The translations under genes were made by a program, and so were the position numbers. The notes under the pieces were generated by a model. The model saw only the letters and a list, made by a program, of their open reading frames with translations, had not been told where the DNA came from and searched no databases. This document shows positions 1-64,000 of a stretch of 64,000 nt of DNA, piece after piece. The stretch is from Candidatus Acidulodesulfobacterium ferriphilum. Lineage in GTDB: Bacteria > SZUA-79 > Acidulodesulfobacterales > Acidulodesulfobacteraceae. Positions within the stretch are counted from its first letter, which is position 1. Every line of letters starts with the position of its first letter. The stretch spans positions 1 to 64,000 of the forward strand of contig SGBD01000004.1 in the NCBI GenBank assembly GCA_004195035.1, written 5' to 3'.

Positions 1-244
1 TAGATAAAACTGCTATTATCATAGAAGCGTTCTGCGCCCAAGCGTTGCCTTTCGCAAGAGCTGTTTTCAATTCTTTAAGAACCGTATCTTCATAAACGAA
101 CACAAACTTCCATGGCTGATGATTATAACAGGATGCCGAAAGCGAAGCCGACTGGGCTAGCGTCTTTATAAGGTCTTCGCTTATTTCGGTTTTTTCCAAC
201 GACCTGTAAGCTCTTCTTGATTCTATTATATCTGATAAGTCCAT
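1..244 (-). CDS. Nitroreductase family protein, N-terminal part (runs off the window)
   Basis: The first 81 residues of a nitroreductase-fold flavoprotein, which would use FMN and NAD(P)H to reduce nitro compounds or quinones. The N-terminus carries the family phosphate-binding motif SRRAYRS (residues 9-15) and the FMN-contact motif NHQPWKF (41-47). The start at 244 is the only good ATG ahead of these motifs. The C-terminal half, with the remaining flavin contacts, lies outside the window, so the subfamily and substrate cannot be judged. It may mark the conserved edge of the accessory zone that follows. Family assignment is secure; substrate is unknown. Confidence 0.85.
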   Translation of the reverse strand, partial: MDLSDIIESRRAYRSLEKTEISEDLIKTLAQSASLSASCYNHQPWKFVFVYEDTVLKELKTALAKGNAWAQNASMIIAVLS

Positions 245-325
245 TTTTATTCTCCGTATATTTAATTAATATGAAATGTGAATTTAATATAAATCTGAAT
301 ATTTCTATGCAAAATTAAAATTATC

Positions 326-547
326 CTACCACTCATTCATGTCAACCTTTTCGCATCCTTCCATTATAGCGCTTTCTATCAGTTTTAAATCATCGGAAGA
401 AATTGACCCTCTGAATTTTGATAGACTATCTCCCTTCACGCCTTTGGGAGATAACGAGTTTGCAAAGTCTAGAACGCGAAGCTGCATATCGTACGGTAGT
501 TTATCCACCTGGATTAATATATTTTCCTTTATATGAGCATTTGCCAT
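326..547 (-). CDS. Solitary antitoxin-like protein
   Basis: A 73-residue acidic protein of the kind found as the first gene of VapBC-type toxin-antitoxin operons (DUF2281-like helical N-terminus, then a short acidic tail ending in DMNEW). No PIN or RelE toxin follows it: only about 80 bases separate its stop from the nitroreductase start. It is therefore an orphan antitoxin or the survivor of a decayed pair. Its first 18-19 residues are nearly repeated in the stub at 989-1150. Its promoter region is duplicated upstream of the VapBC pair at 1152-1728. No catalytic residues are expected or seen. Assignment rests on resemblance and context, so it is moderate. Confidence 0.5.
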   Translation of the reverse strand: MANAHIKENILIQVDKLPYDMQLRVLDFANSLSPKGVKGDSLSKFRGSISSDDLKLIESAIMEGCEKVDMNEW

Positions 548-609
548 ATCAGATCGCCTTTTATATTTTGCATTAAAAAATTATATATAATGCTATGTAT
601 TTTATTATT

Positions 610-659
610 ATTTTATCAGCTTTTTAAATAAATTCCAAACTATAGAAAATTTTCTATAG
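610..659 (-). promoter_or_regulatory. Promoter plus palindromic operator, copy 1
   Basis: Read on the minus strand, TTGGAA (633-638) and TAAAAT (610-615) are separated by 17 bases, a good sigma-70 promoter for the antitoxin starting at 547. Immediately upstream of the -35 lies a perfect 20-bp palindrome, ctatagaaaattttctatag (640-659), a plausible autoregulatory operator. The same module occurs upstream of VapBC (1809-1858). Confidence 0.6.
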
Positions 660-720
660 TATATACTAAAATGAAATTTTTCTAAAAATCATATATCCCG
701 ACAAAAGATTTAAAAAAATA

Positions 721-1007
721 ATGGGAGACAAAAAAACAAGAAAAACAATAAGTAGTAATTATATAGACGAGGAAGAAAAAGAAATTATAGAATCCTTAAA
801 GGATTTAGATTTAAAATCCATAAAAAATGACACGAAAAATATAAACAAGCTTAAGAATGCCGCAAAAGATTATATAAAAAACAAGATAAGACTATAACTC
901 TTAGAATTTCTTCGGAAGATTTGGAGAAAATAAAAGTTATTGCTTCAAAAAAGGGACTAAAATATCAAACTTTCATTAAAAGTATTATTCACAGTTTCCT
1001 GGTATAA
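721..1007 (+). pseudogene. CopG/BrnA-type antitoxin with a -1 frameshift at a slippery heptamer
   Basis: Frame 0 from the ATG at 721 stops at 895-897. A -1 shift gives a continuous protein of about 95 residues ending at 1007. Its C-terminal half (TITLRISSEDLEKIKVIA and the helix after it) is a ribbon-helix-helix domain closely resembling the antitoxin at 63366-63644. The shift point coincides with A AAA AAC (876-882), in the exact phase of a -1 slippery site. Either a seven-A tract lost one base, or the frameshift is programmed. No toxin gene precedes it, unlike the pair at the right end of the window, which favours decay. No strong ribosome binding site is seen before 721. Confidence 0.6.
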
Positions 1008-1150
1008 GAAAATAAATAAATCTGTCCCCTTTTTGCTTCTTCATCCTTCAAACCGCGTTCAATTTTTTGTATCACATATAAATTATACTTTTCGTGCGGT
1101 AGTTTATCCGCCTGGTTTAATATATTTTCCTTGATACGGGCATTTGCCAT
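989..1150 (-). pseudogene. Chimeric antitoxin stub
   Basis: A 53-codon reading frame. Its first 18 residues (MANARIKENILNQADKLP) match the start of the antitoxin at 326-547 with few changes. After that the sequence switches to an unrelated segment (YVIQKIERGLKDEEAKRG) that looks like the tail of a different antitoxin. It then runs through a gggacagatttattt motif and overlaps the end of the CopG relic on the opposite strand. It appears to be a recombination product, and whether it is expressed is unknown. Confidence 0.4.
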
Positions 1151-1151
1151 G

Positions 1152-1523
1152 TTAGTATAATTTTAATTCCTTTATAAAATTAAAATCTTTTTTGTTGTAA
1201 GTAAATAAAGGTATTTTATAATAAAGGGATGTGGCGCCGATTAAGGCATCGGGTATTTTAAGGCTGTGGCTTTTGGAATAAATTTCTATTAAATTTAAGG
1301 ATATATCAGTAATTTCTTCATTTAGTTTTAAAATCTCAAAGGCTGAAAGGAATTTTTTAATAAGAATAAGCTCTTTTTTGCTTTTAGCCCCGAAATAGAG
1401 TTCCATCAAAGTGATGGCGCTTAAGGCAATATTTTTGGGCAGGATATCGTTTTCCAATATGTTTTTTGTAGAAACGTTTCCTTTGAAGAATTCTATCATT
1501 ACATCGGTATCGCATAATACCAC
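1152..1523 (-). CDS. vapC: VapC-type PIN-domain ribonuclease toxin
   Basis: A 123-residue PIN-domain protein. VapC toxins are magnesium-dependent endoribonucleases that cut tRNA or rRNA and halt translation until bound by their antitoxin. The acidic pocket is visible: D5 in CDTD, E41 in MELYFGA, D92 in PDALIGATS and D113 in the YNKKDF motif. Length is typical. It lies directly behind its antitoxin gene (gap of a single base) and is cotranscribed with it from the promoter at 1809-1837. All catalytic residues are present, so the toxin is probably functional. Confidence 0.88.
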   Translation of the reverse strand: MVLCDTDVMIEFFKGNVSTKNILENDILPKNIALSAITLMELYFGAKSKKELILIKKFLSAFEILKLNEEITDISLNLIEIYSKSHSLKIPDALIGATSLYYKIPLFTYNKKDFNFIKELKLY

Positions 1524-1524
1524 T

Positions 1525-1728
1525 TTAAAAACCCCACGCCTTTTCCCTGATTTCTTCTTTCGTAATAGCCCTTTTTTTCCATAATCCGAACATTTGGTTC
1601 ATATCGAATGTTTTTTTCTTTTTCTCTATATTTTCGATATCTTTAATTTTTATATAAGGATTCTGGTTTAAAAAGTTTATGACGGTTTTTGCTTTTTCGA
1701 TATCTTTTATTTCTAGTACTATCTTCAT
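1525..1728 (-). CDS. vapB: VapB-type antitoxin
   Basis: A 67-residue, lysine- and glutamate-rich protein immediately upstream of the PIN toxin. The N-terminus predicts a short strand-helix unit. The C-terminal third (MNQMFGLWKKRAITKEEIRE) resembles the toxin-wrapping tail of VapB-like antitoxins. Together the two genes form a standard type II module in which the antitoxin neutralises VapC and probably represses the shared promoter through the palindrome at 1839-1858. The subfamily cannot be named with certainty; the role follows from position and size. Confidence 0.75.
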   Translation of the reverse strand: MKIVLEIKDIEKAKTVINFLNQNPYIKIKDIENIEKKKKTFDMNQMFGLWKKRAITKEEIREKAWGF

Positions 1729-1808
1729 TATTTAAATCTCCTGTTTGTATTTATAATTCTCTAATTCTTTTTATATCTTATATTAAAAATTATGTGTATT
1801 ATATTATT

Positions 1809-1858
1809 ATTTTATCAGCTTTTTAAATAAATTCCAAACTATAAAAAATTTTCTATAG
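1809..1858 (-). promoter_or_regulatory. Promoter plus palindromic operator, copy 2 (vapBC)
   Basis: On the minus strand TTGGAA (1832-1837), a 17-base spacer and TAAAAT (1809-1814) are identical to copy 1. The palindrome just upstream (1839-1858) differs from copy 1 by one base. The predicted transcript starts about 75 bases before vapB. Confidence 0.6.
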
Positions 1859-1873
1859 GATATGCTAAATACC

Positions 1874-2482
1874 TTATGCCTTGCTCGGTTTCTTAATCCC
1901 GAACTTTTTTGCCAGGAAGCTGATAAACTGTTTCGTATTTCCGATAGTCTTAGCCGCTTTTGTCATATTATAATCGTTCTCCTTAAGAATTTCTTCTACG
2001 CGCTCTTTAGTCCATTCTGTCTTTTTGCCAGGTTTTGAAGCCTTATAGATGTCGTTCCAATTTTTGACAAATAAGTAGGGTTCTTTTGGATTGTCGTTTC
2101 TTCCGAGCAGTCCTTCTTTTAAAAAAATATCTATGGCATTTAACGCAAATTTCCGTTCTTCTTCCACGTCTTTAGAATCATCTATTTTAACAAAATATGC
2201 AACGGATGTCGGAAACATATGATTGCCTATATCGAAAGGGTTGAGTTCTTTATGTCTTGCTTTATTGGATTTCATCTGCAGTCTTCCCTCATTTTCAAAT
2301 TTTGCGGTAAATAACAGCAGCTTAATCCATGACGCAATTAATCTGTCTTTTTCGGGATATTTATCTAAAGCTTTTATTTCCGGCAACAAATAAAAGTTTA
2401 ATGGTAGTTTTATATATTTCGGGGTATCTATATCAACGCCTTGGTCTTCTAATGTTTCTTGTATATCGTCCATAATTGTCAA
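1874..2482 (-). CDS. Putative mobile-element DNA-binding or replication protein with a C-terminal helix-turn-helix
   Basis: A 202-residue protein that I do not recognise by name. Residues of about 154-195 form a Fis/HTH_8-like helix-turn-helix (EILKENDYNMTKAAKTIG motif). The N-terminal 150 residues contain a helical region (KDRLIASWIKLLLF) reminiscent of the N-terminal domains of phage replisome-organiser proteins, but no diagnostic motif. It is transcribed away from the excisionase-like relic at 2591, and the shared intergenic region carries inverted operator-like sites. It probably belongs to the same integrative-element remnant. The function is unproven. Confidence 0.45.
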   Translation of the reverse strand: MTIMDDIQETLEDQGVDIDTPKYIKLPLNFYLLPEIKALDKYPEKDRLIASWIKLLLFTAKFENEGRLQMKSNKARHKELNPFDIGNHMFPTSVAYFVKIDDSKDVEEERKFALNAIDIFLKEGLLGRNDNPKEPYLFVKNWNDIYKASKPGKKTEWTKERVEEILKENDYNMTKAAKTIGNTKQFISFLAKKFGIKKPSKA

Positions 2483-2511
2483 TTATATAGAATAAAATTC
2501 AGCGTGTCAAT

Positions 2512-2586
2512 TAGTCAATTATTTTTTTACTTGACATTAAATAAATTTGATATATAATAATTGTAAAGTAATTATATAATTGACTA
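2512..2586 (+). promoter_or_regulatory. Promoter flanked by inverted operator-like sites
   Basis: TTGACA (2531-2536), a 16-base spacer and TATAAT (2553-2558) form a near-consensus promoter driving rightward transcription into the gene at 2591. It is bracketed by a perfect 10-bp inverted repeat: tagtcaatta at 2512-2521 and taattgacta at 2577-2586. A further related half-site lies near 2477. This is the layout expected of a divergent, repressor-controlled switch region. Confidence 0.6.
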
Positions 2587-2590
2587 AATT

Positions 2591-2796
2591 ATGGATAAAG
2601 ATATTTTAATTATAAACGAAGCCGCCGCATTTTTAAGGGTTTCTGCTACTACTTTAAGGCGCTACATAGCTTCAAGGCAGATAACTTTCTACAAACTTCA
2701 AGGAAAATCCTATTTAGAGAAGCCGATTTAGAGAAGTTTTTAGCTTCAAAAAAGGTTGAAAGTTTCGATGAATTTAGAAATAAAAATATTTTGTGA
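2591..2796 (+). pseudogene. Excisionase/MerR-type helix-turn-helix protein, frameshifted
   Basis: The ATG-initiated frame encodes MDKDILIINEAAAFLRVS and a typical HTH_17 domain used by phage excisionases and by modulators of integrative elements. The frame stops at 2729-2731. Reading resumes in the -1 frame after GGAAAA (about 2702-2707), giving ILFREADLEKFLASKK, the expected end of this domain, and stopping at 2796. Loss of one A from an A5 run explains the break; no canonical slippery heptamer is present. The strong promoter at 2531-2558 is still intact. Confidence 0.6.
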
Positions 2797-3039
2797 ATTT
2801 AAATTTATATATTTTTACTGCAGATAACCCCGTTCGCTCATTCAAAAGCGAAAATATTCAATATTGATGATTCTATTGCTATGCAGCAGGGTAGAAAAAA
2901 GTCATCCGGAAGAACGTTGCGTCAATGGAAGAACAGACCACTTACTTGGAATGCACCGCAATTTTATTTCAACTCAGATAATGCATAAACAATTTCAGGA
3001 GCCAGTCTAAAGCAGTTCTTCTAAACCGATGAAAAATTG
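2797..3039 (+). other. Intergenic stretch with an unassigned coding-like fragment
   Basis: An open frame from about 2821 to 2988 ends with a tail containing QQGRKKSSGRTLRQWKNRP. It has a protein-like composition but no start context and no family I can name. It may be the 3' end of a gene lost by deletion. Otherwise nothing is seen here before the terminator at 3040. Confidence 0.2.
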
Positions 3040-3062
3040 AAGCCGATTAATTCGGTTTTTTT
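3040..3062 (+). terminator. Rho-independent terminator
   Basis: A seven-pair stem (3040-3046 with 3052-3058, one G-U pair) with a five-base loop, followed by a T run to 3062. It would end transcripts coming from the excisionase relic and the unassigned fragment. Confidence 0.6.
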
Positions 3063-3138
3063 AAGTTAGTTTATTGAAAGTCCGCAGATTAAAATCGCCA
3101 GTCCGCATTGAGATTAGTGGTTTTGCATGGATTTTCAA

Positions 3139-3175
3139 GCGATATTTCTCTATGTTGTACATAGAAAAATATCGC
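3139..3175. repeat. Long near-perfect hairpin
   Basis: Two 16-base arms (3139-3154 and 3160-3175, one mismatch, starting gcgatattt) around the five-base loop ttgta. It has no T tail, so it is not a simple terminator. It lies about 180 bases upstream of integrase-type genes and could be a recombination or regulatory site. The rest of 3063-3310 shows nothing else I can support. Confidence 0.5.
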
Positions 3176-3352
3176 TACAATCGTGATAATTTCTTTATTT
3201 GCGCGAAGAGCGGTAGTAACGAACACGTACACAATATATATAGTTCCGAAGTTTGGATTTGCCTTCCGTTGCGCAAGCATAAACAGGTTTAGTATTTAAA
3301 ACCGGCAACGGTGTATTCGGAACGCATAAGAAGACAAGTATTAGAGGTAACT

Positions 3353-3655
3353 ATGGGAAAATTATTGGATTTTTATAAACAGCACCGCCGGCTATTTTTG
3401 GCGCAAAAGCACCAGAACACGTCTAAAACCCAAAAATTCAGGGATAAGGCGGCTATTAAGTTCTTTTCATTTTGCGAATCTCAAAATTTACTCCATACGG
3501 ACGGAATCCGCAAAAAGGAAGTGGTAAAAGATTTCTTCGATACTAAAGAAATGTCAAATAAATCAGACGAAACCCGCCGGAAATATTTTTTGGTAATTAG
3601 AGAAATTTATAGGCGGTTCTTTAAAATAAATATCGGAATCGAGGTTTTAAAGTGA
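3353..3655 (+). CDS. Small core-binding-like protein coupled to an integrase gene
   Basis: The frame is open from 3311, but the ATG at 3353 is preferred: it follows agaggtaact, an acceptable ribosome binding site, and opens with MGKLLDFYKQHR. The 100-residue product is helical and resembles the SAM-like N-terminal core-binding domain of tyrosine recombinases, with no catalytic domain. Its stop overlaps the GTG start of the next gene by four bases (GTGA), so the two are translationally coupled. It may be an accessory subunit or a split recombinase half. The identification is tentative. Confidence 0.5.
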   Translation: MGKLLDFYKQHRRLFLAQKHQNTSKTQKFRDKAAIKFFSFCESQNLLHTDGIRKKEVVKDFFDTKEMSNKSDETRRKYFLVIREIYRRFFKINIGIEVLK

Positions 3656-4194
3656 GCGGTAAAGCTATGAGCATAAAAAACGAATCTAAAATATCGTTTC
3701 TGGCAAAAGAAATATCGGAATTTATTAAGCGTGGTTCTTCCACTGCCGAAAAACTTTCCGCTACTTTAAGAGAAATTAAATCTCAAACCGGCATTAAAAG
3801 CTTAAAAGATTTAGAGCAGCCTCATATTGTTAATATGATTACAGCATTAAAAAATAACGTTTCATCGGGAAATATGTCTTTATCTAACGCAAATTCATAT
3901 ATCTCAAGCATTAATAATATCGTGAAGTATATAGATAGGGATGATTTACACGTTATTAAAGCGTCTGACTTCGGATTAAGCCGTAATATATCCGAAAAAG
4001 ACGGAATCAATAAAGAAAATTCAAGAGAATCCGCCGCCGCATTTAAAACTTGGCTTGACCAAAAATACGCGCAAACAAATGATTTGCGTTATGCGTCGCT
4101 AAAGCATGCCGTTAATATCCAATCTGTTAATTTAAGATTAAGAGAAAGTCTTCAAATTAAATTATTAAATAAAGACTTGTCCGGAAATACTTGA
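3652..4194 (+). pseudogene. Truncated tyrosine recombinase (integrase), catalytic domain lost
   Basis: The 180 residues align by eye with the N-terminal and early catalytic parts of the integrase at 12867-13751 (phage integrase N-terminal plus Integrase_1 type). The conserved arginine box appears as NLRLRESLQIK, after which the protein ends. The H-x-x-R, His and Tyr motifs are absent. Downstream of the stop the DNA belongs to a DUF3987 gene, so a deletion joined the front of an integrase gene to the back of a helicase gene near 4185-4195. Non-functional as a recombinase. Confidence 0.65.
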
Positions 4195-5113
4195 AAATTT
4201 AGATACGGAAGACGGCTCTTTGATTTATCCTTCCGACGTAACGCCCGAAGCGTTTTACATGGTTGCTCAGGGTAGGCCTTACGGAACGTTTTTTCACGGA
4301 GAGTTCGGCGGATGGCTTAAATCGCTTGAGAAAAGCTACAACAAGGGATTTAAAGAATTTTTGACTGACGTTTACGACGGATTTTCCCAAAAGAAATTAA
4401 TTAAAGGTCCAAACGGAACGGGACAGCTTTATAGGATAGACGAACCAGCTATTAATATCTTGAGCGCTTCGACCATCGCCTGGATTTCTGAAAACGTTAA
4501 AGAAGCCGACCGCCAGAGCGGGTTTATGCAGAGGTTTACGATATTTTATGCCCAGCAGGATAAAAAAGAAATCGCTCTTCCTATAAGCAATAATCCGCCT
4601 AATAGTTTAGTCGAGGAGCTAAAAGAACTTTTAAGCATTAAAGGAGAAATAAAATTATCGGAGGAAGCGAAGCAAATTTACGAAGAGTTTTATTATAGCG
4701 AAAACGAATCTAAAAAAAGGCAGTCAGAAATATACGGCAGTTTTCATACGAGGCTTTTTACGCTTGTCATAAAAATTGCAATGGTTTACTGCGTTATGCG
4801 AAAAGATAAAGTTATCGGAAAAGAAGATATGGAATACGCTATACAATTAAAATTAATTCTTGAAAAATATCTTTATTCCGTTTACGACAAATTAATAAAA
4901 GATAAAAACCAGGAGACCCTGAATAAAATATTAAACATTATCGCAGACAACGGCGGGACTATCGAAAGAAGCAAACTCCTTCGTTATACGCATATGCTTA
5001 AAAAAGACTTCAACAATTTTATAGAAACATTAATTGAAAGAAGATCCGTCGCTGTGAGAGTAGAAAAAACTAAAACAAAATCCGCCGTTTATTATAAAAT
5101 AATAGGCGATTAA
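4190..5113 (+). pseudogene. DUF3987 (YfjI-like) helicase/primase-type protein, C-terminal fragment
   Basis: Open from the junction with the truncated integrase, with TTG at 4220 as the first possible start. The sequence (EAFYMVAQGRPYGTFFHGEF, then GFMQRFTIFYAQQ) is the C-terminal half of DUF3987 proteins found in phages, satellites and ICEs next to primases. The N-terminal half, with the Walker A region, is missing. The last 70 residues form a winged-helix-like tail. Because upstream sequence is replaced by integrase DNA in another frame, this is a deletion relic of a mobile element rather than a working replication protein. Confidence 0.65.
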
Positions 5114-5319
5114 CGGGCGGCTTACATAATCTTGTGAACTTGTGAATTATTTAATAATATATTATTATAATATAATAAATACCTATATTTAAAGACTATT
5201 GGATAATTCGGATAGTGTAAAATATCTTGTGTAAATTTCCAATGGCAAAATAGGCGCACCTCCTATAAAATAGTTATTGACCAAAATAACTTTAAATTAA
5301 AGGAGGCAACGCCAATGAT

Positions 5320-5367
5320 ATCTTTGTCGGCGGCTTATAAAAGCAATGCTTTTATGCCGACAAAGAT
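5320..5367 (+). repeat. Hairpin over the start of the IS256 transposase
   Basis: Outer arms 5320-5331 and 5356-5367 (atctttgtcggc and its complement) and inner arms 5337-5344 and 5348-5355 form one long stem. A strong Shine-Dalgarno (aaaggagg) precedes an ATG at 5315 that opens an 18-codon frame ending at 5371, in a different frame from the transposase. The structure could limit transposase translation or block read-in from outside promoters. Confidence 0.6.
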
Positions 5368-6587
5368 GTAAAACCAGTGTATCAGAAATCGTAACTTTAT
5401 TCAAAGAGATTCAAAAGGAACCGTCTAAAATGTTTGAGCTAATAAGGACTAATATTAAAGAACAGGTCGGCAATTACATATCGGAGCTTTTAGACATAGA
5501 ACTTAAAGACCATCTTAAAAGGAATAGATACGAGCGTTCCACCTGCACTGACCCAAACTATCGCAACGGTTCCTATGCCCGCCGTTTCTGCATTAAATCA
5601 ATAGGCGATACCGCTGTAAAAGTCCCAAGGGATAGAAAGGGAACTTATAAGCCTAAGGTGCTTCCCCGCTTCAAAAGATACGAAGACTCGATAAAAGAAG
5701 ATCTAACCCTGATGTATTTAACCGGCATATCGACCCGCTCGTTATCCCTTTTGTCGAATAAATTAATAGGCAGGAAATTGTCTCCGCAGGAAGTATCAAA
5801 CGCCAATAAAGAGCTTATTTCCGCTATCGAGAAATGGAGAACGAGGGACTTATCCCCAGAGAATATAAAATATATCTATCTTGACGGCGTTAATTTTCAT
5901 ATGCGGATTAAGAAAATAGAAACGGTTCCGGTACTCGTAGCCATAGGCGTAGATATTAACGGTTACCGTTCCGTTCTGGGCTTCCAGTCCGGCGATAAGG
6001 AGTCCGCCTCTTCTTGGCGGCAGTTCTTTAAAGACCTTAAAAACAGGGGCCTAAACGGCTCATCGGTTAAGCTCGGCATAATGGACGGACTTGCCGGCTT
6101 AGAGAAGGTATTTAAAGAAGAATTTTATAATTCTTCGGTTCAAAGATGCCAAGTTCATCTTGCTAGAAATGTATTATCCAAAGTGCCGATAAAGCACAAA
6201 AAAGAAGTTGCCGACGGCTTAAGGTCAATATTCTATGCCATGTCTAAAGACAAAGCTATGGAATTTTTCAAAGAATTTAAAAATAAATACGATAAGGATT
6301 TTCCGTCCGCAGTTAAGTCTTTATCCAACTCGATAGATTCTTCCCTAACATTTTTTAAATTTCCTCAAGAGGACTGGATATCGTTAAGAACAACCAACAT
6401 CATAGAGAGATTAAATAAAGAATTTAAAAGAAGAACTAAATCTATGGAGATATTAGCCGGGGAAAACAGTTCATATAATCTGCTTGCATTTATATCCATA
6501 AAAATGGAAGCGGCTTGGACGCATAATATTGTCGGGAAGGTGCAGCCTAATTTGCCTTTTTATAAAAAATTTACACAAAAAAGTTGA
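5346..6587 (+). CDS. IS256-family (Mutator-type) transposase
   Basis: A 413-residue DDE transposase catalysing cut- or copy-and-paste movement of the surrounding element. Visible landmarks, numbered from 5346, are D180 in YLDGVNFH, D247 in GIMDGLAGLE, the CxxH motif in RCQVHL (268-271) and E354 in NIIERLNKEFKRR. All are present in the normal order. The N-terminal helical domain includes MFELIRTNIKEQVGNYI. The start is uncertain: the ATG at 5346 lies inside a hairpin without its own ribosome binding site, while the strong site serves an ATG in another frame at 5315. An ATG at 5429 is also possible. Otherwise the gene looks intact. Confidence 0.92.
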   Translation: MLLCRQRCKTSVSEIVTLFKEIQKEPSKMFELIRTNIKEQVGNYISELLDIELKDHLKRNRYERSTCTDPNYRNGSYARRFCIKSIGDTAVKVPRDRKGTYKPKVLPRFKRYEDSIKEDLTLMYLTGISTRSLSLLSNKLIGRKLSPQEVSNANKELISAIEKWRTRDLSPENIKYIYLDGVNFHMRIKKIETVPVLVAIGVDINGYRSVLGFQSGDKESASSWRQFFKDLKNRGLNGSSVKLGIMDGLAGLEKVFKEEFYNSSVQRCQVHLARNVLSKVPIKHKKEVADGLRSIFYAMSKDKAMEFFKEFKNKYDKDFPSAVKSLSNSIDSSLTFFKFPQEDWISLRTTNIIERLNKEFKRRTKSMEILAGENSSYNLLAFISIKMEAAWTHNIVGKVQPNLPFYKKFTQKS

Positions 6588-6644
6588 CAGTATCATAATT
6601 CGCAGACAGTCGTGAAATATTGCTAATTATTGTTAATTATTTAA

Positions 6645-6695
6645 AAAAGGCAGCCAAAAAGAAAAAGGTCTTTTTTCTTGGCTGCCTAAATATTT
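6645..6695 (+). terminator. Strong rho-independent terminator
   Basis: Arms aggcagcca (6648-6656) and tggctgcct (6679-6687) are extended inward by an A-rich/T-rich pairing and followed by an AT-rich tail. It lies just beyond the IS256 insertion and probably terminated the DUF3987-type gene before the IS arrived. Confidence 0.65.
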
Positions 6696-7013
6696 TTAAC
6701 TTTTAATTATTCAATCTTAATTTTTCGCAAAGATATATATTAAAAAGCCTTATAATGGTGGCATTGCGAGATAAATAAATAAAATATTCACAAATATTTC
6801 ACGAAGGGTTTTTACAATTGGATTTAATGTTTATATTGGGTTGCGGTGAATATTTCACAAATTCGCATGATTTTTTGATAATTGCGGGAATAATTAGAAA
6901 GGAATGGGGCTAAACAAGGCAAGCCCCCATCGGGCTCACCTCCGGTTCATCTTGCCTTTTTTGCATCCAGGCGAGACGACCGTGTCTTTAGAAAAGTATT
7001 GCTTTATTCGTTA
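6696..7013. other. Noncoding stretch with a second terminator-like hairpin
   Basis: No supportable gene. A T-tailed stem (6916-6923 with 6951-6958, T run to 6962) encloses an inner agccc/gggct stem. A short aatatttcac motif recurs near 6790 and 6850. The sequence leads directly into the first copy of the hairpin-rich repeat. Confidence 0.4.
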
Positions 7014-7333
7014 CAAAATAAAGCGCCTTTATACTACCAACGATATAAACATATATTTTTCTGTATGTATGAAAAAGTCATATTTTTTGCAGGAAAAGGC
7101 ATTCTTTTTCAAAACATGCAAAAAAATATATATGTTTAGCATAAAGCCTTTAGCTTTATAAACGCTTAACTCCATATCTTTTTCATCAGAAAAATATGCC
7201 GTTTATGCGGCAGGATGTAAAATTAAAGTTTTTATCCACCCCCTGCGGTCAAGCGTGCATACGCTTGTCAGGTTCGGGCGGAAGCCCGATACGATGTTTT
7301 AAATGTTTGTTTCGCCGGAGTTTGATTTTGCCG
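7014..7333 (+). repeat. Hairpin-rich repeat, copy A (left border of the cassette)
   Basis: Shares about 210 bases with 11830-12054 in the same orientation, starting caaaataaagcgc and ending gattttgccg. The block 7195-7333 is almost identical to 11918-12054. Inside are two perfect stem-loops: caagcgt/acgcttg, and tcgggc ggaa gcccga. Copy A has an extra segment of about 100 bases (about 7070-7173) inserted between the two arms of a gaaaaag/ctttttc stem; the insert carries its own inverted repeat. Copy A lacks the large right-hand hairpin present after copy B. The reading frames across it look like by-products of the repeat. Confidence 0.75.
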
Positions 7334-7397
7334 TAAGCCATTACCACAGACTTTATAGATAAAATGATAAACGAGATAAGCGGGCAAAGTTGCAGGT

Positions 7398-7426
7398 TTG
7401 CTTGTTGATTTATGTCATGCTATAAT
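7398..7426 (+). promoter_or_regulatory. Promoter of the six-gene cassette
   Basis: TTGCTT (7398-7403), 17 bases, then TATAAT (7421-7426) preceded by TGC, an extended -10. It sits about 50 bases upstream of the cupin gene. Confidence 0.55.
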
Positions 7427-7473
7427 TACTCATACAGCGGTTGAATTAAATAAATAATTTTGGAGGACTAAAA

Positions 7474-7884
7474 TTGGAAACAGACGCTATATTTATCAGG
7501 ACGCCGGAAATAGACTGGATACCCGCAAGCTCTATTTACGGCGAAAGCGTATTGCATGAAGGCAAAGAAATAGTATTAGTTAAGCAGTTAACCAACAGGC
7601 TTGAAAACGGAAAAGGGGTAGCATATTTAATTAAATTCGTTCCTCCCAAAGGCAAGATGATAAGAACGGTAGCGGTTGCCCGTTCCGACGAACACGTTTA
7701 TATACTTGAAGGCGGACATTGTTATAGGAACGGAGAGCGGAGATTTTTCCCCGGAGATTACGTATTAAATCCCGAAGGTCATCCTCATGCCGCTTTGGTC
7801 AATATCGAAACTACGGCTCTCGTAATATGCACCGGAGCTACGGACGAAGTAAAAGAGATAACGGTAATAGAGCCTAAACCGTAA
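7474..7884 (+). CDS. Cupin-domain protein
   Basis: A 136-residue single-domain cupin. The start is TTG at 7474, chosen because a perfect ggagg lies seven bases upstream. The barrel core is recognisable in EHVYILEGGHCYRNGE (first cupin motif) and GDYVLNPEGHPHAAL (second motif, with a paired-histidine metal site in GHPHA). The first motif lacks the usual HxH, so metal binding is uncertain. Such small cupins act as isomerases, dioxygenases, lyases or sugar-binding proteins; the sequence does not say which. It opens the six-gene cassette and probably shares a transcript with the next genes. Confidence 0.7.
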   Translation: METDAIFIRTPEIDWIPASSIYGESVLHEGKEIVLVKQLTNRLENGKGVAYLIKFVPPKGKMIRTVAVARSDEHVYILEGGHCYRNGERRFFPGDYVLNPEGHPHAALVNIETTALVICTGATDEVKEITVIEPKP

Positions 7885-7927
7885 AAAATATCCTTATCTT
7901 AAATTTGTTTTTTTATAAACTATAAAT

Positions 7928-8398
7928 ATGATTATTAACGACTATAAAACAATTGAAGAAATCCTCAACCGTTCAAGCATAGGAGTGCTTGGACTGTTTG
8001 ACGGAACGTCGCCGTATACCGTTCCGGTTAACTTTGTATATCATGAAAAGCATATCTATTTACATTCCGCGGAATCCGGGACCAAGATAGACATTTTAAA
8101 ACAAAATCCAATCGTCAGCTTTTTGGTTTTTATAGACAGGGGCATTATTCCAAATAAAATTCCGTGCAAAATAGGCCAGTCTTTTAAAAGCGTTATGATA
8201 ACGGGCGAAGCCGCTATCGTTGATGATATAAGCGAAAAAAGAAATGCGCTGGAAGCTATTCTTAAAAAATGTGTTCCCGAAGGCGGATATATTGGATTAA
8301 CGGAAGAAATGGTCGAAAATTATAAATCCAAACTAAATAGAAGAACGGCTATTATTAAAATAAAGATAAATGAAATCAGCGGGAAAGAAAGACCGTAG
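7928..8398 (+). CDS. Pyridoxamine 5'-phosphate oxidase-family / NimA-like flavoprotein
   Basis: A 156-residue FMN-binding split-barrel protein. The start segment (IGVLGLFDGTSPYTVPVNFV) and the following strand (HIYLHSAESGTKIDIL) match the NimA/pyridoxamine-oxidase-like group. Those proteins bind FMN, F420 or haem and reduce or sequester small molecules. The middle strand KSVMITGEAAIV completes the barrel. Its 3' end overlaps the next gene by 29 bases, so the two are translationally linked. True PdxH activity is unlikely from the length and missing C-terminal motif. Substrate unknown. Confidence 0.75.
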   Translation: MIINDYKTIEEILNRSSIGVLGLFDGTSPYTVPVNFVYHEKHIYLHSAESGTKIDILKQNPIVSFLVFIDRGIIPNKIPCKIGQSFKSVMITGEAAIVDDISEKRNALEAILKKCVPEGGYIGLTEEMVENYKSKLNRRTAIIKIKINEISGKERP

Positions 8399-8993
8399 TC
8401 TAATTGCCGGCTGTGCAGGCATGGAAGCGTATTTACGAACTAGCAAATATATCGATTTCAGCAATCCTGCGGTTTTAGAAAAAGCGGCGGATTTGACTAT
8501 CGGACTTAAAAGCGAAGAAAAAATTGTCGAAGCCTGTTTCAAGTTTGTAAGGGATTCTATAAAACACAGCTGGGATTACAGGCTAAATCCAGTAACATGC
8601 AAAGCTTCCGATGTTTTAATACATGGGCATGGTTATTGCTTTGCTAAAAGTCATCTTTTGGCTGCTCTTTTGAGGGCTAACGGTATTCCGTCAGGTTTAT
8701 GCTATCAAAGACTTGTTTTAGATATTGATGTTTCAAGTTCGCGTTTTACCCTGCACGGTTTCAATGCGGTTTATTTAAAAAAATATGGGTGGTATCGTAT
8801 TGACGCCAGGGGTAATAAGCCGGGGGTAGATGCACATTTTTGTCCTCCGGCAGAAAAATTGGCGTTCGATATTCTTTACGCCGGCGAAAGGAATTTAGAC
8901 GGAATTTTGGCAGAACCTTTGCCCTCCGTTATAAAAGTCTTAACTAAAAATAAAACAACCGAACAGGTTTATGAAAATCTTCCTGACGCATAA
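8370..8993 (+). CDS. Transglutaminase-like cysteine protease-fold protein
   Basis: A 207-residue protein with a complete transglutaminase core triad: C90 in HGYCFAKSH, H129 in TLHGFNAVYL and D145 in RIDARGNK. Prokaryotic members act as proteases, peptide or isopeptide hydrolases or cross-linkers. There is no signal peptide or membrane segment, so a cytoplasmic role is expected. The start at 8370 lies inside the previous gene; a later start would cost part of the N-terminal helix. Its place between a flavin split-barrel and an epimerase suggests a small-molecule or peptide-modifying pathway, which is inference only. Confidence 0.8.
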   Translation: MKSAGKKDRSLIAGCAGMEAYLRTSKYIDFSNPAVLEKAADLTIGLKSEEKIVEACFKFVRDSIKHSWDYRLNPVTCKASDVLIHGHGYCFAKSHLLAALLRANGIPSGLCYQRLVLDIDVSSSRFTLHGFNAVYLKKYGWYRIDARGNKPGVDAHFCPPAEKLAFDILYAGERNLDGILAEPLPSVIKVLTKNKTTEQVYENLPDA

Positions 8994-9031
8994 GAAGGTT
9001 AAATTAATTTATATTTAATGGCCATAAAATC

Positions 9032-9967
9032 ATGAAACATACGATTCTCGGAGCGGGCGGTTCTATCGGAAACGTTTTAACTTATGAATTACTCAAAAAC
9101 AAACAAAGCGTAAGATTAGTCTCAAGAAGTAAATATCAGATAAATGGAGCGGATTCTTTTAAGGCAGATATAACATCGTTCAATGAAACCTTTGAAAGCG
9201 TAAAAGGCTCCGATATTGTATATTTATGCGCAGGGTTGCCCTATGATTATAGGATATGGGTAGAGTTATGGCCGAAGATTATGAAGAATGCGATAGACGC
9301 ATGCATAAAAGCCAAAACAAAATTAGTATTCTTCGATAACGTCTATATGTACGGAAAGGTTGACGGCAAAATGACGGAATCCACCCCGTATAATCCTGTT
9401 AGCAGAAAAGGCGAAGTGCGCGCTAAAATCGCAAACATGCTGGAAACTGAAATAAAAAAAGGCAATATTCAGGCAATTATAGCAAGGGCCGCCGATTTAT
9501 ACGGACCGCACATAACTAAAACAAGTATGGTTTACGTTTTGGTTATAGAAAAACTTATGCAGGGTAAAAGCGCCCAATGGATGCTCGATATTACTAAACC
9601 TCATTCATTCACATATACCGTCGATTGCGCAAAAGGACTTTATTTATTAACAAGCAAAGAGGATACTTTCAATCAGGTATGGCATTTGCCGACATTTAAT
9701 CCAGCAATTAATTTAAAAACTTTTATTGAATTAGTTGCAGGCGAGTTAGGGATTAATCCCAAATATTCTGTTTTGAAAAAATGGATGGTAAAATCGGCGG
9801 GAGTTTTTGATAAAAAAGCATCCGAGTTATACGAAATGCTGTATCAATATGAATTTGATTATTATTTTGATTCGTCTAAGTTTAATGAATATTTTAAATA
9901 TAAGCCTATGCCTTACGGAGAAGGCATAAAAGAAACGGTTCTATTTGTTAAAAACAGCGCATTATAA
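9032..9967 (+). CDS. NAD(P)-dependent epimerase/dehydratase (extended SDR-like)
   Basis: A 311-residue Rossmann-fold protein. The dinucleotide motif is ILGAGGSIGNVL (GxGGxxG form, residues 5-16), followed by VRLVSR, which ends the second strand and suggests NADP preference. The segment LVFFDNVYMYGKVDGKMTES resembles the active-site region of extended SDRs, but a clear Tyr-x3-Lys pair is not seen, so catalysis may be altered. The C-terminal substrate-binding half (WHLPTFNPAINLKTFIEL) is normal. Substrate unknown; it is in line with its cassette neighbours. Confidence 0.75.
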   Translation: MKHTILGAGGSIGNVLTYELLKNKQSVRLVSRSKYQINGADSFKADITSFNETFESVKGSDIVYLCAGLPYDYRIWVELWPKIMKNAIDACIKAKTKLVFFDNVYMYGKVDGKMTESTPYNPVSRKGEVRAKIANMLETEIKKGNIQAIIARAADLYGPHITKTSMVYVLVIEKLMQGKSAQWMLDITKPHSFTYTVDCAKGLYLLTSKEDTFNQVWHLPTFNPAINLKTFIELVAGELGINPKYSVLKKWMVKSAGVFDKKASELYEMLYQYEFDYYFDSSKFNEYFKYKPMPYGEGIKETVLFVKNSAL

Positions 9968-10001
9968 TTTATATTTACGTCTTTAACGGGTTTTTTATAT
10001 T

Positions 10002-10676
10002 ATGAATAAAAATGAAGTGGAAGAACATTTCGAAAAACAGGCGGGCAGTTACGAAGAATTAATGGTCAAACTTATCCCTGGATATTTAGAGCAGCACGCA
10101 ATTATCTACGATTTGCTTCCCGAAGGAGAAAAAGCTTATAGAGTGCTTGATTTGGGATGCGGCAACGGAGTTTTATCGGAACAGGTATTAAAAAAATATC
10201 CCCATGCCCGTATAGTCGGATTCGATTTAACGGAAGAGATGCTTAAAGCATATAAAAACAAACTTTATAAATATTCCAACAGGTTTGAATTAAAGAAAGG
10301 TGATTTTAAAACCGAATCAATCGGGAATAGCTACGATATTATCCTTGCAGGTCTTAGTCTGCATCATCTTGACCTTGAGCAAAGAAGAAATTTCTATAAA
10401 ACGATTTATTCCGCATTAAACGCGGGAGGGACGTTTATATCCCGCGATATCATAATCGACGAAGACGAAGGCGTAAGAACGCAACAATACGAACTCTGGA
10501 AAAGATTTATCGAATCAAACGGAGAAGACCCGGAATTTTGGTATTCAAAGCATATGCAAAAAGACTATCCCGTTATCATTAGCGAACATTTTGCATGGCT
10601 AAAAGATGCAGGGTTTATAAAAATAGGTTGTCATTACAGGCTTTTTAATTTTGCGGTTACGTCGGCGATGAAATAA
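10002..10676 (+). CDS. Class I SAM-dependent methyltransferase
   Basis: A 224-residue methyltransferase. Motif I is VLDLGCGNGVLSEQVL, followed by motif II acidic residues in IVGFDLTEEMLKAYK and motif IV/V around YDIILAGLSLHHLDLEQR. The fold and length fit the Methyltransf_25/12 group acting on small molecules. Nothing in the substrate region identifies the acceptor. It follows the epimerase with a gap of 34 bases. It is not closely similar to the second methyltransferase at 10864, so the two probably modify different positions or substrates. Confidence 0.85.
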   Translation: MNKNEVEEHFEKQAGSYEELMVKLIPGYLEQHAIIYDLLPEGEKAYRVLDLGCGNGVLSEQVLKKYPHARIVGFDLTEEMLKAYKNKLYKYSNRFELKKGDFKTESIGNSYDIILAGLSLHHLDLEQRRNFYKTIYSALNAGGTFISRDIIIDEDEGVRTQQYELWKRFIESNGEDPEFWYSKHMQKDYPVIISEHFAWLKDAGFIKIGCHYRLFNFAVTSAMK

Positions 10677-10703
10677 AGCAATTTTTTTCTATCGCAAAAT
10701 CAG

Positions 10704-10741
10704 AATAAATAAATCAGAGAAGAGTACCTGATTTATTTATT
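10704..10741 (+). terminator. Perfect 14-bp hairpin between the two methyltransferase genes
   Basis: Arms aataaataaatcag (10704-10717) and ctgatttatttatt (10728-10741) pair perfectly around a 10-base loop, and the right arm is T-rich. It could end the transcript of the first five genes. Beyond it, 10745-10805 holds G-rich sequence of unknown nature before the next gene's strong Shine-Dalgarno (aaaggagg). Confidence 0.5.
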
Positions 10742-10863
10742 TTATATTAGTAACTCAGGTGCGGTTCGCCAGGGTAATGGGAACGGATGAATGGCTCTTA
10801 GGCTTAAAAGGCTGAATATATGATAAATTTTAATTAATCTAAATTTAAAGGAGGCTTATAAAT

Positions 10864-11655
10864 ATGTTAAAGCGCTGGAACGTAAAGTCCTACGACGATA
10901 ACTTTGATTACGTGTGGAAAAGCGGCCTTAGAGTTATAGATTTACTCTCTCCTAAAAGAGGAGAAAAGATATTAGACTTCGGATGCGGGACGGGTCGTCT
11001 GACAGATGAAATAAAAAGTTCCGGCGCTCACGTTAAGGGTATCGACATTTCAGAAGAAATGATAGAAAAAGCAAGGAATTCATATCCCTATATTGATTTT
11101 GAAATAGGGAACATAATATCTTACGCGGAAAACGAAACATATGACGGTGTTTTTTCAAATGCCGTGCTTCACTGGATTCCCTTGAAAGACCACGTCAGTT
11201 TACTTAAATCGGTTCATGCCTTGCTTAAGCCTCAAGGAAGGTTCGTTGCCGAGTTCGATGCAAAAAGCAATGTTTCTTGTATAATTTCCTCCTTAGATAA
11301 GGCAGCCGGTATTTTAAAAGAAAGAAATACGATATGTGGAGACATAAATATTTCGGCTAAAAATCTCTGGTATCATCCATCTGTGTTGGAATATAAATGG
11401 CTTTTAGAAAATAACGGTTTTAACGTAACGAGTATCAAGCTTTACGAAAGGCTTACCCCGTTAAGCGGAGGAGAAGATGGTTTTGCGGAATGGGTAAGGT
11501 TTGTAAAGGGCTTTGGCCTGCTTAATTCTGTTCCCGAAAATCTTCATGAAGACGTCATAGAAATAGCGGAAGATATCGCGAGGGAAACGCTTTATAAAAA
11601 CGGCGGGTGGCATGCGGACCATAAGCGTATAATTTTTAAGGCCTTAAGCATTTAG
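10864..11655 (+). CDS. Class I SAM-dependent methyltransferase (trans-aconitate methyltransferase-like)
   Basis: A 263-residue methyltransferase preceded by a strong ribosome binding site. The start MLKRWNVKSYDDNFDYVWK, motif I ILDFGCGTGRLTDEI, the acidic residue in VKGIDISEEMIEKA and the later VFSNAVLHWI match the Tam/UbiE-like small-molecule group, in which HW follows motif IV. Length is typical. It is separated from the preceding genes by a hairpin and may have its own promoter. It is the last gene before the second hairpin repeat. The substrate is not deducible. Confidence 0.85.
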   Translation: MLKRWNVKSYDDNFDYVWKSGLRVIDLLSPKRGEKILDFGCGTGRLTDEIKSSGAHVKGIDISEEMIEKARNSYPYIDFEIGNIISYAENETYDGVFSNAVLHWIPLKDHVSLLKSVHALLKPQGRFVAEFDAKSNVSCIISSLDKAAGILKERNTICGDINISAKNLWYHPSVLEYKWLLENNGFNVTSIKLYERLTPLSGGEDGFAEWVRFVKGFGLLNSVPENLHEDVIEIAEDIARETLYKNGGWHADHKRIIFKALSI

Positions 11656-11829
11656 AAATTAGAAGAAGGATACAAGATTTATTTATTTTCACGTCTGGAT
11701 TTTTTTGTAGTCTAATTTAAAATATTATAAAATAAGTAAATCTGCCCCATTTATTGGAACAGGAAGTAAATAAAATAGCATTAAAAGCTTTAGCCGAAGA
11801 AATGCATGAAAAAATATATATAAAACCCG
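11656..11829 (+). other. Noncoding junction with a short coding relic
   Basis: Contains an aataagtaaatctgcccc motif (11731 onward) related to one at 1012-1032. An open tail follows, ending at 11838 (KIALKALAEEMHEKIYIKPA), that resembles the C-terminus of an antitoxin-like protein with no start. No intact gene. Confidence 0.3.
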
Positions 11830-12054
11830 CAAAATAAAGCGCACTATGCGTCCAACGATATAAACATATATTTTTCTGTATGTATTGAAAAAGTATATCT
11901 TTTTCATCATAAAAGTATGCCGTTTATGCGGCAGGATGTAAAATTAAAGTTTTTATCCACCCCCTGCGGTCAAGCGTGCATACGCTTGTCAGGTTCGGGC
12001 GGAAGCCCGATACGATGCTTTTTATGTTTGTTTCGCCGGAGTTTGATTTTGCCG
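11830..12054 (+). repeat. Hairpin-rich repeat, copy B (right border of the cassette)
   Basis: Direct repeat of 7014-7333 without the 100-base insertion. The conserved core 11918-12054 carries the stem-loops caagcgt/acgcttg and tcgggc-ggaa-gcccga, and the small stem tgaaaaag/ctttttca lies at 11886-11906. Its last 27 bases form the left arm of a large hairpin that continues past the repeat. Highly structured in both copies, with conserved arms and a variable insertion site, which suggests a mobile-element end or a structured RNA rather than a gene. Confidence 0.75.
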
Positions 12055-12166
12055 AAAGGCTTGCTTTCTAAACCGCTTGCCGGTTTGGAAAGCAAAATCA
12101 AACGGAGCAAGAAACAAACCTCTATAAGCTTTCTTCAGTTTGTGTTTTTTACAAACTGAAGAAAGC
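12026..12166 (+). repeat. Two stacked large hairpins
   Basis: The first hairpin has imperfect outer arms 12026-12052 and 12092-12119 and inner arms 12063-12075 and 12081-12093 (12 of 13 pairs). The second is a perfect 16-bp stem, 12128-12143 with 12151-12166, around gtttttt. No comparable right-hand part follows copy A. The density of inverted repeats is typical of element termini or recombination substrates. Confidence 0.65.
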
Positions 12167-12205
12167 GTGGAAAATGCTTGAAAAACCTAATTTGACGAAA
12201 AGTGA

Positions 12206-12233
12206 TTACTATTTTTATAAATTATGGTATAAT
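12206..12233 (+). promoter_or_regulatory. Promoter for the long leader
   Basis: An extended -10, TGG-TATAAT (TATAAT at 12228-12233), with TTACTA (12206-12211) 16 bases upstream. Transcription from here would begin near 12240 and run about 620 bases before the recombinase start. The same atggtataatta string appears before the HEPN gene at 60831. Confidence 0.5.
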
Positions 12234-12239
12234 TAAAAC

Positions 12240-12866
12240 ATATATTGTTTAGTCAATTCTTTTTAGGTTTCTCGCTTTAATTGGCGGCGCTTTTTAAGGA
12301 ACCTATTATCTTCGCAAGAGATTAAAACTTACCTATCTTCGAAAGAAGATCAAAAACTTTCCAATCCGAAACGAACGGATTATTAAATTCGCAAATATTT
12401 ACTTTGGATTTTTTAAGATTTTTATTTCCACGGTGATTTTTAAGTTTATTTATAAACGATGAAAATACCGGCGCGATTAAAGATTTTAAAAAGGAACTAC
12501 TTCTGCTCGGAAAAAAATCCGGGTCAATTCTAAAAGTAAATATCCTTTCTAACGCAGGCCGAAATCCTGCACAGTTATTTTGCTAACCGCTTATGGTTTA
12601 ACTCTAAAAAAACCTTCCAAGACTTGCCGGGTCTTTAAATCCGGAAAATAACTTTTAAAAATATATAGGGATTATTGGCTTATCCTCAAAAGATTTTCTC
12701 CTTAGAGCTGGTATTGTCTTTCCAGTGAAAAAGCCATACGAAAAGACATTTTCGACCTTAAATCCTGCATGGGTGTTTCATGGCATTATAGAATATAGGC
12801 AGGGTTAAATGCCAATGGCAAAAGTTTGTCTAAATAAAAATAAATATTTTTACGGAGGATATTAAA
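12240..12866 (+). ncRNA. Candidate structured leader or ncRNA upstream of a recombinase
   Basis: About 620 bases with no supportable gene but many stem-loops. Three small ones are evenly spaced at 12309-12319, 12335-12350 (six pairs closed by a GAAA tetraloop) and 12363-12381 (six pairs). Others are gcagg/cctgc at 12554-12570, ccgg/ccgg near 12628-12645, tgtctttt/aaaagaca near 12715-12748, an 11-pair stem 12758-12768 with 12799-12809 (with G-U pairs), and tgcca/tggca at 12810-12820. A Shine-Dalgarno cggagg follows at 12853-12858. It matches no riboswitch class I can recognise. Whether it is a separate RNA, an attachment region or a leader is open. Confidence 0.35.
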
Positions 12867-13751
12867 ATGACGAAAATAGAATATAAGATAAATCGGGAAT
12901 TAAAAGAGATAGAACATTTTCATAAAATGGACGCGCCGTTATCTATCGTTTCGAATAAAACAGACCATGACATCAGGCAGGACATGTGCCGCATAGCTCA
13001 TGATGCCAGGCATTACGATATAGGCGTAACCGCCAACAGGAAAGCCGATATCGGCAAATGGAGTAACGCCGATATCGAAAAAATGGTAAATTATTATAAG
13101 GCTCAGGGACTAAAGGACGCCACTATTATCAACTACGTTTCTTCCTTAAGGTCTTTTTTACATGAAACAGGCAGAACCAATATTAACATTTCCAACGGAG
13201 AACTTGGACTTAAAAGAGAAATTGAATATAAGGATAAAAGTCTAAATGTCAAAGGAGTGGATATAAAAGAAAAACTTCTGTATTTTAAAGAAAAAGACGC
13301 CAATGTTTACGTTCAGTTGAAAATAGCAAGTGTAGCGGCCTTAAGAAAAGAAGAAAGCGTTCACGCCGGACTCGCGCTTGCCAAAGGTTATGAAGTCGTA
13401 AAAAACGGCAGTCTTGAATTAAAAGGCTCATGGTGCAAAAACGGCAGACCCAGAGAAATAAAACTTTCTTCTGAGAAACTTAAAGAACTTGCGGAACTTC
13501 GTAAATTTGCAATGAACTGCAATTACGATACCGGCAGGAACTTAAAGCAGGAAATGAACCATCTGGGAAATTCAATTAAAAATGCCGGCTTCAATATACA
13601 CGCCGTAAGGCATTCCGTTGCACAGGAAAGGTATGCGGAACTTATTTTAAACGGATATTCCGAAAAAGAATCTAAAATAGCCGTTTCCAATGAACTTGGG
13701 CATAACAGGGATTATGTAACGAAGGTTTATCTGGGAAAAGATGGGGATTAA
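12867..13751 (+). CDS. Tyrosine recombinase (phage/ICE-type integrase)
   Basis: A 294-residue site-specific recombinase with the full catalytic set: R160 in AALRKEES, K191 in GSWCKNGRPR, H245 and R248 in HAVRHS, H279 in ELGHNRDY and the nucleophile Y288 in KVYLG. The N-terminal half is the SAM-like DNA-binding domain of the Phage_int_SAM/Integrase_1 group. A good ribosome binding site lies eight bases upstream. It is a full-length relative of the truncated gene at 3652-4194. Position at the end of a repeat-bordered cassette and behind a long structured leader makes it the natural candidate for moving that DNA; this is not shown. Confidence 0.88.
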   Translation: MTKIEYKINRELKEIEHFHKMDAPLSIVSNKTDHDIRQDMCRIAHDARHYDIGVTANRKADIGKWSNADIEKMVNYYKAQGLKDATIINYVSSLRSFLHETGRTNINISNGELGLKREIEYKDKSLNVKGVDIKEKLLYFKEKDANVYVQLKIASVAALRKEESVHAGLALAKGYEVVKNGSLELKGSWCKNGRPREIKLSSEKLKELAELRKFAMNCNYDTGRNLKQEMNHLGNSIKNAGFNIHAVRHSVAQERYAELILNGYSEKESKIAVSNELGHNRDYVTKVYLGKDGD

Positions 13752-13775
13752 TATTTCAATATTATTGAATTTGTT

Positions 13776-14870
13776 TTAGTCGTTCATTAGGTCATTAAAT
13801 CTTTCATGGAGAGACTTATCTTTTATAGTTTTATAATTAGGATATTTACCATTAATAGCAAGTTTTTCGGCGTCAATAAGATAAGATGGAACCCCTTTTG
13901 TTTTTGGTATTAATTTGCTATACGCCAATGCCGAAACGCCCCATAGCAATAATTCCTTGCTAAATTTCATTGGATCGTAAAACGGATTCGAGGAAAGCAA
14001 TGCGCCTGCAACGGGTATCCCTGTGAAAATAAGGCTATACATATCTATTTTGTTGAAAAACGCTATTGTTTTCTTATATTCAGATTTAGCTACTTCAAAA
14101 TTCTTTATAAAATCACCAACAATAATATCTTTAGCGTGTTCTTTATTTTCGCATTTTGATATTTCTTTTTTTAAACCATCAAGACTTTTTTGAAATTCTA
14201 TACGTTCATCTTTATGTTTTTCTTTAAATTTTATTAAATTTTTCATTGGGATTCCACTAAGATTACTAGGAAGCAAACCATCTATGGCAAGATTACATAA
14301 ATATACATCATCCATTGAGAAACGAATATCTTTATTGAAATTGCCTTCTTGTGAAAAATAGGTTCCGGCAATCCATGAGTCATTGGAATCGGTTAAAAGA
14401 TTAAGATCACGTTTTTCTGCAACAACCTTGGAAAGATAAAACATGTAAATACCAGCTATATACCGCGGAATTTTAATAAAACCGCCATCCGCTAATTTAT
14501 CTAATTTGGAAGACATTTCTTGAAAGAGAGATTGTAGCCTAACATCTGTTTTTTCAGGATGTATACGGGCAAAATCATCGAAGCTATGAGAAGAAAATCC
14601 TGATGGCATTGCCAACCCTTCTTTGGAGCGTTTAAGTTGTTCGTAAAAATTTAAAAAATTGGTTCCGGCAATATTTTTTTCATCATTCTTTAAGTATAAA
14701 TCTATTACAATTCCTGCATCTATTGCCTCTTTCACCTCTTTATTATCATAAGGGTCGTAGCTCGCAGGAACAATTCTAAAAATTCTATCCCAGACTAGGA
14801 TAGATTTTTTCAGAAAATCAATATCGTGAAACTCTATTGTTGGGTAATATAAAGCGTAAAATGCCATCAC
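13776..14870 (-). CDS. DUF6236 family protein
   Basis: A 364-residue protein of unknown function. The opening (MAFYALYYPTIEFHDIDFLK and the WDRIFRIVP segment) matches the uncharacterised DUF6236 family, whose members are scattered through accessory regions. The middle is helical and charged. A hydrophobic stretch near residues 283-300 (IFTGIPVAGALLSSNPFYD) is too weak for a confident membrane segment. It converges with the integrase, 24 bases away. It lies beside restriction genes, which hints at but does not prove a defence role. No catalytic motif could be identified. Confidence 0.6.
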   Translation of the reverse strand: MMAFYALYYPTIEFHDIDFLKKSILVWDRIFRIVPASYDPYDNKEVKEAIDAGIVIDLYLKNDEKNIAGTNFLNFYEQLKRSKEGLAMPSGFSSHSFDDFARIHPEKTDVRLQSLFQEMSSKLDKLADGGFIKIPRYIAGIYMFYLSKVVAEKRDLNLLTDSNDSWIAGTYFSQEGNFNKDIRFSMDDVYLCNLAIDGLLPSNLSGIPMKNLIKFKEKHKDERIEFQKSLDGLKKEISKCENKEHAKDIIVGDFIKNFEVAKSEYKKTIAFFNKIDMYSLIFTGIPVAGALLSSNPFYDPMKFSKELLLWGVSALAYSKLIPKTKGVPSYLIDAEKLAINGKYPNYKTIKDKSLHERFNDLMND

Positions 14871-14989
14871 AATTCCTTTTTATTGTACATTATTATAAAA
14901 AAAATGCTTTAAAAAAATTAATATGCTTTATATAAATGCATAAAATGTATTATAATAAAATTAAATATAAAATAAAAGTTTTTATACTC

Positions 14990-15772
14990 ATGAATCCTTG
15001 GATTGAATTAAGCATAGAATACGCGAATCAGAGAAATTATTTAGATGATTTATTTCAGGTATACCCCACAATTCCTGAAGGGTTAAGAGAAATAGATAAC
15101 TATCTCTGGGGTAAAATTGAGAAGTCTTTTAATAAAAGAAATAACATAGAACTATTAAAAAATCTTTTGAAGGCCGAACTCTTTCCGATAAAAGATTCTT
15201 ATGTTGCTTATTTAAAAAGGGATAAATCCTCAATTGAAAGGAATCCTGCAACAGTAGACCGACTTTGCGGGAGATTGTACGAAATGGGGCTTGATGCAAT
15301 TTACAATAAATGCTCTGAGCCCAAAGAAACTAATAGGCAAATCGGTCCCTTATTTAGAAGATGGTTAAATAAAAAATCCTTAGGCATCCAACCGGTAGAT
15401 ATTAATGAATTTAAAAAGACAAAAGGAAACGCAATTTTAGATGGAAGCGATGCCGAATTATCAGCTTTCGCAAAAGTTTTTCTAAATTACAACCATAATA
15501 AAGGTCTTGATTTTATAAGCCGGTTTAATGGTAAATATATTATTGGAGAAGCAAAATTTTTGACAGATTTTGGCGGACATCAAAATGCACAGTTTAACGA
15601 TGCAATTTCTACATTAACGCTAAAGAATGTTAATGCCATTATTATTGCAATATTAGACGGCGTTTTATATATAAGTGGTGGCAATAAAATGCATAAAAGT
15701 CTAACAACGGGACTTAAGGAATATAATATTATGAGTGCATTAGTTCTAAGAGAATTTTTATATCAAATTTAA
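14990..15772 (+). CDS. Type II restriction endonuclease (PD-(D/E)XK type)
   Basis: A 260-residue protein opening MNPWIELSIEYANQRNYLDD. The frame is open from 14936, but ATG 14990 is chosen because a TATAAT at 14951-14956 would start transcription between the two and the extra residues are low quality. The nuclease core is D174 in GLDFISRF and E187/K189 in IIGEAKF, a standard D-(E)xK arrangement. The next gene, five bases downstream, is a DNA methyltransferase, the normal partner. From memory it resembles the Tsp45I-like group; the recognition sequence cannot be read from the protein. No truncation is seen. Confidence 0.78.
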   Translation: MNPWIELSIEYANQRNYLDDLFQVYPTIPEGLREIDNYLWGKIEKSFNKRNNIELLKNLLKAELFPIKDSYVAYLKRDKSSIERNPATVDRLCGRLYEMGLDAIYNKCSEPKETNRQIGPLFRRWLNKKSLGIQPVDINEFKKTKGNAILDGSDAELSAFAKVFLNYNHNKGLDFISRFNGKYIIGEAKFLTDFGGHQNAQFNDAISTLTLKNVNAIIIAILDGVLYISGGNKMHKSLTTGLKEYNIMSALVLREFLYQI

Positions 15773-15777
15773 AAATT

Positions 15778-16932
15778 ATGTTCATAACATACAAAAATAA
15801 AAAAACTGAACAAGAAATCTTAAACAATACGCCAAAGGTTCAACTTAAATTAGTTTACGGGAATCATTTGCGTAATAAGCTTATTCACGGAAATAATTTA
15901 AGCATACTCAAAACATTGCTTGATGATTACCAACTTAAGGGCAAGATAGATTTGATTTATATAGATCCTCCGTTTTCTACAAATAACTGCTATAAAATAG
16001 GATCATCAAGGTCTAATACTATAAGTATGAATAATAGCGACGATATAGCATATACCGATACAATTGTAAACGAATATTTTCTTGAATTTTTAAGGGAGAG
16101 ATTGGTTCTTATGAGGGAAATGATGTCTGAGAAGGCATCCATTTACCTTCATATAGATTATAAAATAGGACATTACGTGAAAATCATAATGGATGAAATA
16201 TTCGGAAAAAATAATTTCAGAAATGATATCACAAGAATTAAATGTAATCCTAAAAATTTTATGAGAAAAGCGTACGGAAATATAAAAGATATGATTCTTT
16301 TCTATTCAAAATCCGGAAATAATACATGGAATGAACCAAAAACTTCTTTTAGCAGGCAAGATATTGAAAAATTATTTAAGAAAATAGATGAAAACGGTAG
16401 GCGATATACCACAATTCCTCTTCATGCACCTGGCGAAACCGTTAACGGAAAAACCGGCAAACCATGGCGCGATATGAATCCTCCTGAAGGTAGACACTGG
16501 AGGAGCGAACCTTCCGTTTTAGAGGAACTGGACAAGCAAGGTTTAATTGAGTGGTCTAAAACAGGGGTTCCAAGAAAAAAAATATATGCTGACGAAAAAG
16601 ATGGGAAAAGAATGCAGGACATTTGGGAATTTAAAGATCCGCAACATCCTCAATACCCAACAGGAAAAAACTTAGACTTATTGAAATTTATTATTCAGAC
16701 TTCCTCAAATAAAGGAGATTTGATTCTTGATTCTTTTTGTGGTTCCGGAACAACTCTGGTTGCAGCTCAGGAATTAGGGCGAAACTGGATAGGAATTGAC
16801 AGTTCAGAGCATGCAATAAAAATTACTAAAAAGAACCTGTCTAAAATTCCGCAAGAACTATTTGCGGATAATTTTGAATATGAATTTTTGGAAGAAAAAA
16901 CTTTAGAAAACAATTATATTATTTCAGTTTAA
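15778..16932 (+). CDS. Site-specific DNA methyltransferase (N4-cytosine or N6-adenine, beta class)
   Basis: A 384-residue DNA amino-methyltransferase. Catalytic motif IV is DPPF (residues 63-66) in LIYIDPPFSTNN, and the SAM-binding motif I, DSFCGSGTT (318-326), is near the C-terminus. The IV-before-I order defines the beta class. Between them lies a variable segment that probably reads the target site. It would protect host DNA from the adjacent nuclease by methylating the same sequence. DPPF is compatible with either adenine or cytosine-N4 modification. All core motifs are intact. The gene starts five bases after the endonuclease, indicating one operon. Confidence 0.9.
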   Translation: MFITYKNKKTEQEILNNTPKVQLKLVYGNHLRNKLIHGNNLSILKTLLDDYQLKGKIDLIYIDPPFSTNNCYKIGSSRSNTISMNNSDDIAYTDTIVNEYFLEFLRERLVLMREMMSEKASIYLHIDYKIGHYVKIIMDEIFGKNNFRNDITRIKCNPKNFMRKAYGNIKDMILFYSKSGNNTWNEPKTSFSRQDIEKLFKKIDENGRRYTTIPLHAPGETVNGKTGKPWRDMNPPEGRHWRSEPSVLEELDKQGLIEWSKTGVPRKKIYADEKDGKRMQDIWEFKDPQHPQYPTGKNLDLLKFIIQTSSNKGDLILDSFCGSGTTLVAAQELGRNWIGIDSSEHAIKITKKNLSKIPQELFADNFEYEFLEEKTLENNYIISV

Positions 16933-16953
16933 AATTATTTCTAATAATCACTT

Positions 16954-17427
16954 ATGGCTCTTAATGTATTTATAAGCTATTCGACATATGATATTCAAAA
17001 TGCGAAAAATCTTGCCGGTTGGGTTTCTCAGGCAGGGGCACAGCCTTTTATTTCACAATATTCATTAATGCCGGGAACGCCGCTTTCACCAACTATTATA
17101 AACAAAATAAAGAACTGCGATATTTTTTTACTCCTTTGGTCGGAAAATGCAAAAAATTCTGAATGGGTTTCTCAGGAAATAGGAATAGCCGTAGGGAATA
17201 ATAAAACCATTATCCCATTAGTTTTACACCAGGGTATTTATTTGCCCGGCTTCATCAAGGATCTTAAATATATTGATGTTTATAAAGATCCTGTAGCGGC
17301 TACAAATGAGATTTATTCCACGATAGCTATTTATGTTAAACAAAAAGAACAGCAAGAAGAAAATATTAAAATAATTCTCGGGGTAGCTGGGGCAATCCTT
17401 CTTTTTGTAGCGATTGCAGGAAAATAG
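16954..17427 (+). CDS. TIR-domain protein with C-terminal membrane anchor
   Basis: A 157-residue protein. Residues 1-125 form a TIR domain: the box VFISYST starts the fold, the BB-loop region is SQYSLMPGTPL, and the conserved glutamate of NAD-cleaving TIRs is E75 in WVSQEIGIA. Residues 139-155 are a single predicted transmembrane helix after a charged linker, so the TIR domain would face the cytoplasm from the membrane. Bacterial TIR proteins are often NADase or signalling parts of anti-phage systems. It lies 21 bases after the methyltransferase and probably belongs to the same operon. No partner such as ThsA is seen nearby. Confidence 0.82.
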   Translation: MALNVFISYSTYDIQNAKNLAGWVSQAGAQPFISQYSLMPGTPLSPTIINKIKNCDIFLLLWSENAKNSEWVSQEIGIAVGNNKTIIPLVLHQGIYLPGFIKDLKYIDVYKDPVAATNEIYSTIAIYVKQKEQQEENIKIILGVAGAILLFVAIAGK

Positions 17428-17490
17428 GGTATATTAGGATTAGGAATTTTCTATAAATATAAAAATAGGCAGGATAAAATATGATGATAT

Positions 17491-18689
17491 TTATATAGGA
17501 TATTCGCATTCGATAAGATTCCCAGTTTTTATATTTGTAAGGATACCGTATTTCTGTTGTAGTTGCTCCATGATTTTCTGGTCTTGTTCATTCCAATCAG
17601 CTTGATATGTATAGCAAAAGTCGTAAGAAACCATACGATTGAATTTACCTTCCGTAGCGATTCCTAAAACCTTTGGTTTTTTGTAAATTCCCCTTGCAAC
17701 ATGACACGTGCTGAATAATAGGTTTTCTATAGCTTCCTTGCCTATCGATTCAAAGTTATCAATGAAGACGAAACAATAAGTGGTGTCGGAATTATCAGGG
17801 GAGACTACCCTGCGTATTATATTTATTTTATCGTTAATTTTGTTATGAGCAAAAACCTGTGCATCGTAAAACATTTTAGAAAGGGAGCGCCTTTGCAATC
17901 TGCTGGGTCTAGCCAGCTCCCGCGCGACGAGTTCGTATTTTTCTGAACCTTCATGGGCCTTTTCTATAAGGCTATCCCATCCATAACTTATTTTGTCGGC
18001 CTCTTTTTTGGCTTTATATCTCTCTTCACTCTTAAAACTTTCCCATGAACCGCCGGTAAAATGAACAAAGTCTGATTTTTCAATTCCCTGAAACGTTCTT
18101 TCGTTTGCAAGGTAGTAGGCAAGTAACTCTTCTTCCCCTCCTTGGATAATCATATATTGTTTGTTATTTATTAAGTTTTCTTTTTCCTGCAAATAATCGG
18201 CAAAATCTTTGATAGTATCTAATTCTTTAAAAACAATTTTCGCAAAATCACTAGTAAAAACATGAACCGAATTGTTTTTGACTTCATCCATAAAATTAGA
18301 AAAATCCTCTCCTTCCCCCACGAGAACAGATATGAGAAATATTTTTTTAATCGCTGAAGGATCAAATAACTCTGGTCTTCTGCGGGAATTCGCTAAATTT
18401 ACGGATGTTTTTAAATCAAACAACTGTCTTCTGAAAGTTGCTTTATATTCTTTTTTACTTCAGACTTATTATATTTACCGTTTTTAAGTTTTAGGTTTTT
18501 AATTTGAAAAATTATTGCAATATCGTCGAAAATTACCAATAAATCACATAATTCTTTGTTGTCAGGTAATTTTGGATTAGGAAAGCACCAGTCTATAAAA
18601 AAGGATTTTGTCGCTAATTCATGAATCAGTTCCTCCGCATTTTTTCCCTTTATATTGAAAAAATCTTTAGAAAATGAATTGGTTGACAT
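17491..18689 (-). pseudogene. Nuclease-like (Mrr-type QxK) protein, frameshifted
   Basis: Two overlapping reading frames make one protein. The N-terminal part starts with MSTNSFSKDFFNIKGKNAEE at 18689 and runs to about 18422. It carries a D...QIK pattern (CDLLVIFDDIAIIFQIKN), typical of Mrr-like PD-(D/E)XK nucleases. The remainder (FDLKTSVNLANSRRRPELFD onward) continues in the -1 frame to 17491. Total length is 1199 bases, one short of 400 codons, so a single-base loss near 18425-18435 explains the break; no slippery run is present. It points toward the R-M/TIR operon from the other strand. Function if intact: probably a defence nuclease. Confidence 0.6.
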
Positions 18690-18822
18690 AATTTTGACAA
18701 AAATTTTAAAAAGTTTTAAAATAAATTTAATCCAAAGCCACTGAAAGACAAGTTCGTCCCGCCTTAGAGGGACAGGCGACGGAAACCGGAGGCGAGTCCG
18801 ATGGACTTGCTTTGCGTTTTTA

Positions 18823-19875
18823 TCATACCTTTTTATCCCCGCTAAATGCTTCATCCAACTTTGCCCTGAGAGCATTAGGGCTTAAATGCTTATATCTTTC
18901 CGACATTTTCTCGGACATATGCCCGGCGGCGTCCCTGATAAATTTGGACTCTACCCCTGCCTCTGTTAGGCGGGTTACGAAGATGTGGCGGCAGGCATGA
19001 GGAGTAAGCCCTTCCTTTCCTGATAAACCCGCCCTGCGGACGGACGTTTTAAAAGAGCGCTTTATATCATTAAGACGTTTGCCCTTATAACTGAAAACAT
19101 ATTCGCAGTCCTTCTTTATGTTCTTGAGGACGTTTGTTGCCGCAGTTGAAAGGGGATATATCTTCCATTCCCTCGTCTTATTTATCCATACCCGGATAAC
19201 CTTGTCTTCCAGGTTTACGTCATCCCATTTCAGGCCAAGGACGTCAGATTTTCTAAAACCGGTTAAAGTTGAAAATCCGATAAACAATTTCACATGAGGA
19301 GAAGCAACCGCTATCAACCGCTCCTGTTCCTCTTTAGACAGATATATATCTCGTTTCCCTTCCCTAAGTTTTTTATGACCAGCAGCGGGGTTCTTATCAA
19401 CCATTCCATTTTTTATACAGTATTCAAAGAAATGGTGAAGTATGGATATTTCTCGGTTGACGGTCCTGAAACTAATTTGGGATTCTTTTTTATCAGTGTT
19501 TTTGGGTAAGTTTTCCGTTTCGACTTTTCGCTGAAGGCGGTAATTTTCGATATCGCTAACGGTTATATCTTTAATGTCCTTATTCTTAAAAACAGAAAGG
19601 AAATGAATAGATAAATATTTTTTGTTCTTTATATTGCTGCTGCTCGACGAATCAGCCTTTATATACCTATCCCATGCGGTAGTAAAATTTACTACCGTCT
19701 TTTTTAAAACAGGTAAATCGTTCTTTTCCCGTGCTATATCGGTTTGCTTTGCCTCTGCAATTAGTTTTGCTGATTGCTTATCGGTAGTTTTAGTTGTTCC
19801 CTGGTATTTTTTGCCGCCGTAGGTTATACAGTAATACCAGATATCATTGCCTTTCTTTCGGTAAATAGAAGCCAT
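18823..19875 (-). CDS. Tyrosine recombinase (island integrase)
   Basis: A 350-residue phage-type integrase. An N-terminal arm-binding domain (MASIYRKKGNDIWYYCITYG) is followed by a core-binding domain and a catalytic domain with R208 in TGFRKSD, K233 in WINKTRE, H293/R296 in HACRHIF, H319 in AAGHMSE and the nucleophile Y328 in ERYKHLS. Nothing is missing. Its start is about 150 bases from the 3' end of tRNA-Pro, the classic position for an integrase that uses a tRNA end as its attachment site. It probably inserted the accessory DNA to its left. It is not closely related to the recombinase at 12867. Confidence 0.92.
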   Translation of the reverse strand: MASIYRKKGNDIWYYCITYGGKKYQGTTKTTDKQSAKLIAEAKQTDIAREKNDLPVLKKTVVNFTTAWDRYIKADSSSSSNIKNKKYLSIHFLSVFKNKDIKDITVSDIENYRLQRKVETENLPKNTDKKESQISFRTVNREISILHHFFEYCIKNGMVDKNPAAGHKKLREGKRDIYLSKEEQERLIAVASPHVKLFIGFSTLTGFRKSDVLGLKWDDVNLEDKVIRVWINKTREWKIYPLSTAATNVLKNIKKDCEYVFSYKGKRLNDIKRSFKTSVRRAGLSGKEGLTPHACRHIFVTRLTEAGVESKFIRDAAGHMSEKMSERYKHLSPNALRAKLDEAFSGDKKV

Positions 19876-20023
19876 TTTCTACTCCTCTTAAAGGTAGTAA
19901 TGGTAGTAAATAAGTAGGAAAACTTTTGCATTTTGCCTCATTTTCATACATAATTTTACATCTTAATTCATATTTTAGTCAAGAGGAAATTTATAGAAAA
20001 GGCTTATTTACTGCGGTTTTTAA

Positions 20024-20100
20024 TGGTCGGGACGACTGGATTTGAACCAGCGACCCCTTGCTCCCGAAGCAAGTGCGCTACCGAGCTGCGCTACGTCCCG
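20024..20100 (-). tRNA. tRNA-Pro (anticodon CGG)
   Basis: A full cloverleaf on the minus strand: acceptor CGGGACG/CGTCCCG, D arm with AGCTCGGTAGCGC, anticodon stem CTTGC/GCAAG with loop TTCGGGA (anticodon CGG), T arm GGTTCAAATCC, discriminator A and encoded CCA (20024-20026). Its 3' end faces the integrase gene, marking the probable chromosomal attachment site of the island. No second copy of the 3' end was found in the left 19 kb. Confidence 0.95.
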
Positions 20101-20110
20101 AAAATAAAAA

Positions 20111-20761
20111 CTAAATTTTTTCCTTCATTTCCATAATTGTCCTTTTGTAATCATCGGTTTTAAATATACCTGAACCGCTGACGATGATATTTGCTCCCGA
20201 ATTAGAAACATCGGCAATATTAATAACCTTTATGCCGCCGTCAACCTCTACCTGTGTTTCTAATTCGCGCCGCGATATGATTTTACGCATATTTTCTATC
20301 TTAAATAAAGACGAGTATATAAATTCCTGTCCGCTAAAACCCGGATTTACGGACATAATTAAAACCAAATCTATATAATCCAATATCTCGTCCAAAGCCG
20401 CAATAGGCGTGGACGGATTTATCGCAACCCCTGGGCTTGCGCCCAATTCCCTGATTTTTTCGACAGCCCTGTGCAAATGAATACAACCTTCCTGATGTAT
20501 CGTCAAAATATCCGCACCGCTCTTAACAAACTCGTCTATATATCTTTCAGGTTTATCAATCATCAAATGAACATCTAAGGGAATATCGGTTTCCGATTTT
20601 ATTGCGCCGACAAGATCCCATCCGGCGGTTATATTTGGAACAAATATACCGTCCATAATATCGATGTGTATTAAATCGGCGCCCGCTTCTTTTATTAATT
20701 CAAGTTCGGCTGCCAAATTTAATAAATTACCCGAAAGAATAGATGGCGCTATTTTTTTCAT
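20111..20761 (-). CDS. rpe: Ribulose-phosphate 3-epimerase
   Basis: A 216-residue TIM-barrel enzyme interconverting D-ribulose 5-phosphate and D-xylulose 5-phosphate in the pentose phosphate pathway. The opening KKIAPSILSGNLLNLAAELE (APSILS catalytic serine), IHIDIMDGIFVPNIT (metal-binding His and Asp), DVHLMIDKPERYI, MSVNPGFSGQ and EVDGGIK (second Asp) are all standard. Length is typical. It is the first housekeeping gene beyond tRNA-Pro, with htpX 9 bases upstream in the same direction. No anomaly. Confidence 0.95.
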   Translation of the reverse strand: MKKIAPSILSGNLLNLAAELELIKEAGADLIHIDIMDGIFVPNITAGWDLVGAIKSETDIPLDVHLMIDKPERYIDEFVKSGADILTIHQEGCIHLHRAVEKIRELGASPGVAINPSTPIAALDEILDYIDLVLIMSVNPGFSGQEFIYSSLFKIENMRKIISRRELETQVEVDGGIKVINIADVSNSGANIIVSGSGIFKTDDYKRTIMEMKEKI

Positions 20762-20770
20762 TATTTTTTA

Positions 20771-21631
20771 TTAAACCCCTCTTGCCATTTCCTTCAGCTT
20801 TTCAATCCTGTCTTCCGTTGCGGGATGTGTGCTGAACAGGCTTTTAAAGGCGCCGCTTCTAAGCGGATTTATTATAAACATATGCGCTGTAGCGTGAGTC
20901 ATCTGATTTGCGGGCATAGGCTCTTCCTCATTTCCTGCTTCTAATTTGTTTAATGCGCTTGCTAAGTAAAGCGGATTGCCGCTTAACGCTGCCCCGCCTT
21001 TATCGGCCGCGTATTCCCTCTGTCTCGAGATTGCAAGTTGAATCAATGTGGCAATTAAAGGGGCAAGTATTGCCATTACGATTAAACCGACAATATTGCC
21101 TTCCCTGTCGTTGCTCCTTCCCCCAAAACCGGTAAACATCGCCCCCCATTCGGCCATCCATGCAAGCATGCTAATCGCGCCGGCAACGGTAGCCGCAATA
21201 GAGCTTATCAGTATATCCCTGTTTTTTACATGGGTTAATTCGTGTCCGATAACGCCCGATAATTCGTTATTGTTTAAAATTCTCATAATGCCTGTCGTAA
21301 CGCAGACGGCGGCATGCTGTGGGTTTCTACCGGTGGCAAACGCGTTCGGGGTATCTTCATCGACTATGTAAACCTTCGGCATCGGGATATTCCCCCTTAC
21401 CGCAAGATTTCTGACTATCGAATAAAGCTCCGGCTGTTCCGCCTCCGTAACGGGGGTGGCGTGGTACATGGATAAAACCATTTTATCGCTGAACCAATAT
21501 GTCCCGATATTCATTATAGCCGCAAAAACTAGAGCTATTACCATGCCCTGTGTTCCTCCAAGCACCCCGCCGGCGGCAATAAGAATAACGGTAAGCAATG
21601 TCATTAATACAAAAGTTTTAAAATAATTCAT
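20771..21631 (-). CDS. htpX: HtpX membrane zinc metalloprotease
   Basis: A 286-residue inner-membrane protease that degrades misfolded membrane proteins together with FtsH-type systems. Two N-terminal hydrophobic helices (about 8-26 and 28-46) are followed by the zinc motif H130-E131-L-T-H134 in VIGHELTHVKN. A second hydrophobic pair lies around residues 145-200, and the third zinc ligand is in REYAADKGGAALSG. A gagga Shine-Dalgarno precedes the ATG. Length matches the family. Probably cotranscribed with rpe. Confidence 0.95.
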   Translation of the reverse strand: MNYFKTFVLMTLLTVILIAAGGVLGGTQGMVIALVFAAIMNIGTYWFSDKMVLSMYHATPVTEAEQPELYSIVRNLAVRGNIPMPKVYIVDEDTPNAFATGRNPQHAAVCVTTGIMRILNNNELSGVIGHELTHVKNRDILISSIAATVAGAISMLAWMAEWGAMFTGFGGRSNDREGNIVGLIVMAILAPLIATLIQLAISRQREYAADKGGAALSGNPLYLASALNKLEAGNEEEPMPANQMTHATAHMFIINPLRSGAFKSLFSTHPATEDRIEKLKEMARGV

Positions 21632-21818
21632 ACAATTAAATCCTCATTTTCTCTCTATACGATTGGCAGATTACTAAAATCGGAAACAGGGGGATTTAAG
21701 CTTGAAATCGTGTTGCTCTCACCCGTTTTTCCGTATTTCTCGTTTATTCTTGCCTTATAAATTCATTATACCTCAAAATTTTATGGATTTGTTAAAAAAT
21801 AATTATCTCTAACTTAAA

Positions 21819-22499
21819 TTAATCTTTAAATAAAAGCCCGCCTCCTTCCCCGCCTTCCGCATCTTCTTCCGCCCTTTTATTTATGCTTTCCCTTTTTTCG
21901 ATAACATCTTCAATCTCGGAGGCGGACGGCAAATCGCCCAAATCCTTAAGGCTAAAAACCTCCAAAAAATGGTCGGTCGTCTTATAAATTAAAGGTTTTC
22001 CGATAATGTCCTTCCTGCCTGCAACTTTAATAAGATTTTTTTCCAATAAAAATTTTATTATGCTTCCGGAATCTACCCCTCTTATCGTATCAACTTCGCT
22101 TTTAATGATCGGCTGCTTATACGCTATGATGGATAATGTTTCTAATTGCGGTTTCGTAAACTTTTGCGGCTTTACCTTTAAAAATTCGGAAATTATCCCG
22201 TAATATTCCGGCTTTGTCTTAAAACTGTAATTATCGTTATTGACGGATAAATATATCCCGTGCCTGCCGCCTTCGTTAAATTCGCCTTTTATAAATTCTA
22301 TTGCTTTTAAAATCATTTCCTTCTTTTTTTTATCGATTTCCTCTTTCCCTTTATTTTTATTTTTAGAACTTATATCAAAAATTTCGTAAAGCCTTTCCAA
22401 AGAGATTGATTCGCCGGATGTAAATATTATAGCTTCCACTGCCGAGGCAAGGATATTTATATCTTCAAAATAATCGTTTAAAGGATTTAACAAAATCAT
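21819..22499 (-). CDS. scpB: Segregation and condensation protein B
   Basis: A 226-residue kleisin-associated winged-helix protein that joins ScpA and SMC in chromosome condensation. The two wHTH units are seen in ASAVEAIIFTSGESISLERL and in KPQKFTKPQLETLSIIAYKQ, the family signature, followed by EVDTIRGVDSGSIIKFLLEK. A lysine-rich insert (KNKNKGKEEIDKKKKE, about residues 50-65) and an acidic, glycine-rich tail lengthen it slightly. ScpA is not next to it; the 5' neighbour is unrelated, so this scpB is detached from the usual pair. Confidence 0.93.
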   Translation of the reverse strand: MILLNPLNDYFEDINILASAVEAIIFTSGESISLERLYEIFDISSKNKNKGKEEIDKKKKEMILKAIEFIKGEFNEGGRHGIYLSVNNDNYSFKTKPEYYGIISEFLKVKPQKFTKPQLETLSIIAYKQPIIKSEVDTIRGVDSGSIIKFLLEKNLIKVAGRKDIIGKPLIYKTTDHFLEVFSLKDLGDLPSASEIEDVIEKRESINKRAEEDAEGGEGGGLLFKD

Positions 22500-22576
22500 A
22501 TAATAATTTCGCTAAGTACTGGTAAATAAAATTTAACGGGGCAAAAACGGCTGCGGGTCATAAAGAAACTATTCCG

Positions 22577-23347
22577 TTATTTGGAATAAAGCCCGACTTT
22601 CAGGGAATCGAACCATGTCAAAAATCTGCTAACCATCTCCTTTCCTTTAAAAATGAGACCGTGCTGCGGCGCTATCATTTCGATATCGAGCTTAGAAATC
22701 CTATCTATCCAGACCTTTTTCGGCTCGTTCGACGGCATCCATCTCTTATGAAAGTATTCCATATATTTAGTGTGATTGTCAAAATCCTGAACAAATATGT
22801 TCGGTTTTCTTTTCCCTTTTAAATCTTCCTTGGGAACAAGCGCCGCCCCAATGTCGCCCGTAAAAAGTATTTTTGAAACAGGGTCGTATAGGTTTAAGTG
22901 TCCCGGTGAATGCAGGTAATGCGCAGGAATTATCTCGAAGGCGTAATCCTTTGTCATATTCAGCTTCATACCCGTATCTTCGACCATTATCATATTTTCG
23001 GGCCTTGCTCCATAATGCGATATAAATGTGGACCAAATCCTGTCTATTATAACCTTAGAGTCAGTGATGGAAAGCCATAAAGCCAATGCCGAGATTACAT
23101 CGGGGTCCTGATGGGAGGAAAAGATGTATTTAACTTCAGACATTCTGACTTCGCCGGCAAAAGCGGATGAAACGGAGGAAAACATTTCTATGCCGCCGGG
23201 ATCCATTATTGTCGCCACCTTGTCGTGTATGAGCAAATATTGATTCGTATCTATTATGTAATCGGGTCTTTCGCCGTCCTTGCCAAAATAAATAAACTTA
23301 TGATTGGGCGATTCAAATAGAATTTCGGAAATCATATATATACTCAC
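22577..23347 (-). CDS. Oxygen-sensing diiron / metallo-beta-lactamase-fold protein
   Basis: A 256-residue MBL-fold protein of the ODP type (oxygen-binding diiron domain, related to the flavodiiron N-terminus). The usual HxHxD becomes SSHQDPDVISA, the variant typical of ODP proteins, with further ligands in HYLHSPGHLNLYD, LFTGDIGAA and PQHGLIFKG. It lacks a flavodoxin domain, so it is a sensor-like or stand-alone reductase. It sits directly upstream of scpB and downstream of a soluble chemoreceptor-like gene; an ODP next to a signalling protein would fit oxygen sensing in an anaerobe. That link is inferred from proximity. Confidence 0.8.
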   Translation of the reverse strand: MSIYMISEILFESPNHKFIYFGKDGERPDYIIDTNQYLLIHDKVATIMDPGGIEMFSSVSSAFAGEVRMSEVKYIFSSHQDPDVISALALWLSITDSKVIIDRIWSTFISHYGARPENMIMVEDTGMKLNMTKDYAFEIIPAHYLHSPGHLNLYDPVSKILFTGDIGAALVPKEDLKGKRKPNIFVQDFDNHTKYMEYFHKRWMPSNEPKKVWIDRISKLDIEMIAPQHGLIFKGKEMVSRFLTWFDSLKVGLYSK

Positions 23348-23372
23348 CTATTTCAAGTTAAATTACCTTAAA

Positions 23373-24080
23373 TCACACGCAAATCTCTGAAACTTTGCTG
23401 TCTATATTCCTAATAGTTTTCGTAAGCCCTTCGTTTAATTTACTGTCTATCCTGAGAGTATCGTTAAGTTTCGCACTGACCTTTCTAATACCGAATAGAA
23501 CATTAGATATTTCCTTTGTCGAACTTGAAGACTTTTCCGAAAGTTTTCTTACCTCATCCGCAACAACCGCAAACCCCCTGCCCGCTTCCCCTGCCCTCGC
23601 GGCTTCGATTGCGGCATTTAGTGCCAGTAAATTGATTTGGTCGGTTATCGAAACAATGGTGCTAAGTATTTCATCCGTAAAAAGCGTCAGCTTATAAAGT
23701 TCGATCGAATCGTTATATGTCTTTTCAAGTGTTGAAAATGAGCTTGAATACATATGGGCTAATGAATCTACGAAATTTTTCATATTGTCTTTAGACTCCC
23801 TGCAATTTTTAACGAACCGGTTAAATTTTTCATTAAGTATAGGAAGTTCTTCAGAATCCTTTGCGCATGAGCTAAGAAGGTTGTCTTTGTTCGCTATATC
23901 GTCTTCCTGCGAAGAAATTTTTAGCTTTAACGCCTCTATTTCTTTTTTATAACCATCGATAACCCCTGCGGTTTCACTGTTCTTTTTGCTCAAAGACAGG
24001 TTAAGTTCATTATTCTTTTTTTTAAGTTCGGCAATTTCGCTAAGTAATTTTTGATATTCTTTACCCGATATAAGTTTCAT
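23373..24080 (-). CDS. Soluble methyl-accepting chemotaxis-type protein
   Basis: About 235 residues with no membrane helix. The ATG at 24080 follows aggaag and is preferred to upstream starts. An N-terminal coiled coil (about residues 10-75) leads into a chemoreceptor signalling tip: [38 protein letters not shown]. It lacks a classical sensing domain, so the signal must come through a partner. The ODP-like protein encoded 26 bases downstream is a candidate. CheA/CheW genes are not in the window. The protein may regulate something other than flagella. Confidence 0.85.
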
Positions 24081-24180
24081 AGCGCTTCCTTGTTTCAAAT
24101 AATTTGAAGAATTATTATATCCATCTAAATTTAATACATATTCATTATATTTATATTTATTTTTAATTCAATATATATTT

Positions 24181-26271
24181 TTATATATTTTTGCATTTTT
24201 CGATTATCGCCATGGAGCATTTTATTCCGTCCATCGCGCTTGTTATAATCCCTCCGGAATAACCGGAACCTTCGCCGCAAGGATATAAACCCTTTACGGA
24301 GACCGACTCGAAATCATCCCCTCTTTTTATGCGGACGGCGGACGATGTTCCCGCTTCGACGGCGGTTAAAACGGAGTTTGAAATAAACCCCTTAAATCTC
24401 GTCTCGAATTCAATTAAAGAAGCTGCTATAAAAATATTTAAAAAATCCGGGATTATATCAAAAAGGTCGTAATATTTGACGGCGGGACGATAAGACGGTT
24501 TTGGCAAACCGGCAAATTTATCTGGCGGCAAAGTCAACGATAAAGTATTTTTTGGTAAATTTTTAATAAAAAATTTAAATTTATTTAATAAATCCGAACC
24601 TGCAATATCGGCTCCGCTATAAAAATTTAAATCCGCGTCCGCGTTACCGTAATCTTTGCTTTCATTTAGCAAGCCGCCGGTTGAAACGGCGCCCGCAGCT
24701 TTATTTTTAACGACCGCAGCCTTACCGATAACGCCGCCTATATAATCCGCCGTCGGTTGAAACGGCGCCGTAAAATTGCCCCCGCCGGCATTGAAAGCCC
24801 TGCTTTCCACGCTTTGTCTAAATATCAGCCCGCCCATATCGGAAGAAAGAAGACCGCTATCCATATAATTACCCATGTAATTCAGCATCTCGGGTCTAAC
24901 CGTTGCTACGATAGCGCTGTTTGAATTTTCGAGATCCCTTCCCGAATAACTCATCCCGTTAACGCAAAGATGATTTTTCTTGGAACTCGAGTTTATAACG
25001 AGTCCACCCGGGCACATGCAAAACGAGTATCCGCCGAAACCTTTTGAACTTATATTGTAATACACGCTCTCAAGCTCCTTATTTTTATGCCCTTCGCGGT
25101 TTAAGCCGTTTCCTTTTTTGCCGCCCTTGCCTTCCTTGCTCCCTCTAAAAAACAAATGATTAATAAAATCCCTTTTATGTTCTATTCTGAACCCGACAGC
25201 AAACGGTTTCTTTTCCATATAGACCCCGCTTTTTTTTAACAGCTCATAGGTGTCGTAACTGTTCGAACCTGAGGCGATAATTAAGAAATCGACTTTCAAA
25301 ACCCGTTTATCCGTTATAGCCGAATGCAGTACGAACGGTTTTGCATCCCCTTTCGGCGCATTGGTAATTATATCCGTCAATTCCTCTTCGTAAAAGACCT
25401 CTGCCCCGTTTTTTATGAGGTAGGTTCTGATATTTTTAAGAATATGCATTAATTCGTCGCTTCCGAGATGAGGCTTATGTTCGGTCAAAATATCGCTTTT
25501 CGCGCCCATTTTTACTAAAAAATCTAAAATATAGGACACCAGCGGATCATTTTTCCTTGTCGTAAGCTTGCCGTCCGAAAATGTCCCCGCTCCTCCCTCG
25601 CCAAACACGGCATTGCTCCTTTCGTCGAACTTTGCATTGCTCCATAAATCGTTTACATCTTTTATTCTATCTTCCACTCTTTTCCCTTTTTCTATAATAA
25701 TAGGTTTTATTCCGTTATTTACCAACGAGACGGCCGCAAAAATTCCGGCAGGACCCATCCCTGCAATTAAAACATCGGGCTTATTTTTGCCGGCAATATT
25801 ATCCGCATATTTTGCGTTTTCCAAAATATTATTCTTTTTGCCGTAAAAAAAGTCTTCTTCCTCTTTACCTGCCTTCCTTGCTTTTACCTTATTTTCGAGT
25901 AAATAATTTAAAACGAAATCTTCGATTTCGGCATTTATATTAAGCGCCTCCGTGCCGGCGCCGGCTTCAAGTTTTTTAACTTTTACGCTTACAATGGCTT
26001 TAAAGACAGTTTTAGGCTCTTTTTGCCTTAAATCTAAAGATTTTTTAATAATCTTAGAAGAAATTAATAAATCTTTTTTATCTAAATCTAAATCCCTTTT
26101 TTTAGAACTAAATTTAAAGTTTTCGAATATATTTTCCAAGCTCTTGGAAAAAAAGTCCTCGTATGCCTTTTCGATATTTCCGTCTGTGTTTATCAAAGCA
26201 TGTCTTTGATACAGACGGAAATGGTCGCCGCCGCCGATTACCCCTGTCTTAAAATCGTATATAATTAACAT
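24181..26271 (-). CDS. FAD-dependent dehydrogenase-like protein (COG2509)
   Basis: A 696-residue flavoprotein of the widespread uncharacterised COG2509 group. An N-terminal alpha/beta domain of about 140 residues precedes the Rossmann motif VLIAGMGPAGIFAAVSL and IIEKG. Then come FGEGGAGTFSDGKLTTR, FLIIASGSNSYDTYELL and a C-terminal GLYPCGEGSGYSGGI, which are group signatures. It is about 150 residues longer than usual because of two Gly/Lys/Asn-rich inserts (near 25060-25160 and 24600-24710 in the DNA). Cytoplasmic; reaction unknown. The family match is firm, the function is not. Confidence 0.85.
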   Translation of the reverse strand: MLIIYDFKTGVIGGGDHFRLYQRHALINTDGNIEKAYEDFFSKSLENIFENFKFSSKKRDLDLDKKDLLISSKIIKKSLDLRQKEPKTVFKAIVSVKVKKLEAGAGTEALNINAEIEDFVLNYLLENKVKARKAGKEEEDFFYGKKNNILENAKYADNIAGKNKPDVLIAGMGPAGIFAAVSLVNNGIKPIIIEKGKRVEDRIKDVNDLWSNAKFDERSNAVFGEGGAGTFSDGKLTTRKNDPLVSYILDFLVKMGAKSDILTEHKPHLGSDELMHILKNIRTYLIKNGAEVFYEEELTDIITNAPKGDAKPFVLHSAITDKRVLKVDFLIIASGSNSYDTYELLKKSGVYMEKKPFAVGFRIEHKRDFINHLFFRGSKEGKGGKKGNGLNREGHKNKELESVYYNISSKGFGGYSFCMCPGGLVINSSSKKNHLCVNGMSYSGRDLENSNSAIVATVRPEMLNYMGNYMDSGLLSSDMGGLIFRQSVESRAFNAGGGNFTAPFQPTADYIGGVIGKAAVVKNKAAGAVSTGGLLNESKDYGNADADLNFYSGADIAGSDLLNKFKFFIKNLPKNTLSLTLPPDKFAGLPKPSYRPAVKYYDLFDIIPDFLNIFIAASLIEFETRFKGFISNSVLTAVEAGTSSAVRIKRGDDFESVSVKGLYPCGEGSGYSGGIITSAMDGIKCSMAIIEKCKNI

Positions 26272-26313
26272 AAAATACCAAAATATATCCGTGATTTTAT
26301 TCGATGCAAAAGT

Positions 26314-26805
26314 TTATGAGGGATTTACCAAAGATACCGCAGGTTCTTTAGCCAACTCTTCTTTGCTTAATTTGATTGAATTTTTAAGCGGGATTAAAAG
26401 CACAGGGCACAGGGAATTTTTTGCAACTGAAAAAGAAATCGAACCCGATATAAATTCCTTAACGCCTATTTTTTGATGAGTTCCAATGGCAATTAAATCC
26501 GACCCTTTTTTCCTCGAAAAATTAAGAATTTCGGATGCGGGGAAACCGTAAGATATAAAAATCTCATAATTTAAATAATATAAACCCGACTTTTTTAATC
26601 CATCTTCCACGGCTTCATGCGCTTCTTTCATTTTAAGCTGAAGATTGGCCTTCCTGTTTATTATAGAAAACGGAGCGGAAGAGATTACATGCAAAATGTA
26701 AAATTTTGCCGCATTTTCCCTAAAAAATGAAGCGGCTTGCGTTAATATAAAAGATGTTTCAAAATTTAAATCAATTGCGACAAGAACCTTTTTTTCTATT
26801 TCCAT
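26314..26805 (-). CDS. Universal stress protein (UspA family)
   Basis: A 163-residue alpha/beta protein: VLVAIDLNFETSFILTQAA opens the fold, and IAIGTHQKIGVKEFISGSIS contains the ATP-binding G-x2-G-x9-G(S/T)-like loop, here slightly altered, followed by LCPVLLIP. Usp proteins bind ATP or act as dimeric stress regulators. A 30-residue tail after the fold is low in complexity. A second family member lies at 35765. The cognate signal is unknown. Confidence 0.85.
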   Translation of the reverse strand: MEIEKKVLVAIDLNFETSFILTQAASFFRENAAKFYILHVISSAPFSIINRKANLQLKMKEAHEAVEDGLKKSGLYYLNYEIFISYGFPASEILNFSRKKGSDLIAIGTHQKIGVKEFISGSISFSVAKNSLCPVLLIPLKNSIKLSKEELAKEPAVSLVNPS

Positions 26806-26897
26806 ATTTTAATATTATCTAATTCAAACAATTTTTTCAAGGATTGTAAAATATTAATAAACTATTTAAATATTAACCGACATAAATATTAACCGAC

Positions 26898-26926
26898 TTG
26901 ATTTTTAAGAAAAAATCGGGTACAAT
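26898..26926 (+). promoter_or_regulatory. Promoter of the EncFtn-type gene
   Basis: TTGATT (26898-26903), 17 bases, TACAAT (26921-26926). A start near 26933 supports the later ATG at 26999. A small ccgct/agcgg hairpin lies in the leader. Confidence 0.6.
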
Positions 26927-26998
26927 TTTACATAATTGAGCCGCTTGTTAGAGCGGAAGCCGAATAATAACAGCAATATTTGCATATGGGGGATGTAT

Positions 26999-27250
26999 AT
27001 GTGCGAAGATTACCATGACTCGAATTTAACGAAAGAAACAATAAACCTTGAAATGGCAAGACAATCTTTAATCGAAGAATTTCAAGCAATTAACTGGTAT
27101 CAAGAAAGATTCGAACTTACCGGGGACGAGGAATTAAAAAAAATTTTAGCCCACAACAGGGACGAAGAAAAAGAACATGCGGCAATGCTTATGGAATACA
27201 TTAGAAAGAATGACCCCGTTCAGGATGACAAATTTCTTCATCACGATTAA
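26999..27250 (+). CDS. Encapsulated ferritin-like protein (EncFtn type)
   Basis: An 83-residue protein starting MCEDYHDSNL. ATG 26999 is chosen because ggggga lies six bases upstream and the promoter at 26898-26926 excludes earlier starts. The sequence SLIEEFQAINWYQERF and AHNRDEEKEHAAMLMEYIRK match encapsulated ferritins. The predicted ferroxidase ligands are E27, E57 and H60, with the conserved W33. Such proteins form decamers that oxidise iron inside encapsulin shells. No encapsulin shell gene is in the window, and no extended C-terminal targeting peptide is obvious beyond DDKFLHHD. Iron storage or oxidative-stress defence is the likely role. Confidence 0.85.
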   Translation: MCEDYHDSNLTKETINLEMARQSLIEEFQAINWYQERFELTGDEELKKILAHNRDEEKEHAAMLMEYIRKNDPVQDDKFLHHD

Positions 27251-27257
27251 TCACGGC

Positions 27258-27497
27258 TTAATTAATCTCCGCCGTTCTAATGTTAAGGTCTTTATCTATT
27301 TTTAACAATGTATAATTGTTGACGCACCTCCACCCTCTATCGGAATCGTAAGGCTCCGATGCAACCACGGCTTTATCTTCGTCTATCAAATAATATAAAG
27401 AATAATATGCCAGTCTCGGCTGCTTCGCTGGATATTCCCCTTTCTTTTTAGCCTTCGCAAGCCTTAACGCATACAGGTCGTTTTTTGGATCTTTCAA
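27258..27497 (-). CDS. Small conserved-looking hypothetical protein
   Basis: A 79-residue protein, convergent with the ferritin gene and ending eight bases from it. It is basic at the N-terminus (LAKAKKKGEYPAKQPRLAYY) and mixed later, with strands such as YYLIDEDKAVVASEPYDSDR. There is no signal peptide, membrane helix or motif I recognise. Its start lies beside a 20-bp palindrome at 27515-27534, which could regulate it. Real coding is likely from composition and the lack of a competing frame, but the function is unknown. Confidence 0.5.
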   Translation of the reverse strand: MKDPKNDLYALRLAKAKKKGEYPAKQPRLAYYSLYYLIDEDKAVVASEPYDSDRGWRCVNNYTLLKIDKDLNIRTAEIN

Positions 27498-27514
27498 TAA
27501 AAAATTATTATTTT

Positions 27515-27534
27515 TTGATTAATATATTAATCAA
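27515..27534. promoter_or_regulatory. Perfect 20-bp palindrome
   Basis: ttgattaatatattaatcaa reads the same on both strands and is extended outward by attatt/aataat. It lies between the divergent hypothetical gene and the SRP RNA. It could be an operator or a small hairpin. Confidence 0.45.
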
Positions 27535-27543
27535 AATAATGCT

Positions 27544-27572
27544 TTTCAAAAAGTTTTAATATATGTTATATT
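27544..27572 (+). promoter_or_regulatory. Promoter of the SRP RNA
   Basis: TTTCAA (27544-27549), 17 bases, TATATT (27567-27572) with an upstream TG (extended -10). The predicted first base, seven downstream, is 27579, exactly the 5' end of the folded RNA. Confidence 0.6.
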
Positions 27573-27578
27573 AAATAT

Positions 27579-27677
27579 GGGTAATCCGACAATACGGCAG
27601 GAAGATCGAAAACCCCGCCAGGTTCGAGAGAAAGCAACGGTATTGATTTAGAATGTGCGTGTTTTCTCGGATTGCCC
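27579..27677 (+). ncRNA. ffs: Signal recognition particle RNA (small bacterial type)
   Basis: The 5' end gggtaatccga pairs with the 3' end tcggattgccc (27667-27677), and the apical part contains the helix 8 hallmark: CGCCAGG on one side, a purine-rich GAGAGAAAGCAACGG symmetric and tetraloop region on the other. This is the 4.5S-type SRP RNA that binds Ffh and guides membrane-protein ribosomes to FtsY. It has no Alu domain. Length of about 99 bases is normal. Confidence 0.88.
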
Positions 27678-27755
27678 TGCCATCATCCGGCTTTTATAAT
27701 ACCATAAAAATAACATAAAGTATATCCGATTTTGAATTTTGAAATTAGGATTCAG

Positions 27756-29651
27756 GTGGATACGATAAACGGAGCAAGCAAAATTGCAAATGTTAACGCC
27801 GCCCTTCTCACAGGCAACGAAGCAATAGCCGCCGGCGCTTACAAAGCAGGTGTTCATGTGGCAACAGGCTACCCGGGCACCCCAAGTTCCGAAATCCTTC
27901 CCTATCTTGCAAGATTTAACAATGCTATCGTTAACTGGTCGATAAACGAAAAAACGGCGCTCGAAATAGCGATTGGCGCATCTATCGGTTATAAAAGGTC
28001 TATGTTCACCACAAAACATGTCGGACTTAATGTAGCTTCGGATCCGCTTATGACTCTTGCGATAACGGGAGTTCGCGGCGGCATCGCCGTTATCACTGCC
28101 GATGACCCTGCTATGCACAGTTCTCAAAACGAACAGGACAACAGGTTTTATTCAAAATTTGCCAAAGTTCCGATGTTTGAACCCTCGGATAGCAATGAAT
28201 GCTTTGAGTTTACCTGTGAGGCTTTTGAAATAAGCGAAAGGTTCGATACGCCCGTTATAATCAGAACGACTACAAGAATATCCCACTCAAAAAGTATTGT
28301 CCGTACCCCGCCGGCTTACCTGCCGAACATGAATTCAAATTTAGAAAACGAAAATAATTCTTATCCGAAACCAAAAGAAAAAACCTACATTAAAGACATA
28401 GAAAAATTTGTTATGGCTCCTGTTTATGCAAGAAAAAGACATAAAATCGCGATCGAAAGGCTAAAAAAATTGCAGGAATTTTCAAATAATTCCGGCATTA
28501 ATAATATCGAATATAACAGCCTTGATTTTGGAATAATTACAAGCGGGATTTCATACCAGTATGTTAAAGAAATTGCTCCGTTCGCCTCCGTTTTAAAACT
28601 CTCTTTTTCTTATCCCATACCCGATTTACTTATTAAAGAATTTGTAAAAAAAGTAAAAAGCGTCATCATAGTCGAGGAATTAGAACCGTTCATACAAGAC
28701 GAAATATCCTCTATAGGCATAAACTTAAGGGGCAAAGAGATTTTTAACAGATTTGGAGAACTCACGCCTGATATGGTAAAAGAAGGGCTTATAAATGCCG
28801 GCTTTATTAAAAAATATGACAATAAATCGTCTGACAAATTGCAGGGAAAAGGCGGCTCGAGCAAACTTGACAGTCTTTTGGAAAAATTGCCTCAAAGGCT
28901 TCCTGCTCTTTGCAGCGGATGCCCGCATACCTCCGTATTTTATGCCCTGAAAAAACTCAAGGTTCCGGTTATGGGAGACATAGGCTGTTATACCCTTGGC
29001 GCATTGCCGCCTCTAAATGCAATGGATAGCTGCATATCGATGGGACTTGCCTTTGGAGCGGCGCAGGGCTTATCTTTATCAAATTCCTCGCCTAAAAAAA
29101 TTGCAGGCATAATGGGGGATTCTACATTTTTTCATTCCGGTATTACTTCACTAATAGACGCAAAATACAATAACGCCTGTTTTACGGCAATTATTTTGGA
29201 TAATTCGACAACCGCAATGACAGGCGGACAGGATCATCCCGGAACCGGTAAAAACCTGTCCTCGGGTCAAGTCGTATCTAACAAAATAGATATAAAAAGA
29301 GTGGTAGAAGGCATTGGAATAGATGAAATATATATCATTGACCCATATAATTATAACGCCGTTTATAAAACCTTAAAAAAGGCGCTAAGCTCCAAAAATT
29401 TAAATGTGATTATCACAAAAAGGCCGTGTATTTTATATCCATGCAAAATCGATCTAGGTAAAAAATTTAAGATACTCGAAGGTTGCAACGGATGCGATCT
29501 CTGCATGCAAATCGGATGCCCTTCTATCCTTAATTCGGAGAATTTTTTGGATAATAATAAACCGATTCCTTTTATCGATAGCTCGTGCATCGGCTGTTCT
29601 ATTTGCAAAGATATATGTATATTTAACTTTATCGAAGAAATTAAATCTTAA
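27756..29651 (+). CDS. iorA: Indolepyruvate ferredoxin oxidoreductase, alpha subunit
   Basis: About 631 residues; the GTG at 27756, five bases after agga, is preferred to an upstream TTG. IorA converts aryl pyruvates from aromatic amino acids to aryl acetyl-CoA with ferredoxin reduction. Visible features are the LLTGNEAIAAGAYKAGV start, a pyruvate-oxidoreductase domain, the TPP-binding region (IMGDSTFFHSG ... DNSTTAMTGGQDHPGTG) and two C-terminal 4Fe-4S motifs (CNGCDLCMQIGC and CIGCSICKDIC). It precedes iorB and a phenylacetate-CoA ligase: the three probably form one pathway for aromatic amino acid or aryl-acid metabolism. Strictly anaerobic enzyme. Confidence 0.95.
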   Translation: MDTINGASKIANVNAALLTGNEAIAAGAYKAGVHVATGYPGTPSSEILPYLARFNNAIVNWSINEKTALEIAIGASIGYKRSMFTTKHVGLNVASDPLMTLAITGVRGGIAVITADDPAMHSSQNEQDNRFYSKFAKVPMFEPSDSNECFEFTCEAFEISERFDTPVIIRTTTRISHSKSIVRTPPAYLPNMNSNLENENNSYPKPKEKTYIKDIEKFVMAPVYARKRHKIAIERLKKLQEFSNNSGINNIEYNSLDFGIITSGISYQYVKEIAPFASVLKLSFSYPIPDLLIKEFVKKVKSVIIVEELEPFIQDEISSIGINLRGKEIFNRFGELTPDMVKEGLINAGFIKKYDNKSSDKLQGKGGSSKLDSLLEKLPQRLPALCSGCPHTSVFYALKKLKVPVMGDIGCYTLGALPPLNAMDSCISMGLAFGAAQGLSLSNSSPKKIAGIMGDSTFFHSGITSLIDAKYNNACFTAIILDNSTTAMTGGQDHPGTGKNLSSGQVVSNKIDIKRVVEGIGIDEIYIIDPYNYNAVYKTLKKALSSKNLNVIITKRPCILYPCKIDLGKKFKILEGCNGCDLCMQIGCPSILNSENFLDNNKPIPFIDSSCIGCSICKDICIFNFIEEIKS

Positions 29652-29669
29652 CAAACGAACCTTGAACTT

Positions 29670-30254
29670 ATGGATACGCAAAATATATTAGTATGCGGAA
29701 TCGGCGGACAGGGCGTGGTTCTTGCCGGAAAGATTATCAGCCACGCCGCTTTCGAGAAAGGCTTCGATGTTAAGACTTCGGAGGTTCACGGCATGTCTCA
29801 AAGAGGCGGTTCCGTCTCGACTCATATAAGATTTGGAGATAAGGTATTCTCGCCGCTTATACCGGGACAGAGCGCCGATATACTTCTTTCATTCGATATT
29901 TACGAAACTTTAAGATATGCCAGAGATTTTGCGGATAAAAAAACATTAATAATTTCGTCAAATTATGGTAAGATTCCATTGTGGGCATCCGCCCGTGAAA
30001 ATGACAGGATTTCTATTGCGGAGATTAGCGGGGCTTTAAAAATTAATTTCGATAAACTGCTTATGGTTAATAATAAAGAAACGGCAATGTCTTTAGGAAA
30101 TATCAAGGTTGCCAATATTATACTAATAGGGCTTTTATCAAAATTTACCGATATAGAAGAGGATTTCTGGCTTAAAGTTATCAAAGACAATGTTCCCAAA
30201 AAAACCGAAGAAATAAATATTAAGTCATTTTTAGCGGGTAGAAATGAAAAATAA
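29670..30254 (+). CDS. iorB: Indolepyruvate ferredoxin oxidoreductase, beta subunit
   Basis: A 194-residue gamma-type pyruvate:ferredoxin oxidoreductase domain: ILVCGIGGQGVVLAGKIISH is the nucleotide-binding start, followed by TSEVHGMSQRGGSVSTHIRF, the family signature. It forms the heterodimer with IorA. It starts 18 bases after iorA and overlaps the next gene by 11 bases, so the three genes are translationally coupled. Length is typical. No defects. Confidence 0.95.
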   Translation: MDTQNILVCGIGGQGVVLAGKIISHAAFEKGFDVKTSEVHGMSQRGGSVSTHIRFGDKVFSPLIPGQSADILLSFDIYETLRYARDFADKKTLIISSNYGKIPLWASARENDRISIAEISGALKINFDKLLMVNNKETAMSLGNIKVANIILIGLLSKFTDIEEDFWLKVIKDNVPKKTEEINIKSFLAGRNEK

Positions 30255-31584
30255 CAACAACATCAAGGTAAATTACTTTGAAAAAAAATATGAGACAATG
30301 GATTACCTTGAGTTAAAAACTCTTCAGACTGCGAGGCTTAAAGAGACCCTCAGAACCGTATTCATAAAAAATGATTTTTACAAAAACAAATTAAACGAAG
30401 CAGGCATAAAGCACATAAGCGATATCGATAATATTAAAAATATAGACGATATTAAAAACTTGCCGTTTACGGCAAAAATAGACCTCGTAAACAATTATCC
30501 TTTCGGCATTTTTTCCCGCCCTTTAAAAGACCTGATAAGGATTCATGCTTCCTCCGGAACTACGGGAAAACCCATTATAGCAGGTTATACAAAACGGGAC
30601 ATCAGGGTATGGTCGCATCTTATGGCTCGTGTTTTATGCGCTGCCGGGCTCGGTAAAAACGATATAGGACAGAATGCTTACGGTTACGGATTATTTACAG
30701 GCGGACTCGGCTTTCATTACGGGGCCGAAGCGCTTGGAATGACGATAATTCCAATGTCAACAGGTTTTACGGAGAGACAGTTTACGATGATGGAAGATAT
30801 AGGCGCTACAGCCCTTTTTTGTACCCCTTCTTATGCCCTTTTTTTAGGAGAGGAGATAAATAAATTTATAAAGGATACATCAAAAATAAAATTAAAAAAG
30901 GGGATATTCGGCGCAGAACCATGGTCGAACGAATTCAGGCAAAATATAGAAAGCTCGCTTAACATAGACGCCTACGACATATACGGTTTAAGCGAACTTT
31001 TGGGTCCCGGAGTCGCTTTTGAATGCGTATATAAAAACGGTCTCCATATAAACGAAGATAACTTTCTTCCCGAAATAATAAATCCAAAAACTGGCGAAGT
31101 CCTTAAGGAAGGTGAACAGGGCGAATTAGTTTTAACGAGCCTGAACAGGCAGGCTATGCCGCTTATAAGATTCAGAACAAAGGATATAACGAGTTTATAT
31201 AAAGATAAATGCAGATGCGGAAGGTCTTTTGTCAGAATGCATAAGATAAAAGGAAGAACCGACGATATGATTATCTTAAAAGGGGTTAATATTTTCCCTT
31301 CCCAAATCGAATCTATAATATTCGGATACGATTACCTTGAACCCGCCTATTTAATCGAACTTTACACCGACAATCTTCTTGACAAAATGAATGTTATTAT
31401 CGAGCCGAAACAGGAGGTTTTTAACATGGGTGGAAGCAAAATGGACGAATTAACAAAAGAAATTTCACATAAAATTTACGAATTGGTCGGCATTCGGTCT
31501 AAAGTAACTGCCGTTCCGCCGAAAACTCTGGAAAGGAGCCAGGGGAAATCCAAACGAATCAGGGATTTAAGAAAGAAAATATAA
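30244..31584 (+). CDS. paaK: Phenylacetate-CoA ligase family enzyme
   Basis: A 446-residue AMP-forming CoA ligase. The ATP loop is HASSGTTGKPIIAGY, the adenine site is YDIYGLSELLGPG, and the C-terminal catalytic hinge region ends SQGKSKRIRDLRKKI. Members of this group beside iorAB activate phenylacetate or indoleacetate, or run backwards as ADP/ATP-conserving partners of Ior. In this operon it would make or use the aryl acetyl-CoA produced by IorAB. Ligase specificity cannot be read from the sequence. Overlaps iorB at its start. Confidence 0.92.
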   Translation: MKNNNNIKVNYFEKKYETMDYLELKTLQTARLKETLRTVFIKNDFYKNKLNEAGIKHISDIDNIKNIDDIKNLPFTAKIDLVNNYPFGIFSRPLKDLIRIHASSGTTGKPIIAGYTKRDIRVWSHLMARVLCAAGLGKNDIGQNAYGYGLFTGGLGFHYGAEALGMTIIPMSTGFTERQFTMMEDIGATALFCTPSYALFLGEEINKFIKDTSKIKLKKGIFGAEPWSNEFRQNIESSLNIDAYDIYGLSELLGPGVAFECVYKNGLHINEDNFLPEIINPKTGEVLKEGEQGELVLTSLNRQAMPLIRFRTKDITSLYKDKCRCGRSFVRMHKIKGRTDDMIILKGVNIFPSQIESIIFGYDYLEPAYLIELYTDNLLDKMNVIIEPKQEVFNMGGSKMDELTKEISHKIYELVGIRSKVTAVPPKTLERSQGKSKRIRDLRKKI

Positions 31585-31596
31585 TATTTATATATT

Positions 31597-32358
31597 TTAT
31601 ACCGCTATCTTTTCTATTAACCCGCATAATGCATTTACATCTACGAGCGTATCCCTGCATGGCCCGTTTGGCCTTATATTGGACAACCCGTAAACAGGCA
31701 AAGGAAAACTATCTATAATACCCGAACTCAGGTCCCTTTCGCAAGCCACCGCTATCACGGCCTTCGGCCTTTTTTCCTCCAATACCCTTCTTGCTAATGT
31801 TCCGCCCGTTGCTACGGCAATAAAAATACCTTTTTTATCGCTTAATAACGCCAGTTCTTTTATATTACACTTTCCGCATTTAAGGCAATTATGGACATCC
31901 TCGGTAATCTTGGCTTTGCAATTATGCAATTGCAAACAATGTGGGAGCAAAATGAGAATTCTATCCTTGAGTATTTGTTTATTTAAGGAAAAAAGCAAAA
32001 AATTATTTATCTCTATAAAAGAACTTTGCATCTTATCCCTGTTAATCCTAAAAACAGAGGTAATAAAAAAGGCCATGGGATATAATAATCTGATTAAAAT
32101 ATATCTTGCAGGATAAACTAATGCTGATCGGCTTTTATTTTTTTTAAAAGACAAACTTATAAAAAAAATGGCTAAAACAATAAAAACTATTGCCGCAAAA
32201 AACAAAAATATATAAAGGGGTAAATCGGGGCTTAATTTTTCGATTCCGCCGGATATTACCCAAAAAAGGAAAGCCGATATTATCAGCAATACTACAATAG
32301 ATGCCGATATTATTTTTAAAAAATAAACATGCTCTTTTTTTATAAATTTTACAAACAT
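31597..32358 (-). CDS. DUF116 family membrane protein
   Basis: A 253-residue protein with two N-terminal transmembrane helices (about residues 14-34 and 47-70). The cytoplasmic DUF116 domain has cysteines in HCLQLHNC, NCLKCGKC and VACERDLSSGI, a likely metal or iron-sulphur site. The family is uncharacterised but often sits next to fmt, as here (13 bases away). It is convergent with paaK. A role in formyl or translation-related metabolism is guilt by association only. Confidence 0.85.
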   Translation of the reverse strand: MFVKFIKKEHVYFLKIISASIVVLLIISAFLFWVISGGIEKLSPDLPLYIFLFFAAIVFIVLAIFFISLSFKKNKSRSALVYPARYILIRLLYPMAFFITSVFRINRDKMQSSFIEINNFLLFSLNKQILKDRILILLPHCLQLHNCKAKITEDVHNCLKCGKCNIKELALLSDKKGIFIAVATGGTLARRVLEEKRPKAVIAVACERDLSSGIIDSFPLPVYGLSNIRPNGPCRDTLVDVNALCGLIEKIAV

Positions 32359-32371
32359 AGAAATTATTAAA

Positions 32372-33595
32372 TTATTTTAATATATCGCCGGATTTTATCC
32401 TGTACCCGTTAATGAAATCCTTATATTCCATAAGCCTTTTACCTTCGGGTTTAAGCCTGAGAAGGCTTAAATATACCCCCTTTTTGACTGTTTTTATAAC
32501 AAAACCGCACTTATTTGCAAGAATAACCGTGCCGGGTACCGCCGCCTGTATTAATTCAAATGAATTTTGAATATGTCCCTCAATTTCTTCAAAACCGTTT
32601 TTTTCCTTTTCAATATAGTCAATATAGTCATAATAGCCGGAATATCCGCCATATATATCCAAACCGTCTTTTGTATTTATATCCCCATCTTTATCTGCAT
32701 GCTTATTTATATCTTCCGTATTCATATTGTCATTAAATTCGTTATTAAATTCTTTCCCGTTTATCAAGATTTTTGCCTCAAGAAGTTTAACTATTTTACC
32801 CTTAAACATAAAAAAAGCCCCGCCCGACTCTCTGAACGCTCTTATTTTTGAGTAAATTTCTAACGGCCCGCCTCGAAAAAAATCTAACCTTTGGGCTGTT
32901 AAATCGATGAGTTTTGACTCGGTCATACTGCTTATTTTTATCGAAGACTGAGGATAGGCATACTTAAAAACATTCAATTTTACCCTGAAAATAGTTTTAA
33001 TAACCTCCGCCAAAAGAACCCCGCCCGCCTTTGAAAGATTTTTATATAGGGTTTCATAATATTCGTCTTTTCCAATTGAAACTTTATTTTGAGCTATAAC
33101 AGGTCCCGTATCTATCCCGCTATCGAGAGCCATTATAGAAACGCCGCTATATTTAACCCTTTTTAATATTGCATAATGAATAGGGCTTGGTCCCCTCAAA
33201 TCCGGAAGCAGCGACGGATGAAGATTTAATACTCCATATTGTGGGATAGCCAGTATATCGTCAGGAAGAATCAGCCCAAATGCTACGACAACTATCAGGT
33301 CAAGGTCTAACGATTTTAAAAATTCTATTTCATCTTGGTTATTTTTTAGGGTCTCGGGCGTTCTGACTTTTATACCTGCCTCACCTGCAGTTATATTTAC
33401 GGATGATTTTATAACTTCCTTTGTTTTGCCGTCCCAAACGGGTGATTTCGTATAAATGCACTTTAAGTCCAGAATATTTGTTTTAAAAAGTTCTAAAATG
33501 TTTTGCAGCGCTTCCGAGGCAATCTCCGGCGTCCCCATAAAAACAACATTCAAGGGCGTGTTCAGATTATTAAAAGAAGGCATAAATACCTGCAA
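32372..33595 (-). CDS. fmt: Methionyl-tRNA formyltransferase with a low-complexity insert
   Basis: The enzyme formylates initiator Met-tRNA using 10-formyl-THF. The start motif LNVVFMGTPEIASEAL, the catalytic region LNLHPSLLPDLRGPSPIHYA and SIMALDSGIDTGPVI are standard, and a C-terminal OB-like domain follows. The protein has 407 residues instead of about 310. The surplus is an Asn/Asp/Tyr-rich insert (about residues 275-345; DNA about 32570-32770) placed in the C-terminal domain. It lies between def and DUF116 and pairs functionally with def. Activity is probably retained because the catalytic domain is untouched. Confidence 0.93.
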   Translation of the reverse strand: MQVFMPSFNNLNTPLNVVFMGTPEIASEALQNILELFKTNILDLKCIYTKSPVWDGKTKEVIKSSVNITAGEAGIKVRTPETLKNNQDEIEFLKSLDLDLIVVVAFGLILPDDILAIPQYGVLNLHPSLLPDLRGPSPIHYAILKRVKYSGVSIMALDSGIDTGPVIAQNKVSIGKDEYYETLYKNLSKAGGVLLAEVIKTIFRVKLNVFKYAYPQSSIKISSMTESKLIDLTAQRLDFFRGGPLEIYSKIRAFRESGGAFFMFKGKIVKLLEAKILINGKEFNNEFNDNMNTEDINKHADKDGDINTKDGLDIYGGYSGYYDYIDYIEKEKNGFEEIEGHIQNSFELIQAAVPGTVILANKCGFVIKTVKKGVYLSLLRLKPEGKRLMEYKDFINGYRIKSGDILK

Positions 33596-33628
33596 AGTTA
33601 AAATAGCGGCAAATTTCGATATTTGGAT

Positions 33629-34210
33629 TTAAGAAGTATAACTGACATCCTTTTCCTGTTTCTTAACCTTTGATTTTTTAAGCGCGGCGTTGTACAGAGA
33701 CCGCTTTAACGGTGAAGCCTTATCGATAAATAAAATTCCGTCAAGATGGTCTATCTCGTGCTGAAAGACTATTCCCAGCAAACCTTGCGCCTCTACAATA
33801 ATCTCTTTGCCGGATAAGTCTAAAGCCCTGACCTTAATTTCGCTTGCCCTTTCGATATCGGCATTAAATTTAGGAATGGAAAGACACCCCTCTTCATAGA
33901 CGGTCTTTCCTTCTTTAGAAATTATTTCAGGATTAATTGCCACGATAAGGTCTTTATTTGCATTAAGAATATTCCCCTCATCCAAGGAAAAAATTTTATC
34001 CTTATCCGTTTTTCTGCTTATATCTATAACTATGATACGCTTATCCTCGCCAACCTGCGTAGCGGCAAGCCCCACACCGTCGGCTTTGTACATCGTATAT
34101 GCAAGATCTTTGATTAAAGGAATGTTTTCGGGGACTTCATTCGAGCTTAAAGGTTTTGCTTTTATTCGCAGTTTTATATCCGGATATTCTAATATATTTA
34201 AAAACCTCAT
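33629..34210 (-). CDS. def: Peptide deformylase
   Basis: A 193-residue iron/zinc hydrolase that removes the formyl group from nascent N-termini. The three signature motifs are intact: GVGLAATQ (45-52), EEGCLSIP (metal ligand C109) and HEIDHLDG (H151 and H155 with catalytic E152). A basic tail of about 25 residues extends the C-terminus. It is followed by fmt, 33 bases downstream, the standard def-fmt pair that balances formylation and deformylation. Confidence 0.95.
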   Translation of the reverse strand: MRFLNILEYPDIKLRIKAKPLSSNEVPENIPLIKDLAYTMYKADGVGLAATQVGEDKRIIVIDISRKTDKDKIFSLDEGNILNANKDLIVAINPEIISKEGKTVYEEGCLSIPKFNADIERASEIKVRALDLSGKEIIVEAQGLLGIVFQHEIDHLDGILFIDKASPLKRSLYNAALKKSKVKKQEKDVSYTS

Positions 34211-34248
34211 ATTCGACTTAATAAATTTCGTTAATAATTATTTTCGAA

Positions 34249-34782
34249 CTATTTTGCAATTGCATTAAAATTAAACTTTTTTTGATAAATCACTAAGCCG
34301 TGAAGAGTCAGGGGGAGGTCATACAAATGCTGGGTGGCGGCATTGGGTAACTCATGTTTTACCGGTTGCGGCGGAACCTTTAATGCCGCAAACCCGGCAG
34401 GAACATTTTTCTTTTTCACCCTCAAAAGAGGACCATGCCTTAACGGCCCGGGAATATCCTTTTGGGGCGTTATTTTAAACATGCCTGTTATTTCTTTCGA
34501 ACAGAACCAGATACCGTTGCTCCAAAAATAATAAAATTTATTGTAGTAATAATAAACCTTCTGATTTTTTTTATTGATATAAGCCGTCATATTGCCAGAT
34601 ATATTAAGTATTATAAATTTCTTATTTTCGGAATAATATTTTTCTCCGTTTTTTTTAACATTAAAGTTATCGGTTCCTTTGGAATAAGCATAGCTTGATA
34701 ATCCAAGAATAAGGCCGCCAGCTAATAAAATAGCAACTAAAATTATTTTGTTTTTTTTGATTTCTTTAAATTTATCAAGCAT
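34249..34782 (-). CDS. Exported or membrane-anchored hypothetical protein
   Basis: A 177-residue protein with an N-terminal hydrophobic helix (ILVAILLAGGLILGLSSYAY, about residues 14-33), a signal peptide or anchor. The middle is rich in tyrosine and tryptophan (KVYYYYNKFYYFWSNGIWF), resembling the aromatic repeats of small envelope proteins. The C-terminal part is proline- and lysine-rich, ending with LHGLVIYQKKF. No enzymatic motif. It starts 39 bases upstream of def in the same direction, but a functional link is not apparent. I do not recognise the family. Confidence 0.55.
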   Translation of the reverse strand: MLDKFKEIKKNKIILVAILLAGGLILGLSSYAYSKGTDNFNVKKNGEKYYSENKKFIILNISGNMTAYINKKNQKVYYYYNKFYYFWSNGIWFCSKEITGMFKITPQKDIPGPLRHGPLLRVKKKNVPAGFAALKVPPQPVKHELPNAATQHLYDLPLTLHGLVIYQKKFNFNAIAK

Positions 34783-34861
34783 ATAACCTCCAGAGATTCC
34801 TTAAATATACCACTATAATTACTAAAAATCAATTTTTATTTTGATATTGCATTCATGTGCA

Positions 34862-34884
34862 GCTTGTTTTATAATAAAACAAGC
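34862..34884. repeat. 10-bp hairpin
   Basis: gcttgtttta (34862-34871) pairs with taaaacaagc (34875-34884) around three bases. It precedes the larger inverted-repeat element in the 330-base gap between divergent genes. Confidence 0.5.
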
Positions 34885-34896
34885 AATAGATATAAC

Positions 34897-35061
34897 CTTA
34901 ATCCTGCATTAGAAATTTTATTTTCTGGATTCCCGCTTTCGCGGGAATGACGACTGTTGGGTTAAGACCTTAATCTCCGCATAGTCATTTCCGCGAAAGC
35001 GGGAATCCAGATTTAACATAAGCTTTTGAGTATATAATGTAATTTCTAATGCAGGATTAAG
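34897..35061. mobile_element. MITE-like or REP-like inverted-repeat element
   Basis: Perfect 21-base terminal inverted repeats (34897-34917 and 35041-35061, starting cttaatcctgcattag). Nested inside are two inverted copies of a ctggattcccgctttcgcgg motif (about 34925-34952 and 34988-35013). The latter resembles repeats scattered through many proteobacterial genomes. No gene lies inside. It occupies most of the divergent promoter region before the selenoprotein-type gene. Confidence 0.7.
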
Positions 35062-35111
35062 ATATAAATGCCGAAAAATACCGAAACATTTTAAATGAAA
35101 AAGGAGATGAA

Positions 35112-35759
35112 ATGCCCCTTCTAAGCGAACAGGATGCCGAATTTTTAAAGAAAGATTTTGAAAGCAAACTTAAAAATAATGTTAAAATAATATTTTTCAA
35201 GTCCGAAGATGCCTGCCTGTACTGCAAGGAAGTAAAAGATATTCTTGTTGAGGTTTCAGGTTTGAGCGATAAGATAACTCTCGAAGAGTACGATTTCGAC
35301 AAAGATAAAGAAAAGGTCAAGCAGTATTCCATTAAAAGAACACCCGGAATCGTAATTGAAGGAGAAAAGGATTACGGCGTTCGTTTTTACGGCATCCCCG
35401 CAGGCCATGAGTTTATGACCTTAATCCATGGGATAATGAATGTCTCCGCCAAAAATACTGGCCTTTCCGAAAAAACTATCGAAAAACTTAAGGAAATTAT
35501 AAAGCCTTATAATATTCAGGTATTTGTTACCCCTACTTGACCCCATTGTCCGCCGGCGGCGGTTCTTGCTCATAATTTTGCCATAGAAAACGACAATATA
35601 ACGGCCGATGTTATAGAAATTCAAGAATTTCCAAATCTTGCCGACAAATATGAGGTTTTTAGCGTCCCAAAGACGGTAATGAACGATAACGGCGAAGTGG
35701 TTGGCGCCGTTCCAGAAGCTGTCTTTCTGGGGAAGGTTATGGAAGGATATACAACTTAG
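35112..35759 (+). CDS. Protein disulfide oxidoreductase-like selenoprotein (in-frame UGA = Sec)
   Basis: A 215-residue protein with two thioredoxin folds, read through the TGA at 35538-35540. Fold 1 has C35-L-Y-C38. Fold 2 begins IQVFVTPT and continues past the TGA as PHCPPAAVLAHNFAIENDN, so Sec143-P-H-C146 stands where C-P-x-C is found in relatives. A cis-proline motif (SVPKTV) follows, and the frame ends at TAG 35757. A hairpin just after the TGA (CCGCC 35550-35554, GGCGG 35558-35562) could serve as SECIS. Strong aaggag before the ATG. Likely a thiol/selenol reductase. The alternative is a nonsense mutation, but homology across the stop without frame change favours Sec. Confidence 0.75.
35541..35575 (+). 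promoter_or_regulatory. Candidate bacterial SECIS element
   Basis: Immediately downstream of the UGA: a GC-rich stem, five pairs (35550-35554 with 35558-35562) and a GGC loop. Position is right for a SelB-binding element. The stem is short and the loop small compared with classical examples, so confidence is limited. Confidence 0.4.
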
Positions 35760-35764
35760 AGGAC

Positions 35765-36202
35765 TTATCCTTTATAATGATATAATAAAACAGGTACATC
35801 GGATTTTCTGACAACGCTTTCAGCCATCGAGCCAAGCACCGCTCTTGTTAGTCCTTTCCTTCCGTGCGTGCCCATTATAACAATATCGTAACCGCCTTCT
35901 TTTATCGCCCCTAAAATAACATTATGCGGCTCTCCGTGCGTAAGTATGGTCTTAACCTTAACTCCTTTTTTCTCGCACTCTTCCTTTAATTTATTCAAAA
36001 TTGGTTTTTCCTCTTGAACTAAAAAATCAAAGTCATTTAACGACCCGCCCGACAAATCCCCGATATTTTGCAATGCTTGAATATCTATAACATGAATAAA
36101 TGTTATTTCGGCTTTAATTTCCGAAGCAAAATTAATGGCATTATAAGCCGCGCTTGTAGATGTATCGCTAAAATCCACAGGGCATAAAATACTTTTGAAC
36201 AT
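35765..36202 (-). CDS. Universal stress protein (UspA family)
   Basis: A 145-residue UspA-fold protein with the complete ATP-binding signature: ILCPVDFSDTSTSAAYNA at the start, DIVIMGTHGRKGLTRAVLGS (G-x2-G-x9-GS) and a closing VPVLLYHY. Length is typical, unlike the extended homologue at 26314. It converges with the selenoprotein gene. It is probably expressed alone from a promoter in the 260-base gap to its right. Role: stress response, partner unknown. Confidence 0.92.
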   Translation of the reverse strand: MFKSILCPVDFSDTSTSAAYNAINFASEIKAEITFIHVIDIQALQNIGDLSGGSLNDFDFLVQEEKPILNKLKEECEKKGVKVKTILTHGEPHNVILGAIKEGGYDIVIMGTHGRKGLTRAVLGSMAESVVRKSDVPVLLYHYKG

Positions 36203-36386
36203 GGCTGACTCCTTTAATCTTTTAAAATTTTTAGGTGCATTATTATATTTTATTATTATATTTGTCTTTATTTTTTATATCGCATATATTATCTTAAAGT
36301 CAAGAAAAATCTTTACCTTCCCGATTTTTTAAATTATTAAAATGCTTTCAAATTTCCATACCCTAAAAATAACCTAAAAATAAGTA

Positions 36387-36414
36387 TTGAATTATTTTTA
36401 AAATATGATATAAA
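36387..36414 (+). promoter_or_regulatory. Promoter upstream of the phospholipase-like gene
   Basis: TTGAAT (36387-36392), 16 bases, TATAAA (36409-36414), about 50 bases before the ATG at 36463. The surrounding gap is very A+T-rich and shows nothing else. Confidence 0.45.
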
Positions 36415-36462
36415 ATAAACTGAAGCTTAAAAAGACAGGACAATATAAATATAAACAAACTT

Positions 36463-37161
36463 ATGCAACCAAAACTACATAATTACTGCATCGAAAAAAC
36501 ATTCGAACTGCTTTATAACGATTCGAAGCATGATGTCATAGATACCATTTTTAACCGCGATATTTCGGGCTTGAAACCCGATGAACGCATTAAACTAATG
36601 CAACGCGGCTCTTACATTATAGACAGGCTTGCCATTAAAAAATTAAGGGTTCACTGGTTTGGCGGACATTACTTATACCCTCACTCTCATGCGGGCTACA
36701 TCAGGGGATTTTCGGACGCCGGCACAAAATGCGTCCAGCTGTTTAATATTGCCGCAAAAGATTGGGAAAAGGGGCGGTTTAAAAGGTCATTCATAGCATT
36801 AGGCGGAGCGACGCATCTCGTTCAGGACCTGTGCATACCGTTTCACACTACTAATCTGGCATTAAGGAAACATGTTCTTTTTGAAAGATGGATGTCATCG
36901 CATTATCTGGATGTAAATTTACCTTTAGAAAACGGAATATACAAATTTAAGCCTTTAAAAGGGCATTATAACGACAAACACCCCTTTGGCTGGGTTGATT
37001 ACAACGCTCATAATTCTTCGAAATACCTGCCTGAATTATTATATGCAAGAACAAAAATGGAATATTTTAATTCACTCGGTAGAATCCTGCCCGAAGCCAT
37101 AAAAACATCAGCCGGTTTTCTTGAATTATTCACAAAAAGGGTTAATGGAATCAAAAATTGA
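36463..37161 (+). CDS. Zinc-dependent phospholipase C / S1-P1 nuclease-fold protein
   Basis: A 232-residue helical hydrolase of the zinc-dependent phospholipase C family. The signature is LGGATHLVQDLCIPFHTTN (H-x3-D-x5-H trinuclear zinc site), with additional histidines in HWFGGHYLYPHSH and NDKHPFGWVDYNAHNS. Unusually for the family there is no signal peptide, so it would act in the cytoplasm unless exported another way. The 3' end overlaps the next gene. Substrate may be phospholipid or nucleic acid. Confidence 0.75.
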   Translation: MQPKLHNYCIEKTFELLYNDSKHDVIDTIFNRDISGLKPDERIKLMQRGSYIIDRLAIKKLRVHWFGGHYLYPHSHAGYIRGFSDAGTKCVQLFNIAAKDWEKGRFKRSFIALGGATHLVQDLCIPFHTTNLALRKHVLFERWMSSHYLDVNLPLENGIYKFKPLKGHYNDKHPFGWVDYNAHNSSKYLPELLYARTKMEYFNSLGRILPEAIKTSAGFLELFTKRVNGIKN

Positions 37162-38326
37162 AATTTGTCAGAATCATGGGTTGACAAAAAATCTTTATTC
37201 CTGCCACGGCGGCAACATATTATCATATACAAAAGATTTATACGGCGGCATTAATAATGCAGGTAGTTTTAATCCTTCACGGCTAAAAATAATAGATTTT
37301 TCCGCAGGCATAAATCCATTCGGCTTAAGTAAAAATGCCGTTAAAATCATAAAAAATTACAGGCTGACAAAATTTTTCGTCGAAAATTACCCTGAAAGCT
37401 ACCCTGAAACCCTGACAGACGCATTATCCATTTATCATAATATAAGTAAAGACTTGTTATTTCTAGGGGCAGGAGCAACCGACCTTATTTTCAACATTAC
37501 ACAGGTTATAAAGCCGGAAACTGTCCTTATAGTCGAACCGTCTTTTTATGAATACGAAAGGGCGGCAATATCGGTAAAATCCTCTCTTATTCATATAAAT
37601 ACATATCCTGCCGATAATTTCAGGCTTTTAAAAAAAAGCTATTTGAATCTTTTAAAAAATATCGGAAAGATAAACAAAAACGATATGGTTTTCATAGCAA
37701 GTCCTTCAAATCCGGCAGGAGCCGTTACCACTTTGGACAGTATTAAGGAAATATTAAACCTGCTAAAAAAGAAGGATGCTTTTTTAGTTTTGGATGAATC
37801 GTTTATGGATTTTTGCGAGAAATTTTCGGCTAAGCGCCTGACACGCAAATATAATAATTTAATTATAATCCGTTCTTTAACAAAATTTTTTGCAATGCCC
37901 GGCGAAAGATTAGGTTACATAATAGCGAATAATGAATTAATCGATAAATTTTTCGACAATATTATTCCATGGAAAATAACCGGTCTTGGAACGGCAATTG
38001 CAATCAGTTCTTTAAATGATGGGGATTATATTATAAATACCGCGCAAAAATTAGAAAACATAAAATATAATCTTCACGGCAGACTAAAAGCTTTTAACGC
38101 GTTCGAAATAATACCAGGCGAAGCAAATTTCTTTTTAATAAGAATTAAATCCAAAAAGTTTAACGGATTGGATTTAAAAAACTATTTGCTTAAATCGGGT
38201 ATTTTAATTAGATATTGCGGAAATTATCACGGTCTTGACGATAAATATTTCAGGATAGCCGTCCGAAAGAAATTAGAAAATGATTATTTGATCGGCAAGT
38301 TGAAAGAATTTGCCCTGTCATTATGA
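37145..38326 (+). CDS. cobD: CobD-like threonine-phosphate decarboxylase / class I-II aminotransferase
   Basis: About 393 residues; ATG 37145, after aaaaggg, is preferred to a TTG at 37121. PLP fold type I: CHGGNILSYTKDL and IIDFSAGINPFG at the start, FLGAGATDLIFNI, FIASPSNPAGAV, LVLDESFMDF and the lysine box IIRSLTKFFAMPGERLGY. The HGGN-type opening and INPFG are typical of CobD, which makes (R)-1-amino-2-propanol phosphate for cobalamin. Histidinol-phosphate aminotransferase is the alternative. No cob genes are adjacent. It overlaps the phospholipase gene by 17 bases. Confidence 0.75.
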   Translation: MESKIEICQNHGLTKNLYSCHGGNILSYTKDLYGGINNAGSFNPSRLKIIDFSAGINPFGLSKNAVKIIKNYRLTKFFVENYPESYPETLTDALSIYHNISKDLLFLGAGATDLIFNITQVIKPETVLIVEPSFYEYERAAISVKSSLIHINTYPADNFRLLKKSYLNLLKNIGKINKNDMVFIASPSNPAGAVTTLDSIKEILNLLKKKDAFLVLDESFMDFCEKFSAKRLTRKYNNLIIIRSLTKFFAMPGERLGYIIANNELIDKFFDNIIPWKITGLGTAIAISSLNDGDYIINTAQKLENIKYNLHGRLKAFNAFEIIPGEANFFLIRIKSKKFNGLDLKNYLLKSGILIRYCGNYHGLDDKYFRIAVRKKLENDYLIGKLKEFALSL

Positions 38327-40257
38327 AAATAATCGTATATATTCCGCGCCGCCATTTTATTGACGCCTTTAATATCGGATAGCCGGACCAAAGAAGCGTT
38401 TTTCACATTTTCCACGCTCCCCAGACTATCCATTAAATTCTTGTAAACCGTTCTTCCAACCCCTTTGATGTTTAATAATTCGGAGGAAACTAACGACTTC
38501 CGCTTAAGTTTAGAAAAATACGACACGGCAAACCTGTGCGCTTCGTCTCTTAAGCGCATCAGTAAAAAAATTGCCTCTTTATTCTTTCCGAAATTAACCT
38601 CGTTCTTTCTGTTCGGCAAATAAATATTATCCGTTTCGATATTTTTACCGCTGTCTTTTGCCTTTGCAATTGCAATTAGCGCAGGCATATCTTTGGCGTC
38701 TATCAGTCCTTTTTTCTTAAATTCATTCGACACCCTTACCAAAACATTTAATTGCCCCTTTCCGCCATCCGCCATAATTAAATCAGGCAGCGGGTCTTTT
38801 CCTGCCGCCGCATTATTAAACCGCCTGTACAAAGCCTCATACATCATGGCATAATCATCAGGGGTATTTTTTGACCTGATCCTGTATTTTCTATATAATG
38901 AGGTATCCTTTTTACCGTTATTAAGAACGGACTTGGAAGCAACCGCATAAGTCCCCGATATATTGGAAATATCAAAACATTCAATAATTTCAGGGATTTT
39001 ATCAAGGCGCAGAACATCCTTTAATATGCCGAGCAGTTTTTCTTCCCCGCCTTTGCCGTCCGCGCCCTTTTCTCCTTCGTTACCTGTTCTTGCCTGTCCG
39101 TCCCCGTCCGCCTTTTCCAAAAAATTCTTTTTTGCATTTTCCAATGCCATTGCTATTATAATATCGCCGTATTTATTCTTTTTTCCGCTATAAACTGTTT
39201 TACCGGCGCTGATAATTTTCACCTTTTTGGCCGAAAATTGTTTAATATAACTTAAAAGGCTGTTTTTATCATCGATATTTATGTTTACAGGAATTAAGAT
39301 TTCATCAGAAATCTTTCCGTCTATTTCCAAATTTTTGGAATAATACTGGTTTAAAAAAGCGGAAAGCATTTCATCGTCATTTAAGTATATGTTTTTAAAG
39401 AAAAAATTTTTCGTGCCTACAATTTTTCCGCCTCTAATAATTATTACGACGACGTCCATCTTGCCTTTTTCGCCGTAAAACCCTATCGCATCTATATCTT
39501 TTTCATTTTTTAATACGGTTATCTGCTTTTCGTTGATTATAGTTATCGCGTTAATTTTATCTCTGATTTTTATAGCCGCCTCAAAATTTAATCCCCTTAC
39601 ATATCCGTCCATAGACCGCTTTAATTCCTTTAACAACTGCCTGTTTTTTCCGCCCAGTAGGAGCCTTATTCCCTCCACCCTTTCCCTATAGCTTTCAATT
39701 CCGATATATCCGCAGCACGGGGCGGCGCACCTGTTTATCTGGTAATAAAGACACGGCTTTTTTTTAACGGCATAAGAATTGAATTTATTGTCGGTGCAAG
39801 TCCTTATTTTAAATATCTTGTTTATCGTTTTTATCGTTTGCGTTACGGCAAAAGAGCTTGAATATGGGCCAAAATACTCCCCGTCGCCTTTTTTAAAACT
39901 TCTTGTTTTTATGATGTAGGGAAAGCCTGTTTTTGACTTTGCTATCCTGATGTAAGGGTAAGATTTGTCATCCTTAAGGCTTATGTTATATTTAGGTTTA
40001 TATTGCTTTATTAAGTTATTTTCAAGTAAAAAGGCATCCAGTTCGTTTTGAGAAACTATCGTTTCGATATCATGAATTTTCGAAACAAGATGCTCCGTCT
40101 TCACGCCGGCTTTTTTATTCGAAAAATATTGTAAAATCCTCTTTTTTAAATTTTTTGCCTTGCCGATATATATTACATCCCCGCTCATGTTTTTCATAAG
40201 ATAAACCCCGGAGGACTGCGGAATGTTTTTAAGTTTGGCGGTTAAATCTTCATTCAT
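38284..40257 (-). CDS. uvrC: Excinuclease ABC subunit C
   Basis: A 657-residue nucleotide-excision repair nuclease that makes both incisions at a lesion bound by UvrB. The N-terminal GIY-YIG domain (SGVYLMKNMSGDVIYIGKAK), a UvrB-interacting UVR region near residue 210, the RNase H-like C-terminal nuclease (IIECFDISNISGTYAV ... LIMADGGKGQL) and helix-hairpin-helix pair (LNIKGVGRTVYKNLM, LSDIKGVNKMAARNI) are all there. A Gly/Asp/Lys-rich insert (DNA about 39040-39130) lengthens it by about 30 residues. It overlaps cobD tail-to-tail by 43 bases and follows uvrB on the same strand. Confidence 0.95.
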   Translation of the reverse strand: MNEDLTAKLKNIPQSSGVYLMKNMSGDVIYIGKAKNLKKRILQYFSNKKAGVKTEHLVSKIHDIETIVSQNELDAFLLENNLIKQYKPKYNISLKDDKSYPYIRIAKSKTGFPYIIKTRSFKKGDGEYFGPYSSSFAVTQTIKTINKIFKIRTCTDNKFNSYAVKKKPCLYYQINRCAAPCCGYIGIESYRERVEGIRLLLGGKNRQLLKELKRSMDGYVRGLNFEAAIKIRDKINAITIINEKQITVLKNEKDIDAIGFYGEKGKMDVVVIIIRGGKIVGTKNFFFKNIYLNDDEMLSAFLNQYYSKNLEIDGKISDEILIPVNINIDDKNSLLSYIKQFSAKKVKIISAGKTVYSGKKNKYGDIIIAMALENAKKNFLEKADGDGQARTGNEGEKGADGKGGEEKLLGILKDVLRLDKIPEIIECFDISNISGTYAVASKSVLNNGKKDTSLYRKYRIRSKNTPDDYAMMYEALYRRFNNAAAGKDPLPDLIMADGGKGQLNVLVRVSNEFKKKGLIDAKDMPALIAIAKAKDSGKNIETDNIYLPNRKNEVNFGKNKEAIFLLMRLRDEAHRFAVSYFSKLKRKSLVSSELLNIKGVGRTVYKNLMDSLGSVENVKNASLVRLSDIKGVNKMAARNIYDYFHNDRANSFNLPIK

Positions 40258-40264
40258 GGCATAA

Positions 40265-42268
40265 TCAAATATTATCCATTAACATCATATTCTTTTTAAC
40301 CCTGTTAATTTCGTCCCTGATACGCGCTGCTTCCTCAAAATTCAGTTCTTTGGCAGCCTTTTTCATTTTTTTGGAAAGATTCCTGATTCTTTTTTCAGCC
40401 TCTTTCGGATCTATTATTAAAGGTTCTCCCCCGCTTAACCCTCCGGATAAATCGATATAATCCTGTTCAAAAATTGTCGTCAAAAGTTCGGATATATTTT
40501 TTTGAATGGATTTAGGGGTTATGTTATGTTTTTTGTTATACTCCTCTTGAATTTTCCTTCTTCTTTCCGTTTCCGATATGGCATACCGCATCGATTCGGT
40601 AATTTTATTGCCGTATAATATAACCCTGCCCTTGATATTCCTTGCCGCTCTTCCTATCGTCTGAACCAGCGATGTTTTAGAACGCAAAAAACCTTCTTTG
40701 TCGGCGTCTAAAATTCCGATCAACTCAACTTCCGGAAGGTCTAATCCTTCTCTTAAAAGATTTATTCCGACGAGGACATCGAACTCGCCAAGCCTTAACT
40801 CCCTTACAATCTTAAACCTCTCTAACGAATCTATATCCGAATGCAAATACTTTGCCTTAACCCCGCTATCTAATAAAAATTCCGTCAAATCCTCGGACAT
40901 TCTTTTTGTCAGCGTAGTAACAAGCACCCTGCCTCCCTCGTTAACGGTCTTTTTGATTTCCCCTATAATATCGTCAACCTGATTGGTTTCAGGTCTAACC
41001 TCCACATGCGGGTCTATTAAACCCGTCGGGCGGATTATCTGCTCCACGACCCGGGAGCTGACGCTTAGTTCATATTCCGCCGGCGTTGCCGAAACAAATA
41101 TAAGATTATTTATATGGGATGAAAATTCGTCGAAATTTAAAGGGCGGTTGTCGAGCGCGCAGGGAAGCCTGAATCCGTATTCGACAAGCGTCGATTTCCT
41201 TGAAATATCCCCGTTGTACATTCCCCTGATTTGCGGAACGCTGACATGGGACTCGTCAATCATGATAATAAAATCATCAGGAAAATAATCGAGAAGGGTT
41301 GGGGGCGGCTCGCCCTTTTTTCTGCCTGTTAAATGCCTCGAATAGTTTTCGATACCCGAACAATAACCCATCTCTTGAATCATTTCGAGGTCGTACATAG
41401 TCCTCTGCTCAAGCCTCTGCGCCTCGACAAGCTTGCCTGATGATTTAAGTTCTATCAATCTTTCTTTCAGCTCTCCCTTAATAGACTTAACGGCGCCCTG
41501 CAAGGTTACCTCGTCCGCGACATAATGCGACGCGGGATAAATTGCAGCCTTTGAAAGTCTCCTTATAATTGCACCTCTAAGCGGGTCGATCTCCGCTATC
41601 AAAGAAACTTCGTTTCCAAAAAACTCTATTCTTATTGCAACCTCTTCTTCGTAAGCTGGAAAAATGTCGATTATATCCCCTCTCACCCTGAATGTCCCTC
41701 TGTGAAAATCTACATCGTTTCTTTCGTATCTTATCTCGGTCAGCTTGTCCAAAATATCGCTAAAATTGACCTCGTCCCCCTTTTTTACCTCAAGGAGCAT
41801 ATTTCTATAGCTTTGCGGCGAACCAAGCCCATATATGCAGGAAACGGACGCGATAACTATAACATCCCTCCTTGAAAGAATAGAACGGGTTGCCGAATGC
41901 TTCATTTTATCTATCTGGTCGTTAATAGCGGAATCTTTTTCTATATAAAGGTCTTTTGACGGAACATATGCTTCCGGCTGATAATAATCGTAATAACTTA
42001 TAAAAAACTCGACGGCATTTTCGGGAAACAATGCTTTAAATTCGGAATAAAGCTGTCCCGCAAGGGTTTTATTCGGCGCAATTATCAAAGCCGGACTTTC
42101 GAGTTCTTTGATAACCTGCGCCATCGTAAATGTCTTTCCCGAGCCCGTCACGCCCAAAAGCGTCTGATACTTATAGCTTTTACCCTTTATCCCTTTAACT
42201 AACGAATCTATCGCCTCTGGCTGGTCGCCTGCGGGGGTGTTTTCCGAAACAAGGTTGAACAATGACAT
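40265..42268 (-). CDS. uvrB: Excinuclease ABC subunit B
   Basis: A 667-residue DEAD-like DNA repair helicase. Walker [17 protein letters not shown], the damage-gripping beta-hairpin region [18 protein letters not shown], motif DEXX as [12 protein letters not shown], helicase motifs V/VI ([23 protein letters not shown]) and the C-terminal UVR domain ([17 protein letters not shown]) are intact. Length is typical with no insert. It precedes uvrC by seven bases, giving a uvrBC operon. It loads UvrC after damage recognition by UvrA, which is not in the window. Confidence 0.97.
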
Positions 42269-42310
42269 AATAGACTATTATAACATTTTTTGGGGTTTTG
42301 AATTACTATT

Positions 42311-45300
42311 TCATGAAGCTTTATTGCACAGCAAGGAATAAGAGCAGTATTCGCAAGTCTTAATATCGGAATTATCGGGAATAAACGGTTTTTCTTTATC
42401 CAGCATTTCTTCTATTATATTTTTTAACGAGGGAAGAATTATCTTTTCCATAATTTCGTCTTTATCAGCGCTATTAATTTTTTCTTTATCAAATAAATAC
42501 TGCCTGTGTCCCCTGCTGCCCGTTTTTTTATCCAATGTTATTAAGTTAATGCAGGCGTTTAAATTTTTATAACCTCCGGTGTTGTGTTCCGACTTGTAAA
42601 GATAAAGATAAACAGGGAGCTGAAATGATTTTATAAGTTCTTTAACTTTGCTTCTATCGGGTATGCCCGATATAGCCGAAATATCACCCGCAAGACCGCT
42701 TCTGCTATTACATTTATATTCTAAAATCTTCTCGATATCCGGTTTAACAGGTGATCTGCCCGTTTTATAATCTATGATAAGGATATTTTCGTTTTCTTTG
42801 ATTTCTTGATTCCTTTCGTTATTCTCTCTGCTTTTGTATATATCTTTATACATATCGATTCTATCGATTATGCCGTAGAGTTTTATTGTTTTAGTTTTCT
42901 CCCATTGTTTGCCGCCCGCAATTATAAATTCTGCTTCCTTCTTAGTTTCTAAATCTAAAATTTCCATGCAGGTTTTATTCCAGTCATAACTCCTGAGGTC
43001 TTTTTTGATGAAATTATATAATAATTTTTTTGCCGTTTCTTTAACGAGAAAAAATTCGCCGTTGTCTATATCTACTTCTAATTCTTTAAGCATATCCGGG
43101 CTTTCTATGATATTATCTAAAATATTATCTAATGCGGGTTCTAAATAGCGGTCGGCGTTATAATCAGCCCCATAATTATTTCCTTCTATGAATTGTTTAA
43201 AATTATATCTATTTTCCTTGATACCTTCATAAAATTTTTTAAGGATACTATGGATAAATATTCCTGTTTTGTCCGCCCCTATCCTTTTGCCCTGCTCTTT
43301 AATTTCTTCAAGGCGGATAATGTATCTATAATAAAACTGCATAGGGCAATTAATATATGTATCTATGGCGGAAACCGATATTTTTTTCATTAAATCGCCC
43401 AATATTTTTAAAACTTCATCGCTTTTTTTAATTTCGAAATCGCTTTCTCCGCCTTGAGATTCTTGAAATATTATCGTTTTGAAACCTAAATGGTTTACCT
43501 TATCTTCTATATCGAGTTTTTTTGTCTTTTTCTCCTCATCCCAAATAATCTCTTCTATCAACCTGCTTCTAATTCTCTTATCGTTTTTAATATAAACGAT
43601 ATGAGCCTCTCTGGACCCGAATACAAGCCTTCTGAAATGATAGCGATACAGCGCTTCATAATCGTTATAAGTAAATAAACCTAAACTTTTTCTCACAAGA
43701 TACGGCAGGAACGGATCGAATTTCTTTACCTGCGGCAAAACATCTTCGTTTGCATCGAATATCGCAACCCTGTCAAACTTAAGAACGCGGGTCTCGAGGA
43801 TTCCCATTATTTGCAAACCCTTAAGCGGAATTCCGTTAAATGCGATAGACTCGTTATCCATATAGTATTTAAATAATCTAAATACCGATTTTTTTGATGC
43901 GGGTTCATTATTAAAATATGAATCTTTAAATAAATTTACAGCCTCTATCATTTTTTTGGTAAATTCCGGCGAAAGCTTATATTTCAGAGCATCGTTATTT
44001 TCTTTTGTTATTAAATTAACGATTTTTATCAAATTGGATGCAAAGTCTTTTGCCGTTGTTTTATTATCTTCGAAATTTTTAAAAAAATATTCATGAACGG
44101 TCTTTATTATATTTGCCGCGGATGCGTCTGCAGCGTTTTTGTTTATTAAATAATTATTTTCTATCTCATTAAGGCTTATGAATATATCTCCGTTTTTTAC
44201 GATAAGATTTTCTATATTATTTATTGCGGATATAGTTTTTATTCCGCCCAATGTTTTAATATATGGATGCTTCACCAAATTTATATAATCCTTTGCCTGA
44301 TATTCAGGCTCTATTTTGGGGTTAGCAAACCCTCCGCGCGCGGATATTTTGCTTTGGACCGACATCTGAGCCTTATATATAAGCTCTATCAATGAATAAA
44401 GCGGGGTTCTTTTTAGAGGATAACCCATGGTTATGTTGCAACCCGCATCGATGTAGTCCATAATATGATAAAGAAAAGGTAAAAGCGTATTGGAATCGGG
44501 CAAAACAACGGCATTTTTTTGGGGATCTAATTTATTTTCATCGAAAATTTCATTTCCGGCAAGCAACTCGGAATGGGTATCGAACCCTTCATAAAAAAAT
44601 AAAGAGGTGTCATATTCGTTAATAGGGGTTGGGGTTTCGGCCGCGCCCATTTTTGTTATGCAAACTATTTCCGCTTTATCTAACGATTTTTTTAAATTTA
44701 CGACTATATTATCTTTTAAATACTCCTCTTCTTTTAAAGATTCTATCTGAGTATAAAATTCTGCAATCCCGTTCTTTATTAGAGGCTTTATGACATCCGA
44801 CTCTGCCCTGTTAAGAAAAATTAGGCCCGCAAAATATATTTTTTCGAATTCGTTAATTACAGACTTAGGCGCATTATTATTTAAAAATTTAGATGCTTCT
44901 ATATAATTTAAACCTGCAGTCGTTAAATTCTCTTCCCTTAATTTTTCATGAAATTTATGTCTAATTACAGGCAAATAATTATAAAATTTGCTCATATTTT
45001 CAGGTATAGCCGCAATATAGGATTCCACCCTGCTAATACTTTCGTTATTCACCGACCCCGCATCGAGTTCGTTAATCGTATTAAATAATTGCATCCCCCA
45101 TAAAAAGAAATCTTCGAACTTATCCGTGTCCTTAAAAAATTTTAAATCGGTTTCATCTTTAACGATATTATACAAAAACCAGGAGGCATTTATAGCGTTA
45201 ATTTCCGCTTTGGAGCCGGAACTTTTTTCGGCAATGAATTTTATAAATTCGCTTAGCGAAAATATAGCAGGGGGATAATAAGGAGACTCAAGTTTATTTG

Positions 45301-45529
45301 CAAGAATAGACCTTAAATATAATGCCGGCCTTTTCCCCGGAAATACCACCGCATATTTTGAAAAATCTTTGTTTAACCCCTTCAACCCGTTATCAATACT
45401 GCCGCTCCTGCCATTGCCTACGTTATTATCTCTATTATTCACATTTAATCCGGGGTTTATATCCTCTATAAGTTTATCCGCTATATATTCCAAAAGAAAA
45501 TCTTTATAAGAAAGCGCATATATATTCAT
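42311..45529 (-). CDS. addB: AddB-type nuclease/helicase-like subunit
   Basis: A 1072-residue protein paired with AddA in double-strand-break processing. The N-terminal helicase-like part has no clean Walker A, as in AddB proteins. The C-terminal RecB-like nuclease has LIIDYKTGRSPVKPD, and an iron-sulphur set is seen: a first Cys in YINCPMQFYYRY and the terminal CEYCSYSLLC. An insert rich in Asn/Gly/Asp is present near residue 30. It overlaps addA by four bases (ATGA), showing coupling. Divergent from the best-known AddB, so the name is by architecture and pairing. Confidence 0.82.
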   Translation of the reverse strand: MNIYALSYKDFLLEYIADKLIEDINPGLNVNNRDNNVGNGRSGSIDNGLKGLNKDFSKYAVVFPGKRPALYLRSILANKLESPYYPPAIFSLSEFIKFIAEKSSGSKAEINAINASWFLYNIVKDETDLKFFKDTDKFEDFFLWGMQLFNTINELDAGSVNNESISRVESYIAAIPENMSKFYNYLPVIRHKFHEKLREENLTTAGLNYIEASKFLNNNAPKSVINEFEKIYFAGLIFLNRAESDVIKPLIKNGIAEFYTQIESLKEEEYLKDNIVVNLKKSLDKAEIVCITKMGAAETPTPINEYDTSLFFYEGFDTHSELLAGNEIFDENKLDPQKNAVVLPDSNTLLPFLYHIMDYIDAGCNITMGYPLKRTPLYSLIELIYKAQMSVQSKISARGGFANPKIEPEYQAKDYINLVKHPYIKTLGGIKTISAINNIENLIVKNGDIFISLNEIENNYLINKNAADASAANIIKTVHEYFFKNFEDNKTTAKDFASNLIKIVNLITKENNDALKYKLSPEFTKKMIEAVNLFKDSYFNNEPASKKSVFRLFKYYMDNESIAFNGIPLKGLQIMGILETRVLKFDRVAIFDANEDVLPQVKKFDPFLPYLVRKSLGLFTYNDYEALYRYHFRRLVFGSREAHIVYIKNDKRIRSRLIEEIIWDEEKKTKKLDIEDKVNHLGFKTIIFQESQGGESDFEIKKSDEVLKILGDLMKKISVSAIDTYINCPMQFYYRYIIRLEEIKEQGKRIGADKTGIFIHSILKKFYEGIKENRYNFKQFIEGNNYGADYNADRYLEPALDNILDNIIESPDMLKELEVDIDNGEFFLVKETAKKLLYNFIKKDLRSYDWNKTCMEILDLETKKEAEFIIAGGKQWEKTKTIKLYGIIDRIDMYKDIYKSRENNERNQEIKENENILIIDYKTGRSPVKPDIEKILEYKCNSRSGLAGDISAISGIPDRSKVKELIKSFQLPVYLYLYKSEHNTGGYKNLNACINLITLDKKTGSRGHRQYLFDKEKINSADKDEIMEKIILPSLKNIIEEMLDKEKPFIPDNSDIKTCEYCSYSLLCNKAS

Positions 45530-48500
45530 GAAACCTTTTCAACCCTTTTTTCATCGGTATATAAAATATATCCGCTTATATCTATGTCCGGCTTGCAGGT
45601 CTTGCAGGTATTGCTGATATTTGAATATATACCCGCAAGTATATCGATGTATTCCCTGACCTGTTTTTTGTATTTAACGGATTTAGTTTCGTCAAGCCTG
45701 CCAGTTTTATAATCTATCACCGCTATGCTACCTGAACATATTACAAGCCTGTCTATTCTTTTAAGCTCTCCTGCATAATTTACCGTCTCTTTTTCGTTAA
45801 AATTCATGGCATTTTTATCGTTTATAAAAAACCAGTCTTTAACTTCATTTATACTTAATAAATCTATAATGTCTTTTTTAATTATTTCTCTTTCCGAATC
45901 GCCTATTTCTATAAAATAATTTTGCGATTTAATAAATTCACGGGTTGCCTCCGGAATAATTTTATCTAATTCGGCTTCATAATTATTTTCGTTTAAAAAA
46001 TTTATTTTCGATAATATAAAATGCACAATATTTCCTTTTAACAAACCCTTTTTTATATTTTCATCCAAAATAAAGGAAATGTCTTCTTTTTGATATACCC
46101 CGTATAAATGTTGTTTCCAATCGTAATTTTTAAATCTCCGGCTAATATTGTTTAATATATTAAAGGATGCGGCAGAATCCTCGTTATTGCATTCATCTAA
46201 ATAATTTTTTTTACTTCCGATTTCTAAAGTATTTACATCTTCCCCCATATTATCGTCGAAAAAAAGATCAATTAATTTGTTATTACCGTTTCCGAATTTG
46301 CAAGGTATCAGTATATAAAGCTCCTCTTTCGCCCTTGTTGACGAGACATAAAAAAGGTTTAATTCATCGATAAACCTCATAGATTTTTCATAAATATATG
46401 CTTTTATCTCATCTAAATTTTCGTCGATACTTAATAAAAAATCCTGATTGTCTTTATTTGCGTAATAAAGTTTAATATAGCCGTCTTTATTTTGAGGTTC
46501 ATTGTATTCTTCGTAACCGGCGCATATATCACCTTTGTATTGACTGCCGCTATATTCCAAAACGATCTCGTTAACGGGAGTTATTTTAATACCCGCATAG
46601 GGTATAATTACAACCGGGAATTGGAGACCTTTAGCCTTATGCATGGTCAAAACATTTACGGCGTAATTTGCCGAATCGAGCTTTACTAAAAACTGATCAT
46701 TTTCCTGCTTATCGTCCTTAAAAAAATCGATAAACATATCTAGGGTGTTTTCGCCCTCCTGTTCCCTGTTTTTTATAATCTCGAGCAGATGCATAAAGAA
46801 TCCGAGATTATCTTTAAATCTTTCGTAAATGTTAAATTTTTCGTACAATTTACATACGGTATCGTAAGCAGGATAATATCCCGCGCCGTTAAACAGCTCT
46901 TCGATGTAATTATCCCATATGTCTTGCCCGTTGCGGCTGCCGTTATTTAGCTGCCATTTTTTAAACTCTATATAAATAAAATCCGTCTTCCTGCTGTTTA
47001 AGATAAAATCATTTATTTCCTGTCTCGATGTTAAATCAGATTGAATAACTCCTGCAAAAATTTTTCCGCTGATAAAATTAATAAACGAAAGGTTGTCCGC
47101 GGGCTTATTAAGGAATTTCAAAAAGGAAATAACTTCTTTGATTAAAGGATTATTTCTTATATCTGCGCTCTGTTCGGATTCCACGGGAATATTTTCCCGT
47201 TTAAGCTTAAGAACGAGACCTGCGGATTCCTGATTGGTCCTTGTTAAAATTGCAATATCTTTAAAGCCGTATTTACCGCTGTTCGTTAAATCTTTTATAA
47301 TCCTTACTACTTTATTTGCGCATTTTTCTTTAACACCGGCGTCTAAAACATCATCCTGAGGCAAACCGTTTTCGAGGCTGCTGTCGTTTCCCGCTCCCTG
47401 TTTATAAGTCTCTGCGCCCTGTTCTTCAGCTTTATCCTTATCCTTATCCTTGCCGTTGCCATTTTCGTTATCCTTTAAAAATCGTTCTATATAAATATAA
47501 CCTTTAAAATCATCATTAATATCCTGATGATTATCGGGCATATGCTGTTCGTGGTCTTTATAAACATTTTCTATAAGATTGCCTGTCATCTCATCTTCTA
47601 TATTTTTAATCGTTTTTTGAGCTTTATCCTGATTACCTTTATCCTTGCCTTTACCTTTATATAATAACTTTTCGGCAAGATTTTGAGGGTTAAATGTTTC
47701 GTTAAAAAAATCGATAAGCGCTTTTTTAGACCTGAAATTATTCTCAAGTTTTTCTAAATAACAATTTCCGCTATTTATGATATTGCCGTAAAAATAGTTA
47801 ACAATGCCGTCGAAAAGACTTGCATCACTGCCTTTAAATCTATAAATCGACTGCTTTTTATCTCCTACATAAAAAATGGAGCCGCCGTTTGAGATGCTGT
47901 TTTCCACTAAAGCCTTAATATTTTCCCACTGAAGCCTGTCGGTATCCTGAAACTCATCGATTAGATAATGGTAGATTTGCTCCCCGATATTAAAATAAAT
48001 ATCGGGAACTTTGTTGTTATTAATTAACTCATTAACCCTTATTTTTAATTCGTCTATAAATATAACGCCGTCGTTTTTAGATTTTTCGGCGATAACGCTT
48101 TTAATTTCTTTTAATATTTTTATGTACGAATAGAACCTTATCCTGTTAACGGTTAAAATTATATCTCTTATGCCTGCTCTTATATCATCCCAGATTTGCT
48201 GAAGGCCTGTTAATAAATCTTGATTTTTTAAATTTTTAGAATTAGTAATTATATCTTTTACAGATTGTCTTTGCCAGTATTTGGAAACGAAATCTCTTCC
48301 CGTATTTTTTTCCAACCCGTTTTGAAATGTTTTATGCAATCCTATTTTATATGATTTATCCAACCCGTTAATTTCATCTATTAAATTTAATAAATTTCTT
48401 AATTTTCCTCCGCATGAGGGAAAATTTCCGAAAGGTTTTTCTATGTTTATTATATCTTTCGTTAATGCTTCTATATACCTGTGGGTTTTGTCCTGAAAAT

Positions 48501-49212
48501 CTTTATCTTCACAAATTTCGAAATATTTTCCGCTCGTATTTTCAATTGCTCTCAAATCTTTTATAATACCGGCAATTACGAAACGGGGATTGAGTCCTGT
48601 TTTGCCTTCTATGTCCGTATAATTTTTAATAAAATCCTGAAAGATTTTTTTAATCTCCGCGTCTTCGTTTACCGTTAAAAGCAGTTTATCTATTGCAAAA
48701 TCGATGTACGGCAGCGGATTCACCCTTATATCGAACCCGGGCGCTATACCTGTTTCCGGCAAAGACGCTTTAATTATTTCCGTTAAAAAACTATCGATTG
48801 TCTTAATATTAAAATCGGAGTAATTTCTTATTATATTGTCAACTAAATCGGCCGCTTTGTTTATGAGGGCGGCATCGTCGTCTTTCCCATCTTTTACGCC
48901 GGTTAAACCCGTGACGCATTTTATTTGATTTAATGCCTGCTTTTCGCCTATCGCGATAGATTTTAATAACTTTAATATACGTTCCTTCATCTCGGATGCG
49001 GCTTTGTTGGTAAAGGTAATGGCTACAATATTATTAAGGCCGTTTGTGTTTATCCCTTCTATCCCTCTTTTTATATTTGCCGACAGAAGAAACTGCGCAT
49101 ATCGTAACGAAAGGTTGTGGGTTTTACCGCTTCCTGCGGAAGCCGATAATTGATAGATGTGGGGGAAAACGAGGTCTTTGTCTTTTTTAAGGACATTATT
49201 CATTAGTTTCAA
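45526..49212 (-). CDS. addA: AddA-type ATP-dependent helicase/nuclease
   Basis: A 1228-residue UvrD/Rep-family helicase with a C-terminal RecB nuclease. Walker A is LSASAGSGKTHNLSLR, motif II YHYLIDEFQDTDRLQW, motif III YVGDKKQSIYRFKGS and motif VI region LFYVSSTRAKEELYIL. The nuclease is seen as RLVICSGSIAVIDYKTGRLD. With AddB it resects DNA ends for RecA. Two hydrophilic inserts (DNA about 47370-47490 and 47610-47665), full of Lys-Asp/Asn-Gly repeats, lie between the 1A/2A helicase subdomains. Core motifs are undamaged. Confidence 0.92.
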   Translation of the reverse strand: MKLMNNVLKKDKDLVFPHIYQLSASAGSGKTHNLSLRYAQFLLSANIKRGIEGINTNGLNNIVAITFTNKAASEMKERILKLLKSIAIGEKQALNQIKCVTGLTGVKDGKDDDAALINKAADLVDNIIRNYSDFNIKTIDSFLTEIIKASLPETGIAPGFDIRVNPLPYIDFAIDKLLLTVNEDAEIKKIFQDFIKNYTDIEGKTGLNPRFVIAGIIKDLRAIENTSGKYFEICEDKDFQDKTHRYIEALTKDIINIEKPFGNFPSCGGKLRNLLNLIDEINGLDKSYKIGLHKTFQNGLEKNTGRDFVSKYWQRQSVKDIITNSKNLKNQDLLTGLQQIWDDIRAGIRDIILTVNRIRFYSYIKILKEIKSVIAEKSKNDGVIFIDELKIRVNELINNNKVPDIYFNIGEQIYHYLIDEFQDTDRLQWENIKALVENSISNGGSIFYVGDKKQSIYRFKGSDASLFDGIVNYFYGNIINSGNCYLEKLENNFRSKKALIDFFNETFNPQNLAEKLLYKGKGKDKGNQDKAQKTIKNIEDEMTGNLIENVYKDHEQHMPDNHQDINDDFKGYIYIERFLKDNENGNGKDKDKDKAEEQGAETYKQGAGNDSSLENGLPQDDVLDAGVKEKCANKVVRIIKDLTNSGKYGFKDIAILTRTNQESAGLVLKLKRENIPVESEQSADIRNNPLIKEVISFLKFLNKPADNLSFINFISGKIFAGVIQSDLTSRQEINDFILNSRKTDFIYIEFKKWQLNNGSRNGQDIWDNYIEELFNGAGYYPAYDTVCKLYEKFNIYERFKDNLGFFMHLLEIIKNREQEGENTLDMFIDFFKDDKQENDQFLVKLDSANYAVNVLTMHKAKGLQFPVVIIPYAGIKITPVNEIVLEYSGSQYKGDICAGYEEYNEPQNKDGYIKLYYANKDNQDFLLSIDENLDEIKAYIYEKSMRFIDELNLFYVSSTRAKEELYILIPCKFGNGNNKLIDLFFDDNMGEDVNTLEIGSKKNYLDECNNEDSAASFNILNNISRRFKNYDWKQHLYGVYQKEDISFILDENIKKGLLKGNIVHFILSKINFLNENNYEAELDKIIPEATREFIKSQNYFIEIGDSEREIIKKDIIDLLSINEVKDWFFINDKNAMNFNEKETVNYAGELKRIDRLVICSGSIAVIDYKTGRLDETKSVKYKKQVREYIDILAGIYSNISNTCKTCKPDIDISGYILYTDEKRVEKVS

Positions 49213-49259
49213 AGTTTACGGAAAAAGCATTTTTTATTTATTTTTTTAATCTCTTAAAC

Positions 49260-49865
49260 TCAATAAATAATATTGGATTTCCTATCCCATATTTTAATAA
49301 AATTTACTATTGCCATTTTTATCACATATTTATTGGTTATATATGTTGCATTATTATCCTGGTTTGAAGGCGAGCCGCAATTGCCGTAATAACATGATGC
49401 TCCTTCCGCCGAAGGCGACCAGTTTGCCGAACCCTCTCTAAAAACAATGCCAGGAATTATGAATATCTTGTCATGCATAATATTCCAAAAACCCTTGTCC
49501 CTTTTAGCTTTAATATAAATGTTCCTGACATGTTCAAGCATATAAGTTCTGTCGGTTCTATCTTTCATTTGCTTGTCATCCCTGTAAATATATATTTTTA
49601 CCCCTTCATGAGCTAACTTAATCAGTTCTTTTGCGATTTTATAATCGGTAAACGAGTACATTGCTATATAAAGTCTTTTTGCAAAAACCGCCTTCTTAAG
49701 CCAATAAATATCTATTTTTTGGAGATTGGCCTCAGGCGAATAATAGGTGTAGGAGACTGCAAAAGCAGGGTCGGGATTTATAATAAAAATAACAGCCATG
49801 CTAAATATAATAAATATAACCGGTATAAAAAAATTTAATCCATGTATAAGTATAACTTTTTTCAT
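49260..49865 (-). CDS. Phospholipase D-like (Nuc-type) endonuclease, exported
   Basis: A 201-residue protein with an N-terminal signal peptide or anchor (about residues 10-36, ending AFAVSYTYYSP). A single HKD half follows: MHDKIFIIPGIVFREGSANWSPSAE, where H-x-K and GSANWS are recognisable, then NQDNNATYI. Proteins of this size act as dimers, each contributing one HKD motif, and are secreted nucleases or phospholipases. It is independent of addA, 47 bases away. Probably periplasmic. Confidence 0.8.
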   Translation of the reverse strand: MKKVILIHGLNFFIPVIFIIFSMAVIFIINPDPAFAVSYTYYSPEANLQKIDIYWLKKAVFAKRLYIAMYSFTDYKIAKELIKLAHEGVKIYIYRDDKQMKDRTDRTYMLEHVRNIYIKAKRDKGFWNIMHDKIFIIPGIVFREGSANWSPSAEGASCYYGNCGSPSNQDNNATYITNKYVIKMAIVNFIKIWDRKSNIIY

Positions 49866-49927
49866 AGTTTATCCCTTTTTCATTATAGCATATATGCTTT
49901 TTTATGCGCCGTGAAGGGCTTGAAAAA

Positions 49928-50003
49928 TGGAGCGGGCAACCGGGTTCGAACCGGCGACACCAAGCTTGGGAAGCTTGTACTCTACCAACTGAGCTATGCC
50001 CGC
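49928..50003 (-). tRNA. tRNA-Gly (anticodon CCC)
   Basis: Minus-strand cloverleaf: GCGGGCA acceptor (49997-50003) pairing with TGCCCGC, D arm AGCTCAGTTGGTAGAGT, anticodon arm CAAGC-TTCCCAA-GCTTG (anticodon CCC), T arm GGTTCGAACCC, CCA encoded (49928-49930). No integrase lies nearby. Confidence 0.95.
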
Positions 50004-50126
50004 TTATAGGAATAAAAAATTAAACCGCAACTTGCGATGTTGCGTATAACCATTATTAATATATCATAAAAATAAAAAGCTGTAAATAATTTTGGGAAGA
50101 ACGGCCAAATTTTAAGCCCGCGCCTT

Positions 50127-50945
50127 TCACGCCCTGCCCGCCGCCTCCTCAAATTCCTGAGGAAGCATAACCAAGGGCTTAAGATTGTAGGCATCTTGAA
50201 AGGATTTTGCGAGAGCTTCGGAAAGGCTGCGGAAACTTAAGTCAAATTTTTTACCAACCCTGTTCAGTTCCTGTTTTATACCGGTGATATTATTAAAATA
50301 TCCGGCGTTAAAATTACCGCTCTCGAATAACTCGATATGCTCAAGCGGGTTATAGTCGGTATAAATCGAACCGTGCTGTAAAAATGCCGTTTCGCCGCGT
50401 CTCTGCGAATTGCCGCAAATCTTTTTACCCCCGAATGTTATCTCGTATGAATGGGCTTTTAAAAAACAGTTAAAATCGCTTTTTTTAACCGGTTTATCGA
50501 TTTTATCGCCGTTTTGACGATTAAAGCCGTTATTATCGGGATTTAAACCTAAGCCGGTAAAAAAAAGGCGCAAAAATTCGCCGACTTTTTTATAAGTTTC
50601 CAAAAGTTTCCCTGCAAAAATGCCGCTTTTATATGACGACACTACGCAATAAGTTATCTCGTTTTTATGCAATACCGCTCTTCCCCCCGTCGGTCTTCTA
50701 ACAATATCGTAATGTTTATTTTTTGCTTTTAAAATAATGCTTTCGCGTGTCTCTTCATCTTTTTGGAAAAATCCTAAAGAAAGAGCGGGCGGGGAAAAAT
50801 AATACAGTCTTAATGTAGGACGGCTTGAAAAATCGCCCCCTGTCCTATATTTATTCAATAAAAATAAATCGGCGGCCATGTTAACGCCGCCGGGACATCC
50901 GCCTGAAATTATCAGGTTAAAACAACCATCCGAATAGCAGTTCAT
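50127..50945 (-). CDS. Lipoate-protein ligase A / octanoyltransferase-type enzyme
   Basis: A 272-residue biotin/lipoate ligase-fold enzyme. The opening GVNMAADLFLLNKYRTGG (conserved NMAxD), LSLGFFQKDEE, the nucleotide/lipoate loop IVRRPTGGRAVLHKNEITYCV and KKICGNSQRRGETAFLQHGS (catalytic Lys) are typical of LplA or LipM-type proteins. Ligase versus octanoyl transferase cannot be decided from sequence alone. It sits 15 bases from gcvH, whose H-protein it would lipoylate, a coherent pair. Confidence 0.87.
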   Translation of the reverse strand: MNCYSDGCFNLIISGGCPGGVNMAADLFLLNKYRTGGDFSSRPTLRLYYFSPPALSLGFFQKDEETRESIILKAKNKHYDIVRRPTGGRAVLHKNEITYCVVSSYKSGIFAGKLLETYKKVGEFLRLFFTGLGLNPDNNGFNRQNGDKIDKPVKKSDFNCFLKAHSYEITFGGKKICGNSQRRGETAFLQHGSIYTDYNPLEHIELFESGNFNAGYFNNITGIKQELNRVGKKFDLSFRSLSEALAKSFQDAYNLKPLVMLPQEFEEAAGRA

Positions 50946-50960
50946 TATTTATTTTTATTA

Positions 50961-51347
50961 TTATCCATTATTTTCTAAATATTCTTCGTAATCCAGATTA
51001 TCCATGAGGTCATTTAAATCATTTTCGTTCGTAAGCTTGATCTCTAGCAGCCATCCTGAATCATATGGTTCCTCGTTTACAAGCTCCGGTTCATCCTTTA
51101 ATGATTCGTTAACCCGAACCACATGTCCGCTCACGGGGGCATACAGTTCCGAAACCGACTTTGCCGATTCGATAGTCCCGAAAGACTCATTTTGCTCAAG
51201 CTCGTAACCGGGTTCTGGCAGGTCAACATAAATTATATCTCCAAGCTGATCCTGCGCATAATCGGTAACCCCTATAAGCGCATTATCCCTATTAACTTTA
51301 ACCCAGATATGTTCTGTATTATATTTTAAATTTTTCGGAAACTCCAT
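50961..51347 (-). CDS. gcvH: Glycine cleavage system H protein
   Basis: A 128-residue lipoyl carrier. The lipoylated lysine is K63 in IESAKSVSELYAPVSG; YTEHIWVKV-type and IGVTDYAQDQLGDIIYVDLP sequences are canonical. It carries the aminomethyl group between the P, T and L proteins, none of which is in the window, so here it may also serve lipoate handling. It is upstream of the lipoate ligase in the same operon. Length typical. Confidence 0.95.
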   Translation of the reverse strand: MEFPKNLKYNTEHIWVKVNRDNALIGVTDYAQDQLGDIIYVDLPEPGYELEQNESFGTIESAKSVSELYAPVSGHVVRVNESLKDEPELVNEEPYDSGWLLEIKLTNENDLNDLMDNLDYEEYLENNG

Positions 51348-51453
51348 AAATCCCCCTTTCTTTGTTTTATTATTTTTACATATAAATGCGATAATTATAA
51401 TATAAACATTTTTTAAAAAAATTCAAATAAAAATTTAACGGTTCGGCTTTGCC

Positions 51454-52794
51454 TTACCTTTCGATAAACCTCTGAACATACCCTATGTCAACCCTGCCTG
51501 AAATATAATCGCTATCGTTTAATATCCTTTTAAGAAAGGGAATGTTTGTTTCGATACCTTCAATCTGAAATTCGTTTAATGCGTTTTTAGCCTTATTGAT
51601 TGCACCCAGTCTGGTCGAATCATGCACTATTAATTTGGCAATTAAAGAATCATAAAACGGCTGGACGGTGTATCCGCAATAGGCAAAATCGTCAACCCTG
51701 ACATTTAATCCGCCGGGCTTATTGTAAAATGTAATCAAGCCGGGGGAGGGTTGAAAATTTACCGGATTTTCGGCATTTACTCTTAACTCGATACTGTAAC
51801 CCTTAATTTTCACATCTTCCTGCTTTATTTTAAGTTTTTCTCCGTTCGCAATTCGGATCTGCTCTTTAATGATATCCGTATTTGTGACAAATTCGGTAAC
51901 CGGGTGTTCAACCTGAACCCTTGTGTTTACTTCCATAAAGTAAAATTCGCCGCCGGCATCCAAAAGAAACTCAAATGTAGCCGCATTGACATAATTTACT
52001 TCCTTAACAACCTTTAATATAGATTCGCCTATTTTTTTTCTCACGGCGGATTTTACGGCAATAGAGGGGGCTTCTTCGATAATCTTTTGATGCCTTCTCT
52101 GGATGGAACAATCCCTTTCCCCGAGGTACACGGCATTACCGTACCTGTCGGCAAGAATCTGAAACTCGACATGCCTTGGATTTTCGCAATATTTCTCTAA
52201 ATAAACATCCTTATCCCCAAAAAAAGACTGCGCCTCCTGCCTTGCCTGATGATAAGCCTGAGATAAATGGGCCGGCGTCAAAACCATTTTTATTCCCCTT
52301 CCTCCTCCGCCCATAGAGGCTTTAAGTATTAAGGGATAACCTATTTTCCCCGCGGCTTTTTTTATATCTTCCTCATTATCTCCGATATCATCGCTTCCAG
52401 GTAATACTGGAATACCTAAACTTTTAACAAGTTTTCTCGCATTTCTTTTATTCCCCAGCAGGCTCATATTCTCCGATGAGGGTCCTATGAATTTTATGCC
52501 GCAATTTTCACAAATTTCTGCAAAATTGGCATTTTCGGACAAAAAACCGTATCCGGGATGGATGGCTTCGCTGTCCGTTATCTCTGCAGCGGATATAATG
52601 GAAGATATATTTAAATAACTTTTTGCGGTTGGCGGCGGACCGATACATATGCTTTCATCGGCATACCTCACATGAAGACTGTCCCTATCGGCAGTTGAAT
52701 AGACAGCAACGGTTTTAATACCCAATTCTTTGCATGCCCTTATAATTCTGACTGCTATCTCGCCTCTATTGGCTATTAATATCTTTCTAAACAT
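51454..52794 (-). CDS. accC: Acetyl-CoA carboxylase, biotin carboxylase subunit
   Basis: A 446-residue ATP-grasp enzyme that carboxylates biotin on AccB in fatty-acid synthesis. Start MFRKILIANRGEIAVRIIRA, ATP-grasp glycine loop KASMGGGGRGIKMV, RDCSIQRRHQKIIEEAPS, and active-site EVNTRVQVEHPVTE are all standard. Length matches. It starts six bases after accB in the same direction, in the common efp-accB-accC order. The carboxyltransferase subunits are elsewhere. No anomaly. Confidence 0.97.
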   Translation of the reverse strand: MFRKILIANRGEIAVRIIRACKELGIKTVAVYSTADRDSLHVRYADESICIGPPPTAKSYLNISSIISAAEITDSEAIHPGYGFLSENANFAEICENCGIKFIGPSSENMSLLGNKRNARKLVKSLGIPVLPGSDDIGDNEEDIKKAAGKIGYPLILKASMGGGGRGIKMVLTPAHLSQAYHQARQEAQSFFGDKDVYLEKYCENPRHVEFQILADRYGNAVYLGERDCSIQRRHQKIIEEAPSIAVKSAVRKKIGESILKVVKEVNYVNAATFEFLLDAGGEFYFMEVNTRVQVEHPVTEFVTNTDIIKEQIRIANGEKLKIKQEDVKIKGYSIELRVNAENPVNFQPSPGLITFYNKPGGLNVRVDDFAYCGYTVQPFYDSLIAKLIVHDSTRLGAINKAKNALNEFQIEGIETNIPFLKRILNDSDYISGRVDIGYVQRFIER

Positions 52795-52800
52795 ATATTT

Positions 52801-53310
52801 TTATAGGGGCTCCACAAGAAATAAGGGCTGCCCATATTCCACCAATTGCCCGTTTTCAACAAGGATGGAAACAATACGGCATTTTATATCTACCTCAATC
52901 TCGTTCATTATCTTCATGGCTTCTATAACACAAACAGGGCTGTTTTTTTCTACAACGGAATCTACCTCGACAAACGGCGGTTTATCCGGGGATGGAGACC
53001 TGTAAAAAGAACCCACGAACGGCGATACTATTTCCTTCAGAGTTTCTTTTTTTGATGCAGGTTCCGCTAATTCGGATTTTAGAATTTGTGCCCTTTGCGC
53101 AGAAAGCTCGGTTAACTCGGCATGCTCGATACCTTCAATTTGCGCCAAATACTCCTTTTTTTCACGAACCCTGTGCTTCAAATCCTGCGCTGCCGTTTCT
53201 TCATGGCTTAATTTGACCGAAACCTCTTCGTCGCCTTTCTTATAGTAAAATTCTTTAATTTTATTAGATTTAATAAATTTTATTAAATCCTTTATATCAT
53301 TTATATTCAT
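52801..53310 (-). CDS. accB: Acetyl-CoA carboxylase biotin carboxyl carrier protein
   Basis: A 169-residue carrier. The biotinylated lysine is K133 in VCVIEAMKIMNEIE, preceded by SPFVGSFYRSPSPDKPPFV, and the C-terminal thumb region is normal. The N-terminal helical domain (MNINDIKDLIKFIKSN) and Ala/Glu-rich linker are typical. Lies between efp and accC. Confidence 0.96.
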   Translation of the reverse strand: MNINDIKDLIKFIKSNKIKEFYYKKGDEEVSVKLSHEETAAQDLKHRVREKKEYLAQIEGIEHAELTELSAQRAQILKSELAEPASKKETLKEIVSPFVGSFYRSPSPDKPPFVEVDSVVEKNSPVCVIEAMKIMNEIEVDIKCRIVSILVENGQLVEYGQPLFLVEPL

Positions 53311-53343
53311 CGGCTTATAAGGCTTTTGTTATTTTATTATTTG

Positions 53344-53910
53344 TTATTTTAAACTAACCCTTTCTATATATGATTTTGTCCTTGTATCAACCTTAATTAT
53401 ATCACCTTCGTTTAAAAATAGAGGCACATTTATTACAAGACCAGTCTCGAGCGTAGCAGGCTTTGTAGCCCCTGAAACCGTATCGCCCCTCAGTCCAGGC
53501 TCCGTTTTTATTATTTTAACTTCAATAAAATTAGGCACCTCGATATTGACGGGCTTGTCGTTGTAATAAAGAACATTAACCTGAATATTTTCGAGCAAAA
53601 AGCCTGCGCTGTCGCCAACCGCTTCTTTGCTTATATGTATCTGGTCGTATGTCGCGTTATCCATAAAAATATAATCGTTGCCTTCATAGTAAAGATACTG
53701 CATATTTTTTTCTTCCATATTCGGCGTTTCCACCTTTTCGCCGGATCTAAATGTCCTGTCTATTACCTTTCCGTTAATCAGGTTTTTAAGTTTTGTCCTC
53801 ACGAAAGCCCCGCCCTTTCCCGGCTTTACATGTTGAAAATCAACAATCTCGAAAGGCTCTCTGTCCATCTCTATTCTCAATCCTTTTTTGAAATCCGTTG
53901 TGGAATACAC
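53344..53910 (-). CDS. efp: Translation elongation factor P
   Basis: A 188-residue KOW/OB-fold protein that relieves ribosome stalling at polyproline. MYSTTDFKKGLRIEMDREP and HVKPGKGGAFVRTKLKNL are canonical; the modification site is K32 in PGKGG. The C-terminal signature GDTVSGATKPATLETGLVINVP is complete. The modifying enzymes are not visible here. Heads the efp-accB-accC operon. Confidence 0.96.
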   Translation of the reverse strand: MYSTTDFKKGLRIEMDREPFEIVDFQHVKPGKGGAFVRTKLKNLINGKVIDRTFRSGEKVETPNMEEKNMQYLYYEGNDYIFMDNATYDQIHISKEAVGDSAGFLLENIQVNVLYYNDKPVNIEVPNFIEVKIIKTEPGLRGDTVSGATKPATLETGLVINVPLFLNEGDIIKVDTRTKSYIERVSLK

Positions 53911-54057
53911 AAATAAATACCTCTAAGAAATACCTCTAAGAAACTAGTTAAGTAAATATGCAAATTATATAAATAATAATTTAAACAATTTAAAATAAAA
54001 TAAAATAAAAATCAACCTTTAATTTTATTAATATATAACTAAATAGTTTTATTTAAT

Positions 54058-55203
54058 TTATTGCAATATATCTTTAACATAAAAACTTTTCTTCTTTATA
54101 TTCGTAATAACTTGCGCCCCGTCCCTTTCCACATAGCACATATCTTCGATTCTCACGCCAAATTCCCCTTCCAGATAAACTCCCGGTTCAACGGTAAAAA
54201 CCATCCCCTCTTTAACCGTATCGGCATTTTTATTATAAACATAAGGATACTCGTGTATATCGAGCCCAACCCCGTGTCCGAGAGAGTGGGTAAAATATTT
54301 GCCGTATCCTCTTTTTTCTATATAATCTCTTGCGGCTTTATCTAAGTCTTTAAATTTGACCCCGGGTTTTATTTTTGAAATAGCCAATTGCTGCGCAGAA
54401 TAAACCGCGCCGTAAACATCGGAAAATTTTTTGTCCGGTTTGCCGAAATGAAGCGTTACCGTTTCATCGCTTTTATATCCGTTACATTCCGCTCCAAAAT
54501 CGAATAACAAAATGCCGTTTCTGTCCACCGGTTTACCTGAAGGCGCCCCGTGGGGCATACTTGAATTTTTATCAGACAGCACAATCGTCTCAAAAGACTC
54601 TTTGGAATTATTATTTATCAAGCGCTTTTTATATTCCGCAACAATACCCTGTTCGCTAAATTCTAATCCCGAATCTAACGCCTCTCTCAACGAATTTAAA
54701 ACTGAATCTTCGGCTATAGAAACAGCTTTTTTTATGTAACTTAGCTCGTTTTTATCCTTTAAAGAACGAATTTTTAATAAAGCATTATGCGAAGGAATTA
54801 ATTTGACCGAATGCTTAAACGCCTTTTTAAAACTCAGGAATTCTTCGTATGTAAAATAAGGGGATTCAAAAAGTACCGCAGGTTTATATCTATTGCCATT
54901 ATTGCTATCAATGAATTTTTTCGTTATATCGGCTGCGATATCTTTATATATCTCTTTAACGCCGATTATATTTATATTAAAATCTTTACTTCTGCCTCCA
55001 TCTTCGGCTTTGCGCACCTCTTTTTTTGCCCGCTGAGCATACCTGCCGTCCACATACAGAGTTATTTTTCCGCTTTCGGACACATAAAGATAACCTTCTC
55101 CTGAATAAAAAGTTATATAAAAAATATTACTGCTGTTTTTAATTAAAAAACCGGATGCTTTTTTATTATTTATGGGAAAAATTAAATCCTGAATATTAAG
55201 CAT
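54058..55203 (-). CDS. Xaa-Pro aminopeptidase/dipeptidase (M24 family)
   Basis: A 381-residue peptidase with a creatinase-type N-terminal domain and a C-terminal pita-bread domain. Metal ligands are visible: D in LLFDFGAECNGYKSDETVTL (two Asp), H in HSLGHGVGLDIHEYPY, E in FTVEPGVYLEGEFG and E in GVRIEDM. It releases N-terminal residues before proline. Typically found just upstream of efp in related bacteria, as here. Whether the substrate is a dipeptide or longer peptide is uncertain. Confidence 0.92.
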   Translation of the reverse strand: MLNIQDLIFPINNKKASGFLIKNSSNIFYITFYSGEGYLYVSESGKITLYVDGRYAQRAKKEVRKAEDGGRSKDFNINIIGVKEIYKDIAADITKKFIDSNNGNRYKPAVLFESPYFTYEEFLSFKKAFKHSVKLIPSHNALLKIRSLKDKNELSYIKKAVSIAEDSVLNSLREALDSGLEFSEQGIVAEYKKRLINNNSKESFETIVLSDKNSSMPHGAPSGKPVDRNGILLFDFGAECNGYKSDETVTLHFGKPDKKFSDVYGAVYSAQQLAISKIKPGVKFKDLDKAARDYIEKRGYGKYFTHSLGHGVGLDIHEYPYVYNKNADTVKEGMVFTVEPGVYLEGEFGVRIEDMCYVERDGAQVITNIKKKSFYVKDILQ

Positions 55204-55244
55204 GATAACGCGAAATGAAAAGATGCCGATTTTTTCAGCTTACC

Positions 55245-55487
55245 TTACTTATAAGCGTAAGCCTTTTGTAGGAAATTATTTATGGCCGATATTTGAGCAT
55301 CTGCCATCTTTTTTTTACCGGCATTTTCCTCATTGATCAGAGATTGCAACCTTTTAATGCTATCCGCAAGGCTATCGTCGAGAGGATTTTCCTTTAACAG
55401 GTCTATGTAAATATTAAGAGCATCTTTGTAATGCCCCTGAGACTCGTAAAGCTCGGCAAATGTCTTTGTTTTTAATTCCGTTGCCAT
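55245..55487 (-). CDS. Small TPR-like protein
   Basis: An 80-residue helical protein with about one tetratricopeptide unit (TFAELYESQGHYKDALNIYI) and a following helix pair ending FLQKAYAYK. It is too short to be a full TPR scaffold. It lies between glnD and the peptidase on the same strand and may be cotranscribed. Function unknown. Confidence 0.6.
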   Translation of the reverse strand: MATELKTKTFAELYESQGHYKDALNIYIDLLKENPLDDSLADSIKRLQSLINEENAGKKKMADAQISAINNFLQKAYAYK

Positions 55488-55570
55488 AATATATAATTTT
55501 TAACATATAACTGTTACATCAGTCAAGTAAAATAAATAAAAAATAAATAAAAATTTGGCAGATAAAAATT

Positions 55571-58378
55571 TTATAACTCCTCTATAACCGCCTTTTTAAT
55601 ATTCCGAATCTTTAATAGACTTTTAATCTTGCCTTCCCCGTTGTCTTTTACATAAAAAGTATCGAATGCCTTATTACCCTGCGTCGTTATCTTTGAAACA
55701 AAAATATTTATGTCGAACCTGTTAAAAATCCTTCCGATGTCGTATAACAAACCCTTTCTGTCCAATGCCTGAATTTCTATTACGGTAAATTCATCGCTCA
55801 GATTATTATAAATCTCGACCGAGTTAGAAACATGCGGAGCGCTCTTTTTAAACAACCCTTCATTTTGCCTCTTTTTCTTGAACATATCTTGCAGCAATTC
55901 CTTGCCGTTAAAAACATTAAAAAAGGTATTCCTTAACTTATGCCAATCTATTTTTCCGTCAACCTTCTTATAAATATGGTTTACAAAAAAAGTATCTATA
56001 AATTTTCCATCCCTTCTTGTATTAATATCCGCACTCATTATGTTAAAATCGAAATAAGAAAGCACGCCAGTTATATCCGAAAAAATTGTTTTTTTATCCT
56101 CTCCGCAAATAACTATTTCATAATAATCCTCTTCTATATGCGCTTTTGCCATAAAATTAAATCTATGCTTACCGGTGATTTTAGAAAATAGTTTTAAATG
56201 AAGAAGTATATTTTCCGGGCTTTCCCTCATTAAATATCTGGTAGCCGAATAAAATTTACCGATATAGTCATTGATGAAACCCTTTAGATTGCCTGTGGTT
56301 ATACTTTTAAGGAAGTTATAGCCCCTCTTTCCGGCAAATTGCGATACATATTCATATATCCTGTCTATGTAATATAAATCGCCTCTGAAGTATTCCTCCG
56401 AGTTCTTCAAAAACATTAAAGTCCTGTCGTAAAGTTCCACCAAAAGCATCTTTCTCCATGAATTAAACCTTGTTTTGGAAACGGCCATCGAATCGCAAAG
56501 GCTGACTATAAATAAAAATTGTAAATGCCTCATGTCTTTAACGGTATATGAAATAGATTTAATTGTTGCCGGATCGTGTATGTCTCTTCTTTCGGATGTC
56601 AGCGGAAGCAAAAAGTGATTTAATATTAAGAAATTTACAAAATTTTGCGATTCTTCGTCAAAACCCAGCCTTTTTGCCGCCTTTACGGCAATTTTAGAGC
56701 CCACCTGCTCATGATGGGCGGAATACCCCTTTCCGATGTCGTGAAGAAGGAGAGAGAAATTTAAAATAAGCAGGTCGTCGCCTTTTAAATGTTCGAATGT
56801 TTCCCTTAAATCTTTATTGATTCTTAAATTTACCATATCTTCGAGATAACGAATCCCGTTGAGCGAATGGGCGTCAACAGTATAAACATGATAAACATCG
56901 TTTGTCGAAAGCGAATCTATTTTTTCGAATTCAGGTATTAACGCGCTTAAAATTTTCGTTTCATGCATAAGCAAAAGAGTTTGATAAACCCTTTTTTTCT
57001 TTTTTAAAAGATTAATAAAAAAACTTTTTGAATAGTCATCGTTTTTTATTAACTTTCTATGAGCAGAGCAAGCCATTTTCAGCAGGTTTATAGATTCGAT
57101 ATCAAGCCTTTCGCCGGTTATCTGATAAGCATCTAACAGCCTGAAAATATTTTTAACATCCGTTAAAAATATCTTTCTATCCCTTATGCAAATTAAACCG
57201 TTTTCAAAATACAGGTTATTGCCGAGATTGACGCTTTTTTCAACATTTAGATTGTAAAGCTGTCTTGACTTTTGAACTAAAACCTCCGGCTTTATCAAAA
57301 AATTTATTATAAGTCTTGAAATAATATGTATATTCTTGGCATTTATGTAGTAATCATGCATAAAATATTCAATCTTATTTAAAAACTTGCCGTCTTTATA
57401 ATAAAAAGCATGGGAAAGCTTTTCCTGAATATCGAATGTAAGCCTGTCTAACTTTTTTTGAGCTATTAAATGCATCATAACCCTGACCTTTAATATAAAT
57501 TCTTTTCCGCTATAAAGATTTATAATATCCCCCGCATTTAAAGAACTGTCTAACTGCATAAGCTTAAATGTTTCGCTTATTATCTCTTCCCCGTTCCCCC
57601 CGCCGCGGGCGGCGCGCACGCCGCCATGCCTGTCGTTGTTATTGCCGCCCTTATCGTTATCCAGACTCCCGCTGCCGTTAAATAAAATTTCATTTTCATA
57701 GTTTATTATATTTGGATTGTTATGCAGAAAATTAAGCGGAGCAAAGGGTTTTTTTGCAATATAATAAACCCACTCGCAAAACGAGTAATCCCTTAGCCCT
57801 CCTATTCCTTCTTTAACATCCGGTTCAAGAAGGAATATATCATTGTCAACCATTACATTAATTAACCTTCTCCTCCTTAAGCTTTTCATAAGTTCGACTA
57901 AAAAGACGGAACAAGCGTCTATCTTCTTAAACTCGTTTTTAAACCCGTCGTATAATTCCTTATTGCCAGCTATATATCTGGCATTTATAAACGATGTATA
58001 TGTATTAAAATCGGTTTTCATTAAACCTATCGCTTCTTTAACGGTTCTAACGCTTTGAGCCAAATCGACGGATGCGTCCCAAAAGAGGTAAAAAAAATCC
58101 TTAAGTCTTTTCGAAACATCCTCCTGAGCAAGCCCGTCCCGCGTAATTACCATAATATCGACATCGGAGTAAGGGCATAGTTCGAGGTTGGAATAACTGC
58201 CCCCTGCTATGAGACAAAAGTCGTTTTGCGTTTTAATATCGGGAAATGCCTCTATAATGAGGGAATCGAAGAAAAGGGATATTCTTTTTGTCGTGTGAAA
58301 GGAGGAAAAATTAAGCAGGTCGTCCTTTAAGGATTTATACTCTAATGCAATTTTTTCTTTTAAGTCTTTCGGCGTCAA
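55571..58378 (-). CDS. glnD: [Protein-PII] uridylyltransferase / uridylyl-removing enzyme
   Basis: A 935-residue nitrogen-sensing enzyme that uridylylates PII when glutamine is low and reverses it when high. The nucleotidyltransferase domain has AGGSYSNLELCPYSDVDIMV (D72, D74); an HD hydrolase domain follows (FSLLLHDIGKGYSAHHEQVG); two C-terminal ACT domains (IFSDITGVLSYFDFNI and LDRKGLLYDIGRIFNRFDIN) sense glutamine. The start is TTG after gagg. A Gly/Asn/Arg-rich insert near DNA 57590-57690 lies between NT and HD parts. Neither PII nor glnA is in the window. Confidence 0.93.
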   Translation of the reverse strand: MTPKDLKEKIALEYKSLKDDLLNFSSFHTTKRISLFFDSLIIEAFPDIKTQNDFCLIAGGSYSNLELCPYSDVDIMVITRDGLAQEDVSKRLKDFFYLFWDASVDLAQSVRTVKEAIGLMKTDFNTYTSFINARYIAGNKELYDGFKNEFKKIDACSVFLVELMKSLRRRRLINVMVDNDIFLLEPDVKEGIGGLRDYSFCEWVYYIAKKPFAPLNFLHNNPNIINYENEILFNGSGSLDNDKGGNNNDRHGGVRAARGGGNGEEIISETFKLMQLDSSLNAGDIINLYSGKEFILKVRVMMHLIAQKKLDRLTFDIQEKLSHAFYYKDGKFLNKIEYFMHDYYINAKNIHIISRLIINFLIKPEVLVQKSRQLYNLNVEKSVNLGNNLYFENGLICIRDRKIFLTDVKNIFRLLDAYQITGERLDIESINLLKMACSAHRKLIKNDDYSKSFFINLLKKKKRVYQTLLLMHETKILSALIPEFEKIDSLSTNDVYHVYTVDAHSLNGIRYLEDMVNLRINKDLRETFEHLKGDDLLILNFSLLLHDIGKGYSAHHEQVGSKIAVKAAKRLGFDEESQNFVNFLILNHFLLPLTSERRDIHDPATIKSISYTVKDMRHLQFLFIVSLCDSMAVSKTRFNSWRKMLLVELYDRTLMFLKNSEEYFRGDLYYIDRIYEYVSQFAGKRGYNFLKSITTGNLKGFINDYIGKFYSATRYLMRESPENILLHLKLFSKITGKHRFNFMAKAHIEEDYYEIVICGEDKKTIFSDITGVLSYFDFNIMSADINTRRDGKFIDTFFVNHIYKKVDGKIDWHKLRNTFFNVFNGKELLQDMFKKKRQNEGLFKKSAPHVSNSVEIYNNLSDEFTVIEIQALDRKGLLYDIGRIFNRFDINIFVSKITTQGNKAFDTFYVKDNGEGKIKSLLKIRNIKKAVIEEL

Positions 58379-58404
58379 GTTTAACCTCGGTCATTCCCCG
58401 CTTT

Positions 58405-59400
58405 TCATTTATTCCTCGGATGAAACTTGGAATGCTGCGCTTTTAAATGCGATATGTCCGTATGGGTATATATTTCGGTTGTGGATATGCTTGAATGGCC
58501 CAGCATCTGCTGAATGGACCTTAAATCCGCCCCGCCCTCTAAAAGGTGTGTGGCAAATGTATGTCTTAACATATGGGGCGTAATGTTTTTATCTATGCCT
58601 GCGAGGAGCGCCGCCTTTTTAATTATTTTCCATAATCCCTGCCTCGTAAACGGAAGCCCGTTTTTTGCGATAAACATATAACTTTTGCCCGATTTTTCAT
58701 ATCGCCGCCTTAACGGCAGATAGGTCTTTAAAGCCTCTTTGACCGGGGTGCCGAACGGAACGATTCTTTCTTTAGAACCCTTGCCCCGCACCCTTATAAA
58801 ATTCAAGTCAAAATTGAAGTTTTCAAGTTTTACTCCCGCCAGCTCGGAAATTCTTAAGCCGCTTGAGTATAAAAGCTCTAAAATAACTTTATTCCTTATA
58901 TTTTCAAAATTTGTACCCTCTTTTGCTTTATTCCCGCCGTTTTTACCATTTTTAAAATCGACATTTAAAATCCGGCTGATTTCATCTTTCGTAAGAAACT
59001 CGGGCAGTTTTTTGGCAACAAAAGGATATTCTATATCCTTAAACGGAAATTCGCTTATTATACGGCACTTAAATAAAAACTTATAAAATCCTTTTATCGA
59101 GGAATAAAACCTTGCCCTTGTCTTTCCGTTTAGCCCTGCCTGCGCCAGATAACCTAAAAAATCCTGAAAAAATAAGGGTGGTAATGTCTTAAAATCAACT
59201 TTCTTACTCATTACATATTTATGGAATTTCATTAAATCGAGATAATACGATGAAACGGTATTGGCGCTTAACCCTCTTTCTATCTTTAAAAACGAAATAT
59301 ATTCCCCTGTAAAACCTTCAAGTTCGTCCTTTTTCCGGCCTGTTCCATTTTCACCGTTTTTACCAGCTTCTTTATTATCATCACCATCCGTTTTTTTCAT
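58405..59400 (-). CDS. Tyrosine recombinase XerC/XerD
   Basis: A 331-residue chromosome-dimer resolution recombinase that acts at dif. All catalytic residues are present: R183 in SGLRISELAG, K207 in RGKGSKERIVPFG, H276/R279 in HMLRHTFATHL, H302 in MLGHSSISTTE and Y311 in IYTH. The N-terminal core-binding domain begins about residue 28. The first 28 residues (Lys/Asp/Gly-rich) and an internal Gly/Asn-rich stretch near 150-165 are lineage-specific additions. It is a housekeeping gene, unlike the island integrases. XerC versus XerD cannot be decided. Confidence 0.93.
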   Translation of the reverse strand: MKKTDGDDNKEAGKNGENGTGRKKDELEGFTGEYISFLKIERGLSANTVSSYYLDLMKFHKYVMSKKVDFKTLPPLFFQDFLGYLAQAGLNGKTRARFYSSIKGFYKFLFKCRIISEFPFKDIEYPFVAKKLPEFLTKDEISRILNVDFKNGKNGGNKAKEGTNFENIRNKVILELLYSSGLRISELAGVKLENFNFDLNFIRVRGKGSKERIVPFGTPVKEALKTYLPLRRRYEKSGKSYMFIAKNGLPFTRQGLWKIIKKAALLAGIDKNITPHMLRHTFATHLLEGGADLRSIQQMLGHSSISTTEIYTHTDISHLKAQHSKFHPRNK

Positions 59401-59435
59401 TTTTCCGTTCCCGGTTTTAATGGTTTCTTTATTTT

Positions 59436-60539
59436 TTACAAAATTTTCTTTAAAAATTCATGGATATAATCAAAATCCAGTTCTTTAAAAACAAACCCGC
59501 CGATCTCTTTTACGAGAACAAATTTGATTAACCTGCTCTCCACCTTTTTATCGAGTTTCATTGCGTTAATATACTCTGCCGGAGTAAAGTTTGGAATTTT
59601 AGCGGGGAGACCCGAATTTTTAATAAGCGTTTTAATCCTGTTTAAGGTTTCGCCCGTGCAAAAACCCAAATCCTCAGAAACCATAGAAGCAAATATCATT
59701 CCTATAGCGATTGCCTCGCCGTGTTTAACGGTTTCGTAGTTATAAAGCGTTTCAACGGCATGTCCGAGACTGTGTCCAAAATTTAGCACCGACCTTAGTC
59801 CCGCCTCCTTTTCGTCTTTATTAACAATATCTGCTTTGATAGCGCATGACCTGCGGATAATGCGCGTCAAAGCGTCTTTATCCCGTGAAAGGATTTTTTC
59901 GTAATTATTTTCAAGGTATATAAAAAATTCCTCGTCTAAAACGGCGCCGTATTTGATAACCTCGGCAAAGCCGTTTTTAAGCTCGCGCTCAGGAAGGGTG
60001 TCGAGGAGATTAACATCTATAATTACGCATTTCGGCTGGTAAAATGCCCCGATAAGGTTTTTGCCGCCCGGATGGTCTATGCCGGTTTTTCCGCCCACGC
60101 TTGAATCGACATCCGCGAGCAGAGTGGTGGGAATTTGAATAAAATTTATCCCGCGCAAGTATGTTGCCGCGGCGTACCCTGCAATGTCCCCGATAACGCC
60201 GCCGCCGAAAGCGATTATAAATTCCCCTCTTTCGAACCTGTTTTTAATAAGTTCATCATAAATATAGGAAAGATACTTAATGCTTTTTGTGCTTTCGCCG
60301 TCTGGCAATACCAGGACAACCGGTTCGATACCGGCATTTTTTAGGAAATTTTTAAAAAGTCTTTCGTATAAGCCGTTAACGGTTTCCGTAGTTATAACGC
60401 ATGCCCGGCCTTTTAACCCTGCCTGTTTAATAACATCTATAACTTCGCCGCCGGCTTCCGCGTTGACAATCCCAGAACCTATTAAAATGTCATAACTGTC
60501 GTCTTTGGCTGAACTGCTTAAATCTACCCTTATTTTCAT
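59436..60539 (-). CDS. aroB: 3-dehydroquinate synthase
   Basis: A 367-residue NAD-dependent zinc enzyme catalysing the second step of the shikimate pathway, cyclising DAHP. The core is visible: IIAFGGGVIGDIAGYAAATYL, the substrate loop PTTLLADVDSSVGGKTGIDH, KNLIGAFYQPK, and metal ligands in RSVLNFGHSLGHAVET and LYNYETVKHGEAI. Length typical. It heads a minus-strand group followed by xerC/D. No other aro gene is adjacent. Confidence 0.97.
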   Translation of the reverse strand: MKIRVDLSSSAKDDSYDILIGSGIVNAEAGGEVIDVIKQAGLKGRACVITTETVNGLYERLFKNFLKNAGIEPVVLVLPDGESTKSIKYLSYIYDELIKNRFERGEFIIAFGGGVIGDIAGYAAATYLRGINFIQIPTTLLADVDSSVGGKTGIDHPGGKNLIGAFYQPKCVIIDVNLLDTLPERELKNGFAEVIKYGAVLDEEFFIYLENNYEKILSRDKDALTRIIRRSCAIKADIVNKDEKEAGLRSVLNFGHSLGHAVETLYNYETVKHGEAIAIGMIFASMVSEDLGFCTGETLNRIKTLIKNSGLPAKIPNFTPAEYINAMKLDKKVESRLIKFVLVKEIGGFVFKELDFDYIHEFLKKIL

Positions 60540-60811
60540 CGTTTATAATGCCTTATCCCGCCTGCCGCCATGCCAAACTCTACCCTGCCCTTTATAGATT
60601 TAACCTTTTCGACCTTCTTTATCGACATATTTTTTAATACTATACAATTACGCATATATTGTATGTATAATTTTAATATCATTTTCGTGCCAATGTCAAT
60701 AAATAAACATAAATCCAAAATCGACCCTTGCGCGATTTTTTTTCAAGTTCATCGAGGTTCGGTCCTTCATTTAAGGGATTTTTTTTAGGTAAAATCAATT
60801 ATAAAGAAGTA
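60540..60811. other. Divergent gap with a terminator-like hairpin
   Basis: Between aroB and the HEPN gene (376 bases in all). The only clear elements are a seven-pair stem aaaatcg/cgatttt (60717-60723 with 60733-60739) with a T run to 60743, and a weak second stem near 60768-60782. No supportable gene: a short frame that overlaps the aroB start (60536-60628) has no ribosome binding site. Confidence 0.4.
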
Positions 60812-60840
60812 TTCATCCCTGCCCTCTTTTATGGTATAAT
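60812..60840 (+). promoter_or_regulatory. Promoter of the HEPN-MNT module
   Basis: Extended -10: TGG then TATAAT (60835-60840). A weak TTCATC lies 17 bases upstream. An acggaa/ttccgt hairpin (near 60866-60893) follows in the leader. Confidence 0.45.
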
Positions 60841-60915
60841 TAAACAAGTCGGGCGCTAAGAGCCGGATAACGGAAATGCGTGCCCTTCCGTTTATAATTA
60901 TACGGTCAAATAACA

Positions 60916-61323
60916 ATGAACAGATGGAAAGATTGGTACAACCAGGGTAAAAGAGATTTTCAAAAAGCAAAACTCGATTACGATTATAAATATTACGAGT
61001 GGTGCTGTTTTACATCTCAGCAGGGAGCCGAAAAAACTATTAAATCGCTTGGGCTTAAAAATGGCGTAAACCTATGGGGACATTCCCTCACTGAAATGAT
61101 AAATATACTTTCGGATAAATCATCGCGTACTAAGATAGAATTTCCTTTAAATATTAAAGATAGCGCTAAAATATTGGATATGTTTTATATACCTTCAAGA
61201 TATCCCGACGGATTTTCTACGGGAAAACCTGAGGATTACTTTTCGGAAAAACAGGCCATGGAGGCTATCAATGCGGCGAACGATATCATCAAATTCTGTG
61301 AAAGCATTTTACTTCAATCATGA
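60916..61323 (+). CDS. HEPN-domain protein (toxin/nuclease partner of MNT)
   Basis: A 135-residue all-helical HEPN protein. WYNQGKRDFQKAKLDYDYKY and CCFTSQQGAEKTIKSLGLKN form the first two helices with the family AEK motif, and GHSLTEMINIL follows. The usual R-x4-6-H RNase motif is not obvious, so nuclease activity is uncertain. With the downstream nucleotidyltransferase it forms the widespread HEPN-MNT pair, in which the MNT enzyme inactivates the HEPN protein by nucleotidylation. No strong ribosome binding site precedes it. Confidence 0.82.
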   Translation: MNRWKDWYNQGKRDFQKAKLDYDYKYYEWCCFTSQQGAEKTIKSLGLKNGVNLWGHSLTEMINILSDKSSRTKIEFPLNIKDSAKILDMFYIPSRYPDGFSTGKPEDYFSEKQAMEAINAANDIIKFCESILLQS

Positions 61324-61624
61324 AATCGTTTTAGATAAATTAAAAGAAATATCGAAAGAAGCCTTGAATGTTTTTCCCGAAATAATCGAAGTCAGATTAA
61401 TAGGTTCTTTTGCCAAAAACGAGGAATCGGGGTTAAGCGATATCGATTTATTTATAATTACAAAGTCAAGCGAAAAGAATCCGTTAGAACGGGTAAGACC
61501 TTATTATATGTGGTTTGCCGAAAAAATCGGAATATCTCTCGATTTAATTGCGGCAACCGAACAGGAACTGCGATTAAGCGATAATTTGAGAAAGATGATT
61601 GAAAATAGCATATTATTAAGTTAA
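61298..61624 (+). CDS. Minimal nucleotidyltransferase (MNT) antitoxin
   Basis: About 108 residues with GTG at 61298 as start, overlapping the HEPN gene by 26 bases. An earlier ATG at 61271 would add a poor tail. The active site is VRLIGSFAKNEESGLSDIDL (GSF-x10-D-x-D), the minimal MNT signature that transfers nucleotides from ATP, and the third acidic residue is in ISLDLIA. It is the likely antitoxin for the upstream HEPN protein. Confidence 0.88.
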   Translation: MKAFYFNHEIVLDKLKEISKEALNVFPEIIEVRLIGSFAKNEESGLSDIDLFIITKSSEKNPLERVRPYYMWFAEKIGISLDLIAATEQELRLSDNLRKMIENSILLS

Positions 61625-61723
61625 AATAATTTTCAAAATATATATCGTCTGGTGTCTGGTATTCCAAGGACTGATGAAACCTTTCGGGGATACGGACATA
61701 CTTGCCGTTCCAATTTAGCTAAT

Positions 61724-63001
61724 TTAGCTTATAACCATTTTTTTATATTCCAAAATTAAATCTTTTTGAATTTTACCTATATCTTCGGCGCTAAGACCCG
61801 ATGTTCTTACGGTTATCTCTGCGCTTCCGCCCTTGCCCTTATAAAAGCCGAGCATCTCGTCGGGGTCTTTTGTAAAAAAGATATCATAATGATTATCTTT
61901 TTTATCCATGTAATCTCTTACCCTCGTTCCTTTATACGGAAAATAAACCGTGATGTCAAAATCGTTGGTAATTTCCTTTCCGAATTTATTTGTGAATCTG
62001 TTAGACATAAGTACATCCAAAAATCTCCTTGTCTGCTTTATCGTGGACATATCTTCGCCGGGTAAACCCAAAATTATAAAGGCTTTCACCTTAATCTTAT
62101 ATTTGTTGCATATCTCTATAAACTTAATATTATCTTCGACTTTGGTTCTTTTATCTATCACATCCAGTATCTTTTGCGAACCGGACTCTGCGCCGAAACC
62201 TATTTCAATGCAGCCTGATTCCGATAACATTTTCGCCATCCCTTCATCCATGCTCCTTGCATGCCCGAAACATCTATAAAATATATCATGTTTTGTTATA
62301 ACGGGAAAAAGATCCATTACCCTTTTTTTAGATATGGCAAATATGTCGTCAAAGAACATTACTCCTTTAAATCCTGCGCTTAAAACATCTTTTATCTGCA
62401 TATTTATATTAGATGGGTTATATAATCTTACCTTGCTTCCCGCATCTTCGCAAAATGCGCATTTCATCGGACAGCCCTTGGCTGTAAGAATTGTAGATGT
62501 GTTAACCCCCTGTATGTCGAAGTTATATTGCTTTAAAAATTCAGGTTCCCTATACGGCACGGGAAGGGCGTTCATTTCTTCCTCGCTTATGGGGATATTT
62601 AATATTCTTTCCGGGGCTTTACCTTCCATAACGGCTTTAAGAGCAAACTCACCGTCTCCGACTATTATGTAATCGAAGGGTTCTTTTATGCAATCGTCGA
62701 TATAATACTTGGCATGCGGTCCGCCTATTATGACGGTTTTGTCTTTAAATTCAGACTTTATAGCATGCAATATTTTATATGCCTCGACCTTTTGGGGCGT
62801 CATGCACGATATGGCAAAATGGGTATATTCGGAGTATTTTTCTATATTATCTATATCGAAGTCGTTTTCTATTGCCGAATCAATTCCCGAAGGCGGCATA
62901 TAGGCCTGAAGGGACATGATGCCGATGGGGGGCATAACCCTGTCAGAATCTAAAAAAGGGTCGTGAAGCGAGATTAAAAGCAGCTTTCTATCAGCCTGCA
63001 T
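61724..63001 (-). CDS. B12-binding-type radical SAM protein
   Basis: A 425-residue protein. An N-terminal cobalamin-binding-like domain (residues 1-130: MPPIGIMSLQAYMP, VIIGGPHAKYYID, IIVGDGEFALKA) is followed by the radical SAM cluster C177-x3-C181-x2-C184 in KGCPMKCAFCEDAGS. The TIM-barrel half has GCIEIGFGAESGSQKILDVI and FIILGLPGEDMSTI. Typical of class B-like methylthiotransferase or methyltransferase relatives, without TRAM domain. The target is unknown. It converges with the HEPN-MNT module and stands alone. Confidence 0.88.
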   Translation of the reverse strand: MQADRKLLLISLHDPFLDSDRVMPPIGIMSLQAYMPPSGIDSAIENDFDIDNIEKYSEYTHFAISCMTPQKVEAYKILHAIKSEFKDKTVIIGGPHAKYYIDDCIKEPFDYIIVGDGEFALKAVMEGKAPERILNIPISEEEMNALPVPYREPEFLKQYNFDIQGVNTSTILTAKGCPMKCAFCEDAGSKVRLYNPSNINMQIKDVLSAGFKGVMFFDDIFAISKKRVMDLFPVITKHDIFYRCFGHARSMDEGMAKMLSESGCIEIGFGAESGSQKILDVIDKRTKVEDNIKFIEICNKYKIKVKAFIILGLPGEDMSTIKQTRRFLDVLMSNRFTNKFGKEITNDFDITVYFPYKGTRVRDYMDKKDNHYDIFFTKDPDEMLGFYKGKGGSAEITVRTSGLSAEDIGKIQKDLILEYKKMVIS

Positions 63002-63059
63002 AAAAACCCTCTAAATTTTCCATTTTAAAATTATAATTAAATTATAAAATAATAAAAAA

Positions 63060-63206
63060 GGGGCCGGTATCCTTTTCCGAAATTATAAAGATAAGCAAAA
63101 TATTTACATTTATGATTATTTGGACGAAAATGTTCCGCTTCTAACTGCAATGCACAAGAAACGGATTAAAACTTATAACCTGCTGGATTATAATATTTGC
63201 GGTTAA
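63060..63206 (+). pseudogene. C-terminal relic of a superfamily 2 helicase
   Basis: An open frame without a start encodes a tail containing ILFRNYKDKQ, YIYDYLDENVPLL and MHKKRIKTYN. This resembles the end of SF2 (DEAD/restriction-type) helicases. The rest of the gene is missing upstream, where the radical SAM gene begins about 60 bases away. It indicates an earlier deletion or insertion. From 63207 to 63365 nothing else is seen. Confidence 0.4.
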
Positions 63207-63365
63207 GAATTATTTGCAATGCTGCTGGGCATGAAGGCAAACTGCATCGGTAGCAGGTTTATAAGTAGTTATTTCGTCTTTAGCGGTTTTTAAATAATTA
63301 ATTTTTCGATTCAGTTTGTTATGAACTATCGGCAATGGCTATTATAGCTATTTTTTCTGTCACGG

Positions 63366-63644
63366 TTATATATTATTTTCAACATATTTATGAATAACCG
63401 ACCTTATCAAGACCTGATAAGGAATTCCTTCTTTAAGGGCAATCGCTTTTATCTTTTCTACGTCTCTATTTAAAAGCCTTATATTTATTATTTTCTTTTC
63501 GGAATAAAAATTGTTTTTAAAAATTTTTTTAATCCTATCCTTTTCTTTTTTTACGCCGGGTACAGATTTAAAATTACCTTTTTCCAACTCGGCGAATAAA
63601 CCGAGTTCAGCATCGGTATCGTTAAATTTAGTCGTTTTTTCCAT
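63366..63644 (-). CDS. CopG/BrnA-type antitoxin
   Basis: A 92-residue antitoxin. The C-terminal ribbon-helix-helix (IINIRLLNRDVEKIKAIALK, then IPYQVLIRSVIHKYVE) binds operator DNA. The N-terminal half (DTDAELGLFAELEKGNFKS) binds the toxin. It overlaps the upstream toxin gene by 17 bases. It is the intact counterpart of the frameshifted gene at 721-1007. Confidence 0.85.
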   Translation of the reverse strand: MEKTTKFNDTDAELGLFAELEKGNFKSVPGVKKEKDRIKKIFKNNFYSEKKIINIRLLNRDVEKIKAIALKEGIPYQVLIRSVIHKYVENNI

Positions 63645-63939
63645 TTTTCAAATCCCCTTCATTATTTAAATATATTTTGGTGAGTTTTCTGCTTGGATAA
63701 ATAGTTTTAAGGAATATTTCATTATCGTTTTCAATAAATGGACATAAATATATATAACTATCTATTTCAACTACTAAAACTTTCTGATCTATATATTTTT
63801 CGTTATTCTGTATAATATCAATTAATTTATCGTGTTCTGCGATTGTAACGATTATTTCTTCAAAAGATATATTTCTTTCCGATTTCAGCCATTCATTTTT
63901 ATCGCTGCTCCAGTTTACTATTTTTTCCGGCAGATTCAT
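63628..63939 (-). CDS. BrnT-like toxin
   Basis: A 103-residue protein immediately upstream of the CopG antitoxin, the toxin-first order usual in BrnTA-like pairs. NWSSDKNEWLKSERNISFEE, VLVVEIDSYIYLCPFIE and FLKTIYPSRKLTKIYL show the compact RelE-like beta-sheet expected of the family, with the SRK-type motif typical of its RNase end. The promoter region to the right (63940-64000) is AT-rich with a tatatattatatat stretch that may be the operator. Confidence 0.75.
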   Translation of the reverse strand: MNLPEKIVNWSSDKNEWLKSERNISFEEIIVTIAEHDKLIDIIQNNEKYIDQKVLVVEIDSYIYLCPFIENDNEIFLKTIYPSRKLTKIYLNNEGDLKNGKND

Positions 63940-64000
63940 CTTTTCGTCTAATTTAGTTTATGTATATATTATATATCTAATACGCTACAATTTCAATGAT

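Follow-up and report, generated by a model that had tools for sequence, protein, structure and literature searches.

A reading frame in the 64,000-nucleotide stretch of DNA analysed here (the window) is interrupted by one in-frame TGA and then continues for 72 sense codons, without a change of frame, to a TAG (Table 1). This raises the question of whether the TGA ends a truncated protein or is decoded as selenocysteine (Sec). The initial annotation had described the same frame and proposed Sec insertion into a thioredoxin-fold oxidoreductase. Sequence and translation confirmed the frame, and the evidence leaves us in very little doubt that this is a single-gene selenoprotein, in which UGA 35538 would be read as Sec with SelB docked on a hairpin, giving a 215-amino-acid, two-fold disulfide oxidoreductase that would shuttle electrons. 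The sister species carries the ribosome-binding site AAAAGGAG at a spacing equal to that of AAGGAG in the window gene.

Table 1 Features of the predicted selenoprotein gene (window coordinates)
Feature	Position	Strand	Detail
Predicted selenoprotein protein disulfide oxidoreductase gene	35112..35759	+	ATG start; TAG stop 35757-35759
Shine-Dalgarno-like AAGGAG	35101..35106	+	5 nt 5' of ATG 35112
Domain-1 redox motif C-L-Y-C, residues 35-38	35214..35225	+	From translation
TGA decoded as Sec143, opening the domain-2 motif U-P-H-C (143-146)	35538..35540	+	
Rest of UPHC, resolving Cys146 (TGT)	35541..35549	+	TGT in 23/23 family members
Putative SECIS hairpin CCGCC-GGC-GGCGG	35550..35562	+	5 bp, GC-rich, 3-nt loop

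The read-through product (215 amino acids, Sec143) contains two thioredoxin folds by sequence match. It scored 275.2 bits against the NCBIfam profile TIGR02187 (PDO_seleno_TRX; cut-off of 185) over residues 6–211, whereas the two halves scored separately reached 161 and 92 bits, each below the cut-off. The halves meet at profile positions 139 and 141, and thus the TGA stands for exactly one residue. The best match to a solved structure (phmmer) was the Pyrococcus protein disulfide oxidoreductase (PDO) 1a8l, which aligned end to end (E = 1e-51) and placed its C-P-Y-C opposite U-P-H-C of the window protein. Both by score and by its two CxxC-type motifs (CLYC and UPHC), the protein can be assigned to TIGR02187, and the domain-1 CxxC is kept in all 23 family members of the codon alignment. 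These matches bear out the context TPT-U-PHCPP, with TGA at the first Cys of a domain-2 CPxC, and favour the disulfide oxidoreductase with two thioredoxin folds that had been predicted. This is the sole long TGA-interrupted frame in the window that is recognisable as protein; there were four other mechanical candidates, and at least one of them, at 40980, lies antisense to a 667-amino-acid frame (40265–42268).

We then considered conservation in a family sample of 30 genomes, counting the window's own. Of these, 23 had a complete homologue whose only inner stop was a TGA, always at the same codon; in one further genome the homologue is cut by a contig end, and the remaining six genomes had none. 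Identity to the window gene over the whole frame ranges from 98% to 71% in the 22 other genomes, which all share the position of the TGA, and the interrupted frame is therefore not a chance occurrence. Among distant homologues without the TGA, the column held TGT or TGC in 11 of the 11 that were read codon by codon, so that only Cys or TGA, and no third residue type, was found at Sec143, as the initial annotation had expected for a Sec site.

The same genome encodes selA (561 bits; cut-off of 268), selB (313 bits; cut-off of 242), selD (360 bits; cut-off of 125) and a tRNA-Sec, the selC product, with the anticodon TCA (71.6 bits; cut-off of 47). All four genes sought thus lie above curated cut-offs. 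An in-frame TGA aligned with the Cys of homologues, and selA, selB, selC and selD in the genome, are the marks by which a bacterial selenoprotein is recognised, and each is found here. A genome lacking the Sec machinery, or homologues lacking Cys at the column, would have spoken against Sec, and neither appeared in the genome or alignment data. At the level of sequence, the gene structure, the recoding signature and the Sec machinery are all in place, and the TGA in 23 of 23 family members together with Cys in distant homologues supports the Sec insertion reading.

Two other genes of this genome carry an inner TGA. One is selD itself (contig 5, 16396–17316), in which the context HGUGCK marks a selenoprotein selenophosphate synthetase and a strong hairpin follows the TGA (minimum free energy (MFE) of −17.5). 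The other encodes a formate-dehydrogenase-like molybdopterin enzyme (contig 1, 713218–713991; QARI-U-HAPT), again with a hairpin 3' of the TGA. The FlpD genes of the genome were searched for an inner TGA and had none.

Directly downstream of UPHC, where the initial annotation had pointed to a GC-rich stem, lie the adjacent codons CCG CCG GCG GCG (zero-based 146–149), which form the putative hairpin CCGCC-GGC-GGCGG. They show no variation in 23 genomes, not even at third positions, as would be expected of a SECIS. Among the 34 amino-acid-invariant, fourfold-type columns, these four are the only ones that never vary, and codons further 3' vary freely. Were every set of four equally probable, exactly these 4 of 34 columns would be drawn by chance once in 46,376 draws, a figure that serves only as a guide as the genomes are related. 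In the published bacterial SECIS model, the loop has 3–9 nt with a G in its first two positions, the stem has 4–16 bp, 16–37 nt separate the UGA from the apical loop and the MFE is at most −7.5; the same source allows that some bacterial SECIS elements fall outside the model (PMC13188914). The loop (GGC, 3 nt), the stem (5 bp) and the MFE (−8.9 for the TGA plus 42 nt) agree with the model. By contrast, the loop starts 14 nt after the UGA in the predicted fold, about 2 nt short of the spacing rule, and the hairpin was not more stable than shuffled sequences (z = −0.12 to 0.57). The proposed SECIS fold therefore held for loop, stem, loop G and energy, but not for spacing or for stability relative to shuffles. 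With z near 0, folding energy is uninformative, and we rejected it as proof of a SECIS. The stem is also invariant, so covariation offers no support for pairing. Because of both, it is the lack of synonymous variation that argues for the hairpin. A search of the window with Rfam gave no match to a SECIS family and returned two tRNAs and an SRP RNA only.

One alternative accepts Sec insertion and places the true signal in another hairpin further downstream, rather than in the frozen GC stretch. The short spacing and the unremarkable fold of 35550–35562 both fit this alternative, as do the hairpin loops predicted for selD and the formate-dehydrogenase-like gene of the same genome, which sit 17 and 19 nt after the UGA. 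Against it, the adjacent codons of the frozen stretch are the only ones among the 34 amino-acid-invariant, fourfold-type columns that never vary, whereas codons further downstream, where another signal would lie, vary freely. The frozen loop begins with GG, as the model asks, and the selD hairpin has the core CCGG(A/C)GG in common with the window hairpin. We therefore consider a separate downstream signal improbable, though it is the strongest of the competing readings, and favour the frozen hairpin as the site at which SelB would dock.

A second alternative is that the TGA is a true stop, through a sequencing error or in a two-piece pseudogene, so that only a 142-amino-acid domain is made. 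An ordinary gene caller would report it so, stopping at the TGA and leaving truncated pieces, as the initial annotation foresaw. However, the same TGA recurs across 23 genomes, each assembled separately, at identities as low as 71%, and the frame 3' of it is open and under strong purifying selection: in comparisons of the window gene with its relatives, dN/dS 3' of the TGA was approximately 0.04–0.07 in the pairs with calculable dS, and it was equally low 5' of the TGA. As dN/dS is low on both sides, the stretch after the TGA is translated. The 142-amino-acid product would also lack most of domain 2, including the resolving Cys. On the evidence of the 23 genomes and dN/dS we rejected a pseudogene or an assembly error, and we regard a true stop as highly implausible. 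Least credible of all is decoding of the TGA as another amino acid, whether through a Trp or Gly code used across the genome or through leaky suppression. This reading has nothing specific in its favour, and it faces the full Sec machinery of the genome and the fact that Cys is the sole alternative in the 11 homologues examined at codon level; a reassigned TGA was rejected because, of the 47 long frames in the window that do not overlap, 12 terminate at TGA.

The selenoprotein reading also extends beyond the family. Two Zixibacteria homologues (L072, TGA near 3385; L074, TGA near 3418) carry a TGA at the same catalytic column, and both genomes have a tRNA-Sec above the Rfam cut-off. In two tested genomes with Cys homologues, no tRNA-Sec exceeded the cut-off and the best matches were tRNA-Ser. 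A 36-sequence tree places the Sec forms in two separate, well supported clades and requires two label changes; its deep forks are compatible with two gains of Sec as well as with one gain and later losses. Separate gains in the window family and in Zixibacteria are therefore likely on the sequence tree but short of proof. A more ambitious proposal, which we offer as speculative and rather doubtful, combines such separate Sec origins with a compact, sequence-frozen SECIS of 13 nt that lies nearer the UGA than the model allows, possibly accompanied by matching changes in the SelB of this lineage.

How might the selenoprotein work? By analogy with the established bacterial mechanism, we infer that tRNA-Sec, carried by SelB, would decode UGA 35538 while SelB docks on the hairpin just 3' of it. 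The product would be cytoplasmic; its domain 1 would carry a thiol pair (CxxC) and its domain 2 a selenol–thiol pair (UxxC). Sec143 would be exposed and make the attack, with Cys146 as the resolving residue, and this pairing would make the protein an electron shuttle between a flavoenzyme and disulfide substrates. Electrons may pass from a thioredoxin-reductase-like flavoenzyme to peroxiredoxins, protein disulfides or similar substrates. This partner and these substrates are suggested by the family: PDOs and the AhpF N-terminal domain point to a route that probably runs through a flavoprotein reductase, and disulfide reductase or isomerase activity is predicted for the window protein. A thioredoxin reductase is encoded on contig 6 of the same genome (57117–58007; TIGR01292, 361 bits).

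No reductase or peroxiredoxin gene adjoins the selenoprotein gene. In most of the family its neighbours encode what we read from their sequences as a universal stress protein, conserved proteins of 230 and 180 amino acids, and peptide deformylase-like and methionyl-tRNA formyltransferase-like proteins, and thus gene order gives no clue to the electron partner. As a separate observation, a MITE-like or REP-like repeat of approximately 165 bp (window 34897–35061), bounded by terminal inverted repeats of 21 bp, sits 50 bp 5' of the gene and has dozens of related copies in the genome (88 matches, both strands). It is missing at the equivalent site in the sister species, which suggests that it probably entered the promoter region recently. 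Elsewhere in the window, a bacterial small SRP RNA (27583–27676, + strand) scored 42.1 bits against an Rfam threshold of 40.

Among solved structures, Pyrococcus furiosus PDO (1a8l) and Aquifex aeolicus PDO (2ywm and 2ayt) match the window protein over its full length with two thioredoxin folds; the Pyrococcus motif is C-P-Y-C and that of Aquificaceae homologues C-G-Y-C, in contrast to U-P-H-C here. The AhpF N-terminal domain (1hyu and 4o5q) is a homologous two-fold thioredoxin unit, but in AhpF this unit is joined to a flavoprotein reductase, whereas the window protein stands alone. The acid-mine setting and a placement near Candidatus Acidulodesulfobacterales are our assumption from sample labels and general knowledge. 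The text consulted of the paper describing that order does not mention selenoproteins (PMC6776010). Catalogues of selenium proteins from other bacteria have included this kind since about 2005–2006, which limits the novelty. Reviews list TIGR02187 selenoproteins as a 'homolog of AhpF N-terminal domain' (Grx-like domain protein) with UxxC, for example ABB15282.1 (PMC9312934, PMC13188914), a 2006 count places them in Carboxydothermus and in Symbiobacterium (PMC1794560), and Carboxydothermus hydrogenoformans CHY_0740, a TGA-containing 'glutaredoxin-like' gene, was found in a survey of stop codons from 2007 (PMC1914089). The window gene is likened to ABB15282.1 and CHY_0740 by NCBIfam family and UxxC motif, and differs from them in lineage, coming from deltaproteobacterial-type metagenome-assembled genomes (MAGs) of presumed acid-mine origin. 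It is a new TIGR02187 selenoprotein from a presumably acidophilic lineage, probably of the Acidulodesulfobacterales type.

Reading the TGA as Sec corrects the two gene fragments of automatic annotation into one gene, and the frozen hairpin close to the UGA provides a handle on the minimum length of a bacterial SECIS. The presumed acid-mine lineage would live under severe redox stress, and most of this uncultivated lineage has retained what is predicted to be a Sec-dependent disulfide oxidoreductase.
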